Of a stretch of 64,000 nt of DNA, positions 1 to 64,000 are shown one piece after another (the stretch's first letter is position 1; the number at the start of each line of letters is the position of its first letter). The translations under genes and the position numbers were made by a program. Source of the stretch: a virus. Below the pieces are notes generated by a model. That model saw only the letters and a program-made list of their open reading frames with translations, was not told the origin of the DNA and made no database searches. Location of the stretch: IMG/VR virus record IMGVR_UViG_3300014913_000007, positions 62,001 to 126,000 of that record. One strand, given 5' to 3'.

Positions 1-393
1 GAGAGAGACATAAAGCCTGAGTTCCTGGCTAGGTTAAACGGAAAATTCTACTTTCCAGATTTAAGTGATGAAACTCTAGAAAAAACAGGGAGAAGATACT
101 TAGAAATAAGAACTGAACACCTTAAACAGAATAAAATTCACTTTTCATACCCTGATGCCTTACCTGAGGTAGTTCTAGAACGCTGTAGTACAGCGAACCC
201 AAAGGGATTTCATGCTAGAGAGTTAAACAATTATATAGAATCTGAAATAATACAGAAGTTAGGTAACTATATGATTAGATCGGAGCTTACAGGGAAACGT
301 AATGTATCCATAGGGTTATCTGTAACACCTACTGGTTACACTTTTAGGAAGAAAGCTAAGAAAGTAGAGAAAAGAACTAAAAAGAAAGATTGA
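1..393 (+). CDS. ClpA/ClpB-type AAA+ ATPase, C-terminal part (partial)
   Basis: The frame is open from the first base, so the start lies outside the window; 130 residues are visible. The opening ERDIKPEFLARLNG matches the sensor-2 side of Clp/Hsp100 ATPases (family pattern: PEFLNRID), where the Arg pair contacts nucleotide. NPKGFHARELNNYIESEI lies where Clp proteins have the GARPLKRAI segment. A Lys-rich tail precedes the TGA stop. The family unfolds substrates for disaggregation or for the ClpP protease. A ClpP-like gene lies at 4610-5227 on the other strand, so a phage-encoded pair is possible but inferred. The Walker motifs are not visible here. Confidence 0.7.
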   Translation, partial: ERDIKPEFLARLNGKFYFPDLSDETLEKTGRRYLEIRTEHLKQNKIHFSYPDALPEVVLERCSTANPKGFHARELNNYIESEIIQKLGNYMIRSELTGKRNVSIGLSVTPTGYTFRKKAKKVEKRTKKKD

Positions 394-418
394 AAATAAC
401 CTCAACCTGTGGTATAAT
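390..418 (+). promoter_or_regulatory. Sigma70-like promoter for the gene at 447
   Basis: TTGAAA at 390-395, 17-base spacer, TATAAT at 413-418. It overlaps the stop of the ClpA/B-like gene. The transcript would have a short leader containing the GGAG ribosome site at about 436-439 before ATG 447. Confidence 0.7.
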
Positions 419-446
419 ATACTTATAATTAATGTAGGAGTCAATT

Positions 447-1211
447 ATGCCATATATACTACCAGAAGATAGAAAAAAATTCGATAAGACTATTCTAAAG
501 TTAGCTAAGAAGTTACGAAAATTCAAAGGCAAGGAGAAGTACACTAGAACTTCCAGTGTAATCTTAGACACGTTCTTGCAGTTTTACAATTACCAGTTTC
601 GCTATGCAGACATAAATGAAATTATGGGTGTACTTACATGCGCTCTAGAAGAGTGGATGCGAAGGAAGGACGGGGTTGAAGGTTATACAGATAATTCAAC
701 TGTGTTCGGAGAGGCTTTAATACCTTACGGAGGTGAATACGACTTAATTGAAGAACTTTCTGATTTGCTGAAATGTAACACATCACTATCAGGAACAGCT
801 GGAAATTTCAACTACTGTATAACAAAGCTTCTTACTGAAGTGTTTTCACCTCTTGACAAATTAACTGCAGTAGATCGTGAGGAAGTACCTAGTATACTAG
901 CTACAGTACGTGGATTTTTCTATGACAATTATGCAATACCCTACGAAGATACTAAGGTAGATATGAATGGAGATGTATTTTATTCCAAGGAAAAAAGGTC
1001 AGTAAAAAAGAAAATTCAAAAAGAATTTAAACAGCAAGTAGAAGAGAATCTAGGTAAACAGATAGAATTATGCGGTGAGGCTTTTAGAGACGTAGATCTG
1101 GACGAAATTGATGAGCCTGATCCCACCTGGAAAGATATAGCCATTATTTTAGGCTCTACTATTTTCTTAGCTGGATTAGTAACTATGTCAATTCTTAACG
1201 CAGTATTTTAA
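447..1211 (+). CDS. Hypothetical protein with C-terminal membrane segment
   Basis: 254 residues, not recognised. ATG 447 follows a GGAG ribosome site and a good promoter. Most of the protein is a soluble, mixed-charge helical region. The last 25 residues (IAIILGSTIFLAGLVTMSIL) form one clear transmembrane helix, so this is probably a tail-anchored inner-membrane protein with its bulk in the cytoplasm. The next gene begins 14 bases after the stop, so the two are probably co-transcribed. Function unknown. Confidence 0.75.
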   Translation: MPYILPEDRKKFDKTILKLAKKLRKFKGKEKYTRTSSVILDTFLQFYNYQFRYADINEIMGVLTCALEEWMRRKDGVEGYTDNSTVFGEALIPYGGEYDLIEELSDLLKCNTSLSGTAGNFNYCITKLLTEVFSPLDKLTAVDREEVPSILATVRGFFYDNYAIPYEDTKVDMNGDVFYSKEKRSVKKKIQKEFKQQVEENLGKQIELCGEAFRDVDLDEIDEPDPTWKDIAIILGSTIFLAGLVTMSILNAVF

Positions 1212-1224
1212 TTACCGAAGTATA

Positions 1225-1515
1225 ATGAATAAAAAGCAAATAGAAAAACACATTAAATTCGCTCAACGGTATGGTGGAAATCCTATAACTGCATCTGGAA
1301 TATTACCTAAGAACGGCAGATTTTATGGATTAGATCCTGCATATGAACTACCTGAGCCTACTACAAAAACACATAAAGAACAACAACTGGAAAACATAGA
1401 GGGAACCTTTCAAGAAGTTGAAAATTTTGAGAGTAAACTACGTAGAGATGCTACTAAAAAGGCAAATAAAACTATTTTAGATTCAATTGTAGGTAGTATA
1501 ACAACTAGTGAATAA
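1225..1515 (+). CDS. Hypothetical protein
   Basis: 96 residues, not recognised. The second half (about residues 45-80) is strongly charged and helical. The gene overlaps the next one by 8 bases, which suggests translational coupling. No clear ribosome site precedes the ATG. Its position between a membrane protein and another short gene gives no functional clue. Confidence 0.6.
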   Translation: MNKKQIEKHIKFAQRYGGNPITASGILPKNGRFYGLDPAYELPEPTTKTHKEQQLENIEGTFQEVENFESKLRRDATKKANKTILDSIVGSITTSE

Positions 1516-1825
1516 AGTAAAACAATTAGAAGAAATAGAAAACACATTTAAGGAGATAGATGCAGTACTAGATCCTAATAAGTCTTTAGTATCTAACAGT
1601 GACTTTCTCACTATGCAGCAACTAAACGCAACTATATCAAATTATGACTCTGGTATTAGTCTAGATACTAATAATGTAATTACTAACAGAATGGAACCGG
1701 AGGAATTTGTGCTCCCAAATGTTAGGCCAGCCTGCCCAATAACTGGTCAAATGTATGTTGATCCAGGTCTTGATGAGTTGTGGATCTATATGTACTCTGA
1801 ATGGAAAAAGGTCAATCTTAGTTGA
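1508..1825 (+). CDS. Hypothetical protein, GTG start, possible structural protein
   Basis: 105 residues starting at a GTG that lies inside the end of the preceding gene (8-base overlap). The N-terminus looks helical. The C-terminus contains PACPITGQMYVDPGLDELWIY, a short Cys-Pro-Thr-Gly, Asp-Pro-Gly, Leu-Trp pattern suggestive of a compact beta domain seen on phage virion proteins; that parallel is from memory and weak. It ends in TGA, inside the -35 box of the next promoter. Confidence 0.55.
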   Translation: MNKVKQLEEIENTFKEIDAVLDPNKSLVSNSDFLTMQQLNATISNYDSGISLDTNNVITNRMEPEEFVLPNVRPACPITGQMYVDPGLDELWIYMYSEWKKVNLS

Positions 1826-1850
1826 CATTCAATGTAATATAGGTTAAAAT
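1822..1850 (+). promoter_or_regulatory. Strong promoter placing the start site at ATG 1857
   Basis: TTGACA at 1822-1827, 17-base spacer, TAAAAT at 1845-1850. Only six bases separate the -10 box from ATG 1857, so transcription should begin at or next to the start codon and give a leaderless message. Confidence 0.7.
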
Positions 1851-1856
1851 ACAATT

Positions 1857-2027
1857 ATGGGAAAAAATAAAATACCACTAGATAAACAAATTGATACATG
1901 CAATAGAAGAATTCAAGGACATTTAAATAATCCTAATTCTAATCCAGAAAGATTATTTAGATTGCTTGAAAGACTCGCTAAATTAGAAAATCTCGTACCT
2001 AAAGGAAGTAAGAAGAAAAAGAAGTAG
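1857..2027 (+). CDS. Small basic protein (56 aa), probably leaderless
   Basis: 56 residues beginning MGKNKIPLDKQIDTCNRRIQG and ending in a Lys-rich tail (KGSKKKKK). The central part is helical and Leu-rich. There is no ribosome site because the promoter -10 box ends six bases before the ATG. Not recognised; the basic tail would suit nucleic acid binding, but that is inference. The stop at 2027 lies just before the convergent gene ending at 2036. Confidence 0.6.
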   Translation: MGKNKIPLDKQIDTCNRRIQGHLNNPNSNPERLFRLLERLAKLENLVPKGSKKKKK

Positions 2028-2035
2028 GTTCTTCC

Positions 2036-2335
2036 CTACTTCTGTTCTAAAATTTCTTTTAGCTTATTTCTTATATATTCCTGAGTTAAACCATAATCTA
2101 GGTTTAAGTGCATACATGCATACTGAAAGCTCATTATCAATGGGTCTTCAACTTCTGGTACGATGAGCCATTCTAGAGATTCCCTTCTCTCTACACTACT
2201 CTCTAAGTCAGCTACTGCCCTCTCTATCATGGCTTTTAGTAGTCTCTTTTCTCCACAGAAATCAGCACAATTATTCTCTATATTAATAGTCTCTACTGAG
2301 AACTTACTGTTAGATTTAGATCCTGTATTAAACAT
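2036..2335 (-). CDS. Small helical phage protein
   Basis: 99 residues; AAGGAG lies a few bases upstream of the ATG. The pattern CGEKRLLKAMIERAVADL, then EWL, then FQYACMHLNLD and IRNKLKEI resembles a widespread small phage protein in which an Ala/Leu-rich helix, a Trp-containing turn and a Cys-containing helix precede an IR..L end. The role of that group is not known to me with confidence; a DNA-binding or regulatory role is possible. The spacer upstream contains a pentanucleotide repeat. Confidence 0.6.
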   Translation of the reverse strand: MFNTGSKSNSKFSVETINIENNCADFCGEKRLLKAMIERAVADLESSVERRESLEWLIVPEVEDPLIMSFQYACMHLNLDYGLTQEYIRNKLKEILEQK

Positions 2336-2350
2336 ACTGCTCCTTGCAAC

Positions 2351-2382
2351 TAAATTAAATTAAATTAAATTAAATTAAATTA
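2351..2382. repeat. Pentanucleotide tandem repeat (TAAAT, six copies)
   Basis: Six perfect TAAAT units followed by TA. The repeat overlaps the TAA stop of the metallophosphoesterase gene and forms the spacer before the next minus-strand gene (2335). It is prone to slippage, which would change intergenic spacing without altering either protein much. Confidence 0.9.
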
Positions 2383-3229
2383 CCTCATAAGTTACCGTTC
2401 CATCCTCTATTAATTCTAGGTTGAACCCACTCGGTTTTCCATAGTCAGCATAACATACTAAACATGGGAAGCCCCTCATCATATTCTCTTTACCAAAGTG
2501 TGTATGACCAGACACTATGAGTCTCACTTCTCTCATCTTTGTTAATGTATCTCCTGCAGTTAAATTGTAGAAATATGGAGTACCTAAATTCCAACCATGA
2601 TCCTTCCAGGTTATAGTTTCAGGGAGTATGGGCATATGTGTAAATACAGCTACATGTTCTGAATCCTTATCCATTAAGCCATCTTGTATTCTTTCAACTA
2701 GTGCTTCTACTCTTTCATTAGCAAAATCTATATTACTTTTAGATAGTTTAACATAGTCGGAGTCTTTGGTTCCGTCTTTAATATTTGCAGCATAGTATGC
2801 ATCTGGTAAAAGCTTTATAACTCCTTCATGTTCCCTTTTTGCACTGTAATCATACCAAATTATACTTCCGGTTAATAACCAGTTATTTAATTTAAAATTT
2901 TCCTGCTCTAAATATATGCATTTACACTCTTCACATATTCTAGGTATCTCAGTATAAAAAGCCTCATCAGTGGTTGAAGTCTTTCTCCAATTGGTGCTCC
3001 AGATATCGTGATTACCTGAGACTACTAAAACTGGAGTGTCTGGAAAATACTTGTCTTTTATAAGTTTTAAAGCTTTTTTAAAAGAGTTTTTACCATGGGA
3101 CAGATCTCCACCGATTACAAAAGCTTCAGGATTCCTTAACTGAGCTTTCACCATGAAGTCATCAAAGGCTGTAGCGTCAAACCTAGGTCCTAATATATGT
3201 ATATCAGATGTAAAAACTATATTACTCAT
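2375..3229 (-). CDS. Calcineurin-like metallophosphoesterase
   Basis: 284 residues with the five metal-binding blocks in order: SDIH near the N-terminus, GGDLS at about 40, GNHDIW at about 72, FTHMP at about 200 and SGHTHFG at about 241. These bind a two-metal centre that hydrolyses phosphomonoesters or phosphodiesters. The substrate cannot be told from sequence; phage relatives act on nucleotides, proteins or nucleic acid ends. The start overlaps the end of the lipoprotein gene by eight bases, so the two form one transcription unit. Confidence 0.85.
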   Translation of the reverse strand: MSNIVFTSDIHILGPRFDATAFDDFMVKAQLRNPEAFVIGGDLSHGKNSFKKALKLIKDKYFPDTPVLVVSGNHDIWSTNWRKTSTTDEAFYTEIPRICEECKCIYLEQENFKLNNWLLTGSIIWYDYSAKREHEGVIKLLPDAYYAANIKDGTKDSDYVKLSKSNIDFANERVEALVERIQDGLMDKDSEHVAVFTHMPILPETITWKDHGWNLGTPYFYNLTAGDTLTKMREVRLIVSGHTHFGKENMMRGFPCLVCYADYGKPSGFNLELIEDGTVTYEVI

Positions 3230-3497
3230 CTTCAGTTAAAACTCCAAAAACATCATTTATTAACAACCCACTATTTGTATGTTTTATAAGTACTAATCTA
3301 TCCTCATCATAGATAAATAATTCCCACCCATCTCTCAGTAATATCTGAAATTTCTGAACCTTATCTGGCTCATTTAATTTACGCTGTTCCTTCATCAAGT
3401 CTAAGTAGCTAGGCGAAATCTCCTCTAGTAATGGGCTTAAAGTAGCACAACCTGAGAAAAATATAAATATAAATATTAAAAAAGCTAATCTATACAT
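3222..3497 (-). CDS. Small predicted lipoprotein
   Basis: 91 residues starting MYRLAFLIFIFIFFSGCATL: a short charged start, a hydrophobic stretch and a lipobox (FSGC), the signature for lipid attachment at Cys17 after signal peptidase II. The mature part is about 75 residues with no recognised fold. A TATAAT lies three bases before the ATG, but the spacing to a possible -35 box is poor. It is probably membrane-anchored and may be a spanin-like or superinfection-exclusion lipoprotein; neither is demonstrated. Confidence 0.65.
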   Translation of the reverse strand: MYRLAFLIFIFIFFSGCATLSPLLEEISPSYLDLMKEQRKLNEPDKVQKFQILLRDGWELFIYDEDRLVLIKHTNSGLLINDVFGVLTEDE

Positions 3498-3614
3498 AAT
3501 ATTATATCCAAACTATTCGTACCAAAGTAAATGGTTAAATTGGGGGTTTCCTGAAAAATCCTTTAACCAGTTAGTTATTTCTAAAGTTGTAATAAACATT
3601 AAATAACCCTACAG

Positions 3615-3932
3615 TTAGTTACCAGCAGACTTTTTCAATAAATCTTTAGCGTCATCTTTTAACATTTCAGATAGAGCCGTGATTAATTTAATCTGCCTCT
3701 CTACTTCTTCCCAATCCTCATATTGGAAAGCCACGTCCAACCTTCTGTACATACTATCCTGCTTCTCTACTATCTCCTCATACTGATCAAACCTGCTTAT
3801 CCAGTCTCCATGATTAGTTGTATTCATTTTACCTTTGGCTTGCTTAACGGCTGACCTAAGCCCCTCTAGTGAGCTTTTTAGGTAATTGTATATATATGTT
3901 TCTAAAATTTCCCTTTGTTTTTTAGTAGTCAT
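3615..3932 (-). CDS. Hypothetical helical protein
   Basis: 105 residues, strongly helical, with a charged heptad-like pattern through about residues 10-90. A clear AGGAG ribosome site precedes the ATG. Gaps of about 110 bases on both sides suggest it is a stand-alone gene. No family recognised. Confidence 0.65.
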   Translation of the reverse strand: MTTKKQREILETYIYNYLKSSLEGLRSAVKQAKGKMNTTNHGDWISRFDQYEEIVEKQDSMYRRLDVAFQYEDWEEVERQIKLITALSEMLKDDAKDLLKKSAGN

Positions 3933-4039
3933 TTACTTCTCCTTATTTAAACTATCGGCAGTATGTCTAATTTTCTTTAGTAAAACTTTAAAGTTATATA
4001 AAAATACTTGTATTTCTTAATAAAATCTATGAAATATTC

Positions 4040-4609
4040 TTAGTTATTTAACTCCTTTATTAAAAATTTAAACACCTTTATTCCCAATTTCACGTCATTT
4101 AAAGCTATATGTAGGTCTCCAGAGGTGCAAATTTTAAGAGAACTTGCTACACTTTCAAGTGAGAATTCTGCGATCTCCTTCCCGGTTTTATACATGTAAA
4201 GCTCTATCAAGGAAGTTATATCAATGAACCTATAATTAAACCGTATCTCAGGCTCCCTAGCTCTTCTGAGAAACATAAAATCCAACATTAAGTTGTACCC
4301 GACCCAGATATAATCTCCCTCTGGGAGCCATTCTCGAAGGCTTTTAACTGCTTCCTCAGGAGGGCTACCAAGTTCTAGAAGCTCCTTACATATTTTTACC
4401 TTCTTCAATGCTCCAGGATGTGCATTAGCTAAAACAGAATCTGAAGACTCTCCTGACCTTACTCCTACATTAATACTAAAAGTGTCTACTATACCAAAAT
4501 TCTTTGGATCACATTTTATAGCAGCAATTTCAATAAGTTGGTTTCTTACTGGATCTGGTCCAGTCATCTCACAATCTAGAAATATAAGAGGACACTTAAA
4601 ATTTTGCAA
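4040..4609 (-). CDS. DEDDh 3'-5' exonuclease, oligoribonuclease/RNase T-like
   Basis: 189 residues. The exonuclease I block is FLDCEMTG (Asp and Glu near residues 12-14), followed by QLIEIAAI; a later block is YNLMLDFMFLR and the end block HIALNDVKLG supplies His and Asp. This is the DnaQ/RNase T fold that removes nucleotides from 3' ends. The start is TTG, chosen because the first in-frame Met lies inside the catalytic motif and AGGAG lies at the right distance upstream. It starts directly at the end of the ClpP-like gene. Substrate (short RNA, tRNA ends or DNA) is undetermined. Confidence 0.8.
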   Translation of the reverse strand: MQNFKCPLIFLDCEMTGPDPVRNQLIEIAAIKCDPKNFGIVDTFSINVGVRSGESSDSVLANAHPGALKKVKICKELLELGSPPEEAVKSLREWLPEGDYIWVGYNLMLDFMFLRRAREPEIRFNYRFIDITSLIELYMYKTGKEIAEFSLESVASSLKICTSGDLHIALNDVKLGIKVFKFLIKELNN

Positions 4610-5227
4610 CTACGCTCCTAAAAACTCCATATCAACAGATACATTTACCTTCATAGTAGGTATACCTATTTTATCTATTAAACCTAGTTTTTTGGCTTGT
4701 TTACTAGTTAAATACCAATTAGTATTACCTCTTTCTTTTAACTTATCAAAAAAGTATTTACGATCCAAAGCACAATTAACAGCTAATATTTTGTATAATT
4801 CTTTTTTCAATCTTTCTGAATTTTCTACAGATACTTTCATATCTTCTACTTTTCCAATAGTTCCAGCACTAGCATCATGTACCATTATGGTGCAATTTGA
4901 ATCTGCAAATCTGTATCCAGGGGTACCACTACTCAGTAAAACTGCTCCACAACTCATGGCTTTACATAATCCGACTGTTGCTACTGGTTTTGAACTTCTC
5001 TCGATTAGAGATAACATTCCCATGAGTGTATATATTTGCCCTCCTGGGCTATCTATTAATATAGGAATAATAGGTTGATCCGGGTTGGACTCTGCCCTAT
5101 CAAACTTCTCTCTAAATATTTCAAAAGACCTGGAATTAAAATCAGTAACATTAATTACTGTAGGCATATCGAATAAGTCTGATTTTCTATAATTTATAGA
5201 GTTGTCTACTTCAGTTATGATCTTCAT
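4610..5227 (-). CDS. ClpP-like serine protease
   Basis: 205 residues of the S14 fold. ILIDSPGGQIYTLMGML matches the family segment that forms the oxyanion region, Ser92 in KAMSCGAVLLSSG is the expected nucleophile and His117 in IMVHDASAG the base. The end segment TSKQAKKLGLIDKIG matches the family C-terminal EA..LGLID block. In phages such proteins act as prohead proteases or as true Clp proteases. Here the gene lies among metabolic genes rather than beside a capsid or portal gene, which favours an intracellular proteolysis role (inference). Confidence 0.85.
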   Translation of the reverse strand: MKIITEVDNSINYRKSDLFDMPTVINVTDFNSRSFEIFREKFDRAESNPDQPIIPILIDSPGGQIYTLMGMLSLIERSSKPVATVGLCKAMSCGAVLLSSGTPGYRFADSNCTIMVHDASAGTIGKVEDMKVSVENSERLKKELYKILAVNCALDRKYFFDKLKERGNTNWYLTSKQAKKLGLIDKIGIPTMKVNVSVDMEFLGA

Positions 5228-5251
5228 GTAATTCCTTAAAGATTAACAAAA

Positions 5252-5728
5252 TTAAGCTAACAGGTCCCAGAAATTATCCTCTAATGTTTTGGCACATTCT
5301 GGATCCAAATCTTCCATATGTTCAATTAAATGTTCATGAAGGGTTTTAAGTGCTAACCTAGATTCCTTCTTTACTTTTATCAGCTTCCCTCCTTCCATTC
5401 TAGCTCTGTGTTTGGCTTTTGCAGTTTCTTCACATAACTTACATCTGTCTTCTTCTAGTTTCCAAACCTTATGTAGTTCCTTACTATATCGCTTTTCAGT
5501 CCATTCTAGTGATTTTCTGGTTTCTTTATGCTCACTACGCTCTCTATCTAATGCTCTTTGTAGATCACGTATGTTCTTTTTTGAATTTTTCTTATAGGCT
5601 GTGAGTGCTTTCAATCTAATCTCAATGTGTATTAGGTAGTTAATCACTAAAGCTAAATCTTTAGACTTCCAAGGTGACTTGTTCAAGATTTCGGTTAAAT
5701 AAGAAATAGAACTTTTTAAATCTAACAT
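5252..5728 (-). CDS. Hypothetical coiled-coil protein
   Basis: 158 residues from the ATG at 5728 (MLDLKSS), preferred because AAGGAG lies six bases upstream and an upstream ATG at 5764 would overlap the preceding gene. Residues of roughly 40-130 are rich in Lys, Arg and Glu with heptad spacing (NIRDLQRALDRERSEHKETRKSLEW), indicating a long coiled coil. Two Cys occur in RCKLCEE. Not recognised. It lies between the MazG-like and ClpP-like genes in one apparent operon. Confidence 0.6.
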   Translation of the reverse strand: MLDLKSSISYLTEILNKSPWKSKDLALVINYLIHIEIRLKALTAYKKNSKKNIRDLQRALDRERSEHKETRKSLEWTEKRYSKELHKVWKLEEDRCKLCEETAKAKHRARMEGGKLIKVKKESRLALKTLHEHLIEHMEDLDPECAKTLEDNFWDLLA

Positions 5729-5738
5729 ATCCTTCTCC

Positions 5739-6161
5739 TTACTTACCTTTAAGACTTTCAGCAAAAGCTTTACTTTCTGCTTCTTTTTTAGCTTCCTCTT
5801 TAGCTTCCTTATTTTTATCTAGGAATTCTCTAAGCCTTTTAAGTTTGAATTCTTTGACCTTTTCTATGGCCTCTTCACCAAGTGCTCTCTTAACCTGTTC
5901 TAGCATAATAAGACAGTCTGCAACTTCTTCTGCGACCTCTTCAATTTTACCTTTTCCGACTACAAAGCGATTTATAGAGGCTGCAAGCTCACATGACTCT
6001 TCAGCTGTTACTAGCAATTGAGTTTCTACTCCCCAAAGTATTAAACACTCTTCATAGATGTCCTTAGGCTCAGAGCAACATCTTCCAGCGCAAGAACCAC
6101 AATTCTCAGGTCCACATTCTTCTGAACAACTACCACCATCTTTATCATTTTTACATGACAT
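5739..6161 (-). CDS. MazG-like NTP pyrophosphatase domain protein with Cys-rich N-terminus
   Basis: 140 residues. ETQLLVTAEESCELAASINRF and later EEVAEEVADCLIML give the E..EE and E..D metal-binding pairs of the all-alpha NTP pyrophosphatase (MazG-like) fold, which hydrolyses NTPs to NMPs. The first 30 residues hold eight Cys (SCSEECGPENCGSCAGRCC), an unusual extension that may bind metal. AGGAG precedes the ATG. Phage MazG-like enzymes cleanse nucleotides or alter alarmone levels; the substrate here is unknown. Confidence 0.7.
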   Translation of the reverse strand: MSCKNDKDGGSCSEECGPENCGSCAGRCCSEPKDIYEECLILWGVETQLLVTAEESCELAASINRFVVGKGKIEEVAEEVADCLIMLEQVKRALGEEAIEKVKEFKLKRLREFLDKNKEAKEEAKKEAESKAFAESLKGK

Positions 6162-6219
6162 ATACTGTCTCCTATTTTAAATATACGATTAGAATATCAA
6201 AATTCTAGTAAAATTACAA

Positions 6220-7254
6220 CTACTTTAAGTTCATTAATTGCTTTAAATACTCTTTCTTAACTATCCTATAATTCCGTTTGCTTGGATGTTGACGCTTAAC
6301 TGTATCTAATCCTTGAAATTCATGTCTCCACACATACACATCTAAACCTTTCTTACGTGCTTTTCGTATTATCTTTTTTGTTTCTTTGAAACTACTCACA
6401 TGACTTCCCTTATACCAATCTTCCCTAGTTAAATCCTGTCCTGGGAAGTTAAAATAGTCTCCATCAAAGGATACTATATCTCCCTTACTCACTAGTTTAA
6501 GGTGTCTAATATCAATTGTATGTATTTCACGTTTAAAATTAGAATATCCATATGGAATATCCCCCACATTATTTCTTGCAAAAACTACATTACTACTATC
6601 TTTAAAAACTGATTTCAAGATCCTTGCTTTTTGTTTTACTACTTCCCACTTTCCACCATCATTATCCTCTAAGGATATTGTAAGAGTAAATGTCATTTCT
6701 GGATATGGATCTACAAACTCACTTTTTATGCCCTTCAACCACTTTCTGTATTTTAATCTTGTTTTTCTATTATTTACAAAAGAATCTTCTAATTCCCTGA
6801 CATTCATATTTTTGCAAAAGGATGCTAAATTCATTGTGCGTATTCTAGGTGGTCTACATGCTCCACAAAGTGTGTATATTTCTATATGTACACTCCTGCC
6901 TTCTTCTAAAAACATACTCATTAACTTGTAGTAGTTTATAGGATCTGCTCCAAAAGCATTCTTACCGTATAAGAGTGCAAAAGTCGGTCTATCTGATTCT
7001 CTTAAAATTTCATAGGCATCTTCTACCGGAAAATTTTTATGTAATAAGGCCAATATGGCTAAACCTCTTCTACCATACTTATATTTCCTATCCAGATTTA
7101 ATGGGACTTCAGATCCAGGTCCCTGTAATGTAGTGATATTAGTATTGAGAGTATAAGACCTTGAATTGATTGAGCTGTCTGCATATTTACTGTTAAATAT
7201 CGAGTAACTGGAGAATACTAGAATTATTAATATAATTGCATATAATTTCTTCAT
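6220..7254 (-). CDS. Exported hypothetical protein, probably leaderless
   Basis: 344 residues. An N-terminal Lys pair and hydrophobic stretch (KLYAIILIILVFSSYSIF) form a signal peptide or anchor. No family is certain. The C-terminal part has alternating strand-helix segments such as SKGDIVSFDGDYFNFPG and KKIIRKARKKGLDVYVWRHEF that recall a TIM-barrel glycoside hydrolase, a weak impression only. There is no ribosome site: the promoter at 7261-7289 places the -10 box six bases before the ATG. Confidence 0.6.
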   Translation of the reverse strand: MKKLYAIILIILVFSSYSIFNSKYADSSINSRSYTLNTNITTLQGPGSEVPLNLDRKYKYGRRGLAILALLHKNFPVEDAYEILRESDRPTFALLYGKNAFGADPINYYKLMSMFLEEGRSVHIEIYTLCGACRPPRIRTMNLASFCKNMNVRELEDSFVNNRKTRLKYRKWLKGIKSEFVDPYPEMTFTLTISLEDNDGGKWEVVKQKARILKSVFKDSSNVVFARNNVGDIPYGYSNFKREIHTIDIRHLKLVSKGDIVSFDGDYFNFPGQDLTREDWYKGSHVSSFKETKKIIRKARKKGLDVYVWRHEFQGLDTVKRQHPSKRNYRIVKKEYLKQLMNLK

Positions 7255-7260
7255 ATATTA

Positions 7261-7289
7261 ATAGTATCATAATAATATTTTCTTGTAAA
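7261..7289 (-). promoter_or_regulatory. Promoter giving a leaderless transcript of 6220-7254
   Basis: On the minus strand, TTTACA (7289-7284), 17-base spacer, TACTAT (7266-7261), then six bases to ATG 7254. Confidence 0.65.
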
Positions 7290-7307
7290 GAGTATACCAG
7301 AGTACTC

Positions 7308-7344
7308 TGGGACATTTTCAAAAGTTGCTTCCAAAATTTTTTAA
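7308..7344. repeat. Intergenic repeat element, copy 1
   Basis: About 37 bases beginning TGGGACATTT and ending CCAAAATTTTTTA, closely matching 9981-10017. In both places it lies just after one minus-strand gene and just before the promoter of the next. The nearby palindrome CCAGAGTACTCTGG overlaps its left end. Confidence 0.7.
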
Positions 7345-7382
7345 GAAAAAACGCTAGTAGTAAATTAATACAAACTAACGTT
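7345..7382 (-). terminator. Rho-independent terminator of 7419-8075
   Basis: On the minus strand, AACGTTAGT pairs with ACTAGCGTT (nine base pairs with one wobble) around a 15-base loop, followed by six Ts. Confidence 0.75.
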
Positions 7383-7418
7383 AAAATTTTAGCTTAAACT
7401 TTGTTAAGGTTTAGTTTA

Positions 7419-8075
7419 CTAAGATAAGTCTCCTACTGCAGACCAGGTATCAGTATCCACCTTAACAAGTGAAAACATTGAGTATTTTTCAGTAGTTGTA
7501 TACTCGTTAGCTGCACTCTGAATAACTACTCCTACACCTGAAGTCATAGTCACTGCACCATCTCCTAGTTGTCTTATCATATATTGGGATCCTACTGGCA
7601 AAGTTACAGATGAGTTAGCAGGTATTGTTAGAGTAATTGGACTACTATTGTCTAAATCTATTTGATTACTCATATCTGATGCTTGAAGGGTATAACCTGT
7701 AGTAGTTACTACATTAATATCTATAATATTCATGCTATTAGTCAAAGCTACTAAGTTTTGGTCTATGCTTAAAAGTGTTTCATATACATTGGTTCCAGTT
7801 ATAACTGTAAAAGCTGAATCGTCAACTGCAATATCTAAACTGTCTGCTGGAATGTTTTGTAATTGTACGTCAATCTCTTCTAAAATACTCTGTACCTCAG
7901 ATCCAGATAGTACTGTGAAAGTAGAATTATCTACACTAACAATTTCTGCACTAGTTAATATTCCAGAGATTACTGTACTTCTCCGAAGTATTCCAGCTGT
8001 ATCATATAGATCATCTTCTATCTTCCTTACTAATGATTCAGGTCTTACCTGTGGATCTACCTTGTAGTTACTCAT
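7419..8075 (-). CDS. Virion-type protein with shared MSNYKVDPQ N-terminal tag and fibre-like C-terminal domain
   Basis: 218 residues from the Met at 8075; an upstream Met at 8096 is rejected because two other proteins (17396-17671 and 26241-27794) begin with the same MSNYKVDPQ and GGAG lies nine bases before this ATG. The middle has two related segments (STFTVLSGSEVQSILEEID and SAFTVITGTNVYETLLSID). The C-terminal 80 residues (ITLTIPANSSVTLPVGSQY, then QLGDGAVTM) match a small beta domain common at phage fibre ends. Probably a virion surface protein. Confidence 0.7.
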   Translation of the reverse strand: MSNYKVDPQVRPESLVRKIEDDLYDTAGILRRSTVISGILTSAEIVSVDNSTFTVLSGSEVQSILEEIDVQLQNIPADSLDIAVDDSAFTVITGTNVYETLLSIDQNLVALTNSMNIIDINVVTTTGYTLQASDMSNQIDLDNSSPITLTIPANSSVTLPVGSQYMIRQLGDGAVTMTSGVGVVIQSAANEYTTTEKYSMFSLVKVDTDTWSAVGDLS

Positions 8076-8163
8076 GGGGAGGGTCTCCGCTAACAATTAT
8101 TTTCGTATACAAACTATAAATAGTACAAACCAGTATACTAAAATACCTTTATATAAAGTACAT

Positions 8164-9900
8164 TTATGTAGCTACTGTCCACCCTTTTCCAGTTGCTATA
8201 GCTATCTGTGTAGGTGTAAGCGAAGCTGTTCCTGGATTGGTGGCCACATTAATAGTCATTCCAGATACAGTTGCTAACCCATTGAAAATGTTCTCTATTT
8301 CAGCCGTCGGTAAACTACATCCTTCATAGGAAATATCATAAGCTGTCCCACTTAAGGTTCCTACTTCCAGACTATCGCAAGCCATAAACATACCTGTAAA
8401 GTTAGTCACATGTGAAACATCAAAAGATGGAATTGAAACTAAATCAGAACAGTTCCTAAAAAACTCAATCATATTAGTAGTCATGCTAGAAATATCGAAA
8501 TGTGGAATAGTAGTTAATGATTGACATCCTGAGAAAAATTGCTGCATATCAGTTACGTTCGAGGTATCATAATGTGGTACTGTTGTAAGAGATCTACAGC
8601 TATAAAACATCTGACTCATATTCGTAATGTGAGACGTATTAAAATTAGGTAGCTCCTGTAAATTCTGACAATTATAAAAAAGTCTAAATAAACTAGTAGC
8701 ACTAGAAATGTCTAACTGATGCACTCCAGTTATTGAAGTACATTGCCAAAAGGTTTCTCTATAATCTGTTACACTAGAGGAATCAAATTCAGGTACACTT
8801 TTTAATTCTCTACAGTTCAAAAAGGTTCTATATAAGCTGGTTAGGTTTGAAGTATCCGTTGGAAAATCAACAGTCTCTAAGTCCATACAGCCATAAAAAG
8901 TGCCTTCCATATTTGTTAGGTTACTGGCTGTACCTGTCAGAGTGATTTCCGTTAGTTTGCTACAATTCTGGAACGTTCCCCCTAATGAATTCGAGTTAGA
9001 AATGTCTAAAGTTGGTACATCTACTAAATTAACACATTGTGTAAACATTTGTAATAAAGTATATGCATTAGATGTATCTAAAGCAGATACTGTAGTCAAA
9101 GAATCACAACTAGTAAACATACCTTTAAAATCAAGGACACTAGAAGTATCAAACTGTGGAATAGTTGTTAAACTATTACAGTTTTCAAACGTCTCATACA
9201 TACTAGTTACTTTAGAAGTATCGAAAAGAGGTACTGACTCTAATGAACTACAGTTACGAAACATGTGCCTCATATCTAATACATTAGACGTATTAAATAA
9301 GGGTATCTCTTGTAGGTTTGAATTATTATAGAACATAGCTTGCATAGTGGTAGCTTTAGAAGTGTCTAATAATGGGACTTCAAGTAGATCACATCGGTTA
9401 AACATGCTCTGCATTGTGGTTACATTTGAAGTATCTAACAGTGGGATATAATTTAGATTTCCGCATTGTCTAAACATTTCTACAGCGTTGGTGACCGTTG
9501 AAAAATCCCCCGACAACGCACTTTGGGCTATTGTAAGGTTGGAACATTCCTGGAAAGATTGGTCGCAGTTTATCATCCCAATTTTCCCGAAATTTGTTAT
9601 CTCTTGCAATTTATCCCTATTTGAATTCTGATAAGTATCAATTCTTGTAGCTAGTCCTTCCATTTTTATAGTGTAATTTCCAGGAGTTGTATAGATGTGT
9701 GTTGCCTCAGCCTCGTCCCAAGCCGTTATATGATTTCTCTCACTTCCATCTCCCCAATCTACTATGAAGTCATAAGTTCCTGCTGAAACTATAGGTAATG
9801 TAAAAGATTCCAAGGGGGTAGTTGTTTTCCAGACTGAAATAAAAGAGACATCTACTCCACCTTGAGCTAGTATTCCATGAGTTAAGATCCTGAAAGCCAT
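8164..9900 (-). CDS. BspA-type leucine-rich repeat (DUF285) protein with PKD-like domain
   Basis: 578 residues. Residues of about 35-95 look like a PKD/immunoglobulin-like domain (DFIVDWGDGSERNHI, YTTPGNYTIKM). From about 110 to 510 there are roughly 17 repeats of about 23 residues with the pattern MF..C..L..VP..DTSNVT, the BspA leucine-rich repeat found in surface and phage proteins. The C-terminus (AEIENIFNGL and ending GKGWTVAT) is the usual capping piece of this group. No signal peptide, which suits a virion protein. It probably mediates adhesion; the target is unknown. Confidence 0.85.
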   Translation of the reverse strand: MAFRILTHGILAQGGVDVSFISVWKTTTPLESFTLPIVSAGTYDFIVDWGDGSERNHITAWDEAEATHIYTTPGNYTIKMEGLATRIDTYQNSNRDKLQEITNFGKIGMINCDQSFQECSNLTIAQSALSGDFSTVTNAVEMFRQCGNLNYIPLLDTSNVTTMQSMFNRCDLLEVPLLDTSKATTMQAMFYNNSNLQEIPLFNTSNVLDMRHMFRNCSSLESVPLFDTSKVTSMYETFENCNSLTTIPQFDTSSVLDFKGMFTSCDSLTTVSALDTSNAYTLLQMFTQCVNLVDVPTLDISNSNSLGGTFQNCSKLTEITLTGTASNLTNMEGTFYGCMDLETVDFPTDTSNLTSLYRTFLNCRELKSVPEFDSSSVTDYRETFWQCTSITGVHQLDISSATSLFRLFYNCQNLQELPNFNTSHITNMSQMFYSCRSLTTVPHYDTSNVTDMQQFFSGCQSLTTIPHFDISSMTTNMIEFFRNCSDLVSIPSFDVSHVTNFTGMFMACDSLEVGTLSGTAYDISYEGCSLPTAEIENIFNGLATVSGMTINVATNPGTASLTPTQIAIATGKGWTVAT

Positions 9901-9947
9901 GTTAATATTTTTTCCTAATATCTACTGTTATATTCCTATAGGAGAAT

Positions 9948-9976
9948 ATAGTACATTAGGAAGAACTCTGGTACAA
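9948..9976 (-). promoter_or_regulatory. Promoter for the leucine-rich repeat gene
   Basis: Minus strand TTGTAC (9976-9971), 17-base spacer, TACTAT (9953-9948), about 40 bases of leader and AGGA before ATG 9900. It contains the TGTACTAT core seen at other promoters of this genome. Confidence 0.5.
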
Positions 9977-9980
9977 ACTA

Positions 9981-10017
9981 TGGGACATTTCTCGAAAATT
10001 CCTCCCAAAATTTTTTA
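9981..10017. repeat. Intergenic repeat element, copy 2
   Basis: Matches 7308-7344 over nearly its whole length: TGGGACATTT at one end and CCAAAATTTTTTA at the other. It lies between the release-factor-like gene and the leucine-rich repeat gene, directly upstream of the latter's promoter. Confidence 0.7.
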
Positions 10018-10030
10018 GGGAATATCCAGG

Positions 10031-10408
10031 CTACTGACTTTCTTTGTTAACCCATTTCCCTTTTACATCTCTAACCTCAGTCTTAATGTTCTTAGGATTC
10101 ATTTGTTCTTCTACTATCTCTTCTATAGATGGCTTACCCATAAGCTCTGCTGATTTTATCTTTAACCACATCTTAAAGGTATCTGTATCTAGCATACGTT
10201 TGAAGGCACTTTTTTTATTAAGTAACTGACTCTTAGAATCCCTTGCCTCACCCCTAGCTCCTGAAGCATGGTGAATTACTCTAGCTCCTGAGTCTGTCTT
10301 ATTCTGATGCTGTCCACCAGGTCCTCCAGATCTAAAGGTCTGAACTTCACAGTCCTTAATTGAAACTGAAAATAATAACTCTTTCTTTTTATTAGGTTTA
10401 TTCTTCAT
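10031..10408 (-). CDS. GGQ-domain peptide release factor-like protein (ArfB/PrfH type)
   Basis: 125 residues with the catalytic loop RSGGPGGQHQNKTDSGARV, the GGQ motif that hydrolyses peptidyl-tRNA in the ribosome. The length fits a single RF-1 domain like ArfB/PrfH, without stop-codon recognition domains. The C-terminal tail is only moderately basic. It begins two bases after the stop of the reductase gene and is probably translated from the same message. It likely rescues stalled ribosomes or acts on damaged ones; which one cannot be told. Confidence 0.8.
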   Translation of the reverse strand: MKNKPNKKKELLFSVSIKDCEVQTFRSGGPGGQHQNKTDSGARVIHHASGARGEARDSKSQLLNKKSAFKRMLDTDTFKMWLKIKSAELMGKPSIEEIVEEQMNPKNIKTEVRDVKGKWVNKESQ

Positions 10409-10410
10409 AA

Positions 10411-13026
10411 TTAATCACACTTACTATCTACTTGTCCTGTATCTAAATTTATAATCTTAACACATCCATCTTCCATACGTACTTCTATATTGTCTCCGTA
10501 CTTCTGCTTGTATTGTTCCTGTAAGTCCTCAATCTTTATATACTTTTTAAGTATTCTAGATAATCCAGAACCAAACTCAGTAATATTCTTTGAGGATTTT
10601 TTAAGCTGTTCACATACATATTCTAAAGGAGCACCATGTCTTAGTGACATTGATATCAGCCTAGTAGAAGCTTCGTAGTCTTTATTATCAAAATACTCTA
10701 TTATATCTATCTCCCTAAACTCTAGAGCCTCCTCATCCAGGAAGCATAAAAAGTATTTGCCCTTGTTTCTTCTCTCTACATAGCCTGAAAAATGTTTGTT
10801 AGGAATTTTATTATGATGTTCCCCAAAGAACACTTCATATACGGATCCATTGAGTAAACCTACCATAACTACGTAATCTTTACCCTTAATCTTTGTAAAA
10901 TGTACTTCACAGGGCAGTTTCTTAGGTCTTTTAGGTGCTTCAGCTCTTTCTATGCTCTTAAGTTCTTCTCTCTTCTCTACTGTATCTGTAACTAATACAC
11001 CAGATCTACATCCATCTCTATAAATTGTTACACCTTTCAGCCCCTTCTCCCAGGCATACATATACAGCTTCTTCACAGTCTCTACATTAGTTTCGGCTGG
11101 TAAGTTAATAGTTGAACTTAAGCTGTGATCTACATACTCTGTAAGCACTGCCTGGAAGTCTATTCTCTTCTTCCAATCTAGTTTATCAGATGTTATGAAG
11201 TAATCTGGTAGTAGTTTGTTTAATTCTACATCATTTTTTATATTCTTAGGTAGTTCTTTACCTACGGAATTGAAGTATCTCTCTATGTTCTTTTCAAATA
11301 CTGGAAAATCTGTGTATTTATCTCCACTTTGATCCACAAAGTCCACTCTAGCACCTGGCTCATTGTTATTAATCTTCCTTCTTCTAGTGTACATGTGTCT
11401 AAAAGTAGGCTCTATACCTGAGGAACACTCACCTAACATGGAAATTGTACCTGTAGGTGCATTGGTAAGGATAGAAATATTCCTCCTACCATATCTCTTC
11501 ATCTTCTCTAGTAAATCCTCTGGGAAGGTGTTAAAGAATTCACAATCCTTCTCTACCTCCCAGTCCCAAACTTTAAAAGATCCGTACATCTTAGCTAACT
11601 CTACTGACTCATCATATGCACAGTCTCTGTAACACTTCTTAATATTCTTTGCTAATTCAATTGACTTCTTGCTTCCGTACTTTATACACAGCTGTGAAAA
11701 CATATCTCCCCAACCGTGGTCTCCTAATCCTATTCGTCTACCTTCTTCTCCCTTTTTTAATACGTTGTTCCATAGATCTATTTCGAGTTGGTATTCTACT
11801 TTCTTGTCTTCATCTGCTTCTTTCTGTTCTTTCATAAGTTTGTCTAATATTCTCTGTATTTGTAAGTTTTCTGCACGTACCAGTGCTTCTCCCATTGCTA
11901 CTGTAATTCTTATAGCTTTTTCAAATTTATCGAAGTTAAATGAAGCTTCTTTAGTAAAGGGTTTATCTACAAAGTTAAGTAGTCTTATACTTATTAACCT
12001 ACATGCATCATAAGCTGACAAGCTTATTTCACTACATGGATTCGTGCTAACTACCTCATATCCTTCATAAAAGTGTGCAGGGAGGGTCTTGGTAATAGTA
12101 TCTCTATTTAATATTCCAGGCTCTGCCATCTCCCAAGCTGAGGTACATACAGTATCCCATAGCTCCTTAGCCCTTACCTTTTTAGAAAACGTAGGTTCAT
12201 TAGAATCTATTGGAAACCTCAACTCAAAATCAGTATCTTTCTTGACCGCAGTCATGAACTCGTCTGTTATCCATAAGGATATGTTGGCTCCAGTACAGTA
12301 TGTAAGGTCTTTCTTCATTGTTGCCCACTTCTCGGAATCTGGATGCTTTATGTTTAATGTGAGCATAGTTGCTGCCCTTCGTCCTCCTTGTCCAACATCC
12401 CTTCCAGTATTACTAAAGTGATTTGACCAACCTATGGCTCCAGTGGAGGTTCTAGCAGCGTTGTTCACTTCAGCACCTGAAGGTCTAAGGGTGGATAGGT
12501 CTACACCTGTTCCTCCTCTACGCTTGAAAATGTGTGCCATATTCTCACTAGTTCTCATTATTCCTGCCATAGTGTCAGATGGAGCTGGAACCACAAAGCA
12601 ATTAGATAAGCTCTGTAGTTTATTAAGATCCCCAGCTGCTGCTAGTACTGAACCTTGTGGACACACTTCTTCGAAATCATTGCAAGCATCAAAAAAGATT
12701 TCAAACCAGGTGTAAGTCTTATCTGATCTACTGGGATCATACTCCTCTTTGAACACTCTTTTTAACCATTCCTCAGGAGGACAGTTTAATTCTGCAGTAG
12801 GTTGACCTGCTTCATCAAAGAAAGCACCTATAGTTTTATCCTCAGGCATTGCATCTGCTAGCACTCTCATCACCCTTATTATTGTCTCTGCCGGTGATAG
12901 TTCCAATAGGTTACCATCCTTATCTCTCAACGCATATTTATTTAAGTAAGTTGTTGCTGCGAGTTCGTTACCGTTAAAGAACTTTATTGCATTTTTTAAA
13001 GCTATCTGTTCATTGGACTTAGACAT
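10411..13026 (-). CDS. Class II (B12-dependent) ribonucleotide reductase
   Basis: 871 residues. Key blocks in order: LSNCFVVP (first redox Cys, about 142), RRGGTGVDLSTLRP, GWSNHFSNTGRDVGQGGRRAA, EPGILNRDT, NPCSEI (radical-site Asn-Cys-Glu, about 330) and TNAPTGTISML near 525. The architecture matches the single-chain adenosylcobalamin-dependent NrdJ type, which makes deoxynucleotides without oxygen or a separate radical subunit. The last 20 residues keep two Cys but no zinc ribbon. The leader is about 140 bases from the promoter at 13173-13201. Confidence 0.88.
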   Translation of the reverse strand: MSKSNEQIALKNAIKFFNGNELAATTYLNKYALRDKDGNLLELSPAETIIRVMRVLADAMPEDKTIGAFFDEAGQPTAELNCPPEEWLKRVFKEEYDPSRSDKTYTWFEIFFDACNDFEEVCPQGSVLAAAGDLNKLQSLSNCFVVPAPSDTMAGIMRTSENMAHIFKRRGGTGVDLSTLRPSGAEVNNAARTSTGAIGWSNHFSNTGRDVGQGGRRAATMLTLNIKHPDSEKWATMKKDLTYCTGANISLWITDEFMTAVKKDTDFELRFPIDSNEPTFSKKVRAKELWDTVCTSAWEMAEPGILNRDTITKTLPAHFYEGYEVVSTNPCSEISLSAYDACRLISIRLLNFVDKPFTKEASFNFDKFEKAIRITVAMGEALVRAENLQIQRILDKLMKEQKEADEDKKVEYQLEIDLWNNVLKKGEEGRRIGLGDHGWGDMFSQLCIKYGSKKSIELAKNIKKCYRDCAYDESVELAKMYGSFKVWDWEVEKDCEFFNTFPEDLLEKMKRYGRRNISILTNAPTGTISMLGECSSGIEPTFRHMYTRRRKINNNEPGARVDFVDQSGDKYTDFPVFEKNIERYFNSVGKELPKNIKNDVELNKLLPDYFITSDKLDWKKRIDFQAVLTEYVDHSLSSTINLPAETNVETVKKLYMYAWEKGLKGVTIYRDGCRSGVLVTDTVEKREELKSIERAEAPKRPKKLPCEVHFTKIKGKDYVVMVGLLNGSVYEVFFGEHHNKIPNKHFSGYVERRNKGKYFLCFLDEEALEFREIDIIEYFDNKDYEASTRLISMSLRHGAPLEYVCEQLKKSSKNITEFGSGLSRILKKYIKIEDLQEQYKQKYGDNIEVRMEDGCVKIINLDTGQVDSKCD

Positions 13027-13172
13027 TTAAAAACTATTCCTTAGGTTAGTACTATTAAATTTTAAAATGATTAGCAATATGGATATGGTGGAGTCTGATT
13101 GAAGTATATATATGTGATTTTTCCTTTCCTGCAACTTTGAATCTCCTGCCCTTTATTAACTGCCTACAATAG

Positions 13173-13201
13173 ACTATAGTATACTCTTAAAAAGATGTCT
13201 A
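13173..13201 (-). promoter_or_regulatory. Promoter of the ribonucleotide reductase operon
   Basis: Minus strand TAGACA (13201-13196), 17-base spacer, TATAGT (13178-13173). The predicted leader (about 13166 to 13027) holds no clear hairpin or known riboswitch; an AAGGAA lies upstream of ATG 13026. Confidence 0.6.
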
Positions 13202-13256
13202 GTGTACCACAGTAAATAATAAGGAAGATTTTTTATGTTAGGGATAATACTAAAGT

Positions 13257-13288
13257 AAAAAAAAACGCCATTGATACAAACAATGACG
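13257..13288 (-). terminator. Rho-independent terminator of 13326-13622
   Basis: On the minus strand, CGTCATTG pairs with CAATGGCG around a seven-base loop and is followed by nine Ts. Confidence 0.85.
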
Positions 13289-13325
13289 TAATTATACTAC
13301 TTATAAGTTTTAATACCTATATCTG

Positions 13326-13622
13326 TTACTTTTCGTATATGTGATAGCCTCTTACTTTATATCTACCCTTCTCTACAATAACTGAATCTAAGTAAGTCAA
13401 AGAAGCTGGTTCTCCAGCAGCAAAGTCTTCATCATCCCTGATTACTCTGAATTCTTTAGTAACGTCCTGGTTTGAAGTGTCTACTTCTGCCCATACGAAA
13501 AATCCAAAACTTCCTCCAGCCCCAGTTTCCTCTGCTTCTACTTTTAGTAGAGTAGCTCCACTAGGTACTACCATTTCAGTATCTGCATCATAGTCTAGAT
13601 AATATTTCCTAACTGTTTTCAT
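13326..13622 (-). CDS. Small phage protein, DUF7352-like
   Basis: 98 residues, beta-rich. The order VRKYYLDY, VVPSGATLLKVEAEE, FFVWAEVDTS and EFRVI resembles a small phage domain (P.GA..L.V, then lW..VD) that I know as DUF7352; the assignment is from memory. AGGAG lies upstream of the ATG. It has its own terminator and is divergent from tRNA island 1, so it is probably monocistronic. Function unknown. Confidence 0.6.
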   Translation of the reverse strand: MKTVRKYYLDYDADTEMVVPSGATLLKVEAEETGAGGSFGFFVWAEVDTSNQDVTKEFRVIRDDEDFAAGEPASLTYLDSVIVEKGRYKVRGYHIYEK

Positions 13623-13688
13623 AATAAACTCCTAAAATTGTTAAATATATACTTAATATAGTATATATTAAAAAAATTAAAAAAGTTC

Positions 13689-13717
13689 TTGACTTTAATA
13701 TTTCAATGTACTATAGT
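13689..13717 (+). promoter_or_regulatory. Promoter of tRNA island 1
   Basis: TTGACT at 13689-13694, 17-base spacer ending TGTAC, TATAGT at 13712-13717. The same TGTACTATAGT core precedes islands 2 and 3, and a near copy precedes island 4. Confidence 0.75.
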
Positions 13718-13723
13718 AAATAT

Positions 13724-13950
13724 GTTGCAGGTAATAAATATAGGGATACTCCTATAATTAGCCTGCTTTTTTTATGAGTTAATATGATGGAAAAGAAACT
13801 TCAAATACATACAAATATCAATTCTAATATTATGGTGCCGTTCATGGTACCCATGTTTATTGCCCCTGCGGGGCAAGTACAACCAGTGCCATTTTGGTGC
13901 TAATAAATTATTAATCAAACAATTTAGTTCGGGTAGAAGAAAGCAAATTT
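13724..13950 (+). ncRNA. Hairpin-rich leader of tRNA island 1
   Basis: About 225 transcribed bases with no open reading frame of note. It contains a perfect stem, TTGCCCC with GGGGCAA around TGC (about 13859-13875), flanked by GGTGCC/GGTACC-type partners. Its last part (CAAACAATTTAGTT, then GGGTAGAAG) resembles the leader of island 4 at 30445-30470. It may be a processed 5' piece or a regulatory leader. Confidence 0.45.
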
Positions 13951-14025
13951 GGCGGGAAGGACGTTGGCTTCCAGTAGTGTCTCATAAGCATTATTACGCT
14001 GGTTCAATTCCAGCTTCCGCAACCA
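13951..14025 (+). tRNA. tRNA with CAU anticodon (Met, possibly initiator-like)
   Basis: Anticodon loop CTCATAA, T-stem GCTGG/CCAGC, CCA end encoded. The acceptor pairs well except position 1-72 (G with A), a mismatch typical of bacterial initiator tRNA; the anticodon stem lacks the three G-C pairs of initiators. An Ile CAU (lysidine) tRNA is the alternative. Confidence 0.65.
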
Positions 14026-14044
14026 TTTTATTAACTTAAATTCC

Positions 14045-14103
14045 TAGGATTACCATTTTCAGTGATTAGCTTGCAACACTTTGATCTTTAAGTGGTAGTC
14101 CTA
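14045..14103 (+). other. Long hairpin between tRNA-Met and tRNA-Phe
   Basis: Positions 14045-14058 pair with 14090-14103 over 14 base pairs (two wobbles), with an inner AGTG/CACT stem. It is not a tRNA: the enclosed region lacks D and T arms. It may be a processing signal or a separate small RNA. Confidence 0.55.
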
Positions 14104-14110
14104 CTTTTCT

Positions 14111-14185
14111 GCTCCGGTAGCTTAACTGGTAAGAGCGTTCGGTTGAAGCCCGAAAGATGGAGATCGACACCTCTCTGGAGCACCA
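14111..14185 (+). tRNA. tRNA-Phe (GAA)
   Basis: Acceptor GCTCCGG/CTGGAGC, anticodon loop TTGAAGC within stem TTCGG/CCGAA, CCA encoded. The T arm is irregular. Confidence 0.8.
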
Positions 14186-14186
14186 T

Positions 14187-14258
14187 ACACTTCTAGTCTT
14201 GGGACAAAGGAAGCCTCCAAAACTTCTAAGCAGAGTTCGAATCTTTGGGAGTGTGCCA
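14187..14258 (+). tRNA. tRNA-Trp (CCA)
   Basis: Acceptor ACACTTC/GGAGTGT, anticodon loop CTCCAAA, T-stem CAGAG/CTTTG with TTCGAAT loop, discriminator G and encoded CCA. The D arm is short and poorly paired and position 31-39 is mismatched, so it may be atypical. Confidence 0.75.
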
Positions 14259-14259
14259 T

Positions 14260-14333
14260 GCTAGATTAGTTTAATGGTAGAACAGGAGTTTTACATGCTC
14301 TTAGCGGTGGTTCGATTCCATCATCTAGTACCA
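14260..14333 (+). tRNA. tRNA-Val (UAC)
   Basis: Acceptor GCTAGAT/ATCTAGT, anticodon loop TTTACAT, T-stem GGTGG with loop TTCGATT, encoded CCA. Confidence 0.82.
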
Positions 14334-14348
14334 TATTTTTATTTTTAT

Positions 14349-14420
14349 TCCGGTGTAACTCAGTGGTAGAGTGGTCGTCTGTTAAACGACTTGTCTGTAG
14401 TTCGATCCTACACACCGGAG
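14349..14420 (+). tRNA. tRNA-Asn (GUU), copy 1
   Basis: Acceptor TCCGGTG/CACCGGA, anticodon loop CTGTTAA within GTCGT/ACGAC. CCA is not encoded. Confidence 0.9.
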
Positions 14421-14427
14421 CTTTTAT

Positions 14428-14503
14428 TGTATCTTAGCTTAATTGGCAAAGCGTGGAACTGTTAATTCCAAAGATTTAGGTTCGAACCCTAAAGATACAG
14501 CCA
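14428..14503 (+). tRNA. tRNA-Asn (GUU), copy 2
   Basis: Acceptor TGTATCT/AGATACA, anticodon loop CTGTTAA within TGGAA/TTCCA, encoded CCA. It differs from copy 1 throughout its stems, so it is not a recent duplicate. Confidence 0.9.
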
Positions 14504-14504
14504 T

Positions 14505-14582
14505 CTGGATGTAGCTCAGCCTGGTCAGAGTGCTCGTTTTGGATACGAGTTGTCGGGGATTCGAATTCCTCCATCCAGACCA
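14505..14582 (+). tRNA. tRNA-Pro (UGG), copy 1
   Basis: Acceptor CTGGATG/CATCCAG, anticodon loop TTTGGAT within CTCGT/ACGAG, encoded CCA. Confidence 0.9.
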
Positions 14583-14592
14583 TTTTTTTTAC

Positions 14593-14668
14593 CTGGCATT
14601 GGTGTTTAACAGTAGCATGGTGGCTTTGGGAGCCAGCGGAGAAAGTGCAAATCTTTCATGCCAGACCA
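14593..14668 (+). tRNA. tRNA-Pro (UGG), copy 2
   Basis: Acceptor CTGGCAT/ATGCCAG, anticodon loop TTTGGGA, encoded CCA. The T loop is TGCAAAT rather than TTCAAAT and pair 27-43 is mismatched, so it may be decaying or specialised. Confidence 0.75.
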
Positions 14669-14688
14669 CTTTTTTAGAACAGTCATTC

Positions 14689-14717
14689 TTTACATTAAAA
14701 GCTATATAATATATACT
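14689..14717 (+). promoter_or_regulatory. Promoter for the HNH gene within island 1
   Basis: TTTACA at 14689-14694, 17-base spacer, TATACT at 14712-14717, with ATG at 14725. The transcript should be leaderless. Confidence 0.65.
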
Positions 14718-14724
14718 ATACTTA

Positions 14725-15174
14725 ATGGATACCAAGTACTGTGATAAATGTAAGAACGACCTGCCAGTTGATACTTTCCAAAGACGTGGGAAAAACGGAT
14801 TACAGCCTTGGTGTAAGAACTGTCAAAAAGAGTATGATAGACAACGTTACATAGATAATAAAGAATACATCTGTAAGCAAAATAAAGACGGTAGAGAGCG
14901 TAGAAGAGAAAGAAGTAGAAACGAAGTAACAAGCTATCTATTAGAGCATCCTTGTGTTGATTGCGGTGAGAAAGATATAATAGTACTCAGCTTTGATCAT
15001 GTTAGAGGAGAAAAGGAATTTAACATATCAGATGCGATTAAGGATGGTATGAAGTGGGAGAGGATAGCGAAAGAAATAAAGAAGTGTAAAGTTAGATGCT
15101 TCAACTGTCACATGAGAAAGACTGCAAAACAGCAGGGCTGGTTCAAATACAACAAATCAAATAAGAAAAAATAA
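14725..15174 (+). CDS. HNH endonuclease inserted in tRNA island 1
   Basis: 149 residues. An N-terminal zinc ribbon (CDKC, then CKNCQ) is followed by a charged helix and the HNH core: CVDCG at about 73, LSFDHVRG at about 88 and CFNCHM at about 127. The family cuts DNA and often spreads as a homing element. It separates tRNA-Pro from tRNA-Ala, has its own promoter and no ribosome site. Its Lys-rich end overlaps a repeat that recurs after the structured RNA at 15561-15730. Confidence 0.85.
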   Translation: MDTKYCDKCKNDLPVDTFQRRGKNGLQPWCKNCQKEYDRQRYIDNKEYICKQNKDGRERRRERSRNEVTSYLLEHPCVDCGEKDIIVLSFDHVRGEKEFNISDAIKDGMKWERIAKEIKKCKVRCFNCHMRKTAKQQGWFKYNKSNKKK

Positions 15175-15189
15175 CAAACAAAATTTAGG
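15163..15189. repeat. Direct repeat, left copy
   Basis: An A-rich stretch around the HNH stop followed by CAAAATTTAGG. A near-identical copy (two one-base gaps) lies at 15749-15776. The pair brackets tRNA-Ala, tRNA-Gln, tRNA-Ile and the structured RNA. Confidence 0.75.
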
Positions 15190-15261
15190 GGATATAGTTT
15201 AAATGGGAAACGCCAGCCTTGCAAGCTGAGGTTCTGGGTTCGATTCCCAGTTTCTCCACCA
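15188..15261 (+). tRNA. tRNA-Ala (UGC)
   Basis: Anticodon loop CTTGCAA, T-stem CTGGG/CCCAG, encoded CCA. One acceptor mismatch and one at 27-43. Confidence 0.85.
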
Positions 15262-15269
15262 ATTTTTAA

Positions 15270-15344
15270 CCGGGGTTAGTGAAGCGGTTATCACCTCAGA
15301 CTTTGAATCTGAGATCGAGAGTTCGAATCTCTCACCCCGATCCA
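15270..15344 (+). tRNA. tRNA-Gln (UUG)
   Basis: Anticodon loop CTTTGAA within TCAGA/TCTGA, T-stem GAGAG/CTCTC, encoded CCA. The first acceptor pair is open (C with A), in line with the weak first pair of Gln tRNAs. Confidence 0.85.
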
Positions 15345-15402
15345 CTTTGGCCGATCCTGTACACCACTTATAAACTGACATATGTGACGGTAATCGCTAT
15401 TC

Positions 15403-15437
15403 ATTTGGCGATCTTTTGGCCGATCTTTTGGCCGATC
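15403..15437. repeat. Short tandem repeat (12-base unit)
   Basis: Three successive units ending GATC (TTTTGGCCGATC type, the first one base shorter), with a related TTTGGCCGATC at 15347. It lies between tRNA-Gln and tRNA-Ile. Confidence 0.8.
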
Positions 15438-15442
15438 TTTAC

Positions 15443-15518
15443 GGGGGAGTAACTCAGGGGTAAGAGTGCCAGTCTGATATACTGGTGGTCGAAGGTTCAA
15501 CTCCTTCCTCCCCTACCA
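15443..15518 (+). tRNA. tRNA-Ile (GAU)
   Basis: Acceptor GGGGGAG/CTCCCCT, anticodon loop CTGATAT within CCAGT/ACTGG, T-stem GAAGG/CCTTC, encoded CCA. Confidence 0.92.
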
Positions 15519-15525
15519 TTTTCAA

Positions 15526-15554
15526 TTGACTTACATTTATATGTAGGTTATACT
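15526..15554 (+). promoter_or_regulatory. Promoter of the structured RNA
   Basis: TTGACT at 15526-15531, 17-base spacer, TATACT at 15549-15554. The expected start is at GG 15561-15562, exactly where the terminal helix begins. Confidence 0.75.
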
Positions 15555-15560
15555 TAACTA

Positions 15561-15730
15561 GGAAACACCAGTTAGAAGTTACTAGAAGCTTGGTGGTGTA
15601 CTTCTCTGGCATAGATCTATAGTAATTCTAGTTGAGCAAAATGTACGAAGCATTCACTATAGGTACCAGAGTTAGTGGTTTAGGGGGTGTTTAATGAGGC
15701 GAAGCCCTCCGACTGGTGTTTCTTTTTTCT
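15561..15730 (+). ncRNA. Structured RNA of about 165 nt, family not recognised
   Basis: The ends pair perfectly: GAAACACCAGT (15562-15572) with ACTGGTGTTTC (15712-15722), followed by six Ts (15723-15728). Inside are AGAAGT (15574)/ACTTCT (15600), CTCTGG (15604)/CCAGAG (15666), the palindrome ATAGATCTAT and a GAGGC/GCCCTC hairpin near 15696. It has its own promoter and no coding frame. It lies directly after a tRNA island. It does not show tmRNA, RNase P or 6S landmarks that I can find. Confidence 0.65.
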
Positions 15731-15765
15731 TTCTTCAAGAAATCAAAAAGAAAAAAATAACAAAA
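15723..15765. terminator. T-rich/A-rich hairpin, probably bidirectional terminator
   Basis: A run of T and TTTCTT pairs with the A-rich stretch AAGAAA...AAAAAGAAAA downstream. It would end the structured RNA on the plus strand and the AEP-like gene (stop at 15797) on the minus strand. Confidence 0.55.
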
Positions 15766-15776
15766 CAAAATTTAGG
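15749..15776. repeat. Direct repeat, right copy
   Basis: Near-identical to 15163-15189, ending CAAAATTTAGG, about 590 bases away. Confidence 0.75.
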
Positions 15777-15796
15777 AATTATAATTTGATAGCTAT

Positions 15797-16348
15797 TTAG
15801 GTAAGAATACTTAAATCGTTGACGAAACACGACCAATTTTTGGCTTTTTGATGATACCCTAAAGGTAATTTAATGGGTAATTCATAGTAAAAATCATTGG
15901 TTACCTTATCTTGGTTTGGGAAGAAATCCATTCCTGTTTGATCTTTACCTATAAAATAACTTCTAGCTTCCTTTAAGGATATAGCTTTATCAAACAACAC
16001 CCAAACATGGTACCTATCTGGTGCTCCGCTTTTTTCTATAAGTATATTACTATGTATCTGTTTAGCCCAGAAAAATGCTTTAACTAAGTACTCCTCTCTT
16101 ATATCATCTACATCAAAACATAGGAACTTAACTGTCTGTGTTGAAAGTTCAGTTGGAAAGACACCCAAGGTTATCTTCCCTGCTAGATGTTTCTCGATTA
16201 ATTCTTTAGTAAGTGGAGCATATACTCTTTCATAGTAGTTCTCCCTTAATCTCCCAGAAGCATCCCTCTGCCAAGGATGCGGAGTCATTAAACAATAGGC
16301 ATCTTTTCTATGACAAAAAGTGTTATATAAGAAATCTACTTTACTCAT
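15797..16348 (-). CDS. Archaeo-eukaryotic primase (PrimPol/TOTE-type) domain protein
   Basis: 183 residues. KFLCFDVDD supplies the paired acidic metal ligands, EKSGAPDRYHVWVLFDKAIS matches the His-containing strand of AEP primases, and FFPNQDKV with ELPIKLPLGYHQKA matches the conserved end seen in the primase part of TOTE conflict-system proteins. The gene is only the catalytic domain; no helicase or nuclease partner is adjacent. It starts within the end of the next gene upstream (8-base overlap). It could prime DNA or make tags, undetermined. Confidence 0.75.
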   Translation of the reverse strand: MSKVDFLYNTFCHRKDAYCLMTPHPWQRDASGRLRENYYERVYAPLTKELIEKHLAGKITLGVFPTELSTQTVKFLCFDVDDIREEYLVKAFFWAKQIHSNILIEKSGAPDRYHVWVLFDKAISLKEARSYFIGKDQTGMDFFPNQDKVTNDFYYELPIKLPLGYHQKAKNWSCFVNDLSILT

Positions 16349-16658
16349 CTTCTATTTTATGTACACATCTAACACTATTCTCTGTATCTTCCTGTAAGGC
16401 AGTTCTATCCCCAATCATTAAGTCTCGATTTCCATTTATTACTCCTGTGGACAAAAGATATAGCCATTTATATCTTGTCAAATCTTCCACTTCTTTAGAG
16501 TATCTAACCACTGACTGCCAAGAAGTCCTAGGCCAGTCTGCTACCTTTGGAGCAAGTCCTAAAGTTTTTACTTGAACATTCACTACTTGTCCAACACTGT
16601 AGTCTTGAGTATCAGTAGTATAGTCTTCTGTTGCATATGTAACATAAATTGCTTTCAT
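16341..16658 (-). CDS. Hypothetical protein downstream of the virion-type gene
   Basis: 105 residues. The first half is strand-rich (YVTYATEDYTTDTQDYSVGQ, then VVNVQVKTLG). It starts one base after the stop of the frameshifted virion-type gene and overlaps the AEP-like gene, so all three are co-transcribed. Not recognised; a virion accessory is plausible from context. Confidence 0.6.
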   Translation of the reverse strand: MKAIYVTYATEDYTTDTQDYSVGQVVNVQVKTLGLAPKVADWPRTSWQSVVRYSKEVEDLTRYKWLYLLSTGVINGNRDLMIGDRTALQEDTENSVRCVHKIEDE

Positions 16659-16659
16659 G

Positions 16660-17671
16660 TTATATTCTCCATTTTATTAAGAAATTAAGTGCATAATCCG
16701 ATTTATTAAAAATATTTATCTGTGTAGTACTAGGTGGATCTGAGGTCTCCGTAGGAAAAGCAATCATAGTATTAAAACCCTTTTCATCCCATTGCCATCC
16801 TGCCCCACCTCGATAGATATTAACTACCTGCCCCGGTACTTGTCCAGTAATGCCATTATGAACTAGAGTATCAGGAAAGGTATAATTATAATTAGTTATC
16901 CCGCGCCATACTGCCTGAGTAACATTACGAACATTAAACTCATCCGGTGGTTCATGGAATTCAAAAATGTCGTTAGTTTGATGTGTTGCAGTTCCTGATA
17001 CCATCGTTGTATTTGCTTGCTTACTGTTGATATATGAAGTAATATAGCTCCAGGTATCTCTTGTTATATTATGAACTACAGCTCCTACAGGCAACTTACC
17101 TTGTATCACCGACCTAGTTAGGATACTTGTAAGACCTGTATTACCGTGGCTTAAACCAGTACCAACAATAAGTCCTAACTGATACCACACCTTCCCCTCA
17201 ACAACCATCTGAGTAGTTGAAGTACCAGCGGAGAGTGTTAAATCTAACTCCCCTTCATCAGCAAAATTTCTTTGTTGTATAACTTGAAAATCGGCAGTAT
17301 AAGCCGGAATCGATAGGTTGACAGTTTCCCATCTCTTACCCTCTACCACAACTATTGCCATATTATTATAAAATTTATTGTCTTCTATGTCAGTCTCAAG
17401 CATAGAGCTTGTTGAGGCCACCAATTCGTCTACATACAGTTTTAGTTGTGGCATCATTCTGCCCACTTGGAGTGGGTAAATTAATCAAAGATTGATTATT
17501 AAAATCCACTGGACTTTGTGGTTTATATAGGTACCAATCCTCTGCAGCTCCTCCAGAGGGTACAACTATTTCTGAATCAGAATACCTTCCAGCTACAGCT
17601 ATCAAGTCCTTCCCTACCTTAATTATACTTGATTCAGGTGTTACTTGTGGATCTACTTTATAATTTGACAT
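16660..17671 (-). pseudogene. MSNYKVDPQ-tagged virion-type gene broken by a one-base frameshift
   Basis: Two overlapping reading frames (17396-17671 and 16660-17466) join into one protein. The first begins MSNYKVDPQVTPESS and reads on to GQNDATTK; the second frame continues LYVDELVAS. The intact relative at 26241-27794 has SEAATKLYVDQLIAS at the same place, so the shift falls in the four-A run at 17440-17443 (minus-strand A, plus-strand T). The downstream 240 residues are beta-rich and unknown. It may be a mutation, sequencing error or programmed +1 shift. Confidence 0.8.
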
Positions 17672-17825
17672 TTACCACTCTTCTATGCTAAATTTTTCTC
17701 TAGATATACTTATAATATAGTACACAAAGTTAACATTCAACTTTTTAGTTAAGTATCTACAATATTATACTTTGTCAACTATCTAAAACACACACGGACT
17801 TACAAGTCCTCTGTTTCTACTTTAT

Positions 17826-17859
17826 AAAAAAGGACCCGTAAGTGACTAATTACAGGTCC
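17826..17859 (-). terminator. Strong minus-strand terminator with no gene upstream
   Basis: Minus strand GGACCTGTAA pairs with TTACGGGTCC (10 base pairs, one wobble), eight-base loop, then six Ts. The region just upstream (17860-17930) has no protein gene on that strand, so a small RNA of roughly 80-100 bases is suggested. Confidence 0.75.
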
Positions 17860-17895
17860 AAAGCCGTCACGACTAACATGTACGCATTGTACTAC

Positions 17896-17924
17896 TTGAT
17901 ATATAGTACTTTTAATAGTATACT
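17896..17924 (+). promoter_or_regulatory. Promoter giving a leaderless lytic transglycosylase transcript
   Basis: TTGATA at 17896-17901, 17-base spacer, TATACT at 17919-17924, then six bases to ATG 17931. Confidence 0.7.
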
Positions 17925-17930
17925 ACAAAT

Positions 17931-18452
17931 ATGTTTAATTTCATAGAGATATTATTTATAATGTTATCAACAACCTACCAGGTTCCTGAAATCTTTGATT
18001 GCCATATAAATAAATATCAGATATTAAAACTCAGTAACGAAGTCACCTTTGATGTAAGTAACTTCCTAAAGTATGATAGATATGTACTCAAATCGTCTCA
18101 AATTCACTCTATAGACCCCGATTTAATCAGATCAATCATCATAGTGGAATCTAAATATAATCCAGCTGTAGGCTCTCACAGAGGGGCTAGCGGGTTGATG
18201 CAGCTCATGCCACTTACTGCCAAGTATTTAAACGTAACAGACAGGAAAGATCCTGAGCAATCAATTGAAGGTGGTACTAAGTATTTGAGGGAACTATTCA
18301 CCAGATTTGGTAATCTAGACCTTACCCTAGCAGCGTACAACGCAGGTCCTACAATAGTAGGAAAGTACAATAAGATTCCTCCAATTAAAGAAACTGGCAT
18401 ATATGTTAGGAAAGTCAAGTACTTATATAAACAATTATCTAAAAACAACTAA
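17931..18452 (+). CDS. Lytic transglycosylase (SLT domain)
   Basis: 173 residues. The catalytic Glu73 lies in IIIVESKYNPAV, followed by GASGLMQLMP and the end motif LTLAAYNAGP, the three hallmarks of the soluble lytic transglycosylase fold that cleaves peptidoglycan. The first 15 residues are hydrophobic (FNFIEILFIML), possibly an export signal. It is a single gene pointing opposite to its neighbours, has its own promoter and no ribosome site. It could be the lysis enzyme or a virion-entry enzyme; no holin is visible beside it. Confidence 0.85.
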   Translation: MFNFIEILFIMLSTTYQVPEIFDCHINKYQILKLSNEVTFDVSNFLKYDRYVLKSSQIHSIDPDLIRSIIIVESKYNPAVGSHRGASGLMQLMPLTAKYLNVTDRKDPEQSIEGGTKYLRELFTRFGNLDLTLAAYNAGPTIVGKYNKIPPIKETGIYVRKVKYLYKQLSKNN

Positions 18453-18527
18453 TAACAATCTCTGAAAATGTACTATCTTATAATGTAGTATACTTGTATA
18501 AAAATATTTTTAAAGAGGTAATATATA

Positions 18528-18800
18528 ATGGCATTATTATTTGATGGAGTAGCAACGGATTTCGCAGCTGATGAAGCTAGTTTCGTAGAGGTTGCACATA
18601 ATATTGGACAATGTCCTGATAGCATTCAATTTTTAGGAGTTGAAGGTGAGGTAGAAGGTTTTCCTACACTACTAGATGGTGAAGGTGATGAAATTCCTGG
18701 CCCATACCTAACACAAACAAGAGATCCTAATGTAGTTAGAGTTCACAAACCTAACGCTTATACGTTCGCAGGTAAGTTTATTGTTCGTATTTACGGATAA
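18528..18800 (+). CDS. Small beta-rich protein, possible virion decoration
   Basis: 90 residues (start MALLFDGVATDF), acidic, with a closing strand KFIVRIYG. GAGG precedes the ATG, and a TATAAT at 18479-18484 with nearby TGTACTAT suggests a promoter. A strong terminator follows, so it is a single-gene unit that could be highly expressed. Length and composition suit a capsid or tail accessory, but no family is recognised. Confidence 0.6.
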   Translation: MALLFDGVATDFAADEASFVEVAHNIGQCPDSIQFLGVEGEVEGFPTLLDGEGDEIPGPYLTQTRDPNVVRVHKPNAYTFAGKFIVRIYG

Positions 18801-18812
18801 TTTATAATCTCT

Positions 18813-18848
18813 ATAGCCTGGTTAATTAACTTTAACTGGGCTATTTTT
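18813..18848. terminator. Bidirectional terminator
   Basis: ATAGCC pairs with GGCTAT and the inner TGGTTAA/TTAACTG segments extend the stem; five Ts follow on the plus strand. It lies between the convergent genes ending at 18800 and 18852. Confidence 0.8.
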
Positions 18849-18851
18849 ACG

Positions 18852-19214
18852 TCATAAATCTATAAGTCTCAGCTCTCTATTCCTATAATAGATTTTAGCA
18901 GTACCTTCAACGAAGTCTTTTAATGTTCTTGAAAAGATAGTACACCCATAACAGTCTGCCAACCTGTCTTCGTAATCCACTAGAGCTAAGAAATTGTTAA
19001 CTCCTCCTAAGCTTTCCTCTGAAAACCCAAACTTTATTAAGTCTTTTCTTTCTAAAGATCTTCTATCTATATGTGCTCCATTATAGAATTCAGTACGTAG
19101 TATAGCTTTATACTTAGCACCTTCCTTAGTTTCCTTTATCCAAAAAGAATTACCAAAGAGCAGAATCTCTATGAATTTATCTCTAGTTACTCTTCTTATC
19201 TTATATCTACTCAT
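18852..19214 (-). CDS. Hypothetical protein
   Basis: 120 residues beginning MSRYKIRRVTRDKFIEIL; basic at the N-terminus. It overlaps the preceding gene by eight bases. Two Cys occur in LADCYGCTIF. Not recognised. It is the last gene of an operon that includes a nucleoside deoxyribosyltransferase-like enzyme. Confidence 0.6.
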   Translation of the reverse strand: MSRYKIRRVTRDKFIEILLFGNSFWIKETKEGAKYKAILRTEFYNGAHIDRRSLERKDLIKFGFSEESLGGVNNFLALVDYEDRLADCYGCTIFSRTLKDFVEGTAKIYYRNRELRLIDL

Positions 19215-19770
19215 CTCTTAAAAGTTCCTGTCTGAAAAGTACCCAACGATGGTTAAGTTCTACTTTACCTCTATTAACCTCATCTAAATAGTCTATACAG
19301 TCAACTACATTGTCAAACATGAACTTAGGATCTATAATTCCAAATAACCAAGAGGATGCTTTTGTTTTACCCCCTTTCACGATAACTAGTACAGGCTTCT
19401 TCTGCTGATCTGCAAGTATTAGTTCATGGTACGTTCCACACATATGAATGCTAGTATCTACCATAACTATTAAGAAGTCAGAGATATCTACTTGTCTCAA
19501 ATCCGAGCGTACAATTTTTCTCATTAATCTTCTAAGTTTTGTCCAGCTTCTGTTCTTCTTTAATGTTCGAATAGCTTCCTGCTCCTCTCCTACGTCAGGT
19601 GTAAGAGCTTCTAACTTATGAGTTGGGTCTAGGAATTTGATACCTATACCTCGTTTCTTAGTTTCTTCTATAATTTCTTGTCTATAAGACACTCCATAAT
19701 CCTCAGACATATCAATAGGTCCCGCTAAATATGCCACAGATTTATCTAATATGTTGACCTTTTTACTCAT
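19207..19770 (-). CDS. Nucleoside 2-deoxyribosyltransferase-like protein
   Basis: 187 residues. VAYLAGPIDMSEDYG near the N-terminus and, later, SDFLIVMVDTSIHMCGTYHELILA match the AGP and D...GT..E blocks of the nucleoside 2-deoxyribosyltransferase superfamily, which cleaves or swaps bases on deoxynucleosides or deoxynucleotides. The C-terminus KPVLVIVKGGKTKASSWL is also typical. A GGAG lies upstream of the ATG. The first ten codons resemble a short frame at 20738-20770, as if the HNH gene inserted next to this start. Confidence 0.75.
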   Translation of the reverse strand: MSKKVNILDKSVAYLAGPIDMSEDYGVSYRQEIIEETKKRGIGIKFLDPTHKLEALTPDVGEEQEAIRTLKKNRSWTKLRRLMRKIVRSDLRQVDISDFLIVMVDTSIHMCGTYHELILADQQKKPVLVIVKGGKTKASSWLFGIIDPKFMFDNVVDCIDYLDEVNRGKVELNHRWVLFRQELLRDE

Positions 19771-20741
19771 TAGTTTTCTCCATGTTTAGTATATAAATGT
19801 AAATATATTCTAGATATCTGATCTAGAAAAATTTCAAAGGTATGATCCTTTTTCATCATATTACAAGTTTTGCAAGCTGGTACACAGTTATCTAAGTAAT
19901 AACCCTTAGTATTGTCTAGTCTATCTATACTATTCCTAAATAGTCCTTTTCCTGACCTGAGCTTAGTTTGCGGAGAGTTTCCACAGTAATAACACTTTGA
20001 AGAGGCTATGGTTTTGAACTCCTCCAAAGTTAGATCAAAAGTAGTATTGTTAAAAAGCTTGTTACGTCTTCTATAGTTTGAAGCTATATACGCTCTAAAT
20101 TCTGACTCCCAAGCTTTAGCCTTAGTAGAAGGTCTCAAACTTTGTGAACACCTTGAACACTTTTTAATTAGTCCCTGCCTAAGATTGCAACCTATATATG
20201 CCTGCTCATTACCACATGTACACCTACACATCCACTTAAGTTCACGTTTTCCACTTTTAAATACATGATCCTCAACATTATACAAGACTACCAAATCTCC
20301 AAACACTTTTCCAGATAGATCAATAACAGATTTATACCTAATTACTTTAGAAAGGTTATCACAAGTCTCGCAGTAGGTACTACTACTTCTTCTAGAGGCT
20401 TTTCCATTGTAAGTCTTCAAAGTATCAATTGATATTTCCTTTTCTAGACCACAACTGCATTTACATAGATACCAAGATCGTCTTGTCTTTGTTGTCGAAC
20501 TTCTAGTTCTCTCTAAAACTGTCCAATTGTAGAAAGATTTCCCTATTAATTTTAACCTCTGTTCTTCGTGTTTACACTTTACACATTGTGTACTCATGCC
20601 TCTCGATAAAGCTGATCCTAGGACTGTGCTTTCTGTACCACAACTACATTTACATGTCCAATAAAGGTTTCCACTGGCGCTCTTATCCCTGGCTTTACTA
20701 ACTACCGTCCATTTACCTATTATTTGTCCAGTTTCAATCAT
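19770..20741 (-). CDS. HNH endonuclease with three zinc-ribbon repeats
   Basis: 323 residues. Three repeats at about residues 8-60, 66-128 and 140-200 share G..F..W.V, W.C.CSCG and C..C, the zinc-ribbon DNA-binding repeats found with homing HNH genes. The catalytic part near 240-310 has CYYCG, NSIDRLDNTKGYYLDNCVPAC and CNMMKKDH. The ATG overlaps the stop of a 10-codon leader (20738-20770), and its stop overlaps the next ATG, so it is embedded in the operon of the deoxyribosyltransferase-like gene. Confidence 0.85.
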   Translation of the reverse strand: MIETGQIIGKWTVVSKARDKSASGNLYWTCKCSCGTESTVLGSALSRGMSTQCVKCKHEEQRLKLIGKSFYNWTVLERTRSSTTKTRRSWYLCKCSCGLEKEISIDTLKTYNGKASRRSSSTYCETCDNLSKVIRYKSVIDLSGKVFGDLVVLYNVEDHVFKSGKRELKWMCRCTCGNEQAYIGCNLRQGLIKKCSRCSQSLRPSTKAKAWESEFRAYIASNYRRRNKLFNNTTFDLTLEEFKTIASSKCYYCGNSPQTKLRSGKGLFRNSIDRLDNTKGYYLDNCVPACKTCNMMKKDHTFEIFLDQISRIYLHLYTKHGEN

Positions 20742-20770
20742 TTGTCTAAAATATTCGGATTCTTACTCAT
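20738..20770 (-). other. Ten-codon leader frame duplicating the start of gene 19207-19770
   Basis: Encodes MSKNPNILDK then TGA; the gene at 19207-19770 begins MSKKVNILDK. An AGGA precedes the ATG. It looks like the original 5' end of that gene, cut off when the HNH gene entered and supplied a new copy. Confidence 0.6.
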
Positions 20771-20835
20771 ATTAAATCCTGTTATTAAGTAAAAATTCTA
20801 TACCTATTATAACATTATAAGTACAAAGCTGCAAC

Positions 20836-21198
20836 CTACTTACCATTAACATGTTTATATACCTTGTCATACAACTCTTTTACTAACTTACTAATAAATT
20901 CCGGATCATGAGTCTCTACTTTACTAATATGCTTACCACAATCCTTACAACGAACATAGAAGTGAATGCGGGGACCAATAAAGTCTCCTTGACAGGAATC
21001 ATAATCCTCTCTTTTGACGTGTTCGATATCTGGGTCATAATCTAGATTCTCATGCTTACAGGCTTCTATCTCACAGGCTCTTTCACATACTCCGGCCTCA
21101 TGCTCTTGTTTATAGGACTTACTACAAATATCACAGATATACTCGTAAACGTCATACTTCACCGTCCTTTCAATTGTCTTAACTAGTTTCTTCTTCAT
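20836..21198 (-). CDS. Zinc-finger protein, paralog 1 of 3
   Basis: 120 residues from the Met at 21198 (MKKKLVKTIE), preferred over 21216 because AAGGA lies just upstream. Cys pairs YICDICSKSY, CERACEIEACKHEN and RCKDCGKHI form two likely zinc sites. The layout (Tyr, CxxC, then EA..C...C....CxH) is shared with the next two genes, so the three are tandem paralogs. No catalytic motif is seen; nucleic acid or protein binding is likely. Confidence 0.65.
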   Translation of the reverse strand: MKKKLVKTIERTVKYDVYEYICDICSKSYKQEHEAGVCERACEIEACKHENLDYDPDIEHVKREDYDSCQGDFIGPRIHFYVRCKDCGKHISKVETHDPEFISKLVKELYDKVYKHVNGK

Positions 21199-21547
21199 TG
21201 TTTTCCTTACATCCACAAATTACAAAATCATCTGCTAACTCATATACTTCTCTAAAAAACTTACGAGAACAACATAAGTCCATCTTCTTATCTGATATTA
21301 CCTTATTACAGTTACTGCACTTCTCTAACAGGTACAGATATCCGGGTTCATGATCGTCTACATCATAAGAACGTCCTGGGAATTCCTCTATTACTACCTT
21401 TGTACAGTAATGTTTGCAATCTTTCTGCCTACATAATGACTCACACTCCTCTATATCTTTAGGACTTAAAGACTTCTTACCACAAAAGATACATTCATAC
21501 TCAATTACATATTCAGTTACTGGTACTTTTATTCTTTCTGTTTTCAT
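21179..21547 (-). CDS. Zinc-finger protein, paralog 2 of 3
   Basis: 122 residues with YECIFCGKKS, CESLCRQKDCKHY and KCSNCNKVI, matching the spacing of its neighbours. The last part adds CCSRKF and ICGCKENNEE. It overlaps the genes on both sides by a few bases, indicating tight translational coupling. Confidence 0.65.
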   Translation of the reverse strand: MKTERIKVPVTEYVIEYECIFCGKKSLSPKDIEECESLCRQKDCKHYCTKVVIEEFPGRSYDVDDHEPGYLYLLEKCSNCNKVISDKKMDLCCSRKFFREVYELADDFVICGCKENNEEETS

Positions 21548-21921
21548 TCAAAGTCTTCCTCTTTTGTTTTATAGATTGAGAACTTCTTATACTGTTCTGC
21601 TATAGGTTGTATCTTCGCCAGGAATAGCTGTATATACTTCTTACCTTCTATCCTAACTTCACTAATGGCTGCTCCACATCGAGAACACTCTCCTTCAATT
21701 GATAGACTTGGGTGTTCAACTATGTCTAGATCTTCGTTAAAGGATCCGGAAAATCCATATAAACTATAATTAATTTCGTCATGTTCACAGTTAGTAAATC
21801 TACATAAGTCCGTACACTCTTTGGCCTCTTCTTCAGTGTCATATTCTCTTTTGCAGACTTCACATATATATCTATAGATGGTAACTTCCCTTAATTCTTT
21901 ACCTATAATCACTTTTTTCAT
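21544..21921 (-). CDS. Zinc-finger protein, paralog 3 of 3
   Basis: 125 residues from the Met at 21921, whose ATG overlaps the TAA of the LpxR gene (an ATG six bases upstream is the alternative). It has RYICEVCKREYD, CTDLCRFTNCEHDE and ECSRCGAAI. Same domain order as the two downstream genes. Confidence 0.65.
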   Translation of the reverse strand: MKKVIIGKELREVTIYRYICEVCKREYDTEEEAKECTDLCRFTNCEHDEINYSLYGFSGSFNEDLDIVEHPSLSIEGECSRCGAAISEVRIEGKKYIQLFLAKIQPIAEQYKKFSIYKTKEEDFE

Positions 21922-22847
21922 TACCAATCTGCCCCGAAAACTAACCCACCATAAATAGAAAACCTATCTTCTTGCTCTGAATACTGCCTAGTAGATCCTA
22001 TAACATTAAATTTAACTGAGTATCCTAAATATTCCAGTCCGACTCCAGTATGCAGACTACTTACAAAATGTTTAGTATCTACACTATGACTTTTTCTAAA
22101 CAAAGTTCCATCATAGAATATATTCCTACCTACTAAAGCTATGTTAGTTCCACCAAAAGCATATGCTGATACTCTCTCAGTGTGGCTTCCATCTAGTTGA
22201 GGTAAGTTTCTTCCTACTCTAAACAAATTTTTATAATTAAAATCAGTGTAAATATTACCTGACCTAAACCGTATTTCAGATACTCTATCTATAAATCTTC
22301 CATAAACAAACTTCTTACTTCTAAGATACTCTAAGTTTAGTACTAGCTCATGAGGTAGCTGATGATCCCAACCTTTAGGGTCTTTCCCCTTGCCTAGGTC
22401 ATTATGTACAAATTTCTGTGCATGTTCAGAAAAAGAATACTTACCCACCAATCCTATAGTTAAGGAGGTCTCTATTCTAAAGTCGGCATCAGCGTTTACT
22501 CTAGTTAACTGTGTAAACAATAATCCTGCATAGGGGTTATTGTTTTCTATTAGCTCCACTACCCCTATATCACTTGGGGTATGAATCTCTTGCCCAAACC
22601 TTGTTTTAATTCTGGTTAGTTTATCAGGGTCATTATCGTATATTCTAATAGCGGGTAAAAATCTCGCAGCTTGTCTCAGTTTCTTGGTGGCTTTAGCATA
22701 GCCTACTGAATTAGTTAAGATAGTTCCATGTGTGTAGTTTTTATCACTCCCCCCCACAATATCATTTTCTATAGTTATGCCAAAGTTATTGGAAACTGAA
22801 CAACTACACAAAAAAGTTAGTAGTATTATATATAAGTACTTAAACAT
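21921..22847 (-). CDS. LpxR-like lipid A 3'-O-deacylase (lipoprotein)
   Basis: 308 residues. A lipobox (LTFLCSC) near residue 14 follows a hydrophobic signal. GITIENDIVGGSDKNYTHGT supplies the Asn-Asp pair and Thr/Ser region of the LpxR active site; GQEIHTPSDIG, NPYAGLLFTQL, and HNDLGKGKDPKGWDHQL match further family blocks including the catalytic His. The enzyme is an outer-membrane beta-barrel that removes the 3' acyl group of lipid A. In a phage it would alter host LPS, for example to block superinfection (inference). Confidence 0.8.
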   Translation of the reverse strand: MFKYLYIILLTFLCSCSVSNNFGITIENDIVGGSDKNYTHGTILTNSVGYAKATKKLRQAARFLPAIRIYDNDPDKLTRIKTRFGQEIHTPSDIGVVELIENNNPYAGLLFTQLTRVNADADFRIETSLTIGLVGKYSFSEHAQKFVHNDLGKGKDPKGWDHQLPHELVLNLEYLRSKKFVYGRFIDRVSEIRFRSGNIYTDFNYKNLFRVGRNLPQLDGSHTERVSAYAFGGTNIALVGRNIFYDGTLFRKSHSVDTKHFVSSLHTGVGLEYLGYSVKFNVIGSTRQYSEQEDRFSIYGGLVFGADW

Positions 22848-22852
22848 GAAAC

Positions 22853-23233
22853 TTAAACCTCAATTATAAAATTATCTTCTTCCTCTGACTTAGTAACCTT
22901 ATTTACTCTTTTAGTACATAATGCAATACTAGTTTTATTAGGTCTTCCCTTCCTTCTAGCCTGAATGCCAGTACTCCCAAAGATAGTCCTTAAAGCTTTA
23001 GTATCTATTCTATACCTTACTGCTATCTCTTTCTGAGTCTTGCCTTCTATTATGTACAATTTAAACAACTTGTCTCTGGTTAACAATCTCCTAGCTCTTG
23101 CTATTTTTGTTTCTTTTCTCTTCACACAATGCTTTGATTTGAATTTCAACATTGTCCGGGTAGAGGCAGTTTCCACTTTGACTTCTCCTTTAGTTCCAAA
23201 TAAGACTTTTCTTATTCTTTTAATAAACAACAT
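22853..23233 (-). CDS. Helix-turn-helix DNA-binding protein
   Basis: 126 residues, very basic. LFKLYIIEGKTQKEIAVRYRIDTKALRTIF at about residues 62-92 forms a tri-helical HTH. AGGAG lies before the ATG and a consensus promoter (23278-23306) lies upstream. It is the first gene of the unit containing LpxR and the zinc-finger genes, so it may regulate that unit. Confidence 0.7.
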   Translation of the reverse strand: MLFIKRIRKVLFGTKGEVKVETASTRTMLKFKSKHCVKRKETKIARARRLLTRDKLFKLYIIEGKTQKEIAVRYRIDTKALRTIFGSTGIQARRKGRPNKTSIALCTKRVNKVTKSEEEDNFIIEV

Positions 23234-23277
23234 ACTGCTCCTACTTCTCCTTCTTATTAAATATTCCTATAGAAAAC

Positions 23278-23306
23278 AGTATACCCATCCTTTGATTGTA
23301 TGTCAA
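23278..23306 (-). promoter_or_regulatory. Promoter of the HTH-LpxR-zinc finger operon
   Basis: Minus strand TTGACA (23306-23301), 17-base spacer, TATACT (23283-23278), followed by about 45 bases of leader. Confidence 0.75.
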
Positions 23307-23330
23307 ACTATTAATATAATCAATGCTAAT

Positions 23331-23352
23331 AAAATTAATTAATTAATTAATT
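23331..23352. repeat. AATT tetranucleotide repeat
   Basis: About five AATT units directly upstream of the island 2 promoter, lying between two divergent promoters; it may ease DNA opening. Confidence 0.7.
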
Positions 23353-23353
23353 C

Positions 23354-23382
23354 TTGACTTTTATCATTACCTGTACTATAGT
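23354..23382 (+). promoter_or_regulatory. Promoter of tRNA island 2
   Basis: TTGACT at 23354-23359, 17-base spacer ending TGTAC, TATAGT at 23377-23382. Confidence 0.75.
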
Positions 23383-23387
23383 GAGTA

Positions 23388-23549
23388 TATGATTACAAGA
23401 ATGATTTCTTTATACACTTCTTTATGTACCTCTTATCTAGAGGAACTCGAATATCTATATCTAAAATAAGGTAAACTTCACATAAAACTAAACGCACTTC
23501 TGGCCCAGTTTTATGGGAAGGAGATAAGTGTATTTAGTTTTTGTTTTTT
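23388..23549 (+). ncRNA. Leader RNA of island 2, ending in an attenuator-like terminator
   Basis: About 160 bases between promoter and first tRNA with no useful reading frame. It holds a CCTCTTATCTAGAGG-type hairpin near 23430-23445 and ends in the terminator at 23486-23549. The tRNAs would need read-through or processing to be made. Confidence 0.5.
23486..23549 (+). terminator. Long terminator hairpin before tRNA-Leu
   Basis: AACTAAACGCACTT (23486-23499) pairs with AAGTGTATTTAGTT (23526-23539), with a further inner stem, then TTTTGTTTTTT. Confidence 0.75.
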
Positions 23550-23553
23550 ATTA

Positions 23554-23640
23554 GCCCAGGTGGTGGAATTGGTAGACACGCTGAGTTTAAGCCTCAGTGT
23601 CAGCAATGACGTACAGGTTCGAGTCCTGCTCTGGGCACCA
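23554..23640 (+). tRNA. tRNA-Leu (UAA)
   Basis: Acceptor GCCCAGG/CTGGGC, anticodon loop TTTAAGC within CTGAG/CTCAG, long variable arm, encoded CCA. Confidence 0.93.
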
Positions 23641-23641
23641 T

Positions 23642-23725
23642 ACTAGATTGGTGGAATTGGTAGACACATTAGGCTCAAACCCTGAGGCCAGAAATGGTGT
23701 ATAGGTTCGACTCCTATATCTAGTA
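23642..23725 (+). tRNA. tRNA-Leu (CAA)
   Basis: Acceptor ACTAGAT/ATCTAGT, anticodon loop CTCAAAC, long variable arm; CCA not encoded. Confidence 0.9.
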
Positions 23726-23730
23726 CTTAT

Positions 23731-23814
23731 GCCGAGGTGGTGGAATTGGTAGACACGCTAGTCTTAGAAGCTAGTGCCCGAAAGGGCGTGAGGGTTCGAC
23801 CCCCTCCTTCGGCA
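23731..23814 (+). tRNA. tRNA-Leu (UAG)
   Basis: Acceptor GCCGAGG/CTTCGGC, anticodon loop CTTAGAA within CTAGT/GCTAG, long variable arm; CCA not encoded. Confidence 0.92.
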
Positions 23815-23823
23815 CTTTTATAT

Positions 23824-23897
23824 GACTCCTTGGTCAAGTGGTAAGACGAGAGATTGCAAACCTCTAGTCCTGGGTTCAATCCCCAGAGGAGTTTCCA
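23824..23897 (+). tRNA. tRNA-Cys (GCA)
   Basis: Acceptor GACTCCT/AGGAGTT, anticodon loop TTGCAAA, discriminator T as required for Cys, encoded CCA. Confidence 0.88.
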
Positions 23898-23898
23898 C

Positions 23899-23986
23899 GG
23901 GAGAACGGTCACGATGGTGGAGTGGCACTGGTCTGTAAAACCAGCACAAAGAAACACAGGGGGTTCGAATCCCTCTTCTCCCACCA
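23899..23986 (+). tRNA. tRNA-Tyr (GUA)
   Basis: Acceptor GGGAGAA/TTCTCCC, anticodon loop CTGTAAA within CTGGT/ACCAG, long variable arm, encoded CCA. Confidence 0.93.
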
Positions 23987-23989
23987 CAT

Positions 23990-24060
23990 GTCTCCATCGT
24001 CTAACGGTAGGACATCTGACTTTCTATCAGATAATGTCGGTTCGATTCCGGCTGGAGATA
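23990..24060 (+). tRNA. tRNA-Glu (UUC)
   Basis: Acceptor GTCTCCA/TGGAGAT, anticodon loop CTTTCTA within TCTGA/TCAGA. It is followed by seven Ts that probably end the island 2 transcript. Confidence 0.9.
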
Positions 24061-24066
24061 CTTTTT

Positions 24067-25110
24067 TTAATCCTCTACTAGTACCTTAGATTGTATATAC
24101 TCTTTAACATACTTAAAAGGAATATCTAAGTCTTCGCTTATCTCCTCATAAGAAAGTCCTTCATCTATAAGCATAGTAGAAACTTCTGTTCCGTGTGCCT
24201 CCACTAAAGGTCTGAAGACTTGTTTAGCTTTTATTAACTCTTTCTTTGAGTTCCAATATCTAACAGACTTAAATAATTTCTTAGCTTTAGTATCTTCTGG
24301 AAAAATAGATGATTCAAGATCTACTTCTGGATATAGAATTTCTGCAAACTTAATCATGTCTACTGTCATAACTCTTACCCTACATACAGTAGATTGCTTC
24401 GTACTAGTATTTTCTAGGATGGTATTATATATTCCTAAATCCTTTAGTACTTCTGAAAACTGAGTGACAAATTTAATAGTAGGTCCACTCATGGATAGAA
24501 ATCCAGGTTCAGGTTCTGTTAAATTCTTACAGAAACCTCCATGTCTTTCAAAATACCCTCTCAAGTAATGTGGTAGTAGTTTCTTTGGCATTAAAGGTGG
24601 GAAGTCTAACATGTTTACATTTCTACTACCATAGTGCCACTTATTAAGTGCTTCTCTTATTCCTTGTTGGCTTATAGTAAGAAAAAATTTACCATATTCA
24701 CGTCCATTTACTGTTTGAGTACGGTAACTAAATTTATTATCTATCTTTAAACATTTTTTTAACTTTACTAAGTACTCTTTATCTTTTATAGAAGAAGTTA
24801 TTATCATACTTTCTGAAGTACTAGTCTTAAGGATCGATCCTGCCCAAGCTAGGTAACCTAATACGTAAGCTAAGTCCTTATTATCAATTTTCTTAAACTT
24901 ATCTAAGTCTATTTTCTTATACTTTCTTGTATTAATCATTCCAAGATCATAGCATTCCTTAAAGGATCTAAACTTCATATTATATTTTTCAAATAGCTTT
25001 TCTACTCTGTAAGTTGTAATAGAATATTTTTTTGCTATAGCTTTTTTACTTTTAAGCTCAATTAAGTAACTGGTCTCTAGTTGTTTTTTAGTTGGTAATT
25101 TAGTAAGCAT
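24067..25110 (-). CDS. LAGLIDADG-fold protein with degenerate catalytic motifs
   Basis: 347 residues. An N-terminal HTH (KKAIAKKYSITTYRVEKLF) and a C-terminal HTH (SYEEISEDLDIPFKYVKEYI) flank two repeats resembling LAGLIDADG helices: YVLGYLAWAGSI near 83 and HYLRGYFERHGGF near 190. In active enzymes the position before the last Gly is Asp; here it is Ala and His. It therefore looks like a DNA-binding protein derived from a homing endonuclease. AAGGAG precedes the ATG. It lies tail-to-tail with tRNA island 2. Confidence 0.65.
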   Translation of the reverse strand: MLTKLPTKKQLETSYLIELKSKKAIAKKYSITTYRVEKLFEKYNMKFRSFKECYDLGMINTRKYKKIDLDKFKKIDNKDLAYVLGYLAWAGSILKTSTSESMIITSSIKDKEYLVKLKKCLKIDNKFSYRTQTVNGREYGKFFLTISQQGIREALNKWHYGSRNVNMLDFPPLMPKKLLPHYLRGYFERHGGFCKNLTEPEPGFLSMSGPTIKFVTQFSEVLKDLGIYNTILENTSTKQSTVCRVRVMTVDMIKFAEILYPEVDLESSIFPEDTKAKKLFKSVRYWNSKKELIKAKQVFRPLVEAHGTEVSTMLIDEGLSYEEISEDLDIPFKYVKEYIQSKVLVED

Positions 25111-25180
25111 CTATCAGTCTCCTTAAAAAATTCACTATAAGTAGCAGCTTACCAATATACAATAGTTTTGTCAATAGTAC

Positions 25181-25209
25181 TTGCTATCTAAATAAAAATC
25201 CTATATAAT
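25181..25209 (+). promoter_or_regulatory. Promoter of the second structured RNA
   Basis: TTGCTA at 25181-25186, 17-base spacer, TATAAT at 25204-25209; start expected near 25216. Confidence 0.6.
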
Positions 25210-25210
25210 A

Positions 25211-25381
25211 TGCCTAGGGAGTGCCGACTCACAGTAGAGGAAACACTCGTAACGACAAAAAAATAAAGATGCTACTGTCTCTTAACTACTGGGTTTAATG
25301 GTTCGTTTATGTGCTCTGTACGTAACATCACCACCGATGGCTGTAGGTGTAAGCTCAACCTAGGAACGGGCCAGCTTTTTT
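25211..25381 (+). ncRNA. Second structured RNA candidate, about 165 nt
   Basis: Ends may close with CCTAGG at 25213 and CCTAGG at 25359. Internal pairs: ACAGTAG (about 25232) with CTACTGT (about 25273), and GAGTG (25219) with CACTC (about 25245), which compete, plus a CATC/GATG hairpin near 25328. AAGCT (25351) pairs with AGCTT (25372) before a T run, a plausible terminator. No reading frame. It precedes the gene at 25400 and could be a free RNA or its leader. No known family recognised. Confidence 0.5.
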
Positions 25382-25399
25382 ATTATACAAGTAACTAAA

Positions 25400-25738
25400 A
25401 TGAAGAAAATAAAACCTAAAGACTATTCAAAGTTAAAGCCTGGTAAAACATACCTATTTGCAAGTATACACTTCAAAGAAAAAGAAGTAAGTCTGCAAGG
25501 GAAAAAAGTTAAAACCTGGGAAATAGTAGAAGTAACTCCCAGAGAAGGTAAATTACTATCAATAACCACTAAAAGAATAGAGATACTAAAGAAAGGCAAA
25601 CCTACAGGAAAGTTCGCTCTGGTTGGGGATGTATTAATCTTTGAACCAAGAAATAACTGCATAGTATTAATGGGAAGTAAAGTAAAAGTCTTCAAAACAG
25701 TAATAGGCTGTAATAATTTTAAAATATATAAGAAGTAA
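25400..25738 (+). CDS. Hypothetical beta-rich protein
   Basis: 112 residues, basic, with repeated strand segments (KLLSITTKRIEILKKGK, FALVGDVLIFEPRNN). No family recognised and no clear ribosome site before the ATG. It follows the structured RNA and its T run by about 20 bases and precedes a small membrane protein gene by six bases, so those two are co-transcribed. Confidence 0.6.
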   Translation: MKKIKPKDYSKLKPGKTYLFASIHFKEKEVSLQGKKVKTWEIVEVTPREGKLLSITTKRIEILKKGKPTGKFALVGDVLIFEPRNNCIVLMGSKVKVFKTVIGCNNFKIYKK

Positions 25739-25744
25739 TTAAAT

Positions 25745-25951
25745 ATGGATCCAGTAATACTAATATTAATACTTATCTTATTTACGTCTGTGACTATAAA
25801 TTTGGTGCTTACATGTAGGTTATTAAGGTCTGAACTAACTTTAAGAAGAAAATCTAAAAGATTAGAAGCAGTTATGAAAGAAAATGAACGCTACTTCTAC
25901 GAACAGTTCGATAAATATGTTGATAACAAGTCAAATGAGGATTTTCATTAA
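25745..25951 (+). CDS. Small single-pass membrane protein
   Basis: 68 residues. VILILILILFTSVTINLVL forms one transmembrane helix at residues 4-23, followed by a charged helical tail of about 45 residues. The organisation resembles phage i-spanins or small inner-membrane effectors, not proven. Its end overlaps the convergent gene at 25948 by four bases. Confidence 0.6.
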   Translation: MDPVILILILILFTSVTINLVLTCRLLRSELTLRRKSKRLEAVMKENERYFYEQFDKYVDNKSNEDFH

Positions 25952-26145
25952 TCTGCTGGCCTATCTACTAAAATCCAGACACATCTACTGAATATATTTA
26001 AAGTAACTTCATCCTTCAATTCATGATCGTCTGGTGAGATGGTCTTATCATACCCTAAACATTTGAGATATTTATTCTCTACCCTGGCTAATTGTCTTAA
26101 CTTTTCAAAAGAGAGTTTCATTTCGTCTCTGTCCTTTTCCAGCAT
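25948..26145 (-). CDS. Hypothetical small protein
   Basis: 65 residues; AAGGA precedes the ATG and a promoter lies at 26184-26212. Helical first half, then a DDHELKDEVTLNIF segment. Not recognised. Confidence 0.55.
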   Translation of the reverse strand: MLEKDRDEMKLSFEKLRQLARVENKYLKCLGYDKTISPDDHELKDEVTLNIFSRCVWILVDRPAD

Positions 26146-26183
26146 TGTATGTCCTTATGTATTTATAAGTTATTATTAATATT

Positions 26184-26212
26184 AGTTTAACATATATTTA
26201 ATACTAAGTCAA
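26184..26212 (-). promoter_or_regulatory. Promoter of 25948-26145
   Basis: Minus strand TTGACT (26212-26207), 17-base spacer, TAAACT (26189-26184), about 30 bases of leader. Confidence 0.6.
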
Positions 26213-26240
26213 ATACGTATTTTATGCTATTTCTTGACTT

Positions 26241-27794
26241 TTAAGCAATTATTCCTGAGGCTGTTACCCAATTACTACCACTATACCAAATTGGTAATCC
26301 TAAAGTAGTATCAAAGTAGAGTTCTCCTAATAGAGGTAATCCAGGTCTTTCCCCTGTGATACCTGCACTAGGTGTAACTAGAACGTCTAAGGCATCTTTT
26401 ACTGTAGATCCTGATACTGTAGAATCATTAATAGTAATAGAAGCAAAACTCTCTATAAAAGTATCATTTAAAGAAGTGGTATTACTATCATCTAAAGTAT
26501 ACCCATTCTCAATTAAGTAATCTACGGTATTATTATAACAAACATTTTTCTTTAAGTTACATACAGAACCATTCTCAAGTCTTATACCTCTATTACAGTT
26601 ATAACAAGTATTACCGATTATCGCTGCCATTCCATTAGCACTGCCACCGTCTAAAGATATACCCTCACCCGAACACTCAGAAACTAGGTTATCTTGGAGA
26701 ATACTAACACTAGTGACATCATCTATATCTATACCTTCAATGCAGCGTTTGACCCTATTTCTTCTAATTATTGCTGAGTTTCTGTAGCCAGAAATAGTTC
26801 CTAACTGATCTAACTTTATCCCTTCGCCTCCATTACCATCATCACAATTATTAATGTAACAATCTTCTACTAGCATGTTAATTGAATTCTGTAAATGAAG
26901 ACCTCTGCCCAGACTTGCAGAATCAATAAAACAATTCTTTATAAACGCAGAGTTAGAACCTCTTAAACAGATAGCTGCTCCTTCTATCTTATCTGTAGTG
27001 GCCTTATGTAAGTGACAGTCAATAATGGAGATATTACTACTCATTTCAGATATAGAAGGTGCAGTTGCATAATCTGATCCATTATAGTAGGCTAATAGTA
27101 TTGCACTGCCCTGGGCATTTCTTATAGTAATATTGTGAAATATTAAATCATTAGCTTTAGAATGATTGTCTTTAAATGTTATTGCGGAGCCTTTACCATT
27201 CTGGTAGGAGGTAGTGCAATCTTCTAGTATTAAGCTACTCAGTAAGATATCAGCTGCCCCATCTTCTACTTGAATACATTGCTGACCTGTAATAACTGGA
27301 AAATATCCATCTGTTACCTTTACTTTAAATTCTACTCCTGAGGGTATAGTAATTGGACTATAAGTAGCACTTGTCCTAACTTCAAGTACTTGGTCATCAG
27401 TAAGCGAGTTAATTGCCAAATTTAAATCATTTGATCCAGTAGTGGTTAAGATAACGTCTGGTATCTCAAATCTTAGTTCCTCAATGTCTTGTAAAATACT
27501 TGAGTATTCTCCAGCCTCTACTGAAGCTATTAACTGATCTACATATAACTTAGTTGCAGCTTCAGAGTCTGTGGTGGGGTTTGGTAATTGACTAAGTATT
27601 TGATTATTAAAGTCTACAGCATCCTGAGGAGGATATTTGTACCACTCATCTGCTGCAGCTCCAGAACTTGTAGCTCCAGAACTTGTAACTGCCTCTGAAT
27701 CTCGGTATCTACCTCCAACAGCTAATAGTTCCTCTCCTCGCTGAATTACTCTAGATTCAGGTGTTACTTGTGGATCTACTTTATAATTTGACAT
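26241..27794 (-). CDS. MSNYKVDPQ-tagged right-handed beta-helix protein
   Basis: 517 residues. Residues 1-100 match the tagged protein at 16660-17671 (SNYKVDPQVTPES, VDFNNQ, ATKLYVDQLIAS). From about 150 to 420 short strands with N-rich turns (SAFIKNCFIDSASLG, NMLVEDCYINNCDDG, GNTCYNCNRGIRLEN) form a parallel beta-helix, the pectate-lyase-like fold of phage tailspikes. The C-terminus (GERPGLPLLGELYFDTTL, LPIWYSGSNW) is a short module found on phage fibres. Likely a receptor-binding or depolymerase spike; no catalytic residues assigned. Confidence 0.8.
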   Translation of the reverse strand: MSNYKVDPQVTPESRVIQRGEELLAVGGRYRDSEAVTSSGATSSGAAADEWYKYPPQDAVDFNNQILSQLPNPTTDSEAATKLYVDQLIASVEAGEYSSILQDIEELRFEIPDVILTTTGSNDLNLAINSLTDDQVLEVRTSATYSPITIPSGVEFKVKVTDGYFPVITGQQCIQVEDGAADILLSSLILEDCTTSYQNGKGSAITFKDNHSKANDLIFHNITIRNAQGSAILLAYYNGSDYATAPSISEMSSNISIIDCHLHKATTDKIEGAAICLRGSNSAFIKNCFIDSASLGRGLHLQNSINMLVEDCYINNCDDGNGGEGIKLDQLGTISGYRNSAIIRRNRVKRCIEGIDIDDVTSVSILQDNLVSECSGEGISLDGGSANGMAAIIGNTCYNCNRGIRLENGSVCNLKKNVCYNNTVDYLIENGYTLDDSNTTSLNDTFIESFASITINDSTVSGSTVKDALDVLVTPSAGITGERPGLPLLGELYFDTTLGLPIWYSGSNWVTASGIIA

Positions 27795-27864
27795 AATTAT
27801 TATTATTCCCTCATATTAAAATTTCTTTTAATATTCTATAGTACATTACCAAGTTAAATATTTC

Positions 27865-27893
27865 TTGACATACGTTAATATCTGTACTATAGT
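27865..27893 (+). promoter_or_regulatory. Promoter of island 3
   Basis: TTGACA at 27865-27870, 17-base spacer ending TGTAC, TATAGT at 27888-27893. The -10 region forms the perfect 14-base palindrome TGTACTATAGTACA. Confidence 0.78.
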
Positions 27894-27899
27894 ACATTT

Positions 27900-28074
27900 A
27901 TGATGTTATCTATTTGTAACATATCTTTTGACTTTGCCGTATTCAACGGTACAGGAATCACCTCGGGAACTGGCACACATTAAGTGTAAACTGTCAGGAT
28001 CCATCTAACAAATAAGTTTAAAATTTAATCTGGATACTGGCGGTACTAATATGATCGTATTTGGAGTTTGTTAC
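27900..28074 (+). ncRNA. Leader of island 3
   Basis: About 170 bases with hairpins GATGTTA/TAACATC near 27901, CCGT/ACGG near 27939 and ACAC/GTGT near 27977, before the gene at 28075. No known riboswitch recognised. Confidence 0.45.
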
Positions 28075-28410
28075 ATGAGTAGATCACGTAGAAAAAAACC
28101 TATCATCAGACACGGTGGTAGTGATAAGTGGTGGAGAAGGAACTACAATCGTAAACTAAGAAGAGCTAATAAGGTACTCTTACAGAAACAGAAGGAAGAT
28201 TTCCTACCTAAATTAGTTAGAGAAGTTAGTAATGTTTGGGATAGTAGTAGAGATTGTACTTTTAGATTTACTTATCTAAAGGATGGTAACTTATGTCATC
28301 TAAGTAACGTTGGATTCTGGGCTGATTTTTATGGAGTATCTATAGAAGAGTATATAGAGAAAGAAAAGAAAGAAGCTAAGGAGGAATACAACAAATGGAT
28401 GAGGAAGTAG
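28075..28410 (+). CDS. Hypothetical basic protein
   Basis: 111 residues from the ATG at 28075 (MSRSRRKKPI), preferred over 28051 because GGAG lies 10-11 bases upstream. The N-terminal 45 residues are very basic (WWRRNYNRKLRRANK). The rest is mixed with FWADFYGVSIEEYIEKEKK. Not recognised; nucleic acid binding is plausible. It is the first gene of the unit that contains tRNA-Gly and tRNA-Thr. Confidence 0.65.
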   Translation: MSRSRRKKPIIRHGGSDKWWRRNYNRKLRRANKVLLQKQKEDFLPKLVREVSNVWDSSRDCTFRFTYLKDGNLCHLSNVGFWADFYGVSIEEYIEKEKKEAKEEYNKWMRK

Positions 28411-28553
28411 AGTACAAGAAAACTAACAGGGAGAAGGTACAGACTCCTAAGTTAGGTATATTCTATTGCACATGTGATAGAGCTTTAGTAGGAAAGGGGA
28501 GGAAGTGTAAGTTTTGCGGGACTAGAGATCCTGGTAAAACATTTAAAAAATAA
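28395..28553 (+). CDS. Small zinc-ribbon protein (52 aa)
   Basis: 52 residues starting MDEEVEYKKTNREK. CTC and later CKFCG give four Cys for a zinc ribbon (FYCTCDRALVGKGRKCKFCG). The ATG lies ten bases after a perfect AAGGAGG and within the end of the previous gene (16-base overlap). The stop is directly followed by tRNA-Gly. Confidence 0.7.
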   Translation: MDEEVEYKKTNREKVQTPKLGIFYCTCDRALVGKGRKCKFCGTRDPGKTFKK

Positions 28554-28556
28554 TAT

Positions 28557-28629
28557 CCTGGAATGAGGTTAATGGTTAGCCTGTCTGACTTCCAATCAGA
28601 ATGCGTCAGTTCGAATCTGGCTTCCAGGA
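28557..28629 (+). tRNA. tRNA-Gly (UCC)
   Basis: Acceptor CCTGGAA/TTCCAGG, anticodon loop CTTCCAA within TCTGA/TCAGA, T-stem GTCAG/CTGGC; CCA not encoded. Confidence 0.9.
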
Positions 28630-28634
28630 CTCCT

Positions 28635-28707
28635 GCTCGAATAGTATAAGTGGGCAATACACTGGTTTTGTAATCCAGAATTTTCGGATCGTGGCCGAAT
28701 TCGAGCT
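28635..28707 (+). tRNA. tRNA-Thr (UGU)
   Basis: Acceptor GCTCGAA/TTCGAGC, anticodon loop TTTGTAA, T-stem TTCGG/CCGAA. The T loop ATCGTGG is unusual. Confidence 0.78.
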
Positions 28708-28713
28708 AATTAT

Positions 28714-28742
28714 TTGACATTACTTAGTATTTATAATATAAT
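28714..28742 (+). promoter_or_regulatory. Promoter of the interrupted HNH gene
   Basis: Consensus TTGACA at 28714-28719, 17-base spacer, TATAAT at 28737-28742, then six bases to ATG 28749 (leaderless). Confidence 0.78.
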
Positions 28743-28748
28743 AGTTAA

Positions 28749-29117
28749 ATGTCCAAACTTAAAGTCTGTAAACAATGTGGAAAAACTTTCCCCAAATCAG
28801 GTATGTACTTAGGTAAGTGAAGGAACTTCTGTAATAGGAGTTACTTTCTTTTATGCTCCTCAACTAGGTTGGCCAGACAGTATTTACTGGAGAAACATGG
28901 AAACAAGTGTTTTCAATGTGAAGTAACCGGATGGAATGGACGGCCAGGACCTGTAGTTTTAGATCATATAAATGGAAACCCTTATGATCATAGTTTAGAA
29001 AATATTAGATTGCTCTGTTGTAATTGTGATGCACAAACTAATACATATAAAAACAAAAATAAAGGTAAAGGCAGGCACACTAGGAGATTACGATACAAAC
29101 AAGGTAAAAGCTACTAA
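28749..29117 (+). pseudogene. HNH endonuclease interrupted by in-frame TGA
   Basis: Codons 1-23 read MSKLKVCKQCGKTFPKSGM then YLGK, an N-terminal zinc ribbon half. TGA lies at 28818-28820. The same frame continues RNFCNRSYFLLCSSTRLA, then the HNH core: CFQCEVTGWNG, VVLDHINGNP, ENIRLLCCNCDAQTNTYK. Both halves fit one protein of about 122 residues, so the TGA replaces a sense codon, most simply Trp (TGG) or Arg. A TTG at 28869 could restart the nuclease part. Decay, read-through or an error are the options. Confidence 0.75.
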
Positions 29118-29148
29118 TAGCTAACTCAACTCTCAGCTTCAGCTCCAT

Positions 29149-29454
29149 TTATTTTGGTAATAAAGTCTCAACGAGTACATGATAATCTCCGAATATAATA
29201 CATGTACCATAGTCATTAATAGAAAACTGACCAAAATTAGGTGATATACCTTCCACACTCTCCTTAAAATAACTAAAGGGTACTTCAAGCAAGGAACTAT
29301 TTCCCATACATAATACAACCTCTTCAGTGTTTACATCTATAAACCCACTTATTACATGCTTCTCTGGGTTATCTTTCTTTAATACTTTAGTTATATTATT
29401 AGGATCTAATTTTGCTCTTCTACTAATCATATGTTCCTCACTCAATGTATTCAT
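29149..29454 (-). CDS. Hypothetical protein
   Basis: 101 residues; strand-rich (HVISGFIDVNTEEVVLCMGN, SINDYGTCIIFGDYHVLVE). A promoter lies at 29484-29512. No ribosome site is obvious. Not recognised. Confidence 0.6.
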   Translation of the reverse strand: MNTLSEEHMISRRAKLDPNNITKVLKKDNPEKHVISGFIDVNTEEVVLCMGNSSLLEVPFSYFKESVEGISPNFGQFSINDYGTCIIFGDYHVLVETLLPK

Positions 29455-29483
29455 TAGTTATTACAAAATAAGCTAGTAATATA

Positions 29484-29512
29484 TTAATACATAATTTAAA
29501 GATAAATGTCAA
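29484..29512 (-). promoter_or_regulatory. Promoter of 29149-29454
   Basis: Minus strand TTGACA (29512-29507), 17-base spacer, TATTAA (29489-29484). Confidence 0.6.
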
Positions 29513-29543
29513 GTTACCATGTATTATATGTACCATAGTGTAC

Positions 29544-29549
29544 TATAAT
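29544..29549 (+). promoter_or_regulatory. -10 box of the gene at 29556
   Basis: TATAAT preceded by TGTAC as at the tRNA-island promoters, six bases before ATG 29556. The -35 region is weak. Confidence 0.5.
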
Positions 29550-29555
29550 ATAAGT

Positions 29556-29918
29556 ATGGATATATTCCAATTAATCAAACAATGCTTAGAAACAGCTGAG
29601 GATACACCACATTTAAGCGTACTGGACGATTACATGCTATCTTATACCCTGGACCCAGATGATGAAGATCTAGCCACAGCGAGAGAATATGACCTTGATC
29701 GAGTAACTTATAAAGGATTAATAGAAGGTGAACAAATATTTATAGGACCAGATAGACAACCTATAGCACTTAAAGAGTCTGAATATAAAAAGAAATGGGT
29801 GATGATTTCAACTACTAAATTAAAAGGACAAATATTACTTGCTGAATATGAAAAGCTAATCCAGCAAGTTTATAATCAGTTACCTGAAGCTTTGAAAGAT
29901 AAAGTCTTTATTAAATAA
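29556..29918 (+). CDS. Hypothetical acidic protein, probably leaderless
   Basis: 120 residues from ATG 29556 (MDIFQLIKQ). An ATG at 29538 in the same frame lies upstream of the -10 box and would not be transcribed. Acidic N-terminal half, helical C-terminal half (LLAEYEKLIQQVYNQLPEAL). Not recognised. Confidence 0.62.
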   Translation: MDIFQLIKQCLETAEDTPHLSVLDDYMLSYTLDPDDEDLATAREYDLDRVTYKGLIEGEQIFIGPDRQPIALKESEYKKKWVMISTTKLKGQILLAEYEKLIQQVYNQLPEALKDKVFIK

Positions 29919-29920
29919 TA

Positions 29921-30250
29921 CTAAAAAGCAAAGCATTCAAAATAAAATGCTGAATCAGATGGGGAGGAACTTATTCTTCTAGTACCTACTCTAATAGTAT
30001 TAATATCTGAACTATTAGTTAATTCTCTCCAACCAGTTACAGAACCATTGGAACTTTGCTGCTGATCTTCAAAAGATCTAAACTGTGTTTCAGGATCATT
30101 TCCTACATTACCCGTGAACATTCTTATAAGTTGCACTCTTTTACCAAAATTATGATTAAAATAATATTGAATTTCCGAAGTAGAGGTACTCCTGGTTAAT
30201 ACCTCAGATTGATAATGTAAAACATTACTTTCATTTGTTAATCTAATCAT
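29921..30250 (-). CDS. Hypothetical protein, possible virion component
   Basis: 109 residues starting MIRLTNESNVLHYQS; beta-rich, ends DSAFYFECFAF. It has Ser/Thr-rich turns and an FNHNFGKRVQ segment as in small decoration proteins. GAGGA lies upstream of the ATG. Not recognised. Confidence 0.55.
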   Translation of the reverse strand: MIRLTNESNVLHYQSEVLTRSTSTSEIQYYFNHNFGKRVQLIRMFTGNVGNDPETQFRSFEDQQQSSNGSVTGWRELTNSSDINTIRVGTRRISSSPSDSAFYFECFAF

Positions 30251-30321
30251 AATATAATTCCTCGTATTTATTATCTATTCTTTATATATATAGTATAGAA
30301 GTAATATTTTTAATATAATAT

Positions 30322-30350
30322 TTGACATTAATTTTTATTTGTACTATGAT
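30322..30350 (+). promoter_or_regulatory. Promoter of tRNA island 4
   Basis: TTGACA at 30322-30327, 17-base spacer ending TGTAC, TATGAT at 30345-30350. Confidence 0.72.
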
Positions 30351-30356
30351 CTATTT

Positions 30357-30494
30357 GTTATGTTAATATCAACTCTAAAACATATACTATTCGATATAAA
30401 GCGGTTCCATAACCGCCATAAAAGACGCTTTGCGTCTACAATATAATCAAACAAACAATTCAATTAGGGTAGAAGTAATTAAGTAAATAAATTT
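30357..30494 (+). ncRNA. Leader of tRNA island 4 with paired hairpins
   Basis: Two GC-rich perfect hairpins, GCGGTT/AACCGC (about 30401-30416) and AGACGC/GCGTCT (about 30423-30437), then a stretch (CAAACAATTCAATT, GGGTAGAAG) that resembles the leader end of island 1. Confidence 0.5.
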
Positions 30495-30563
30495 GGCTGT
30501 ATAGGTTAATGGTAGACTAGGAGACTGTCGATCTCTTTGCCGGGTTCGATTCCCGTACAGCCG
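30495..30563 (+). tRNA. tRNA-Asp (GUC)
   Basis: Acceptor GGCTGTA/TACAGCC, anticodon loop CTGTCGA within GGAGA/TCTCT. A short tRNA of 69 bases; CCA not encoded. Confidence 0.85.
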
Positions 30564-30570
30564 TTCTTTT

Positions 30571-30642
30571 AGGGAGATAGCTCAATGGTTGGAGCACTCG
30601 GCTCGTATCCGAATGGTTACGGGTTCAAGTCCGGCCTCCCTA
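30571..30642 (+). tRNA. tRNA-Thr (CGU), tentative
   Basis: Acceptor AGGGAGA/CCTCCCT, anticodon loop CTCGTAT within TCGG/CCGA. The T stem is imperfect and pair 7-66 is mismatched, so the identity is less sure. Confidence 0.65.
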
Positions 30643-30679
30643 CTTTTTAAAGTAAACTATTCTTTACATTATACCAACT

Positions 30680-30734
30680 TAATGTATAGAATACTAGACA
30701 TTATCTGCTATACTGTCTAAGATTCTATACATTA
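30680..30734 (+). repeat. Long perfect inverted repeat between tRNAs
   Basis: Arms TAATGTATAGAAT (30680-30692) and ATTCTATACATTA (30722-30734) pair perfectly, and TAGACA/TGTCTA add six more pairs inside around a 13-base loop. It is AT-rich with no T tail, so it is more likely a processing or structural element than a terminator. Confidence 0.8.
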
Positions 30735-30743
30735 TAGCATTTT

Positions 30744-30817
30744 GCTGCAGTAGTCTAACTGGATAGGCATCTCGCTTCTAACGAGACAATATGAAGGTTC
30801 GAGTCCTTCCTGCAGTG
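30744..30817 (+). tRNA. tRNA-Arg (UCU)
   Basis: Acceptor GCTGCAG/CTGCAGT, anticodon loop CTTCTAA within TCTCG/CGAGA, T-stem GAAGG/CCTTC. Confidence 0.9.
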
Positions 30818-30826
30818 CTTTATATG

Positions 30827-30899
30827 GTGACCATAACTTAACTGGTTAAAGTGCCTGACTGTGAATCAGGTGATTCGGGTTCAAATCCCGATGGTCACA
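30827..30899 (+). tRNA. tRNA-His (GUG)
   Basis: Acceptor GTGACCA/TGGTCAC with an extra G at 30826 for the -1 position, anticodon loop CTGTGAA within CCTGA/TCAGG. Confidence 0.9.
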
Positions 30900-30905
30900 C
30901 CCTTT

Positions 30906-30981
30906 GCCCTGGTAGTATAATCAGATAAAACACTCAGCTACGAACTGAGAGATGAAGGTGCAAGTCCTTCCTAGGGTGCCA
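30906..30981 (+). tRNA. tRNA-Arg (ACG)
   Basis: Acceptor GCCCTGG/CTAGGGT, anticodon loop CTACGAA within CTCAG/CTGAG, encoded CCA. The A34 would need inosine formation by the host TadA. Confidence 0.88.
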
Positions 30982-30986
30982 ATTAT

Positions 30987-31057
30987 TCCCTCTTAATGTA
31001 ACGGTAGCATACCTGGCTTTTAACCAGTTTGTGGGAGTTCAAATCTCTCAGGGGGAA
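30987..31057 (+). tRNA. tRNA-Lys (UUU)
   Basis: Acceptor TCCCTCT/AGGGGGA, anticodon loop CTTTTAA, T-stem GGGAG/CTCTC; CCA not encoded. Confidence 0.85.
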
Positions 31058-31095
31058 CTTTTTCAATTTCTAAGTATTAACTAAGTGCTATACAC

Positions 31096-31308
31096 TTACT
31101 GACTTCCCCACTGTGCAAAACCTGTGGGAGAGTTATAAATTGTAGGTTCTTTGGTAATATCTTCGGATACACTAAAACTATCAGGATATCTTCTCAACAA
31201 AATTTCTCTCGCCTGTTCAACGCTCTCTGCCAAAGCGAACATTATTCCTGCTTTCCAGTCCCAGAGAACATCTTCCCATACGTATAGTTTTAGGTTTTTA
31301 TTCTTCAT
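31096..31308 (-). CDS. Small phage protein of unknown function
   Basis: 70 residues. KLYVWEDVLWDWKAGIMFAL then EQAREILLRRY resembles a common small phage protein (LYVWE..L..Y..G..FALA..VE.AR..I). Role unknown. It overlaps the upstream gene by 11 bases. Confidence 0.65.
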   Translation of the reverse strand: MKNKNLKLYVWEDVLWDWKAGIMFALAESVEQAREILLRRYPDSFSVSEDITKEPTIYNSPTGFAQWGSQ

Positions 31309-31711
31309 CTGACCATTTACCAGTTAGTTTAAAGTGCATTAGTTCACCAGTAAGCTCACTGCTACCACATAGAACTGGTACTCCAAGTTCTACACAGAGT
31401 TCTACTTCTTCACGCATACCTCCAGATACCTTATCACCGTAAAGCCAAAGCTCGTCAAAGCCTCCTCGTCTAAACATTGCCTTGTTTGCTTCTATTCCCA
31501 ATCTTCTCTCTTCTGGAATGTTATCATCTAAATAAAGAAGTGGGACTATGTAGGGAGCTAATGGGATAATATTTGGAGAATTTTTATGTATTTCCTCACA
31601 TATATCTTTTACACGATCAATATTACCAGAAATATCTCCAGACACCGGATGAGCTATATAAACCATTAGTTTCTCTTTTTTTGTCTCTTTAACTTCTGTT
31701 TTACCAAACAT
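31298..31711 (-). CDS. Nucleoside deoxyribosyltransferase-like (DUF4406-type) protein
   Basis: 137 residues from the ATG at 31711, chosen because GGGAG lies just upstream and the next small gene ends at 31713. MVYIAHPVSGDISGN matches the AHP..GD block of DUF4406/deoxyribosyltransferase-like phage proteins, and DELWLYGDKVSGGMREEVELC gives the second block (G.S.GM..E). It probably acts on nucleotides or nucleosides in phage metabolism. Confidence 0.7.
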   Translation of the reverse strand: MFGKTEVKETKKEKLMVYIAHPVSGDISGNIDRVKDICEEIHKNSPNIIPLAPYIVPLLYLDDNIPEERRLGIEANKAMFRRGGFDELWLYGDKVSGGMREEVELCVELGVPVLCGSSELTGELMHFKLTGKWSDEE

Positions 31712-31712
31712 T

Positions 31713-31871
31713 TTAGGCTCCCATAGCATGTAAAAAGTAAGTTACACAAAAGATTATAACAGCAATATCAAGTACTATCATTGCAAAATTATGTAAAAAT
31801 TTTCTCCAAAATCCTGCTAAATCTATAACAAAGCTAGCAGATATTTTTAATAGTAATCCTAATTTATACAT
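31713..31871 (-). CDS. Small membrane protein (52 aa)
   Basis: 52 residues, MYKLGLLLKISASFVIDL then a second hydrophobic segment MIVLDIAVIIFCVTYFL: two likely transmembrane helices. ATG overlaps the stop of the upstream gene (ATGTATAA) and AAGGAG lies just before it; the stop is followed after one base by the next ATG. Tight coupling on both sides supports a real gene. Not recognised. Confidence 0.7.
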   Translation of the reverse strand: MYKLGLLLKISASFVIDLAGFWRKFLHNFAMIVLDIAVIIFCVTYFLHAMGA

Positions 31872-32094
31872 TCTTCTTCTCCTTGGCTTTGGCCTCTAAA
31901 ACTTTAAATTCCCTATACTGAGTATCTAATATCTTTAATAAATCAAAATCGTTAAGGAAAAATAGATCAGGTACTTTAGAGTCACAGTCTATATCAGTCA
32001 ATAACTGTCCAAACCTTTTATCAGGTCGTTGTCTCCATACCTCTCTCACTGTTGCAAGAACTAGGTCTATTCTTTCGAAGTCTTCATTAGGCAT
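31864..32094 (-). CDS. DUF1040-like protein, copy 2
   Basis: 76 residues. ERIDLVLATVREVWRQRPDKRFGQLLTDI then FDLLKIL matches the neighbouring gene and the DUF1040/YihD pattern (RI..IL..I...W...PDLRL.QL). GGAG lies upstream. Function of the family unknown. Confidence 0.65.
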   Translation of the reverse strand: MPNEDFERIDLVLATVREVWRQRPDKRFGQLLTDIDCDSKVPDLFFLNDFDLLKILDTQYREFKVLEAKAKEKKNV

Positions 32095-32270
32095 TCTAAA
32101 ATCTCCAACAATTTTGAATCTTCAAAGTAAAATACTTCAGGTGCTATTAAGTTCTTCTTCTTCTGTCTCATTAAATTTATAAGTATCTGACCCAACCTCA
32201 AATCTGGCTGAGATTTCCAACGTTCCTCTAACAAGCTTAGTATTTTATCTATTCTTTCTGGATCTCTCAT
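32067..32270 (-). CDS. DUF1040-like protein, copy 1
   Basis: 67 residues beginning MRDPERIDKILSLLEERW, then PDLRLGQILINL. The two copies are tandem paralogs overlapping by 28 bases. The start overlaps the dUTPase stop by four bases. Confidence 0.68.
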   Translation of the reverse strand: MRDPERIDKILSLLEERWKSQPDLRLGQILINLMRQKKKNLIAPEVFYFEDSKLLEILECLMKTSKE

Positions 32271-32704
32271 TTACCTGTACTCCCAAAGCCTGCGGACCCT
32301 CTAATAGATTCATCTAACTTATCTACTTCTAAAAGTAGAATCTTACCTGTATTATCCTTCCTTAAAACTAATTGGGCTATTTTATCTCCCCTGTTTATTT
32401 TAAAGAAGGGTAGTTTATTGCTTGCTTTATTGCATTTTAGCCTTACAAAAATTTCTCCGCGATAATTTGGATCAAGTACTCCGGCCATCACATGTGCATA
32501 CTTAGATACAGAAGATCTATCAATGATTTGAAACCAATAACCAGTAGGAGGTTGTATAGCTATACCCGTAGGTACTAGAGTCACGTCACCCGGAACCATA
32601 TCTATATTTGCGTCTGCATAAATATCAATTCCAAGGTCTCCAGGTCTGGGTGGTTTAATCTTATTTAGTGGTTTATTTAAGTACTTAACTTTGGTTACAA
32701 ACAT
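32267..32704 (-). CDS. dut: dUTPase
   Basis: 145 residues with all five trimeric dUTPase motifs: PGDLGIDIYA, DRSSVS, GVLDPNYRGEI, RGDKIAQLVL and RGSAGFGSTG at the end. It converts dUTP to dUMP, lowering uracil misincorporation and feeding dTMP synthesis. Lengths and motifs are canonical. Confidence 0.95.
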   Translation of the reverse strand: MFVTKVKYLNKPLNKIKPPRPGDLGIDIYADANIDMVPGDVTLVPTGIAIQPPTGYWFQIIDRSSVSKYAHVMAGVLDPNYRGEIFVRLKCNKASNKLPFFKINRGDKIAQLVLRKDNTGKILLLEVDKLDESIRGSAGFGSTGK

Positions 32705-32710
32705 ATTTAA

Positions 32711-33100
32711 TTAAGCATCCTTTAAAGTTATTATAGACCCTTTTCCTATTTTATTAGTGTCACAGAAATCCTTACGAAGTTCTACTGCTACTGTGTAAAC
32801 TCCATACATTGGAAATACTATTTTTGCACTGTTCTTGTTCATATCTACACTTTCCATAACCACTCCCTGCTGAACATCTTCAGTGTCTATCATGTTGAGT
32901 AGATATAGAACTCTTAAATCATAAGGTACTCCAGTATTTTCAAATTGAAGTTTCATTGCTGTATCATATTGAAACATGTAACCCTCATTACTTGATAAGG
33001 TGTTTCCAGATGCTCTTGCTCCCTCTCTATACTCATCTGAAGTTTCTACTTTATTTAGCATTATAGGTATTCCATCTATTATAGCTTTTTGTTTTAACAT
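32711..33100 (-). CDS. Hypothetical protein
   Basis: 129 residues from the ATG at 33100, which overlaps the TGA of the upstream gene by one base. Beta-rich, with TAMKLQFEN-type and VVMESVDMNKNSAKIVFPMYG segments. It lies immediately upstream of dUTPase in the operon. Not recognised. Confidence 0.6.
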   Translation of the reverse strand: MLKQKAIIDGIPIMLNKVETSDEYREGARASGNTLSSNEGYMFQYDTAMKLQFENTGVPYDLRVLYLLNMIDTEDVQQGVVMESVDMNKNSAKIVFPMYGVYTVAVELRKDFCDTNKIGKGSIITLKDA

Positions 33101-33549
33101 CACACTTCCAATTTAAAATTTAAGAAATCTTTTAAGGCTTCCAAGTTCTGTCTAGCTTGAGAATTTCTATTATCATATGTTTCTGCTATTTGTTTAGTTC
33201 TTATAATCTGAGATTTAGAAAAATTAACAATATTCATTAAAAAATTTAATTCATGAAAACTAAATTCCTTCTTAGAAAATCCTCCCTCTCTAGAATTTTT
33301 AACTGCCTCGGAAAGCATTTTAAGAGCTTCGTCCAACATGTCTTCATTTTGGAAGGCTAACTTTTTCTCATTCTCTACTGCTTCTTCTGCTACTTCCTCT
33401 ACTATTGGAGTTTTTGTAACAGACTTTCCAGGTTTTATTGTTTGTCCTTTAGCAGTAATCTCTGGCTTTGGTTCCTGAGGTTCTGGATTTACTCCAGCTT
33501 TATTTATTTTACCTTCAGTAATTGTTTTTGAAGCTTTTTTCTTAGGCAT
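33100..33549 (-). CDS. Hypothetical protein with low-complexity N-terminus
   Basis: 149 residues. The first 60 are Lys/Pro/Glu-rich and probably disordered (NPEPQEPKPEITAKGQ). The rest is helical (EDMLDEALKMLSEAVKN, ELNFLMNIVNFSKSQI). It begins where the next gene ends. Not recognised. Confidence 0.6.
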   Translation of the reverse strand: MPKKKASKTITEGKINKAGVNPEPQEPKPEITAKGQTIKPGKSVTKTPIVEEVAEEAVENEKKLAFQNEDMLDEALKMLSEAVKNSREGGFSKKEFSFHELNFLMNIVNFSKSQIIRTKQIAETYDNRNSQARQNLEALKDFLNFKLEV

Positions 33550-33899
33550 TACTTACGTCTCCTATTTTTCCTATTATTCCTATCCCTTCTACATTTTTCC
33601 TTTCGTACAAAGATATACAAGTCTTTTAAGTCAGGAAAGTCTCTAAGGATACTGCTAAAATTTTTATCTACATATTTCTCTAAGGTAATATCAAAATTAC
33701 CACTATCCACTATTCTATCTAAAACTTTATGGTAAATAGTTTCATTTTTACTCAGAAGTAGTCTTTCAGACATCTCAGCTACGAAGTCTTCTTTTTTAAT
33801 AAACTCCCTAGGAGTTTTTGGCTTAGTAGCCTCTTCTGCTAACTCTTCTGCTGTTTCTGCTGTTTCTTGTACACCTAAACTGGCTGATTTTTCCTGCAT
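33549..33899 (-). CDS. Hypothetical protein
   Basis: 116 residues with an Ala/Glu-rich start (QETAETAEELAEEATK), a helical middle and a very basic tail (CRRDRNNRKNRRRK). Start and stop codons overlap the neighbouring genes. The basic tail suggests nucleic acid contact. Confidence 0.6.
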   Translation of the reverse strand: MQEKSASLGVQETAETAEELAEEATKPKTPREFIKKEDFVAEMSERLLLSKNETIYHKVLDRIVDSGNFDITLEKYVDKNFSSILRDFPDLKDLYIFVRKEKCRRDRNNRKNRRRK

Positions 33900-35170
33900 T
33901 ATATCTTACTCCATAAGTTACATTTATTATTTTTATTTATAGGTATAGGCATTCTATAGTTATTAGAATAATTATACCCCTTATTACACGTCTGTGTCAA
34001 CATTATAAATCCATCAATACTAGTTGAAGTGCTTTTACATTTTGAAAAATAAATATCCAGCCCAAATACTAACGAATTACTCTTAGTAATAGATCCTCTC
34101 AACCCAACTGACTTAACTTTCTTACTGTTAGTCGGGAATAGTGAAAGGTAAATAGTCTGAAAAGTTGTCTTATCTTGTATTAATAAGATTCCATAACCCA
34201 AGTTTTGAGCTATAAGTTTTTTTTTCTTAGTTTTGGTTATAAAGTCATACACTATAGAAGCAAAAGCTTCAGGATTTGTGACACTTATATCTCCATTAGT
34301 TTTCCTAAACTTATCTTTATATACAGTTCTTCTAAGATCTACTTTTTTAATACAATCTTTAATAATCCAAGATAGTGTTTCCTCTATCCACTCTAAGGAT
34401 CCTGAATCTAACGAAACAAATTCGCTGAGTATACTACAATGAGTATCCTTAAGCGTAATAGATTGTTTATACTTTAAATCCTGTTCTATCAGTTTTACCT
34501 TAAGCCTTTGAATTTGCAGGCTATGTACCTGCTCAATAGATTGATTACTTTTCTGTGGTTGGGTGTTTTTGTCTATACTCGTAAATAAATCATTTAAAGT
34601 ATACTTACTCTCAATATTTCCACCTAATTGTGCTATCTTTTTAAATAACATTCGTGACCAAGATTTCATTACACCTTTAGTTAAAGGAGATAACCAGTTC
34701 TTATCTGATATATCTAGCTTTAATTTCTTCCAATCATATTCATCAAATATGATTATATTATGTTGTTCACGTAGTGTTTTTAATTTATTTTTTTGTCCCT
34801 GATACAAATCTTCGAATTTTACAGGTACGGTAACGATGTATACTGGTAAATTATTTACAGTTAAATCCTTCAATTTACAAGTTATCTTGTAAAAAACATG
34901 ATTATCTAGTGGTATTTCTTTAGTAACTATTGAAGTACGTCTAATCTTTCCATCATCATCTATGTAATTTATGGGCTTATCTACTTTTTCTTTTCTTGTA
35001 AGTATTGTTTTAAGAGGTACTCTCTCTGCTTCCGAGAAAGGTACATCTGCTTGCATTAGGAATTTGAATAGAGAGTCTCTAACTTCTTTAAAGGATAGCT
35101 TTGGTTTGGCTTGACTTTTAGTTATGTCAGGTCTATCTACAGAAGTAGGTGATGCTGTAGTTAAACTCAT
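33899..35170 (-). CDS. Hypothetical protein, first gene of its operon
   Basis: 423 residues. TAGGAG precedes the ATG and a consensus promoter lies at 35206-35234. Residues near 45-150 contain YIDDDGKIRRTSIV and strand-rich segments; near 205-245 a helical QSIEQVHSLQIQRLKVKLI. No catalytic motif identified. It is the promoter-proximal gene of the dUTPase operon. Confidence 0.6.
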   Translation of the reverse strand: MSLTTASPTSVDRPDITKSQAKPKLSFKEVRDSLFKFLMQADVPFSEAERVPLKTILTRKEKVDKPINYIDDDGKIRRTSIVTKEIPLDNHVFYKITCKLKDLTVNNLPVYIVTVPVKFEDLYQGQKNKLKTLREQHNIIIFDEYDWKKLKLDISDKNWLSPLTKGVMKSWSRMLFKKIAQLGGNIESKYTLNDLFTSIDKNTQPQKSNQSIEQVHSLQIQRLKVKLIEQDLKYKQSITLKDTHCSILSEFVSLDSGSLEWIEETLSWIIKDCIKKVDLRRTVYKDKFRKTNGDISVTNPEAFASIVYDFITKTKKKKLIAQNLGYGILLIQDKTTFQTIYLSLFPTNSKKVKSVGLRGSITKSNSLVFGLDIYFSKCKSTSTSIDGFIMLTQTCNKGYNYSNNYRMPIPINKNNKCNLWSKI

Positions 35171-35205
35171 TGATTGCTTGCTCCTAAGTATTAAAATACA
35201 CTTGT

Positions 35206-35234
35206 AGTATATAGGCTATAAGTACAGTTGTCAA
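35206..35234 (-). promoter_or_regulatory. Promoter of the 31-35 kb operon
   Basis: Minus strand TTGACA (35234-35229), 17-base spacer, TATACT (35211-35206), about 30 bases of leader with TAGGAG. Confidence 0.75.
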
Positions 35235-35235
35235 G

Positions 35236-35580
35236 TCAGTCCTTCCTTTTGAATATGAAGGTGAAGGATTCTTCCCCAGTGTCACTTTTTACACTATCAA
35301 AATCTATTTCTAAGTCTTTAAAATAACTTAGTTTATTTTTGGCTAGGAATACTGTAATACCTGTAGATTCGTTAGTAAAAAATAAATGTTCAGTATCCTC
35401 TATACCATCATCTTCTACATGAACCGAGGCTAATTGGAATACTACTCCAGATTCTTCAGTATAATTTACATCTAGTAATATACTTCTTTCAGCTTTTGGG
35501 ACGCTATTTTCTTGGTATATACTAATTAACTCTTTTTCTGCTCTCTCTGTAAATATATCTTTTAAAATACTATTATCCAT
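35236..35580 (-). CDS. Hypothetical acidic protein
   Basis: 114 residues, acidic and beta-rich (RSILLDVNYTEESGVVFQLA, SFTFIFKRKD). Ends in TGA just before the next promoter. It follows the polymerase gene by about 25 bases. Not recognised. Confidence 0.6.
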   Translation of the reverse strand: MDNSILKDIFTERAEKELISIYQENSVPKAERSILLDVNYTEESGVVFQLASVHVEDDGIEDTEHLFFTNESTGITVFLAKNKLSYFKDLEIDFDSVKSDTGEESFTFIFKRKD

Positions 35581-35605
35581 GTCTTTTCTCCGTCTTAAAT
35601 TAAAT

Positions 35606-37939
35606 TTATTTCAACCAGTGTGGTGATTCTTTGCCTTCTACTGCTGCTTTAACAGTTGGACAGTAAAAACTTTCTGCTCTATTCATTTTCTCTATAACGA
35701 TCTTTTCAACCTCAGCTGCCTGTGAGTCTATTACCTCCACAATCACTTCATCATGGATTAGTCCTACTAGTTTTGCGTCAAATTCTCCAGCTTTTATGGC
35801 ATTTCGTATATCTATCGCAGCTAATTTTGTCATGTCTGCAGCAGTTCCCTGAATATGGTGGTTTCCAGCTTGTCTAGCTATCTCGGACTCTAATCTGGAA
35901 ATTACTTTGTCCTTCATGGATCGCATGTTCTTCGCAGTTACTGGTCCTTTTTCTAGTAGCCAGTGCATCTTCATGTCAACTATCCGTCTCTCTACTCCAC
36001 TGGGTGAGATTTCGGCCTTTATCCAGTTTATCCTCTCTTTTAGAAAAGTGTAGTATCTCCTTCTTCCCATAATTGTATTGCTGTAGCCATACTTATTAGC
36101 TAGGAACCCATACCTCTCCATTGCATCTTTCATCACTGAGTATACCTTCCAGTATCTTGATTGAATATCTTGTGCATCCTCTATAGGTATGTGCAAAGTT
36201 TCTGACACATTCCTAACTCCAGATCCATAGAGAGATCCAAAGTTCAAAGTCTTACCAGCTCCTCGCTGCTTTTTAGCGATCTTGTGTAAGCCTATGATCT
36301 CTGCTTCCTCTACATTGAACTTACTTATTATATCATCTTTTTGTTTCCGCACTTCCACTGGTTCCATGGAATCATCATACTTTGCTAATGCATGTAACCT
36401 TTCATAATCTTCGTGATACATCTCACTTGCTGCGAAGGAATGTAAATCTTTCCCCTCTTTAAAAGCCGTATGTAGTGCAGGATCTCTGGTGATATGTGCT
36501 GCTATTCGCATCTCTTGTGCGCTGTAATCATAGATTAGAAAAGTATACCCTTCCTTAGCTATGAAGCATTCTCGTAATCCATCTCTATCCGCTAACTTCT
36601 TCACTGTAATTGGGTTTTTTGATTCTTCTAATGTTATTTTCCAATCTATATTGGCTGGCATATTCTGTAAATTAGGTTTAGAGGTACTTATCCTACCTGT
36701 ATTTAAAATCTGTTTAATGTTGTAATGTAGTCTACCTGTCTCTGGATTTACCTGTTGCATTAAAGGTTTACCATATGTACTTATTAGTTTTGAAGTTTTT
36801 CGATATCCTATAAGATTTTTTAATGCGTTGTGTTGATTTGATCCTTCCTCTAAGGCTTTGATAGTATTATCTAAGATATCTGCACCAGTGCTCTCTACAT
36901 AAAGTCCTAAACTATTTAGTGCATCCTTGATCTGTGCTGGAGAGTCTGGATTAATAGCTGCATATCCGAATAGAGTATTCTGAGAGGCATCATTAGACAT
37001 GCAACTTAAAAAATCAGATTTATATTCTTTATAATCTTTTTCTACCAGTTGCATAACTTCTGAATGTTTATCAACATCAAAACCTATACCATCTAATTCT
37101 AATTCTATTACGACTTCTAGAAACTTAAATTCTAAACAAGCAGTATCCCATAAAGTCATTGTTGGTGGAAAGAGTTCCTCATACTGTTCCCGGACCCTAG
37201 GTTCCGAGGCTGAAGTTACCTGATGATCATATAAAGTACTGGGACATGGAATTTGTAATCTTGATAATTGCCAAGTCACTAACTGAAACATTGTATCTTT
37301 AGCAACATCGTGTGCTGCATAAGCAAGCTGACCTGGATCAAAGTCAGTATCTTTGTCCATGTTAAGAAACGATTGTTGCATTTTCTTTTTTGCGGTTTTA
37401 GTTTTATTCTCTTCGGAGAAGTTGGATCCTCCCATTAAATCCTTCCTAATGAGAATCAACTCTCTGTCAAATCTCTTCTTAAGGATTGCGTCTAATGCGA
37501 ATCCACCCTTATCCTCACCTCTAATTATCATTTCTGCAAGCATGGTATCATACATCCTCTCTATGGAGATTCCCCATTTCACTTTTGCAAACTTTGCATC
37601 GAACTTAATATTATGACCTATTTTCCAACAACTAGTAATAAGAAGTGGTAATATTATATTATAATCTATCTTACGCATGTCAAAAATATATTGATCATTA
37701 TAAACTGTCCCTATTTGTGCTAGCAATATCTCATCTGTAAAGGGGCTAAAACCTGTTGTCTCTATGTCGAAAGCTATCATGGAGTTTGGATCCTTAACTA
37801 TGCTCTGTAGCTTTCTAACTGCCTCAATTGCGTGTTCATTTTCCGTTATGTAGTAATAATTTACCTCACAGGTTAAGCATAGTGTATCACCAGTATGTAT
37901 GTTGGCCTTAGATGTAGTTACTCTACTTGGGAAGTTCAT
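35606..37939 (-). CDS. polA: Family A DNA polymerase with 3'-5' exonuclease
   Basis: 777 residues. Exonuclease: MIAFDIETTGFSP (about 54), KIGHNIKFDAKFAK (about 107) and AYAAHDVAKD (about 207). Polymerase: motif A YDYSAQEMRIAAH (about 470), O-helix RGAGKTLNFGSLYGSG (about 555), QGTAADMTK and motif C GLIHDEVIVEV (about 730). There is no 5'-3' exonuclease domain, as in phage replicative PolI types. The start overlaps the epimerase gene by 17 bases with GGAG upstream. Confidence 0.93.
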   Translation of the reverse strand: MNFPSRVTTSKANIHTGDTLCLTCEVNYYYITENEHAIEAVRKLQSIVKDPNSMIAFDIETTGFSPFTDEILLAQIGTVYNDQYIFDMRKIDYNIILPLLITSCWKIGHNIKFDAKFAKVKWGISIERMYDTMLAEMIIRGEDKGGFALDAILKKRFDRELILIRKDLMGGSNFSEENKTKTAKKKMQQSFLNMDKDTDFDPGQLAYAAHDVAKDTMFQLVTWQLSRLQIPCPSTLYDHQVTSASEPRVREQYEELFPPTMTLWDTACLEFKFLEVVIELELDGIGFDVDKHSEVMQLVEKDYKEYKSDFLSCMSNDASQNTLFGYAAINPDSPAQIKDALNSLGLYVESTGADILDNTIKALEEGSNQHNALKNLIGYRKTSKLISTYGKPLMQQVNPETGRLHYNIKQILNTGRISTSKPNLQNMPANIDWKITLEESKNPITVKKLADRDGLRECFIAKEGYTFLIYDYSAQEMRIAAHITRDPALHTAFKEGKDLHSFAASEMYHEDYERLHALAKYDDSMEPVEVRKQKDDIISKFNVEEAEIIGLHKIAKKQRGAGKTLNFGSLYGSGVRNVSETLHIPIEDAQDIQSRYWKVYSVMKDAMERYGFLANKYGYSNTIMGRRRYYTFLKERINWIKAEISPSGVERRIVDMKMHWLLEKGPVTAKNMRSMKDKVISRLESEIARQAGNHHIQGTAADMTKLAAIDIRNAIKAGEFDAKLVGLIHDEVIVEVIDSQAAEVEKIVIEKMNRAESFYCPTVKAAVEGKESPHWLK

Positions 37940-39266
37940 TTTTCTTGACTCCTTTAGAGAAACTAGTTTTAATTGGATCTTCTGATAAGTTAAAAATCTC
38001 CTTTACCTTAGCTATAGCCTGCCCTGTAGTAATATTTTGCTCTCCAGGTGTGAGCTTGCTCTCTTCCTTATCAAACCCTAATAATTCTTGTGCCCTTTCC
38101 TGAAATCGACCATACCTTATATATTTAAACTGGTCTCCAGCTACTTCTCTAATATTTGAGTAAGCTATAGCACGTTTCTCTTTCCGTTTATCATACATAC
38201 TTTTAGCGTTCAGTGGTGTAGTATCTAACACTTTAGGTTCTGATACTATTTGTTCAATTGCCATGTCCCTAGAAATTTCTAACTTTCTTACAGGTAAGTA
38301 CTGCTGTATAAAGTAATCCAAGTTATATCTACTAGACTCATAGGGTATAATTTGTTGAATCTTCTTAGAATCAATAGACATATTTTCTATTCTAAGTCTG
38401 TTGCTAGGTACTAGTTTGCTGGCAGTCTCTCCATAATATGTTTGAATCTTCTGTACTAATTCAAACAACTTAATGGTATTCCCAGAAGATACATTGTAAA
38501 TTCCTTGTCGCGTCTCTACTACACAATCAACCACGACTTTTGACAAATAATTTACATGAATTAGGTCTATTTCTGTGCTTGGTGAGAATACTTCTATCTC
38601 CTCTTCTCTTTTCACAATCTTATCTAAGTAGTAATGAAAATATCCTGGCCAGTAGTTGCTTCTTCTAAATTCGTTATGATGTTTCCTTCCGTATACTTCA
38701 GTAGGTCTAAGGATACAGTAAGGTACCTTTAACATTCCCAATACCTTCTGAACAGTATCTTCTACATACAGTTTCCCTATACCCGTATAATTTGCTGGTA
38801 CTAGTGCGTCACTTTCATTGGAATTCTCAATACCATTTTCGCCATAAACGCTCCAGGAGGATATATACAAAAAGTAAGGTCTAACGTCATCATCTTCAAA
38901 TAAAGGCATAGTGGCGTATGCATTCATTGTATTTACAGCTGCTAAGATTGATTTAGCATCGTTTTCTATATCACCTAGTCCATCTGTAGGTCCTTCAAAT
39001 CCAGCAGCATATATTATTACGTCAATGGCTTGAGCAGCAAGAAAGGCTGTAATACCTTCTGAGCTGGTGAGGCTCATGTGTACTTGCTGTACTACTGCAT
39101 CATATCCTTCAGTATCTATTGTTACACCGTTAAGTCTCTTATCTAAGGACCATATTCTTACGTTTGATTGATTAGATAGTCTCCTAATAATGTTCCTACC
39201 AATGAAACCGTTACCGCCTAAAACGGCTATATGAATTTTGTCTCTTATGTGGTGTGATCTAATCAT
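37923..39266 (-). CDS. NAD-dependent sugar epimerase/dehydratase (extended SDR)
   Basis: 447 residues. IAVLGGNGFIGRNIIRRL is the Rossmann nucleotide-binding loop, SSWSVYGENG holds the catalytic Ser/Thr position and YTGIGKLYVED the YxxxK pair. About 120 residues beyond the usual end are of unknown role. Such enzymes modify NDP-sugars. It lies between the polymerase and three sugar-related genes, so a phage glycosylation pathway is likely. Confidence 0.85.
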   Translation of the reverse strand: MIRSHHIRDKIHIAVLGGNGFIGRNIIRRLSNQSNVRIWSLDKRLNGVTIDTEGYDAVVQQVHMSLTSSEGITAFLAAQAIDVIIYAAGFEGPTDGLGDIENDAKSILAAVNTMNAYATMPLFEDDDVRPYFLYISSWSVYGENGIENSNESDALVPANYTGIGKLYVEDTVQKVLGMLKVPYCILRPTEVYGRKHHNEFRRSNYWPGYFHYYLDKIVKREEEIEVFSPSTEIDLIHVNYLSKVVVDCVVETRQGIYNVSSGNTIKLFELVQKIQTYYGETASKLVPSNRLRIENMSIDSKKIQQIIPYESSRYNLDYFIQQYLPVRKLEISRDMAIEQIVSEPKVLDTTPLNAKSMYDKRKEKRAIAYSNIREVAGDQFKYIRYGRFQERAQELLGFDKEESKLTPGEQNITTGQAIAKVKEIFNLSEDPIKTSFSKGVKKNELPK

Positions 39267-39269
39267 ATG

Positions 39270-39566
39270 TTAATCCTTACTATCCTTGCTATCCTTACTA
39301 TTCTGACTTATAGCTGAACTAAACGCTTGGTCCCAATTAATTTTCCTTGGATATTTTACTTTGACTCCTTCAAGTGATTTGATTACTTCTTCTAGTGATT
39401 TCCTTCCCCAGTTATAATCACACAAAGTCTCCACTAAAGAGTCCCTAGCGAACCTATTAGTTTCTAATACCAGCATATGTTTAAGTAATGCATCTATAGT
39501 TTCCTCTAAGGGTTTATTCTTATATTTATATTCTTCTAATATATTCTTATAAAAATCTGTTGACAT
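39270..39566 (-). CDS. Hypothetical protein
   Basis: 98 residues, helical, ending in a SKDSKDSKD repeat. A promoter lies at 39601-39629. First gene after that promoter, followed by the epimerase after three bases. Not recognised. Confidence 0.6.
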   Translation of the reverse strand: MSTDFYKNILEEYKYKNKPLEETIDALLKHMLVLETNRFARDSLVETLCDYNWGRKSLEEVIKSLEGVKVKYPRKINWDQAFSSAISQNSKDSKDSKD

Positions 39567-39600
39567 ACTTATCCCTATTGAGTTTCCTATTAATAACTAC

Positions 39601-39629
39601 ATTATACAGTACTTAAGAATCTTTTACAA
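39601..39629 (-). promoter_or_regulatory. Internal promoter before the epimerase-polymerase genes
   Basis: Minus strand TTGTAA (39629-39624), 17-base spacer, TATAAT (39606-39601). Confidence 0.65.
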
Positions 39630-39953
39630 CCATTTATCAGATAAGCTAAATTTTAGAATATTATCCTCGTAATAACTAAAACCTACTGCCAATGTCTGAT
39701 TACCATCATTATTAAGAATAATTCTTAAAGTGATATCTCCCTCCTTATACTTCATACCATTTATAAGGTAGGGGAAAAAGTCTTTAACTACATTGTAATG
39801 ATCTTCGTGCATATTCAAGGTGTTAGGTAGGGTACTAGACTCTTGCATCTCTGTTACAAATGAATTTATAAGATATACCACTAATAAAGCTAACTCTTTA
39901 TTAAGATTAAACGTCTCTACATCTAACTGCCTACTGTCGTTAGTTATGTTCAT
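39624..39953 (-). CDS. Hypothetical protein
   Basis: 109 residues; helical N-terminal half (KELALLVVYLINSFVTEM), strand-rich end. Its stop overlaps the internal promoter. Not recognised. Confidence 0.6.
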   Translation of the reverse strand: MNITNDSRQLDVETFNLNKELALLVVYLINSFVTEMQESSTLPNTLNMHEDHYNVVKDFFPYLINGMKYKEGDITLRIILNNDGNQTLAVGFSYYEDNILKFSLSDKWL

Positions 39954-39960
39954 AATCTTC

Positions 39961-40200
39961 CTACTTTAAACTAAAACTTTGTACTTTCTTGGAACTTTTA
40001 TTAGCAGACTTCTCCACTGACGAAAAATTAAATTTAATTATGCAACAAGTTTGTTCTAAAACGGATCCTACCCATTCTTTATGACAGTGCATACATTCAA
40101 TTCCGGGCGTTCTCGCCTTTACAGCAGCTGTTAAATCAAATGGAGTAAATTTCCCACACCCTGAGGCAAAACACCTAAATTGTCTAGTTCTAACCACCAT
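39961..40200 (-). CDS. Small zinc-ribbon protein
   Basis: 79 residues. CFASGC, then CMHCHKEW and CC form a likely zinc site (FRCFASGCGKFTPFD, IECMHCHKEW). The C-terminal 30 residues are Ser/Lys-rich. It overlaps the upstream gene by 11 bases. Not recognised. Confidence 0.62.
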   Translation of the reverse strand: MVVRTRQFRCFASGCGKFTPFDLTAAVKARTPGIECMHCHKEWVGSVLEQTCCIIKFNFSSVEKSANKSSKKVQSFSLK

Positions 40201-41320
40201 TATTTAGTACCTGCATAGCTTCTAACTTCTTCTCCCATAAAGGATCGTTTAATTCTGGGTTAGTTTTAAAAAAATTATCAGATAGTTTCTTAGCGTACCT
40301 TCTCTTTAAAGCTTGAGCACTTGCTACGTAACTGATAGCTTTTCCTATCCTGACACTATTTCTACCATCAAAAGTTCCTGGTAAATACTTAGTAAGTACA
40401 TAATTTATTTGCCTTTCAGTGTAAGATTTGGTCTCTGTTAAGAATTTATGCTTATCCACCAAAGTACTAATATCTAATAATCCTACTTTGGAATTAAATT
40501 CATTCACATCCTCATCTGCTTTATCTAGTGAAAAATTTGATGTAAGGTTGTTAGAAAGTACACCTACAAGTGTTCCCTCTAAAGTATCTGAAGTTACTGC
40601 TTTACTGTACTCTAAAAAATCAACTTCTGGTACTACATATTCTCCTACTAAATTAGGACTATCTATAAAAACCTTATCTCCAGTACCTAATTGACTAACT
40701 TCAATATTGTCCTCTATTTCTCCATAAGTATCTCTCAAATATACAAAAATATTTTTGGAATTAAAGTAATTAACTAAGCTATTAATTTCCTCACAGTCGG
40801 AATAAAAATTGTCAAACATTATAGTTACTATTTCTAAAGACTCTTTATTACCTATAGCCTTACAAAATTGATCCCTTGAAAATATTATTTCTCTTTCCTC
40901 TCTGCTCTTAAATCTATCTAACCAAGAATCTCCTGTTATTATTATGGACTCCTCCATCATTCCTTTTCGTAGTAACTCTTGTTTTTGTAACACATTTGCA
41001 CAAAGTATGTAATCTGCAGAATCAATAAATAAATTATAAGCAAAAGAAAGACTGTAGTAAACTGCATCTAAAGTTAATACTACAGGTATACTTTTATTTT
41101 TACATTGTAGTACAAACCCATCTAATTCTTTCTTACATATACTGGAATCACAATTAAAACAGGAATATTGGAAAAGAAACATATGTACTTTAGAATCTAA
41201 TTTAATATTACCTATAGTCTCTTTAGTTAAGTTTATAATGTCGTACTCGCTGGACACTAAATTATAAGCGTCCTTAAAACTATACTTATCTACTAAACTA
41301 ACGATTTTTCTTTTGCTCAT
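40190..41320 (-). CDS. Hypothetical protein, possibly glycosyltransferase-like
   Basis: 376 residues. ILCANVLQKQELLRKGM and SIIITGDSWLDRF recall the segment between domains of GT-B glycosyltransferases, and the gene lies directly after two of them. No donor-binding motif is visible, so the assignment is weak. It overlaps its neighbours at both ends. Confidence 0.5.
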   Translation of the reverse strand: MSKRKIVSLVDKYSFKDAYNLVSSEYDIINLTKETIGNIKLDSKVHMFLFQYSCFNCDSSICKKELDGFVLQCKNKSIPVVLTLDAVYYSLSFAYNLFIDSADYILCANVLQKQELLRKGMMEESIIITGDSWLDRFKSREEREIIFSRDQFCKAIGNKESLEIVTIMFDNFYSDCEEINSLVNYFNSKNIFVYLRDTYGEIEDNIEVSQLGTGDKVFIDSPNLVGEYVVPEVDFLEYSKAVTSDTLEGTLVGVLSNNLTSNFSLDKADEDVNEFNSKVGLLDISTLVDKHKFLTETKSYTERQINYVLTKYLPGTFDGRNSVRIGKAISYVASAQALKRRYAKKLSDNFFKTNPELNDPLWEKKLEAMQVLNNGG

Positions 41321-41546
41321 ATTCCCTCATCACAAAGCTATGAAGTTCATCCCAATCTACTGGCATTACCTCTGTTGTATTTCTTGTAAGGTAAGCAGGT
41401 ATATATCTCTCCCCATCAAATAACATCTCAAGATTTCCATGCTCTCCTTCATAGTATATCTTGTTAGTTATCTTTCTGGTTTGAAACAGTTTTTTTGCGA
41501 ACTTTGTTGCTCGGTCTAACTGATATTGATTCTTTATTCTTTCCAT
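41298..41546 (-). CDS. Hypothetical small protein
   Basis: 82 residues, MERIKNQYQLDRATKFAKKL; basic N-terminus, WDELHSFVMREYEQKKNR end. The first Met gives an 83-base overlap with the glycosyltransferase gene, which is long, so the real start may be an internal non-ATG codon. Not recognised. Confidence 0.5.
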   Translation of the reverse strand: MERIKNQYQLDRATKFAKKLFQTRKITNKIYYEGEHGNLEMLFDGERYIPAYLTRNTTEVMPVDWDELHSFVMREYEQKKNR

Positions 41547-42711
41547 TATTTCTTAATCTATTAAATGATTCGTTTAATTCTACAACTAGACTATCGCCCA
41601 CTGATCTATAGGTGCAGTTAGTCTCTAAAAATTGTCTTAAGTTTCTTCCCTTTTCTTTTGCTAATTCTTGGTTTTCATAGCAAAATCTCATTTTACTTGT
41701 CATGTCCTTCAGGTCCGGTTGTGCCCAGTACTGGTTTGATAAGTACCAGGGCCACTGTTGCATACCTGTAACGGGTCTTAGTGTGTGATTATATATGAAC
41801 CCAGTGTCACTAGTAACATAACTAGCTTGCTCACCAAATGTATTTGTTATAACTGGGTTTTCAAATATTCCAGATTCTAGAATTCCCAGCCCCAATCCTT
41901 CCCCCCTAGAAGGTGAAACGTAGCAATCACATCTCTTGTGAAGACCTAACATTTTTTCTCTAGATAGTAGTTGGTTTACTAGTATAACCTCTGGAACCTG
42001 GGTATACTTACCTTGACTTTGTATTTGCTCTATTACCTCAGAGAGGTATTCAGACTCTTCCTGACTGTGCTTAGCCAAGTAAGTCTTTAAAACCAAACAA
42101 ACGTTCTCTCCATTACTAAATTCTGACCAGTAGGCTTGTAACAGATCTTTAAAGTTTTTTCTCTCAGACCACTGTGATATGTAATAAAATACATACGTAT
42201 CATTGCCTATAATTTCGGATGCAGATCTCTTTAGACTTATTGGACTTCCTTGTCCATAGGATTCCAGGTCTATTGGATGATGAAATGTTTTTAAAGGTAC
42301 CGTAACTTTAGAGTCCCTAAAAACTTTTCTATTAAAATCTCCAGGTAGCCAGCATTCATCCATCTTGTTTATAATATTCACCCAAGCAGGATGTAGTAAA
42401 TCTGTCTCCCAAAGTGTAAAGTTTATACGCAATGCTTTTTTATTAGTATCACCATTGAATACCTTTTCAGCTATTTCGGGAGTTGTCCATGAAATAATTG
42501 CATCATATTCAATGTCCTTACCTACTAGACTATTTAAAGTGTTACCTATTTCCCCCAAGTCTGGTCCTTTTTCTTCGAACTTAATTGGTGCTAGTGTAAT
42601 TGGTATCTTAGTCTCATTCAATGCTAAAATGTAGTTTCTGCTCCACTCAGCATACCCTGATCCATCAAATACAGGTGCTACACATTTTATACCTCTAAGC
42701 TTCTTATTCAT
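41464..42711 (-). CDS. GT-B glycosyltransferase (GT4-like)
   Basis: 415 residues. PVFDGSGYAEWSRNY near the start is the acceptor-side Gly-rich loop; YYISQWSERKNFKDLLQAYW near 190 and CDCYVSPSRGEGLGLGILES near 275 are the GT4-type donor-binding blocks. It transfers sugar from an NDP-sugar. The acceptor (DNA, virion protein or host glycan) is unknown. Confidence 0.82.
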   Translation of the reverse strand: MNKKLRGIKCVAPVFDGSGYAEWSRNYILALNETKIPITLAPIKFEEKGPDLGEIGNTLNSLVGKDIEYDAIISWTTPEIAEKVFNGDTNKKALRINFTLWETDLLHPAWVNIINKMDECWLPGDFNRKVFRDSKVTVPLKTFHHPIDLESYGQGSPISLKRSASEIIGNDTYVFYYISQWSERKNFKDLLQAYWSEFSNGENVCLVLKTYLAKHSQEESEYLSEVIEQIQSQGKYTQVPEVILVNQLLSREKMLGLHKRCDCYVSPSRGEGLGLGILESGIFENPVITNTFGEQASYVTSDTGFIYNHTLRPVTGMQQWPWYLSNQYWAQPDLKDMTSKMRFCYENQELAKEKGRNLRQFLETNCTYRSVGDSLVVELNESFNRLRNNGKNKESISVRPSNKVRKKTVSNQKDN

Positions 42712-44272
42712 CTTCTATGGAACCTACTATAATATTTGACTTAGGATCAGCTTTTTTAGATTCTTTTAATTTTACTCCCTCCTGAGGTACCCGTTGTAAT
42801 AGACTATGTGTTTGAACTCCTTGTATGTTTTTAATTTTAATATCCTTTGCTAAACTAAATGTATCATGAAACTTGGGTACGATGTTACGTTCCCAATCAA
42901 GATCGGTCTGTGTCCATTGATAGGCTTTCTCTTCTATTTTTCTACATTCTGCTTGATTATTGTAAACCCACAACATTTTTTGCAGAAGATCATCAGTATC
43001 TGGAAGTGGTCTTGGTACTTCATTATCTCCAGGAAATATAGCTATCTGGGATAAGCTTGCTCCTGATTTATATAATATTCCTCGCATATTCTCATCTTTA
43101 CCACAAAGTTCAGTGTGTGAGGTATTGTCTGGAGCTATAACAGTGGTCTTAGTGGCAAAAGCTTCAGTAATTGATAGCTCCCATCCACCACCTACTGCAG
43201 TTGTAACTAATGCATCTGCTGCGTTATATACTTTATTCAAATCTTCTAGGGTTAAACCCTTCTGAACACTAAAGTTGGGTGGAAATAATACATCACTTCC
43301 AACTTGAAGTCCTAGAGTCGTGCATACCTCTGGTAAGTTCCATCCAACATCGACAGCTTTCATGTTTAAGTATATAAATGAGTTTGATACTTGTTCCTGA
43401 AAATGCTTAAAAGCTAGCAAAGTAGCAGGTAAAAACTTTCTTAATTGGTTTCTATTAACATTGAGAAACATAAATTTATCTGCAAACTCCTCCCCAAACA
43501 TGGCTCTTTTAAAAGTTCTAGATTCTTCTTTAGGGATTGGATAAAAATCTTTAGAATTTACTCCATGTGGTATTATCCTAAGTCTTCCATTCAAACTATT
43601 ATTCTTCCTAATACATTCAACTGCGCCAAATCTTAGGTAAGTTATTGGAAGATCTACTTTACATATATTATCTATCCAAGCTTTCTTGGGTATACCATCT
43701 ATTGGAAAATATGAAACTATAGGTATATGACTCTTATTTAATGACTGTAAAGTATTCTTAATAGCATCTACAAAGGCTATAGGAGGCTTTGCTCCAGGAA
43801 CTCCTCCTCCTACCCAAAAAGGATCTTCCATTAGAAAAATCATATCTATATCAGTTTTCTGTAAGATATTAGGCATTATATTTAAGAACTTACGTTGTCC
43901 GTACATGTCTGCCTTGTTGGATCCCATCATCATTGCTGGCCATTGTCGGTACCTACCATTCTTCTCTCCACCTGTAATCTCCGATTCCTCATAGTGGTCT
44001 CCCATATGATTAATACCTACCTGATATATTTCATATTCTCCAGGATAATTTTTATATAAACCCTGCAAAACACTACGTACTACTATCCCAAATCCAGTTA
44101 TTACGTAAGGACTTGCTCCCCAAACTAGTATTTTCTTCTTAGATGTTCCTTGTGTTACTAATTCAGTAGTCCCAGACTTTGGATTTACTACAGACTTTAT
44201 CTTTCCACTCCTAGCAGCGTTACCTAGCGCAGAACCTTTTTTAATTTTAAGGGTCTTTTTCTTTTTGGCCAT
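42704..44272 (-). CDS. GT-B glycosyltransferase, second
   Basis: 522 residues. After a basic tail (MAKKKKTLKIKKG) comes KKILVWGASPYVITGFGIVV, the acceptor loop; FLNVNRNQLRKFLPATLLAF and DALVTTAVGGGWELSITEAFAT near 390 are the donor-side blocks. It overlaps the other glycosyltransferase by eight bases, so they probably work in series. Confidence 0.8.
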   Translation of the reverse strand: MAKKKKTLKIKKGSALGNAARSGKIKSVVNPKSGTTELVTQGTSKKKILVWGASPYVITGFGIVVRSVLQGLYKNYPGEYEIYQVGINHMGDHYEESEITGGEKNGRYRQWPAMMMGSNKADMYGQRKFLNIMPNILQKTDIDMIFLMEDPFWVGGGVPGAKPPIAFVDAIKNTLQSLNKSHIPIVSYFPIDGIPKKAWIDNICKVDLPITYLRFGAVECIRKNNSLNGRLRIIPHGVNSKDFYPIPKEESRTFKRAMFGEEFADKFMFLNVNRNQLRKFLPATLLAFKHFQEQVSNSFIYLNMKAVDVGWNLPEVCTTLGLQVGSDVLFPPNFSVQKGLTLEDLNKVYNAADALVTTAVGGGWELSITEAFATKTTVIAPDNTSHTELCGKDENMRGILYKSGASLSQIAIFPGDNEVPRPLPDTDDLLQKMLWVYNNQAECRKIEEKAYQWTQTDLDWERNIVPKFHDTFSLAKDIKIKNIQGVQTHSLLQRVPQEGVKLKESKKADPKSNIIVGSIEDE

Positions 44273-44287
44273 TTTTTATACTTTCCT

Positions 44288-45502
44288 TTATAATTTCTTA
44301 GTTCTATATTGGGGATTACCTACTTTAACAAACGCAGCGTCCTCTATGTCTCTTTTTAAATCAGGATCATCTAACCTATTTAACAATTTGGTAATCTTTG
44401 TACTACTTATAGATGCTACTTCACCTAATTGATCAGGAGTAAGTAAGTTAATGACTCGCTCGGTGTCATAATATCTTCTACTAGAACATGTGGGGTTTAA
44501 AAAGTGCGTGTCATTGGCCACAGGAGTCTCTGGATCTGCCTCGATCCGTTGAGATACCCACAGTTTAATACTATCCTTGTAACCCTTTAAAGCTTTCTCA
44601 CGTAGTAAGATCTTCTGAAGTTCAACTATTGCTAGCTCATCCTTCATTGCGGTTATAGGTATAAAATCCGTTTCAAAGTTTCCACACATTAATGCTCCAT
44701 ACTGAGGACATTTATCTCTATAAGCACACCAGTGACAAGTATCATGTACAGTTCCGTCCGGCCTATCTTTTGGTACATTTGCAAAGTATTCTTTAATTGC
44801 TGTAAATATTGAAGATATTTGTCTTCTAAATTCCATCTGAGCTATTTCGGTCCTGTAGGAGGTTACACTCTGACCTAACCTTACATACTTCAATTCAAGT
44901 ATGCGGTTTGGATATTGTGGATACATTACCGCAGCTGCTAAATCATACATAGAGAGCTGTTCATCTATTTTTGCTTCATCCCAAGACATTGCCATTTTCG
45001 ATGTTTTATAATCTGTTATCTTTACAGTAGTATCGTCTATTTCTGAAACTTTATCTATAAATCCGTAGATATTTACTCCCTCAGGAGTCGTAATGTCAAA
45101 CTCGACTTCTGCATCAATTACTTTCTCATCATAGTCCAGACCTAAAAGTTCTGCCCTTACCATATCTGCACCTGAGTCAAAGAACTCCATAGAGTCTATG
45201 AAAGTTTTTGACATGTAATCCCTAAAAATATCCACGTATTCTTCCACTTCATCTACTGTTAATACTCTTGGATTCTGTATTAAGGAGATGTTTGCTCTCT
45301 CCAGAGCGTAATGTACTGAGTTTCCTAATGAAAACGAAGTGTTAGCTGGTTTAGGTAATTTTTCGGTGTAGTTCAAATGAAACTGTAATAAACATTGTAA
45401 CCAAAGTTTCATCATTGATGCCGATAACCTAATCTTTTTAGATTTAGTAAACTTCTTACTTGCTTTAATTACTTCATCTTTAATTTTCTTTGCTTTCGCC
45501 AT
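44288..45502 (-). CDS. RecB/Cas4-type PD-(D/E)XK nuclease with iron-sulfur cluster
   Basis: 404 residues from the ATG at 45502 (a TTG at 45514 is the alternative). IRLSASMMKLWLQCLLQFHLNY is the family start, with the first Cys. DAEVEF..IYGFIDKV and VKITDYKTSK supply Glu, Asp and D-K catalytic residues. CHWCAYRDKCPQYGA gives the remaining Cys of a 4Fe-4S cluster, as in AddB/Cas4. It probably resects DNA ends during recombination or late replication, next to RuvC. Confidence 0.85.
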   Translation of the reverse strand: MAKAKKIKDEVIKASKKFTKSKKIRLSASMMKLWLQCLLQFHLNYTEKLPKPANTSFSLGNSVHYALERANISLIQNPRVLTVDEVEEYVDIFRDYMSKTFIDSMEFFDSGADMVRAELLGLDYDEKVIDAEVEFDITTPEGVNIYGFIDKVSEIDDTTVKITDYKTSKMAMSWDEAKIDEQLSMYDLAAAVMYPQYPNRILELKYVRLGQSVTSYRTEIAQMEFRRQISSIFTAIKEYFANVPKDRPDGTVHDTCHWCAYRDKCPQYGALMCGNFETDFIPITAMKDELAIVELQKILLREKALKGYKDSIKLWVSQRIEADPETPVANDTHFLNPTCSSRRYYDTERVINLLTPDQLGEVASISSTKITKLLNRLDDPDLKRDIEDAAFVKVGNPQYRTKKL

Positions 45503-45547
45503 ATTAATTCCCAACGATAAACATAAAATAGTTAACTATATTTTAAC

Positions 45548-46045
45548 CTATTCACCCTGTTTAGTCAACTTCATAACTCCCCAATCTGCCATTAAAATAG
45601 CATCAGTAATATCATTATGACTTGATAGGATAAACCCTTCTAACTCATACTTTTCTACTGCCCAATCAAATACATGTCCCTTATCCAATTTAGCTATACC
45701 TAATACAGGTTTTACTACATCTTTCTTTGCCGTGGCTTGGTGACACATCCTAATAGGTATATTGTCTGGAATTGCTATAAGTGTTACACCATAGAAACCT
45801 CCCAACAGTTTTACTGAGTTCAAGTTCCTAGTCTGGTGAAGTTCTTCAATGACTACTACATCTGGTTTATGTATCTGAAGTGCTTCCTCTATATTATTAG
45901 TTAAAACTTGAAATCTTTTCCTATGTGAATCCTCTTTCTTCTTTAACCTTGTTTGCCAACTTCCACAATCCACAAGATTGTATCCATCCTCAATAACTGC
46001 ATATCCAGTTCTAGTTGCTAAATCTAACCCTAAAACTCTAACCAC
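45548..46045 (-). CDS. RuvC-like Holliday junction resolvase
   Basis: 165 residues with GTG start. [17 protein letters not shown] is the RNase H-fold first strand with the catalytic Asp, [14 protein letters not shown] supplies the Glu, and [14 protein letters not shown] the closing Asp pair. Resolves branched DNA before packaging. It overlaps the DnaJ-like gene by eight bases. Confidence 0.85.
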
Positions 46046-46856
46046 CTTTTTTCCATCCTTTCTTTAGTAGTTCATTTAACAATGCACAATCTTCTATATT
46101 CAATTTGGATAAGTCTGGTAAATCTATTATTGGCATTATACCTAAACATCCTGGAGTAACTTTCCATCCCTCGTTTCCTAGTCCAGAAAACTGTAGTAAT
46201 TTACCTATACTATACCTAGGAGGTATAGTAAAGTTAACTTCCTTTTTCTTATGATATACAAGCTTACCCTTACAGATTCTACAAGAACGTTCAGTAGTCC
46301 AACCAACTTTGTTACACCTTGTACAAGACTTTGTAGTATTTATAAACCCATGTGAAGTCTTTATAGACCTAGAGATCATTCCATAACCTTTACATGTCGC
46401 ACATTCTATCCATCTACTAGCATCACCGAGGCAATTATCACAACAAGCTAATACCTCAAGTTCTAAACTTATACTTCCACCTGTAAGTGCCTCCAATAAA
46501 GTTATAGGTATATCTAGCGGGGCAATCTCTCCCAACCTAATAGGTTGAGAACCTGGCCTCGGCCTCTTTTGAGGTCTAGGTTGTTGTTCAAAGCGTCTAT
46601 TAAAAAACTCAGCAAAATCTACTGGATTAGATCTCCCTGAAAAATTACGTCCATTTAGATCATTACCTAAATAATCCTTCTTAGTAATAGTATCATACGC
46701 CAAAGTAATTTCCTTGAACTTCTCCTCTGCGTTCTTATTCTCTCTATTTACGTCTGGATGATACTTTTTAGCTAACTTTCTATATGCTTTTTTAATATCG
46801 TCCTCAGATGTTGAAGTATCCACACCTAATATTTTATACGCTTCACTTAAATTCAT
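46038..46856 (-). CDS. DnaJ-like co-chaperone
   Basis: 272 residues from the ATG at 46856, two bases after the stop of the upstream gene (upstream Met codons would overlap it). The J domain at about 1-70 has YHPDVN. A short Gly/Arg/Pro linker follows. The zinc domain at about 135-225 has four CxxCxG-type repeats ([30 protein letters not shown]). A truncated C-terminal domain ends the protein. Like lambda-type replication, it may load or remodel the helicase with host DnaK. Confidence 0.88.
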
Positions 46857-46857
46857 A

Positions 46858-47163
46858 TTATCCCACACTAAACGCTGAAGCTGTAAATTGAGAGTAAGTT
46901 TTTCCAGCGAATTCATTTTCACTGAAACTACTTAATACTTTTATCCAGGAACCTTCTGGTACCTCTCTTAATCTATCAGCTATATCATACCAAGCTACTA
47001 TCTTAATACTTTGATATCCGTTCCTTCCTGACTCTTGTAGTCTAATCTCTCCCTTTCCCATAGGATGTCTATCTCCTACTACATTATAAGTATATCCAAA
47101 TAAGTAACCTTCAAAATAACAATTATTTTTTGGTACTTTAGAGTAGCTTTCCATATTCCACAC
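46858..47163 (-). CDS. OB-fold protein, possible single-stranded DNA-binding protein
   Basis: 101 residues. [63 protein letters not shown]: the order resembles an SSB-like OB fold (the WYDIADRL element and basic strand). It lies between primase and DnaJ in the replication block, which supports the idea, but the aromatic contacts are not certain. The Met at 47154 is an alternative start. Confidence 0.5.
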
Positions 47164-48241
47164 ATTTTTCTACTTCTGTATTTTGATATACTCTAAGATT
47201 ACTTAAACATTTGGTAATCTGCTCCTTAGAATTATCATCTGGATCTCCTGATTCTAACCTAGCAATACTTATTTTCATACCTGGTAATTTTTCTAATGAA
47301 TTTATGACTCCTTTTTCTGCAGCTTCTCCAGACTCTACTAAAAATACTACATTGCAGCAATACTTATATAAAAGTCTTGCCTGATTGTTGGTTAAATTAG
47401 ATCCTCTAGATGCTACAACATTTTTAAAACCATATGAATACATCCTAATTGCTGAAAGTTCCCCTTCAACTACTATTAAACTATCATTTACTAAATTATT
47501 TTTTGCTCTATTTAAATTAAAAAGTACTCCACCTTTCTTAAAGTTTGCTACCATATCATACTTTGCTATCTTCTTCTCTTTCCCCAAGCTGTTAATAACT
47601 ACTTCAGGATAATTAAGTACTCCATCCATTCTTCTAGCATTAACTCCAACTAGGTTACCAAATTCATCAAAGGCAGGTATTCCCATCCTTAATATGTTGT
47701 AGTTATCTAAGCAGGGATAAAATTGAAAGGTAGATATAGTATCTTCGTCAGTATAATTCCTTGACTCTAAATACTTCTCTACATAGTTATACCCTTCTTC
47801 GTAGTATCCTGGAAAGGTAGTCAATACTTTTAAACTTTCTAATCTGGTATTCTTCATTGCGGTGTAATCTTTTCGTACTTCTGCTGCAGCAAGATAATCA
47901 GAGTAACCTTCAGAGTCTCCGGTCTGTAAGTCAAATCCAAACATAGTTGATAAAGTCTCTACTGCTTCCTTAAATTCTACATTTAGCTTATTCATAACAA
48001 ATGCGTACACATCTCTAGGTCCATCTTTTCCACATTCCTTAGTGAAGCATGTCCACATTCCCTCACTCCTTTTCCAAGAGAATCCTGTAGGATTGTCTCC
48101 AGAATGTAATGGACATGGACAACGTATTTCAAAACCATTATCTGTCATAAGAGCAGGAGATACTCCACCTATAGAAATTAAAACTTCTTTTGGATCTACT
48201 ACTTGCTTTAATTCTTCTATTGATTCTTTTTTATAAAACAT
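47138..48241 (-). CDS. DNA primase (CHC2 zinc finger and Toprim domain)
   Basis: 367 residues. IRCPCPLHSGDNPTGFSW then WTCFTKEC at about 40-75 is the CHC2-type zinc finger. LIVVEGELSAIRMYSYG near 245 is the first Toprim motif. The second, normally DxD, reads VFLVESGEAAEKG, so the acidic pair is altered. It should make RNA primers for replication. The spacing and the neighbouring helicase support the call. Confidence 0.82.
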   Translation of the reverse strand: MFYKKESIEELKQVVDPKEVLISIGGVSPALMTDNGFEIRCPCPLHSGDNPTGFSWKRSEGMWTCFTKECGKDGPRDVYAFVMNKLNVEFKEAVETLSTMFGFDLQTGDSEGYSDYLAAAEVRKDYTAMKNTRLESLKVLTTFPGYYEEGYNYVEKYLESRNYTDEDTISTFQFYPCLDNYNILRMGIPAFDEFGNLVGVNARRMDGVLNYPEVVINSLGKEKKIAKYDMVANFKKGGVLFNLNRAKNNLVNDSLIVVEGELSAIRMYSYGFKNVVASRGSNLTNNQARLLYKYCCNVVFLVESGEAAEKGVINSLEKLPGMKISIARLESGDPDDNSKEQITKCLSNLRVYQNTEVEKCVEYGKLL

Positions 48242-48250
48242 AAAAGTACC

Positions 48251-49795
48251 TTAAAATAAGTCATCATCATCTACTGGTAAAATATACTCTTCTTTTACAG
48301 TTACTTGTTCAATATCTGTATGTTTTATTACATTTTCTACTTTTTCTACTTTAAATGACTCATTAATCAATCTAGCATATTCTGCAGGTGTTGTTGTTTC
48401 AACATTGATTGCTGAATCCTCACCAGTCTCCTCATTAATGTCATCAATGAAATCTTCTGCTTCCTGTAATAGGTTACAAGGTTTCCAAAATCTTACAGGT
48501 GTTCTTGCCTTTCCACCCGATCTAGTTTTCCAGCTTGTTAACCAATGGGTTCCGTATTTACGGTGATCTCCTGCATATTCTAGTTCTTTTACTGTTTTAG
48601 CTCTAAACTCTATTAGATTATTACAATACCTGAGGATTCTGTCACTATCTGCTACCTTAAGGTTCCTAGTATTTATCTGACAGGCAGCAAGAACTGGGAT
48701 ATTTAACTTTCCAGCTGTAGTTTTTAATGCTACAGTTAAGTCACCTAAAACCTGATCCTCCCTTCTATTCTTAATCTGACCATTATCCATATTAGTATCT
48801 AATTTGATGTAATCAAAAATCACTAAACCTATATTGTGTTTAGCTTTGTGGTATTGAATTCTACTACACAATTTACTTGCATTAAATTCAGGCATGTATT
48901 CGTGGAAAAAGGTCTCTCCATTTTCTATTTCAGTTATAACTCTATCAAGTATTAACTTACTTTTTGGATCATGATAGGCAATACCATTTGAAATATCTCG
49001 CTCCCTTATCATTGATCTCATGGCTAGTAATCTAGCTGCATCTTCTTCTGAATACATTTCAGTACTTATGAAGTATACTGGGACTCTATGTGCATTTGCA
49101 AATGCTACTTCCTCAGCTATATTTAATAGAACCGTTGACTTCCCTGCCCCAGCTATGCCAGCAACTACCGTTAAGGCTCCTGGCATTAACCCATTAATCG
49201 CCTCATCTAGTTTTTTAAATCCAGTGTGTAACCCTCGAATATTGGTAGGATTAGCAGCCCATTTCTCTACATACTCACGTATAGTGGTATTAATGTGAAC
49301 TGCTTCCTGTTCCTTGTCTTCATATCCTCTTAATTTATTGATCCTAGCAAGTACCTCATCCATTAATTCATTTGAATCAAGTGATTCTTGCACGTCCGTT
49401 CTATTCTGCTGTACTATTGTATGTGAATCCTTTATTGCCTCATTTAAAGCGAATTTCTTATACGCTTCTCTTACTTTGTTTAGATATAGTTTATAGTTGC
49501 TAAGCTTAAAGTTATGTTCACAAACCATCATTAGGTAGTCTGCTCCAACTCCTGAGTCTTTTAAACCAAGCTTGGCACATTCTATGTAAACAGTATCTAT
49601 ATCTAAATTTTTAAGGTCAGTTTGATCAGATAGTAGACACATGGCTGTATATATAATCCTATGTGGTTCATATAAGAAATACTCAGATCCAATAAGTTGT
49701 CTAGTCTCTATAAGTAAATCTTCATTACTAAAAATTAAACCTAGCAACCCTCTCTCATACTGAGAGTAAAACTTTGATCTCTCGTCATTATTCAT
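48251..49795 (-). CDS. Replicative DNA helicase, DnaB/RecA family
   Basis: 514 residues. The N-terminal domain (about 10-115) is DnaB-like. Walker A GIAGAGKST is at 213-221; a Walker B candidate IGLVIFDYIK is near 345. The Gln/Arg sensor region LNIPVLAACQIN follows. It unwinds DNA at the fork together with the adjacent primase. Confidence 0.9.
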   Translation of the reverse strand: MNNDERSKFYSQYERGLLGLIFSNEDLLIETRQLIGSEYFLYEPHRIIYTAMCLLSDQTDLKNLDIDTVYIECAKLGLKDSGVGADYLMMVCEHNFKLSNYKLYLNKVREAYKKFALNEAIKDSHTIVQQNRTDVQESLDSNELMDEVLARINKLRGYEDKEQEAVHINTTIREYVEKWAANPTNIRGLHTGFKKLDEAINGLMPGALTVVAGIAGAGKSTVLLNIAEEVAFANAHRVPVYFISTEMYSEEDAARLLAMRSMIRERDISNGIAYHDPKSKLILDRVITEIENGETFFHEYMPEFNASKLCSRIQYHKAKHNIGLVIFDYIKLDTNMDNGQIKNRREDQVLGDLTVALKTTAGKLNIPVLAACQINTRNLKVADSDRILRYCNNLIEFRAKTVKELEYAGDHRKYGTHWLTSWKTRSGGKARTPVRFWKPCNLLQEAEDFIDDINEETGEDSAINVETTTPAEYARLINESFKVEKVENVIKHTDIEQVTVKEEYILPVDDDDLF

Positions 49796-50262
49796 TATTG
49801 ACCTGTATTACCCCTTACAGACAGTTCCTTCTTCAATGCATTAGCTATTTCCATAACCATTTCTGGTGTTTTATGGAACAACGTTGCCTCACTCTCAGCT
49901 TTATACCAGTTCTCCTCTAAAACAGCTAAGTTAGGATTATCCTCTAACGCTTGTGCAGCCTTCTCCTTTACCGTTAATTTTGACTTCTGCAGCTTTATCA
50001 TAGTCTTTCCTAGTTCTAACTCATACCTTCTCTTAGTAGAATCTCTCTTAACTGTCCGCATGTTTGATTGTAATTGTAAATATAACTGATATCTAGTTAG
50101 GGTGAAGATCAATGAGGAGATTTTCTGGGCTGATAAGGTTCCTAGCATGGTTCCATCAATGCTCAAAGCCTCTTTTAATGCCTCTGGTTGAGGAGTTATG
50201 GATCCTAAACCTGTTTCTTCTAAGCATCTATTCAAACTCTTAAAATGTTGATCTTCAGACAT
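49795..50262 (-). CDS. Hypothetical protein next to the helicase
   Basis: 155 residues, helical, with charged repeats (KMIKLQKSKLTVKEKAAQALEDN). Its stop overlaps the helicase start. Position suggests a helicase loader or replication accessory, with no motif to prove it. Confidence 0.55.
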   Translation of the reverse strand: MSEDQHFKSLNRCLEETGLGSITPQPEALKEALSIDGTMLGTLSAQKISSLIFTLTRYQLYLQLQSNMRTVKRDSTKRRYELELGKTMIKLQKSKLTVKEKAAQALEDNPNLAVLEENWYKAESEATLFHKTPEMVMEIANALKKELSVRGNTGQ

Positions 50263-50272
50263 TAAAACTCTC

Positions 50273-50614
50273 CTATGAATTAACTATTCTAGCCTTAACT
50301 TCCTCTACAGTTAGTTTTGCTATCTCATCATATTTAAAGTATACCAGAGTATACCCATTTTTACCACACCATTCTTGCTTTAAATTGTCCCTAGCGTTAG
50401 ATTTATAAAAATTCTCTATCATACCATGAAAAAACCGAATAAATTTATAATGCTGTTGCCCTTGAACTTCTATCATAACTTTTAAAGAAGGTATGCAGAA
50501 ATCAAAAAAGAGACGAGTACCATACATAGTCTCATAACACTGACTCTCAATATCATAATTTGGTAGAGCTTTAGATATTAACTCATCTATTGTTATTTCA
50601 AGTTTACTAATCAA
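50273..50614 (-). CDS. Small PD-(D/E)XK-type endonuclease, TTG start
   Basis: 113 residues starting at a TTG that overlaps the TGA of the RecA-like gene. RLFFDFCIPSLKVMIEVQGQQHY gives the D-x-E-x-Q nuclease core; NARDNLKQEWCGKNGYTLVYFKYDE matches the C-terminal part of Vsr-like/DUF559-type enzymes. It may process DNA ends or be a free-standing homing relative. A family without named targets here. Confidence 0.72.
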   Translation of the reverse strand: MISKLEITIDELISKALPNYDIESQCYETMYGTRLFFDFCIPSLKVMIEVQGQQHYKFIRFFHGMIENFYKSNARDNLKQEWCGKNGYTLVYFKYDEIAKLTVEEVKARIVNS

Positions 50615-51765
50615 TCAGCCTCATTATATGTTACTTCTTTAGGGCTACCATCTTCATTCAAGAAGGGGTTAGTGAATCCATCTAAATATTTAAGTTCTAA
50701 ACTTTTAATTACCCGACTTCTTACTTCAATAAAAAATTCAGGCTCATTATAAAGTTTCTGTATTAAATTATCTTTTCCATACACTACTTGGTCTCCAGCT
50801 GGGTCATCTCCCCATCTGTATCTCCCACCATTTCCAACTAGTACGTCAGTCTGTTGAGTTGCTAACTCTGCCAACTCCATGTGAGGCTGAACACCAATAC
50901 CTAAAAACAAGGGTATAGTGACTTCCCTCAGAGGCATACCTATCTTAGACTTATCACATAGACATTTAACATGCTGACCGACTGGCTTTCCAGTTATTGG
51001 ATCTAAGATCCTGCTATTAGCGTACTTAACTTTTCCCGTTAGTTTAATACTTGCAGCTAAATAGTGCTCCAGACACCATCCACCAAAGGGTTTAACCCCA
51101 CCCATATTGAACCCACCCAGATTATTCCTAACTTGATTAACTACAATTAGTAGTACATTATTATCAGCACACATATCTGCAATTCTTGGAAGTGTTGTAG
51201 ATATAAAGGATGCTGAAGAAGCTATCCTATCATGTGTTATATCAATGTCCTTATCCTTCTTAGCTTTCGGATGTGGTTTCCACGCTGCTATTGAATCTAT
51301 GATTACTACTCCAACTTCACCAGTCTGTAACATCTTATACAAAATGTTAGAAGCCATGTCAGCTTCCTTCTTCAAGACCCAAAAATTGTCTTTAACTACT
51401 CCAGAAGCTATTACTAAATCAGCATCTAAGGTTTTCTCTGCATCAAGGAATAATACCTTTTCTCCTCTAGCCGTAGCATTTGCTGCAAATCCTAAAGCTA
51501 AGGTAGTCTTCCCTGTTCCAGGCTCTCCCCACAATTGAAGCATCATTCCTTTACGCATACCACCTAGCCTAGGACTAAGTATGTAATCAACTGATAAAGA
51601 TCCACTACTTATGCCTTTGGCTGGCTTTGCTAGCATTTCATCTAGAGTTTCTAATATAGATCCTCCTGTCTCTTCTTCTAACACCTGCATTTGCTTTTCA
51701 AACATTGTTGTAGGTTTCTTTTCTTCCGTTTTTGATTTCTTTCCTACTTTAGTTTTCTTTACCAT
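50611..51765 (-). CDS. RecA/UvsX-like recombinase
   Basis: 384 residues. A basic N-terminal tail (MVKKTKVGKKSKTEEKK) precedes Walker A GEPGTGKT at 80-87 and Walker B VVIIDSIAAW near 153-162. GVKPFGGWCLEHYLAASIKL matches the loop/oligomer region. It forms filaments on single-stranded DNA and drives strand exchange in phage recombination-dependent replication. Ends in TGA, overlapping the endonuclease start. Confidence 0.85.
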   Translation of the reverse strand: MVKKTKVGKKSKTEEKKPTTMFEKQMQVLEEETGGSILETLDEMLAKPAKGISSGSLSVDYILSPRLGGMRKGMMLQLWGEPGTGKTTLALGFAANATARGEKVLFLDAEKTLDADLVIASGVVKDNFWVLKKEADMASNILYKMLQTGEVGVVIIDSIAAWKPHPKAKKDKDIDITHDRIASSASFISTTLPRIADMCADNNVLLIVVNQVRNNLGGFNMGGVKPFGGWCLEHYLAASIKLTGKVKYANSRILDPITGKPVGQHVKCLCDKSKIGMPLREVTIPLFLGIGVQPHMELAELATQQTDVLVGNGGRYRWGDDPAGDQVVYGKDNLIQKLYNEPEFFIEVRSRVIKSLELKYLDGFTNPFLNEDGSPKEVTYNEAD

Positions 51766-51767
51766 TC

Positions 51768-52328
51768 TTAGTCTTCTCCTTTAAGTAATTCTTTGTGACG
51801 TAACTCTCTCAACTTTTTAAAAGTTTCGTCCTCGTCCATGTCATTATATTTGGCCCTTTTATATTCCTCTGCTTCTTCAGAATCCTCATAAGACTCCACT
51901 GCATCTTTATGTGCTTTTAGAGCTTTAGTAAATATCCAACTACCTTTCTCAGATACAAGAAAGCTTATGGAGTACGGAGGATCGTTCAAATTTAAAGCAT
52001 CATAATATGTAAATACTAAATCTATTAAATCCATTAAGGATTCATTTGCTGAATTCTTACTTAAGTTTTCTTTTAATGCCTTTTCTTGAAACTTTTTTAC
52101 TGCCTTTAGTTCCCTGTTCTCACTCAATCTATTACTTATTACTGTACTGTCATCTGCTACCTCTGAAAGCCTCCCATAAAAAAAGTCTATAACATTTTGA
52201 TTAGTAATCACTAAACTAGTTTTTGTCTCTCCAGCTACTACAGAATAACCTAGACCTTCGAGTAATTTTACTGCCTCTTCCTCTCTTAAAACCTTCTTAG
52301 TTTTTATTAAGCTATCCTGTTCGTTCAC
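51768..52328 (-). CDS. Hypothetical protein
   Basis: 186 residues, acidic and helical (YEDSEEAEEYKRAKYNDMDEDE). It lies two bases from its neighbours between clamp and recombinase genes, so it may be an accessory replication protein. Not recognised. Confidence 0.6.
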   Translation of the reverse strand: MNEQDSLIKTKKVLREEEAVKLLEGLGYSVVAGETKTSLVITNQNVIDFFYGRLSEVADDSTVISNRLSENRELKAVKKFQEKALKENLSKNSANESLMDLIDLVFTYYDALNLNDPPYSISFLVSEKGSWIFTKALKAHKDAVESYEDSEEAEEYKRAKYNDMDEDETFKKLRELRHKELLKGED

Positions 52329-52330
52329 TG

Positions 52331-53494
52331 TTAGTTCATTCCCTGGATTAAAAAAATTAGCTCCCTATTAGGAGAACATAGAGTTACTCTATTGTTGCTG
52401 CTGTTAAAGTAAAACTCTGACATTTTTTCTATACTACTTAACTTCTGTATACTAGTGGTAAATAAAGATCCGTTTATCTTCACCTCCGAGTCACATCTAA
52501 TGGTTGAAGGTAGACCTTCACTGGAATTCTTATCAGTTCTTATATTAAAACTTCCCTCTTTAAATTGCAAGTATACTTTATTATGAACATCATTTGATAG
52601 ATGAGTTAATGTACTAACTATCGATGGGATAGGAGGTAAATCTATAGAACCTATATGCTGAGAATTTTCATCTAAATTAAAAAATGCATTTGGATCATTA
52701 ATTCCATATAAAGTATTTAATGTAGGTACCTTCATACCTCTTTGAGAGGTCTCAACGTATAGAGAAGACCTGGAAGCAGAAATCTTAATAGATTCCGTCC
52801 CATTTGTGAAATTTTTTATCAAAGCCAATATAACATTAGACAATACCACTCTAAAGTGTTTATCCAAAGTGTGTTTTATTACAGGCGACTGAAATTTTGA
52901 AGCCATAATACTATCTGTACCTACTAAAACAAAATCTTGACCCACGATCTCTAAAAGACATCCGTTACCATCTCTAGATGTAGCATCTGCTTTAAATAGA
53001 TTACAATTAATTATAGCTTGGTGTATTTTTTCTGTACTTATCTCTACAAAGTTTTCTCTATCCTTCATCAACTTCGAAAAAGTAGACACGTCCTTTCCAA
53101 TTTCAAGTATAGCATGAGCTAATCTTAGTTGAGTAGATTTGCTCTCTGAATAGAAGACTTCCCAACTAGTATGTAGAATAGATTTAGAAAACTTAAAAGA
53201 TACTCTCCGAGTATAAGGAAATTTATCTTCCTTTTTAAATTCAGATACATTAATAGAGGATAGCTCTTTAACTAATATGGTGGAGTTTCCTTCACCCTCA
53301 GAAGAAATTACTGGTACATCTTCGACGAAGATACAAGGTATGTCAGTTTTCTCAATCTTAGATTCATAAAATACCTTTAGTTTAGAAGCTTCCAATAAAA
53401 AAGTTATGGAAGCTGCTGGATCACCAGAAGCTACTCCAGACAGTCTCTTTAAAAGTCCATTTAAGACTAATGTATCTATTGCAAAGTTGAACAT
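52331..53494 (-). CDS. DnaN-like beta sliding clamp
   Basis: 387 residues, the size of three clamp domains. The second-domain segment ADATSRDGNGCLLEIVGQDFVLVGTD matches the DnaN pattern (a strand pair ending in an ATD turn), and SVILALIKNF, ESIKISASRSSLYVETS lie at the expected third-domain positions; the end NRELIFLIQGMN replaces the usual ...MPMRL. It encircles DNA and tethers the polymerase. Overall identity to cellular clamps is low, so the call rests on order, length and context. Confidence 0.7.
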   Translation of the reverse strand: MFNFAIDTLVLNGLLKRLSGVASGDPAASITFLLEASKLKVFYESKIEKTDIPCIFVEDVPVISSEGEGNSTILVKELSSINVSEFKKEDKFPYTRRVSFKFSKSILHTSWEVFYSESKSTQLRLAHAILEIGKDVSTFSKLMKDRENFVEISTEKIHQAIINCNLFKADATSRDGNGCLLEIVGQDFVLVGTDSIMASKFQSPVIKHTLDKHFRVVLSNVILALIKNFTNGTESIKISASRSSLYVETSQRGMKVPTLNTLYGINDPNAFFNLDENSQHIGSIDLPPIPSIVSTLTHLSNDVHNKVYLQFKEGSFNIRTDKNSSEGLPSTIRCDSEVKINGSLFTTSIQKLSSIEKMSEFYFNSSNNRVTLCSPNRELIFLIQGMN

Positions 53495-53511
53495 ATTCTC
53501 TTATAAAAAAA

Positions 53512-55740
53512 TTAAACAGTACCTGAGATCGTAGAAGCTAGATCAGCTATTTCTACTCCAGAAATAGTTGCTACTAAATCGGGTGTCTCGGTATCTACTA
53601 TAATATCAGTACTTATAACTTTAGTCAAGACCACTGTTTTCTGTCCATTCTCTAGGACTACTACTTTAGGTATGTATTCAATTCCTAAAGTATCAACTAG
53701 TGTATGTTTAGTATAATCAGTATAATTAGAGATTAAGTGTGCGTTTAAATCTTGTAAGTCTCCAGTACCTTCTATACTTGCATTTAATATAGGTTGATTA
53801 GCTACTGGTAATATTTTAGTTTTCAAATCCTTAATATATCTTGAGTCTATCGGTAATACTTCTGCACCTAAATCATCCAGATCACCTTTGGATGTAATTG
53901 TGGCAAACAAGTTTTGACTTATTTCAGATACAGCACACATAATTCCGAATTTTATTGCCTCGTCCACACTCTCAAAATCCTCCAAGTTGTCTATAACACA
54001 CCGTTTTACATTAGTCTTTTGAGTAAGAACACTCGCTATATCTTCATCTATCTTATCAAAGCTCTCTACTATAATCTCTAATCTACTATCAGGACTTAAA
54101 CTTAGAGATGTGCCTGCCTCTTCTGAATAGTAATACTCTAAGGCATCTCCTTTAAAAAATATCCTTAAAGTTTTCCTCTCTCCAGTTTCAGTGTTTACCC
54201 ACTCGCCTAATAAACTAATATCTTTCTTAACACTTGAATAATAAAGAGGAGTGATTTCAGCAGATAAGTCAGTAGAGGGTTGTATACCTTCAATAAATGC
54301 AAATAAGTCTCCAAATGGTGAGTTTGTTATAACAAGGGGTATCACTGCCTCAGATGTGGCTGGTTGATCCGCTATAAAGAAGACCCAATCTTCACTAATT
54401 ACCTGATTTTTCACATAAAATTTTATTAAATCTTCAGCTATAGCGTACTGACCAGCAATACCTACTACAGATGCTTCTATGTCTTTATTATTTACGCCCT
54501 TAATACTAACATGTAAATCATTAAAACTACTAGAGAATTCACATGCAGACGCATTTATGAGAGCCTTAAAATCTCGATACGGAAAGGTACTGATAGGTAT
54601 AGAAGAATCTACATAAAAAACCTTTGGATATATAGTTGCAAACAACCTCCCTGGCTCTATTGCAGTGATTAATGAACTCAATGACTTAGAGTCCTTAAAG
54701 TCATAAAAAGCCTTTAAGTCTGAAGATACATTAGGAGATACCGAGGCATCTAAGTCTAATTGCTTTGTTATATCTCCATAAGGAGTTATAGTTGCATTCA
54801 ACAACTTCTGAGGAACAACTCCTATGGTGGCCCTCAAATCCTGTGTCTGTACCCCGTCTACTAGTGCATATAATAAAGTAGTATCCTCAGTTGATGCAAA
54901 AATATACCCTGTAAGACCCTTTAAATCACCCGTAGGAACGATCTCTGCTACGAGTGACCCATCAGGTAGTTTTCCAGATATAGAGCCATACAGAGGTGCT
55001 GTGGACAATCCTAGTAGGGATCCAATTAGACCTACTGGTTCATATCCTTCTATCTCAGCTGTTATGTCTAAAGGTTCATATCCTGCTATGGTGGCATCTA
55101 GATTTAGGTGTCCTGAACCTAGTATTATAGCTCTTAATTGGTCTTCCTCTTCTACCCCAACAAATCCTTGAATCCCTGCTAATAAATCATCAGTACCGAG
55201 ACCTGTTCCAGATAGTAAAGCTTTAAAGCTATCAGTGTAGTAGGGATGATAGAGGCCAGATATTGAAGTATCATCCCAACCAATTATGTTTCCTGATAAC
55301 TGGTCAAAAGCCAGTCCTGTTATGGTAGCAAGAAGATCTATTGGATCTATAGAAGCTATATTAGCATTTAAATTCAGACCTGTTACACCGATTAAAGTAG
55401 CTAGTAAATCCAGTGGAGGTATTGGTTCTATCTCAGCCATTAATCCAAACCCAGAGGATGTAGTTGGAACATAGTAACCGTTCAACGGTTGGATTACATA
55501 TGGTATTGCTACCCCTGAAATTACTGCTACTAAATCTGGAGTAGTTGTACCAGAAACAGAATTAGTAGCTGTGCTTATTGTAGGATCTTCTCCAAAATAA
55601 ATACTAAAGTTATAAGAAAATCCACCTTCTTTGTAGATTACATCTATATAATCAGTATTACTAAATAGAATATCAAAGTCTGTTTGACTTCTCCCTTCCC
55701 TACCACCTTTTCGAAAATTTAAGTTTTTAACTACCATCAT
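53512..55740 (-). CDS. Repetitive virion protein with short beta repeats
   Basis: 742 residues. Most of residues 60-400 and 620-742 is built from repeats of about 17-20 residues with the pattern DL.A.I.G (LLATLIGVTGLNLNANIASI, LDITAEIEGYEPVGLIGSLL). Such arrays form elongated beta structures typical of tail or baseplate appendages. The start overlaps the upstream gene by 14 bases; a second Met lies next to the first. No enzymatic motif. Confidence 0.7.
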   Translation of the reverse strand: MMVVKNLNFRKGGREGRSQTDFDILFSNTDYIDVIYKEGGFSYNFSIYFGEDPTISTATNSVSGTTTPDLVAVISGVAIPYVIQPLNGYYVPTTSSGFGLMAEIEPIPPLDLLATLIGVTGLNLNANIASIDPIDLLATITGLAFDQLSGNIIGWDDTSISGLYHPYYTDSFKALLSGTGLGTDDLLAGIQGFVGVEEEDQLRAIILGSGHLNLDATIAGYEPLDITAEIEGYEPVGLIGSLLGLSTAPLYGSISGKLPDGSLVAEIVPTGDLKGLTGYIFASTEDTTLLYALVDGVQTQDLRATIGVVPQKLLNATITPYGDITKQLDLDASVSPNVSSDLKAFYDFKDSKSLSSLITAIEPGRLFATIYPKVFYVDSSIPISTFPYRDFKALINASACEFSSSFNDLHVSIKGVNNKDIEASVVGIAGQYAIAEDLIKFYVKNQVISEDWVFFIADQPATSEAVIPLVITNSPFGDLFAFIEGIQPSTDLSAEITPLYYSSVKKDISLLGEWVNTETGERKTLRIFFKGDALEYYYSEEAGTSLSLSPDSRLEIIVESFDKIDEDIASVLTQKTNVKRCVIDNLEDFESVDEAIKFGIMCAVSEISQNLFATITSKGDLDDLGAEVLPIDSRYIKDLKTKILPVANQPILNASIEGTGDLQDLNAHLISNYTDYTKHTLVDTLGIEYIPKVVVLENGQKTVVLTKVISTDIIVDTETPDLVATISGVEIADLASTISGTV

Positions 55741-56716
55741 AAAAAGTTATAGTTCCAGAACCTGCCACTCCTGAAGCTGTAAGAGATAATGCCCTAGCCC
55801 CTACTGATGGAGTATTGTTAGCTGAAACTAATATATAGTCTCCTGAGAAAGGTATGTATGTTGTATAATCACCTCCAGAGGAAGTAACTTGTATATCCGC
55901 TAGTTCATTATCAGAGGTATTAATTAGATATACGGAAGTTCCTGACGCTGGTAAGTCTCTAGTATCATATACTGTACCACTTATGACAAAGGCTGGGTCA
56001 TCTCCAGCAAGTGAATCAACTAAAAAAGTATCGTATATACCGCTAATACTGGTTGGACTAAGTTCCTCACTATATGTGGCAATATATCCCATCTTTACAG
56101 GAGGTTCATAAAAACTTACTGGCAATCCAAGAAGTGTTTCAAGATCTGTTCCACCGGAGTATGCATTATCAGGTACTGTTGAGGTTTGATTAATGTATAC
56201 TCCATCTAAGTATAACTTAGCTATTGGAGTACCCTTATTCACAGTAAGTACTGCACAGTGCCACGTATCTAAATCTATATTGCCTGTGGGTACTTCTATA
56301 ACCATGGTGTTATTTACATAAAATCTTATTCTATGATTATCAAAACTTGTTTTATAAAGGAATAAACCAGTATTAGCCCCAGATACTCCACCGTTCTCAC
56401 AGTATAATCCTGTAACACCATTATTTCCCGTAGTACCTGCATTATCATATAGATTAAACCAACAAATAAAGCTTCGAGTAGTATAGGATCCTGAATAATT
56501 ACCCTTACAACCTACATATTCACTCTCTCTATCAAAAACATAACCATCTCTAGTAGTATTAGCATTCAAAGATATTCCGGGTCTATAACTGAAGTCTGGA
56601 AGAGTAGTTACTGATTGAACAGTACCTAGTACATCTACTGCGGGTATATTATCTATGTTATCTACTGGATATGTTCCACTAAAACTTGTAAAGTCTACTT
56701 CCCAAATCTTTACCAT
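55727..56716 (-). CDS. LamG-like and carboxypeptidase-regulatory-like domain virion protein, copy 2
   Basis: 329 residues. Residues 1-230 form a concanavalin/LamG-like jelly roll (RSFICWFNLYDN, WHCAVLTVNKGTPIAKLYLDG). The end (FVISGTVYDTRDLPASGTSVYL then YTTYIPFSGDYILV) is a carboxypeptidase-regulatory-like beta domain. Same layout as the next gene upstream, so they are paralogs. Likely a tail-associated carbohydrate-binding protein. Confidence 0.72.
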   Translation of the reverse strand: MVKIWEVDFTSFSGTYPVDNIDNIPAVDVLGTVQSVTTLPDFSYRPGISLNANTTRDGYVFDRESEYVGCKGNYSGSYTTRSFICWFNLYDNAGTTGNNGVTGLYCENGGVSGANTGLFLYKTSFDNHRIRFYVNNTMVIEVPTGNIDLDTWHCAVLTVNKGTPIAKLYLDGVYINQTSTVPDNAYSGGTDLETLLGLPVSFYEPPVKMGYIATYSEELSPTSISGIYDTFLVDSLAGDDPAFVISGTVYDTRDLPASGTSVYLINTSDNELADIQVTSSGGDYTTYIPFSGDYILVSANNTPSVGARALSLTASGVAGSGTITFYDGS

Positions 56717-56717
56717 A

Positions 56718-57644
56718 TTAAACCTCGTCGTCGTATATTATTATTTGTTCTCCACTTGTTACCGTAAGTGAGGATGCCCTGCCCCCTGGAGTACCTGACT
56801 TTGAAGTATAGATACTATACTCTCCGGGAGATGGAAATCTAACAGTATAAACACCATTTGACTCACTTACAGTTTCATCTACTACCAGACCTTCTACATG
56901 ATCATATATTATTACATTTGCCTCTGGTAGTGGATCTCCCTCTAAGTCTCTAACTACCCCTACCATCTTAGTAAATGGGTAAGGATTTTTTGCGTCTAAT
57001 AGAAAGTTAAGGTACATTGCAGTCACTTCTTCCTGACTTAATACTCTATCATAAGTAGATATGTACCCTAATGCAGTATCTGACTCACTATCTGTCGCTA
57101 ACTGTCCCATTTTAGAATTACCTGAGTTAGTAGGAGGCATAACACTATCTGAATATACATTATTAGCATTATAATAGCATTCATACTCATCACTTAGTCT
57201 ATCAACTGTTACTATTGCGTTGTGCCATCCGACATTTGTACCAGAGGAAGCAGTTGCTACTGTAGTACCACTCCTTACAAACTCAAGTCCTGAAGTTGCT
57301 AATGCAAATCCATTATCTCCATCTCCCCATATGTAATTAGTATTTCCACTATCGTGACTTGAACTGTAACTGTAATACCAAACTACAAAACTTCTCTTAC
57401 TAGTTGGGGAGTAAGTACTTCCTATTTTAAGTGCCTCTGCACCAGAAACTGCACTATCAAACTCGTAGAAATCTGCTACATTATCTACTGAAAAGTATAC
57501 CCCAGGTCTAAATACGAAGTCCGGTAATACATTAGTTATATTAGGAGATCCAGAAGTAGTTCCACTTAAAGTAGTGTTACTGATATTATCTACTGGAACT
57601 AAATCAGTGAATCGAGTAAAATCTATTTCGGATAACTTAATCAT
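56718..57644 (-). CDS. LamG-like and carboxypeptidase-regulatory-like domain virion protein, copy 1
   Basis: 308 residues, same architecture: SEIDFTRFTDLVPVDNISN, LamG-like strand RSFVVWYYSYS, WHNAIVTVDRL and the end domain MVGVVRDLEGDPLPEANVII. The two genes are separated by one base. Paralogs in tandem are common in tail-tip modules. Confidence 0.72.
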   Translation of the reverse strand: MIKLSEIDFTRFTDLVPVDNISNTTLSGTTSGSPNITNVLPDFVFRPGVYFSVDNVADFYEFDSAVSGAEALKIGSTYSPTSKRSFVVWYYSYSSSHDSGNTNYIWGDGDNGFALATSGLEFVRSGTTVATASSGTNVGWHNAIVTVDRLSDEYECYYNANNVYSDSVMPPTNSGNSKMGQLATDSESDTALGYISTYDRVLSQEEVTAMYLNFLLDAKNPYPFTKMVGVVRDLEGDPLPEANVIIYDHVEGLVVDETVSESNGVYTVRFPSPGEYSIYTSKSGTPGGRASSLTVTSGEQIIIYDDEV

Positions 57645-57652
57645 AACTACTC

Positions 57653-60445
57653 CTACAACTTATCTGTAAACATCCATGCTTTTATACTTAATAAATCAGT
57701 ACTTAGATTGTTTACTGAATCAAAATTGTACTTTAAATAGACAGGCTTAGACTCTCCTACCTGCACGTCCTCTAAAAGTATTACTGGTGGAAACTCCACA
57801 GACTCTACTATTGCATTGTCCTCTGGTCTAGGACTTGTAGTCTTCACTGTTAGTTGAATCTGTACGAAGTCTGTTTTAGGTATTAAAGGACTATTAACAG
57901 TAATTGGAAAGAACTCTAAGCTTCCAGCGGTTCCATATAAAGGATCCTCTATGTGTAGAGGTATAGCTCTATCATCTTCTGAACTAGGCTCTAATCCTAC
58001 TCTGTTTACTGTTAGATATTTAAATCCTTCATCAGCGTCTACTGTTTCAGATAGACTAAAGAATTCAAAAGTATGTTGAGACTTTAACTCCTCTATTTTG
58101 AAAGCAGGTATACTTCCAGAACCTATTTCCTGACCGTCAAAGTGAAGACTGTACGCTCCAGTATCCCAATCTACTACCCATACAACTTCATAGGAATTTC
58201 CAGCACTTGCTGACATGTTATAGGTAGAAGTGGTACTCCCATTATATACTTTTATTGCTGAAAAAGATCCACCAGTATCTGAAGACCTACCAAAAATGAG
58301 TGATATGAAGTCATCATCAGACCTTTCTGCAGTCTCTAAATCTCTATTAGGTAAACTACCTGTCTCTAATGTATCAATAAAGGGTGCTAAATAGAACCTT
58401 GAATACTTAGTAGATCCTGAAAGTCTATCTGTTGCAGGATTCCACCAGAACTTATATTGCATTTTACTGGAAGTTCCAAGAGGGAAACCAAAAGTAACGT
58501 AACCACTGTTATAATCTCCTACTCCTGCCTGATGACTAAAAGTTAGTATATCACTATCTGAAGTAATAATAGTATCATTAAACACTCCTTGTACCCAAAC
58601 ATCTGGGTCTAAAGCAGTCCCAAAACTCTCTACTACATTATCAGATGCGGGTGTTTCATTGGATCCTCTAATTTGAAAGTTCGCTACCCCTAAACTGTCA
58701 TCAAACTTAAGAACACTGCTATCATTATCTATAAGGTTCATATAAATTCTTCTGAAGTTTTCTGCCTCTTCCATTCGCATGACCGGAGATAACCATGTTC
58801 CAACTACTGGAGCGTTGTAATCCTCTAGAGATATCTCACTTAATATAAGTGCTTCCTGATATGAGTCATCGTCTCCCTCTGTTTGAAACAGTAAGGTATT
58901 ATCAAATCCTACTATTATATCATCATATGTATTAGTAGGACTTAAAACTAAAACTGGATTAGAACTCCACAGACCAGTAACAGGATCATATTCGTATACA
59001 TTCTCACCATCTAAGTTTAACCAGACCTTGTTTATATCGGGCCTTGCAGTTAAACCATTAACAAATGTACCTAATGAAGCATGATCTGCTAAAGTATACC
59101 AAATGTTACTGCTTATATTATACCTATGGAATCTTCTACCATTATTTGGTCCAGAAGCAAAATAAATGTCATCACCTAACTGACAAAACCCGTTTAAAGC
59201 ATCGTCTGGACTTTCAGTCATGTTGGCCATCCTAGTCTGTACTTCTGTAGTAGTATTAATTCTCCAGACTTGATAGCTTACAGAACTAGAAGATCCAGCT
59301 GAAGACATTGCTCCCATAACATATAAATTACCTTCATAATAAAAAATCGCTTTACATTTTCTATTATAGAAACTGAGACCCGTCATAAAGGTGGAGTGTG
59401 TATCTGTTGATATCTCATATCTCTGCAACTCTTGAGTGTCTTTACCGTTTAAGTAATAAATATAATCTCCACCATCCCAAGCTAAACAAGTGTAGTTTTG
59501 TTCATCTGTGTTTGAAGGACTGTTTACTGGTAGGGATGAGATAGTCCTAGTGTTAGTTACTGCATTCATTAAATAAATTCTATGGTTGGTTTTTGTTCTT
59601 GCGAACACTTTGTTACCATCTTTGTCTATTACTTCTATACCTATTGATCCTGTTGATTCATTATTCGATTCTGATAGGGTTATAGTATCTCCCTCTCCTA
59701 ACCCAGCTACTGGATTATTAGGATTAGACACTGCCAGCTTATTATCAGCTGTTACCGTGGTATTTTCAAAAACTCCCCATTCCCATGGAATTGCACTTGG
59801 TATGCTCAGTTCAGAGTCGAAACTTAGGAAAGTTCCTGTGGTGGTTGTGGATAGTTCTAACTTCTTTAGTAGATCATAATCCACATCAGAGGTATCAGCT
59901 GAGACAAACATATCAGTAGGGATTGTTCCATCATTTCTTACATCTAATTCGTAGATTGTACTTGTTTCCGAGAAGGCTCCTCCAGTTAGGTTAAAAGATT
60001 GCAGGTTTCCATCCTCTCCAAAGTTTACTTCTGTATCATTATTTATTACTTCCAAACTTGTGAGGGTTAGAGGACTGCCTGAAGGTACTACGTGATCTAC
60101 TTTAAAATATCTAGGATAATCAAAGCCACTAGTAGTTGGTTCGACTCTGACACTTTGACCTATTAAACTTAGACTTCCAGCTGTTAGATTATCTAAATCT
60201 CTACCGTATTGAATAGTTAGTCCAGAGGTGCTAACTGGAGTAAATCCATAATCTAACCTATCTATTGACTTTTGAGTGCCAAGATCTAGTAACAGGCTTA
60301 GTGTACCACCAGAGACTGAGATGCTGGCTCCTGAGCTTGAAATTAAGTCAGCTACTTGCTGTGCATCTAAACCTATTGATGTTCCTGATGTAAGTGGCTC
60401 CTCATTTGTTATAAAAGATTCGCTTAAAATATTAAATTCAGCCAT
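57653..60445 (-). CDS. Large virion protein with Kelch-like beta-propeller
   Basis: 930 residues. Residues of about 285-520 show repeated blade-like segments with YEYDPVTGLWSS and RYNISSNIWYTLA, the Kelch/galactose-oxidase-like propeller. The flanks are beta-rich with many Ser/Thr turns. Begins one base after the upstream gene's stop. It is probably part of the tail fibre or baseplate; no enzymatic residues assigned. Confidence 0.72.
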   Translation of the reverse strand: MAEFNILSESFITNEEPLTSGTSIGLDAQQVADLISSSGASISVSGGTLSLLLDLGTQKSIDRLDYGFTPVSTSGLTIQYGRDLDNLTAGSLSLIGQSVRVEPTTSGFDYPRYFKVDHVVPSGSPLTLTSLEVINNDTEVNFGEDGNLQSFNLTGGAFSETSTIYELDVRNDGTIPTDMFVSADTSDVDYDLLKKLELSTTTTGTFLSFDSELSIPSAIPWEWGVFENTTVTADNKLAVSNPNNPVAGLGEGDTITLSESNNESTGSIGIEVIDKDGNKVFARTKTNHRIYLMNAVTNTRTISSLPVNSPSNTDEQNYTCLAWDGGDYIYYLNGKDTQELQRYEISTDTHSTFMTGLSFYNRKCKAIFYYEGNLYVMGAMSSAGSSSSVSYQVWRINTTTEVQTRMANMTESPDDALNGFCQLGDDIYFASGPNNGRRFHRYNISSNIWYTLADHASLGTFVNGLTARPDINKVWLNLDGENVYEYDPVTGLWSSNPVLVLSPTNTYDDIIVGFDNTLLFQTEGDDDSYQEALILSEISLEDYNAPVVGTWLSPVMRMEEAENFRRIYMNLIDNDSSVLKFDDSLGVANFQIRGSNETPASDNVVESFGTALDPDVWVQGVFNDTIITSDSDILTFSHQAGVGDYNSGYVTFGFPLGTSSKMQYKFWWNPATDRLSGSTKYSRFYLAPFIDTLETGSLPNRDLETAERSDDDFISLIFGRSSDTGGSFSAIKVYNGSTTSTYNMSASAGNSYEVVWVVDWDTGAYSLHFDGQEIGSGSIPAFKIEELKSQHTFEFFSLSETVDADEGFKYLTVNRVGLEPSSEDDRAIPLHIEDPLYGTAGSLEFFPITVNSPLIPKTDFVQIQLTVKTTSPRPEDNAIVESVEFPPVILLEDVQVGESKPVYLKYNFDSVNNLSTDLLSIKAWMFTDKL

Positions 60446-60446
60446 C

Positions 60447-63400
60447 TTATCCTCTCCTCCATCTAGTTCTTAGATGCGCTTTTCTTGCTAAGTTTCTAGT
60501 ATCCTTAGGTAAATCTGTTTTTATCCAGACTCTAAGAGAATCCCCTGGCGGTACATTCTCTATTAATATAGGCAAGTTATTACTAGTTCCTTCATAAAAA
60601 TTTACTCCATCTATGGATATTTTAATTTTATCCTTCAGAGTTTGTAGTTGTGAGAATTCAAATTTCTTTGGTTCTCTACTTATGATAACATTTTCTATCC
60701 CTGCAGTCACGCTTTTTAGGTCAGGTACTATCTTCCCTGGCACTGAACTTAGGTATTCGTCTGTTATATTCATTGCTATATCTATTTCTGGTGCTTTTCC
60801 ACCTATAAAGAAGTAACTATTCTTAGTTATCTCTATATCCCAAGTAGTGGTAAAGTGCATTATGGATATATCATTAAACCATATTCTTACAGTTGATCCT
60901 GCTATCTGGTCTATCTCTTTTCCAGAACTGTCCCAGGCTATACTAAACTTAAAGGGTTTATACTTCTCTATATCAAAAACCCTACCAGTTACTAAGCTAA
61001 TTCTATTAGTTTTAGTAGTAATAGTTAGTGTAAAACCTGAAAACGCTGAGTAAGTACATGTTAAACTCTCATCTAGTTCATTAACTGCTGTAAATACTGT
61101 GAACGCTTCCGACTTGGTTACTGTAGTGTTTGCTTGAAAGTCCCAATCAGGTGTTATCCACGCTTCAAAGAATCCTTTATCAATTCTAAACCCTGACAGT
61201 GGATAGTATAGATACTCCAAGTTATTTAAGTAAAGAGTATCGTTATATTTTCCAGGTAAGCTAAAATTCTCACGTACTATCTTAAAATTATCTAACCAAA
61301 CATTTATATCCACACTAGTAGTATCTAAAGGTTTAAGCTCTAGTTCTACAAAACCTAAAGGTCCGTTTTTAAAGTCAACTCTAGATTCTAAATCCGATCT
61401 ATCAACTGAGTTTAAATTAATTCCAGGTATTCCCTGTATAGGTGCATCTTTAAATCTGAAGTTATATCTCTCTAACTCTGTAGAAGCTATATCCCCCTCT
61501 ATAGAAGCTAATGACCATTCATAATAGTAAGTGGAGTCCTGCCCAACCCTGATGAAGCAGTTATCTAAGTCTAGCAGCTCAGGTGAGTCAATTTTTAAAG
61601 AGACACTTAGGAAATCCTGTATTGACCAGTTTTCATCAATGTCTATTCTGGCAGCTGTACCTATTGTAACTGTCTCAGACTCTTCGTTACCGCTTAGGTA
61701 TGTTATTTTTAGTGACCTTCTACCTCCGTCCCTAACATTTGGATCATTATCTACATCTATTACTGCAGCAGGTTTATTAGTATCTTCATATAAGTATACA
61801 TCTCCTACAGTAACTGTACTTTCATGTACGGTAGAACCATATGTTATATCTTCAAATAATACTCTAAATCCACTAAGAGTTACTGGAGAGGTAAAATTGG
61901 CTCTATAAGTATCTCCTCCGTTAAAGACAAGCTCTAAATTGTCATCATCCTCTAACTCTCCCTCTGTATACACCTCTTCAACAAGGTCACTTTCAGTATA
62001 TATAGTGTACCAGTTAGATTCGATAGTTGGATCTTCTCCAGATAATGTTTGAAAGGTAAGAGTATTTGGTTTACCTACAGCTGAGTCAGGTATTCTAATT
62101 CCAAACCCATTTGCAGTTACTTCATAAAACTCTATATAAGTATCCTCTATATCTGAAGTTTCAATAGGTGGAAAGTCTATTCCAGATATTGAGTAAGATA
62201 CTCCAGAGGATGTTACAAATAAATTACCAAAAGCTCTCCACGCATTATAGCTGGAGGCTTGCATGATTACATTAGTAGTAAGGTCTTCGTCAAATAACTG
62301 ATCCGTTCTACTGGTTTCCATGTTATCACTTACTCTAACTGATGCGGATCCATATAAGAAGTCTTCTGCATTGTTAACTTCAAAAGCTGTCAATTTAGCT
62401 ATATTATTCTCTTCTAGGTAAGGAACTGTAAACCAACTTGCATATTCCGTAAAGTCTACTATACTTTTATATTCACTTGCATTATTAAGAAATACTCCAT
62501 CTGTACTTGCTTGGAAAGTCGCAGCTAACTTTTGTAAATTGGTACCATCTGTTATATCAAAGGTCTCATTTTTAAAGGACAACCATCTAATATCTCCTGA
62601 AAACTTATCCTCTTCAGAGTAATCCACCCAGCTGTCCCAGGAAACTTCTTTTGGATTGTCTTTATTGGTTGCTGAAGATGTTTGTTTAGCCTCAGCAGTC
62701 CATCCATTGAATCCAGGTCTACCTGAATATTCCTGATTTGAGGTATCCAGAAGTTCATAGAAAGCAACACTAAAAGTCTCTAGTAAATCTACTGCAATAA
62801 CTGGATAATCTAGCTGACTAACCGCTGTTTGAGTGTCTCCATCTGTGAGTATGTTTCCTAAGGACTCCCACTCAGAGTTTGTAAACTTGCTATCTGGCAA
62901 TCTAGTAATATCTGGATAGATTCTTAATATATCTAAGTAAGTAACATTAGTTTCTGTTACTGGTACTGCATCCTCTAAGAAGAGTACCCATCTAGCATTA
63001 AGTACTGTAGAATTTCCCCATAACACTGAAGCTATATCCGAAGTATCTGAGCTTGAATACTGTGTCCTATATGCTTTCCAGAGATCTTTTCCAGTATTAG
63101 TGTAAATCTGCATTATATCTAGATTATAAACTGTTCCCAAATCAACGGCTATTGCTTTTGCACCATAATCCGTAACCAAATCTACTTTATTATCTTCTTC
63201 TACCTCTCCAAGAGAACCTATCATCTTTGGAAATTTGAAGCTAATATTGTAAGAGGAAAAAGTAGACTCTCCTGCAAACTGGAAAGAGTTTATACTTTGG
63301 TAAGGTGTGACACCCGCTGCATATCTATAAGGTCTTACATTTCCAGTCTGTGTTTCCCAATAGTTACCTATAAACACCTTTAAAGGATCTGTTAAATTAT

Positions 63401-64000
63401 AACTTAGTAAGTCTATTGAGAAGACGGGATCTGTTCCCCACTGAAACTCATTAGTTCCATTTACAGAATCAATATAATAAAAGTGTAAACTATCTACTCC
63501 AGATTTTACTTCTCTAGTTAGGTACATTGAGTATTCTACTCCATCATCCCACTGCCCATATGATCCATCACCTACTGTGAGTATGTCTGCTACTTGTACT
63601 GAACTTAATGTTCCTATGTTACTGTCTCGTACCTCATAATATATGCGCTGTATAGGACCCAAACTTATTGCATTCCTATCGTAGTTTCGAATTCTTTTAC
63701 GTATGTATATTTTTCTTCCATTTCCATCTACTATTCCAATGGTTGCTCCCCTCTTGTTGCAGCATAGTCCTCTAACATCTGTCTCTGCAAGTACAGAAGC
63801 TGTAAAACTTCCTACCACATTCCAAGAACTATGAAGCTCTGCATTAAGTGGTGGATTAGGATTAGCTAAAGTATCACCATCTACACCTTGAATACTAAAC
63901 CCTGGATCGTCTCCATAGTTTATCTTCCCTCCAGGAATGAGTACACCTGTATCTGGGGCAGTCTGTGGAAAGTTCTCGTGATAGCCAGCTAACCATCTGC
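60447..64000 (-). CDS. Large virion protein, N-terminus beyond the window edge
   Basis: The reading frame is open through the right edge, so the protein has more than 1,180 residues; a GTG at 63818 is only an internal codon, since HSSWNVVGS reads straight through it. Residues upstream include DTGVLIPGGKINYGDDPGF. The protein is beta-rich with galactose-binding-like stretches (KNSYFFIGGKAPEIDIAM; SFRVDS-type strands). It is likely a tail or baseplate protein of the structural module. Confidence 0.7.
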   Translation of the reverse strand, partial: RWLAGYHENFPQTAPDTGVLIPGGKINYGDDPGFSIQGVDGDTLANPNPPLNAELHSSWNVVGSFTASVLAETDVRGLCCNKRGATIGIVDGNGRKIYIRKRIRNYDRNAISLGPIQRIYYEVRDSNIGTLSSVQVADILTVGDGSYGQWDDGVEYSMYLTREVKSGVDSLHFYYIDSVNGTNEFQWGTDPVFSIDLLSYNLTDPLKVFIGNYWETQTGNVRPYRYAAGVTPYQSINSFQFAGESTFSSYNISFKFPKMIGSLGEVEEDNKVDLVTDYGAKAIAVDLGTVYNLDIMQIYTNTGKDLWKAYRTQYSSSDTSDIASVLWGNSTVLNARWVLFLEDAVPVTETNVTYLDILRIYPDITRLPDSKFTNSEWESLGNILTDGDTQTAVSQLDYPVIAVDLLETFSVAFYELLDTSNQEYSGRPGFNGWTAEAKQTSSATNKDNPKEVSWDSWVDYSEEDKFSGDIRWLSFKNETFDITDGTNLQKLAATFQASTDGVFLNNASEYKSIVDFTEYASWFTVPYLEENNIAKLTAFEVNNAEDFLYGSASVRVSDNMETSRTDQLFDEDLTTNVIMQASSYNAWRAFGNLFVTSSGVSYSISGIDFPPIETSDIEDTYIEFYEVTANGFGIRIPDSAVGKPNTLTFQTLSGEDPTIESNWYTIYTESDLVEEVYTEGELEDDDNLELVFNGGDTYRANFTSPVTLSGFRVLFEDITYGSTVHESTVTVGDVYLYEDTNKPAAVIDVDNDPNVRDGGRRSLKITYLSGNEESETVTIGTAARIDIDENWSIQDFLSVSLKIDSPELLDLDNCFIRVGQDSTYYYEWSLASIEGDIASTELERYNFRFKDAPIQGIPGINLNSVDRSDLESRVDFKNGPLGFVELELKPLDTTSVDINVWLDNFKIVRENFSLPGKYNDTLYLNNLEYLYYPLSGFRIDKGFFEAWITPDWDFQANTTVTKSEAFTVFTAVNELDESLTCTYSAFSGFTLTITTKTNRISLVTGRVFDIEKYKPFKFSIAWDSSGKEIDQIAGSTVRIWFNDISIMHFTTTWDIEITKNSYFFIGGKAPEIDIAMNITDEYLSSVPGKIVPDLKSVTAGIENVIISREPKKFEFSQLQTLKDKIKISIDGVNFYEGTSNNLPILIENVPPGDSLRVWIKTDLPKDTRNLARKAHLRTRWRRG

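Follow-up and report, generated by a model that had tools for sequence, protein, structure and literature searches.

Introduction

Non-coding RNAs recur in the tRNA islands of phages, and GOLLD, ROOL, and the RNAs C and D of phage T4 are examples. The T4 RNAs C and D are small stable RNAs that are encoded with the phage tRNA cluster and processed from the tRNA transcript. GOLLD and ROOL are phage or prophage RNAs that are often located near tRNA islands (PMC12286853). A Y RNA has been proposed for the Listeria phage CKA15 (PMC12282133), and a phiKZ non-coding RNA (ncRNA) of about 100 nt, found by Grad-seq, is thought to be processed from a 3' UTR and to lack a start site of its own (PMC8545117).

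This study analyzed a 64,000-nt stretch of phage DNA (hereafter, the window; positions 62001-126000 of a 153,389-base viral record with 34% G+C), in which a predicted ncRNA lies beside a tRNA island. Like GOLLD and ROOL, this window RNA is phage-encoded, predicted to be structured, and adjacent to a tRNA island. However, GOLLD often exceeds 800 nt whereas the window RNA comprises 168 nt, and the folds of GOLLD and ROOL are elaborate and conserved whereas the interior of the window RNA folds no better than random sequence and the RNA has no Rfam match. It resembles the T4 RNAs C and D, as these are generally described, in being a small RNA with a phage tRNA cluster, but differs from those processed RNAs in having its own promoter. 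The paired ends of this small phage RNA and the presence of RtcB in the phage genome recall the Y RNAs, although the phage has no Ro/TROVE protein and the RNA matches no Rfam family. Similar to the phiKZ RNA, it would be a phage ncRNA of no known function, with the difference that it is predicted to have its own start. Phage tRNA clusters are already known to encode small RNAs of this kind, to which the window RNA would add a new, unrelated-looking member. A compact RNA with its own promoter would be easier to test than the large island RNAs.

Organization of the locus

The coordinates of the locus are listed in Table 1. The promoter begins 8 nt past the end of tRNA-Ile, and the predicted RNA thus adjoins island 1.

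Table 1. Features of tRNA island 1 and the adjoining region (window positions)
Feature	Position	Strand	Basis or remark
tRNA island 1	about 13951..15518		nine tRNAs (ARAGORN) and an HNH-type gene
HNH-type gene	14725..15174		phage relatives annotated as HNH endonuclease
tRNA-Ile	15443..15518		final tRNA of island 1
Promoter TTGACT-17-TATACT	15526..15554	+	same class as promoters heading tRNA islands
-35 element TTGACT	15526..15531	+	
-10 element TATACT	15549..15554	+	
Single-copy predicted ncRNA of about 168 nt	15561..15728	+	sequence signals, no Rfam family
P1 5' arm GGAAACACCAGUU	15561..15573	+	pairing probability 1.00
P1 3' arm GACUGGUGUUUCU	15711..15723	+	predicted pairing with 15561..15573
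Perfect 11-bp core of P1, GAAACACCAGT/ACTGGTGTTTC	15562..15572/15712..15722	+	
Possible hairpin P2 (AGAAGU/ACUUCU)	15574..15605	+	ties with minimum-energy fold; L074 does not favour it
Core GGTGGTGTACTTCTCTGGCA	15592..15611	+	16/20 common to tentative relative L074
Possible long arm (CUCUGG/CCAGAG and AUCUAUAGU/ACUAUAGGU)	15604..15671	+	predicted in window sequence only
31-aa ORF	15694..15789	+	ATG at 15694, AGGGGG 6 nt upstream
U-rich tract, possible transcription end	15723..15735	+	sequence; not canonical terminator
Primase-like gene	15797..16348	-	Pfam match AEP-TOTE; convergent with predicted RNA; stop at 15797

Several further observations were made in and around the islands. A decayed copy of the 3' end of the HNH gene, together with the first bases of tRNA-Ala, lies directly behind the RNA (about 15736-15790); 15736-15776 is 88% identical to 15150-15189 over 41 bases and represents the remnant of a duplication. 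A tRNA-like sequence with CAT at 13951-14022 was unlisted by ARAGORN and scored 21.5 bits with Rfam, below the cut-off. Leaders resembling each other (AATCAAACAA..., GGGTAGAAG..., AAATTTGG) precede the first tRNA in island 1 and in island 3 (about 13910-13952 and 30445-30498), and this likeness possibly reflects a shared processing or antitermination signal.

Promoter, end helix, and U-rich tract

The spacing of the two promoter elements (17 nt) and their positions place the expected transcription start at about 15561. The 13-bp end helix begins 7 nt past TATACT, and the predicted start coincides with its first base, in agreement with the sequence-only reading, which had proposed a consensus promoter with its start site on the helix. 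Counted as TTGACW-17-TATNNT, the promoter class has 10 occurrences in the window, where 0.96 would be expected; those at 13689, 15526, 23354, and 30322 precede tRNA islands or the predicted RNA. The promoter at 15526 serves nothing else close by because the downstream gene is convergent.

The 11-bp perfect terminal helix described earlier was found with a pairing probability of 1.00, and flanking G-U pairs extend it to 13 bp (P1). The T-tail that had been read along with it as a terminator stood in part: T6 (15723-15728) follows straight after the helix and opens the U-rich tract, but the helix is long-range and closes a 139-nt interior, and the 3' signal therefore differs from a standard terminator hairpin. 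The terminator scan listed none on either strand at 15720-15770. These results also bear on the proposal that the locus yields an antisense or read-through RNA controlling the convergent primase-like gene, with the helix and T-tract as a two-way stop. The convergent arrangement would fit such control, as would the T/A-rich stretches that both strands show at 15720-15770; nevertheless, it would leave the placement of the start site on the helix unexplained, and no standard terminator is present there on either strand, which makes this explanation very unlikely.

To compare the combined arrangement with chance, we defined a joint signal as an 11-bp arm that includes 4 or more G+C, is followed by a T-tract, and has a properly spaced promoter ahead of it; both strands were scanned. 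The joint signal occurred once in the 153-kb phage, whereas it was present in 0 of 20 dinucleotide-shuffled genomes and, in a second run, in 3 of 100 (mean, 0.03). A long inverted repeat that just happens to follow a promoter would account for the locus if those three shuffled genomes, and an interior no better than random, were taken as a guide, but such a coincidence is highly improbable given that the locus stands beside a tRNA island and that its promoter class is non-random.

Interior fold and coding capacity

Folded alone, the inner 139 nt yielded a z score of +0.5 relative to shuffled sequence, that is, no better than shuffles. The whole RNA reached a z score of -2.2, owed solely to the end helix, and -1.5 when the flanks were included. 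The several compatible internal helices noted earlier carry no weight because the interior without P1 folds like shuffled sequence, and we do not retain them as support.

The plus-strand ORFs across the predicted RNA span 20-37 codons, all encoding at most 37 aa, which largely agrees with the earlier statement that there is no coding frame, except that the 31-aa ORF lies behind AGGGGG. Coding by this region is unlikely. The transcript might be the mRNA of the 31-aa peptide with a structured leader, and the AGGGGG placed 6 nt ahead of the ATG would suit this role. However, this motif is only a 4-base Shine-Dalgarno match by the scan used, the product is of low complexity (MRRSPPTGVSFFFLQEIKKKKITKQNLGIII), its frame runs across the T-tract and a repeat, and the tentative relative L074 has no ATG at the corresponding place. 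A peptide mRNA is, on this evidence, quite improbable.

Known RNA families and search for relatives

The predicted RNA had no relevant Rfam match at gathering scores or at E values up to 10, and neither ARAGORN nor the Rfam models found a tRNA or tmRNA at 15520-15780. The Rfam covariance models of GOLLD, ROOL, 6S RNA, RNase P RNA, and SRP RNA did not match. The comparison with Rfam that the sequence-only reading had proposed thus assigned the RNA to no known class, and its remark that landmarks of tmRNA, RNase P RNA, 6S RNA, and GOLLD are absent agrees with Rfam, even at E 10, and with ARAGORN.

End-to-end helices are common to tmRNA, 6S, RNase P, Y, and retron RNAs, and RtcB is linked with Ro/Y RNA loci in bacteria. 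The end-to-end helix of the window RNA and the RtcB gene of the phage could accordingly be read as traces of a known class from which the sequence has diverged, such as a tmRNA piece or a 6S, RNase P, Y, or retron RNA. In addition to the missing Rfam and tmRNA matches, the viral record has no RVT_1 reverse transcriptase for a retron and no Ro/TROVE protein for a Y RNA, this record being possibly incomplete. A diverged known class is highly improbable and, at the profile level, largely refuted.

No clear homologue of the predicted RNA was found in Rfam, the phage records, or the viral-contig and GTDB scans. The RNA had no blastn match in 50,697 phage records, and the exact P1 arm pattern had 0 matches across viral contigs. 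A close relative of the phage, sought via its primase-like, DNA polymerase, RNR, HNH, and S2 genes, was likewise not found; the best RNR identity was about 41%, and the phage is an orphan within the collections searched. The tRNA islands of distant phages, searched with blastn, nhmmer, and covariance models, yielded a single candidate in L074, a portion of a phage contig of 99.9 kb that was reached through the HNH gene.

A covariance model built from the window RNA alone (R1), with roughly calibrated E values, gave one candidate, L074:3359-3459 (21.4 bits, E 0.017); chance matches, including hairpins, reach 23-24 bits with this model. A 24-bit match in G028 was dropped; it is within the chance range, lacks the shared core pattern, and has no tRNA island seen around it. 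The L074 segment sits in a tRNA island close behind an HNH gene, abuts a tRNA-Asn-like sequence (read by eye and not called by ARAGORN), and has a perfect 16-bp end helix (3356-3371/3442-3457). The core GGTGGTNNNCTTCTCTGNCA occurs at the same offset, about 20 nt inside the end helix, in the window RNA and in L074:3356-3457. Against shuffles, such an anchored core match arose once in 20,000 for this pair and, with all 72 helix-enclosed segments allowed for, 8 times in 3000 (p about 0.003).

L074 keeps the P1 helix, and in 7 of the 13 pairs both partners differ; this count is in part circular, since L074 was found with the help of its end helix. The two segments are alike in having a long perfect end helix beside tRNAs and in sharing the 20-nt core, but their inner folds differ, with P2 costing about 9 kcal/mol in L074, and neither a promoter nor a T-tract was seen at L074:3356-3457. 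These comparisons suggest that this segment is a tentative relative of the window RNA. A two-member covariance model of the window RNA and L074 found no third member. An exact scan for the core returned 15 matches in viral contigs, of which 14 had no matching end helix or tRNA island and the fifteenth was L074's own contig; in GTDB it returned 7 matches, none with a matching end helix or tRNA island. Apart from the L074 contig, these matches are attributed to chance.

Inverted repeats in phage tRNA islands

Inverted repeats with arms of at least 13 bp and loops of 30-250 were counted in 18 phage tRNA-island loci (L049-L085) and in other phage loci. The results revealed 20 in 179 kb of islands versus 21 in 1439 kb elsewhere, an enrichment of about 8-fold (p 2e-9) in raw counts, with G+C of 0.40 in the islands and 0.36 in the other loci. 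Six of the 20 island repeats enclose a tRNA, and others abut tRNA ends. The L074 island contains several helix-enclosed segments, and in the window phage two further stems of 13-14 bp lie between tRNAs (30680-30734; 14044-14104, with one G-U pair). The window RNA is likewise a helix-enclosed, non-coding segment beside tRNAs; its perfect arm of 11 bp is below the 13-bp cut-off used for the enrichment. It may exemplify a common feature of the islands, here equipped with a promoter; alternatively, this feature may be a processing signal.

The segment could, on these grounds, be a spacer of the tRNA island instead of a functional RNA, namely a long-stem segment that is at most an RNase III-type cleavage site between tRNA precursors, or a recombination scar. 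The enrichment, the repeats that abut or enclose tRNAs, and the two further stems of the window phage fit such a spacer, and the decayed HNH repeat beside the RNA is a sign of past rearrangement. Nevertheless, the segment follows the final tRNA of island 1 and does not separate two tRNAs, and it has its own well-placed promoter and U-tract; a spacer is possible but unlikely. It is improbable, though conceivable, that the tRNA islands of large phages harbor a class of end-sealed RNAs that is dispersed and evolves fast, with the window RNA as a promoter-bearing member, and that these stable RNAs either help take over translation or serve as decoys against tRNA-attacking host nucleases. As a pattern, the enrichment is simple and can be checked, and it could direct a systematic search either for such RNAs or for signals of tRNA processing.

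The L074 island also contains a permuted tmRNA (4701-5057, 97.8 bits), flanked by two long-stem segments (4612-4703 and 5102-5195). A tRNA-like look of other L074 segments was set aside, as Rfam gave no support.

Proposed nature and action of the predicted RNA

We give a little better than even credence to a stand-alone phage gene for an end-sealed ncRNA of about 168 nt, as predicted from the sequence signals. A separate RNA gene is favored because the joint signal is unique in 153 kb with 0.03 expected, because the promoter class is tenfold enriched and common to tRNA islands, and because the start falls on the helix base with P1 at full pairing probability. The short ORFs, the convergent downstream gene, and the tentative relative, which has an end helix of 16 bp and sits in the tRNA island of another phage, argue in the same direction. 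A separate gene is disfavored because the interior is not above shuffles, the terminator is non-canonical, no clear homologue was found in the collections searched, and phage tRNA islands commonly contain long-stem segments that lack promoters. The earlier proposal of a new phage small RNA is partly supported, by the promoter, helix, U-tract, and lack of an Rfam family, but not by the interior.

Transcription would start at about 15561 from a promoter type that also heads tRNA islands and would stop in the U-rich tract. The first and last 13 nt would pair, burying both RNA ends in the helix. We propose that the transcript is stable because it seals its own ends, and it should then be as durable as the neighboring tRNAs. 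The RNA may act through its interior by binding a host or phage protein or a part of the translation machinery during infection, although such action through a partner is doubtful. The tie to tRNA use or host shut-off suggested by the sequence-only reading derives from position and gained no support: an initial excess of core pairing with phage translation starts disappeared against internal coding windows, leaving no pairing preference for these starts. A role in host shut-off is a guess.

Other genes of the phage

The phage encodes ribosomal protein uS2 (viral record G000:42003-42908; L008:2003-2905; Pfam E 3e-74). Phage-borne uS2 looks rare because it matched only 9 of 50,697 phage records, and several of these appear to be bacterial DNA. 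Further RNA and translation genes are located at G000:35925-37133, 38398-39771, 45481-46650, and 49562-50536, and those named are an RtcB ligase, a CCA-adding enzyme, an RNA ligase, and a radical SAM protein; the last is RlmN-like by eye and matched Pfam as radical SAM only, below the cut-off. An HNH-like frame at window positions 28749-29117, located behind a perfect TTGACA-17-TATAAT promoter (28714-28742), has a single in-frame TGA at codon 24 and may be a broken gene, a sequencing error, or a case of recoding. The helicase-like and PhoH-like genes (G000:20702-23275 and 138296-140764) carry LAGLIDADG homing-endonuclease domains, the first also a Hint domain, and because of the homing-endonuclease domains both genes probably hold inteins.
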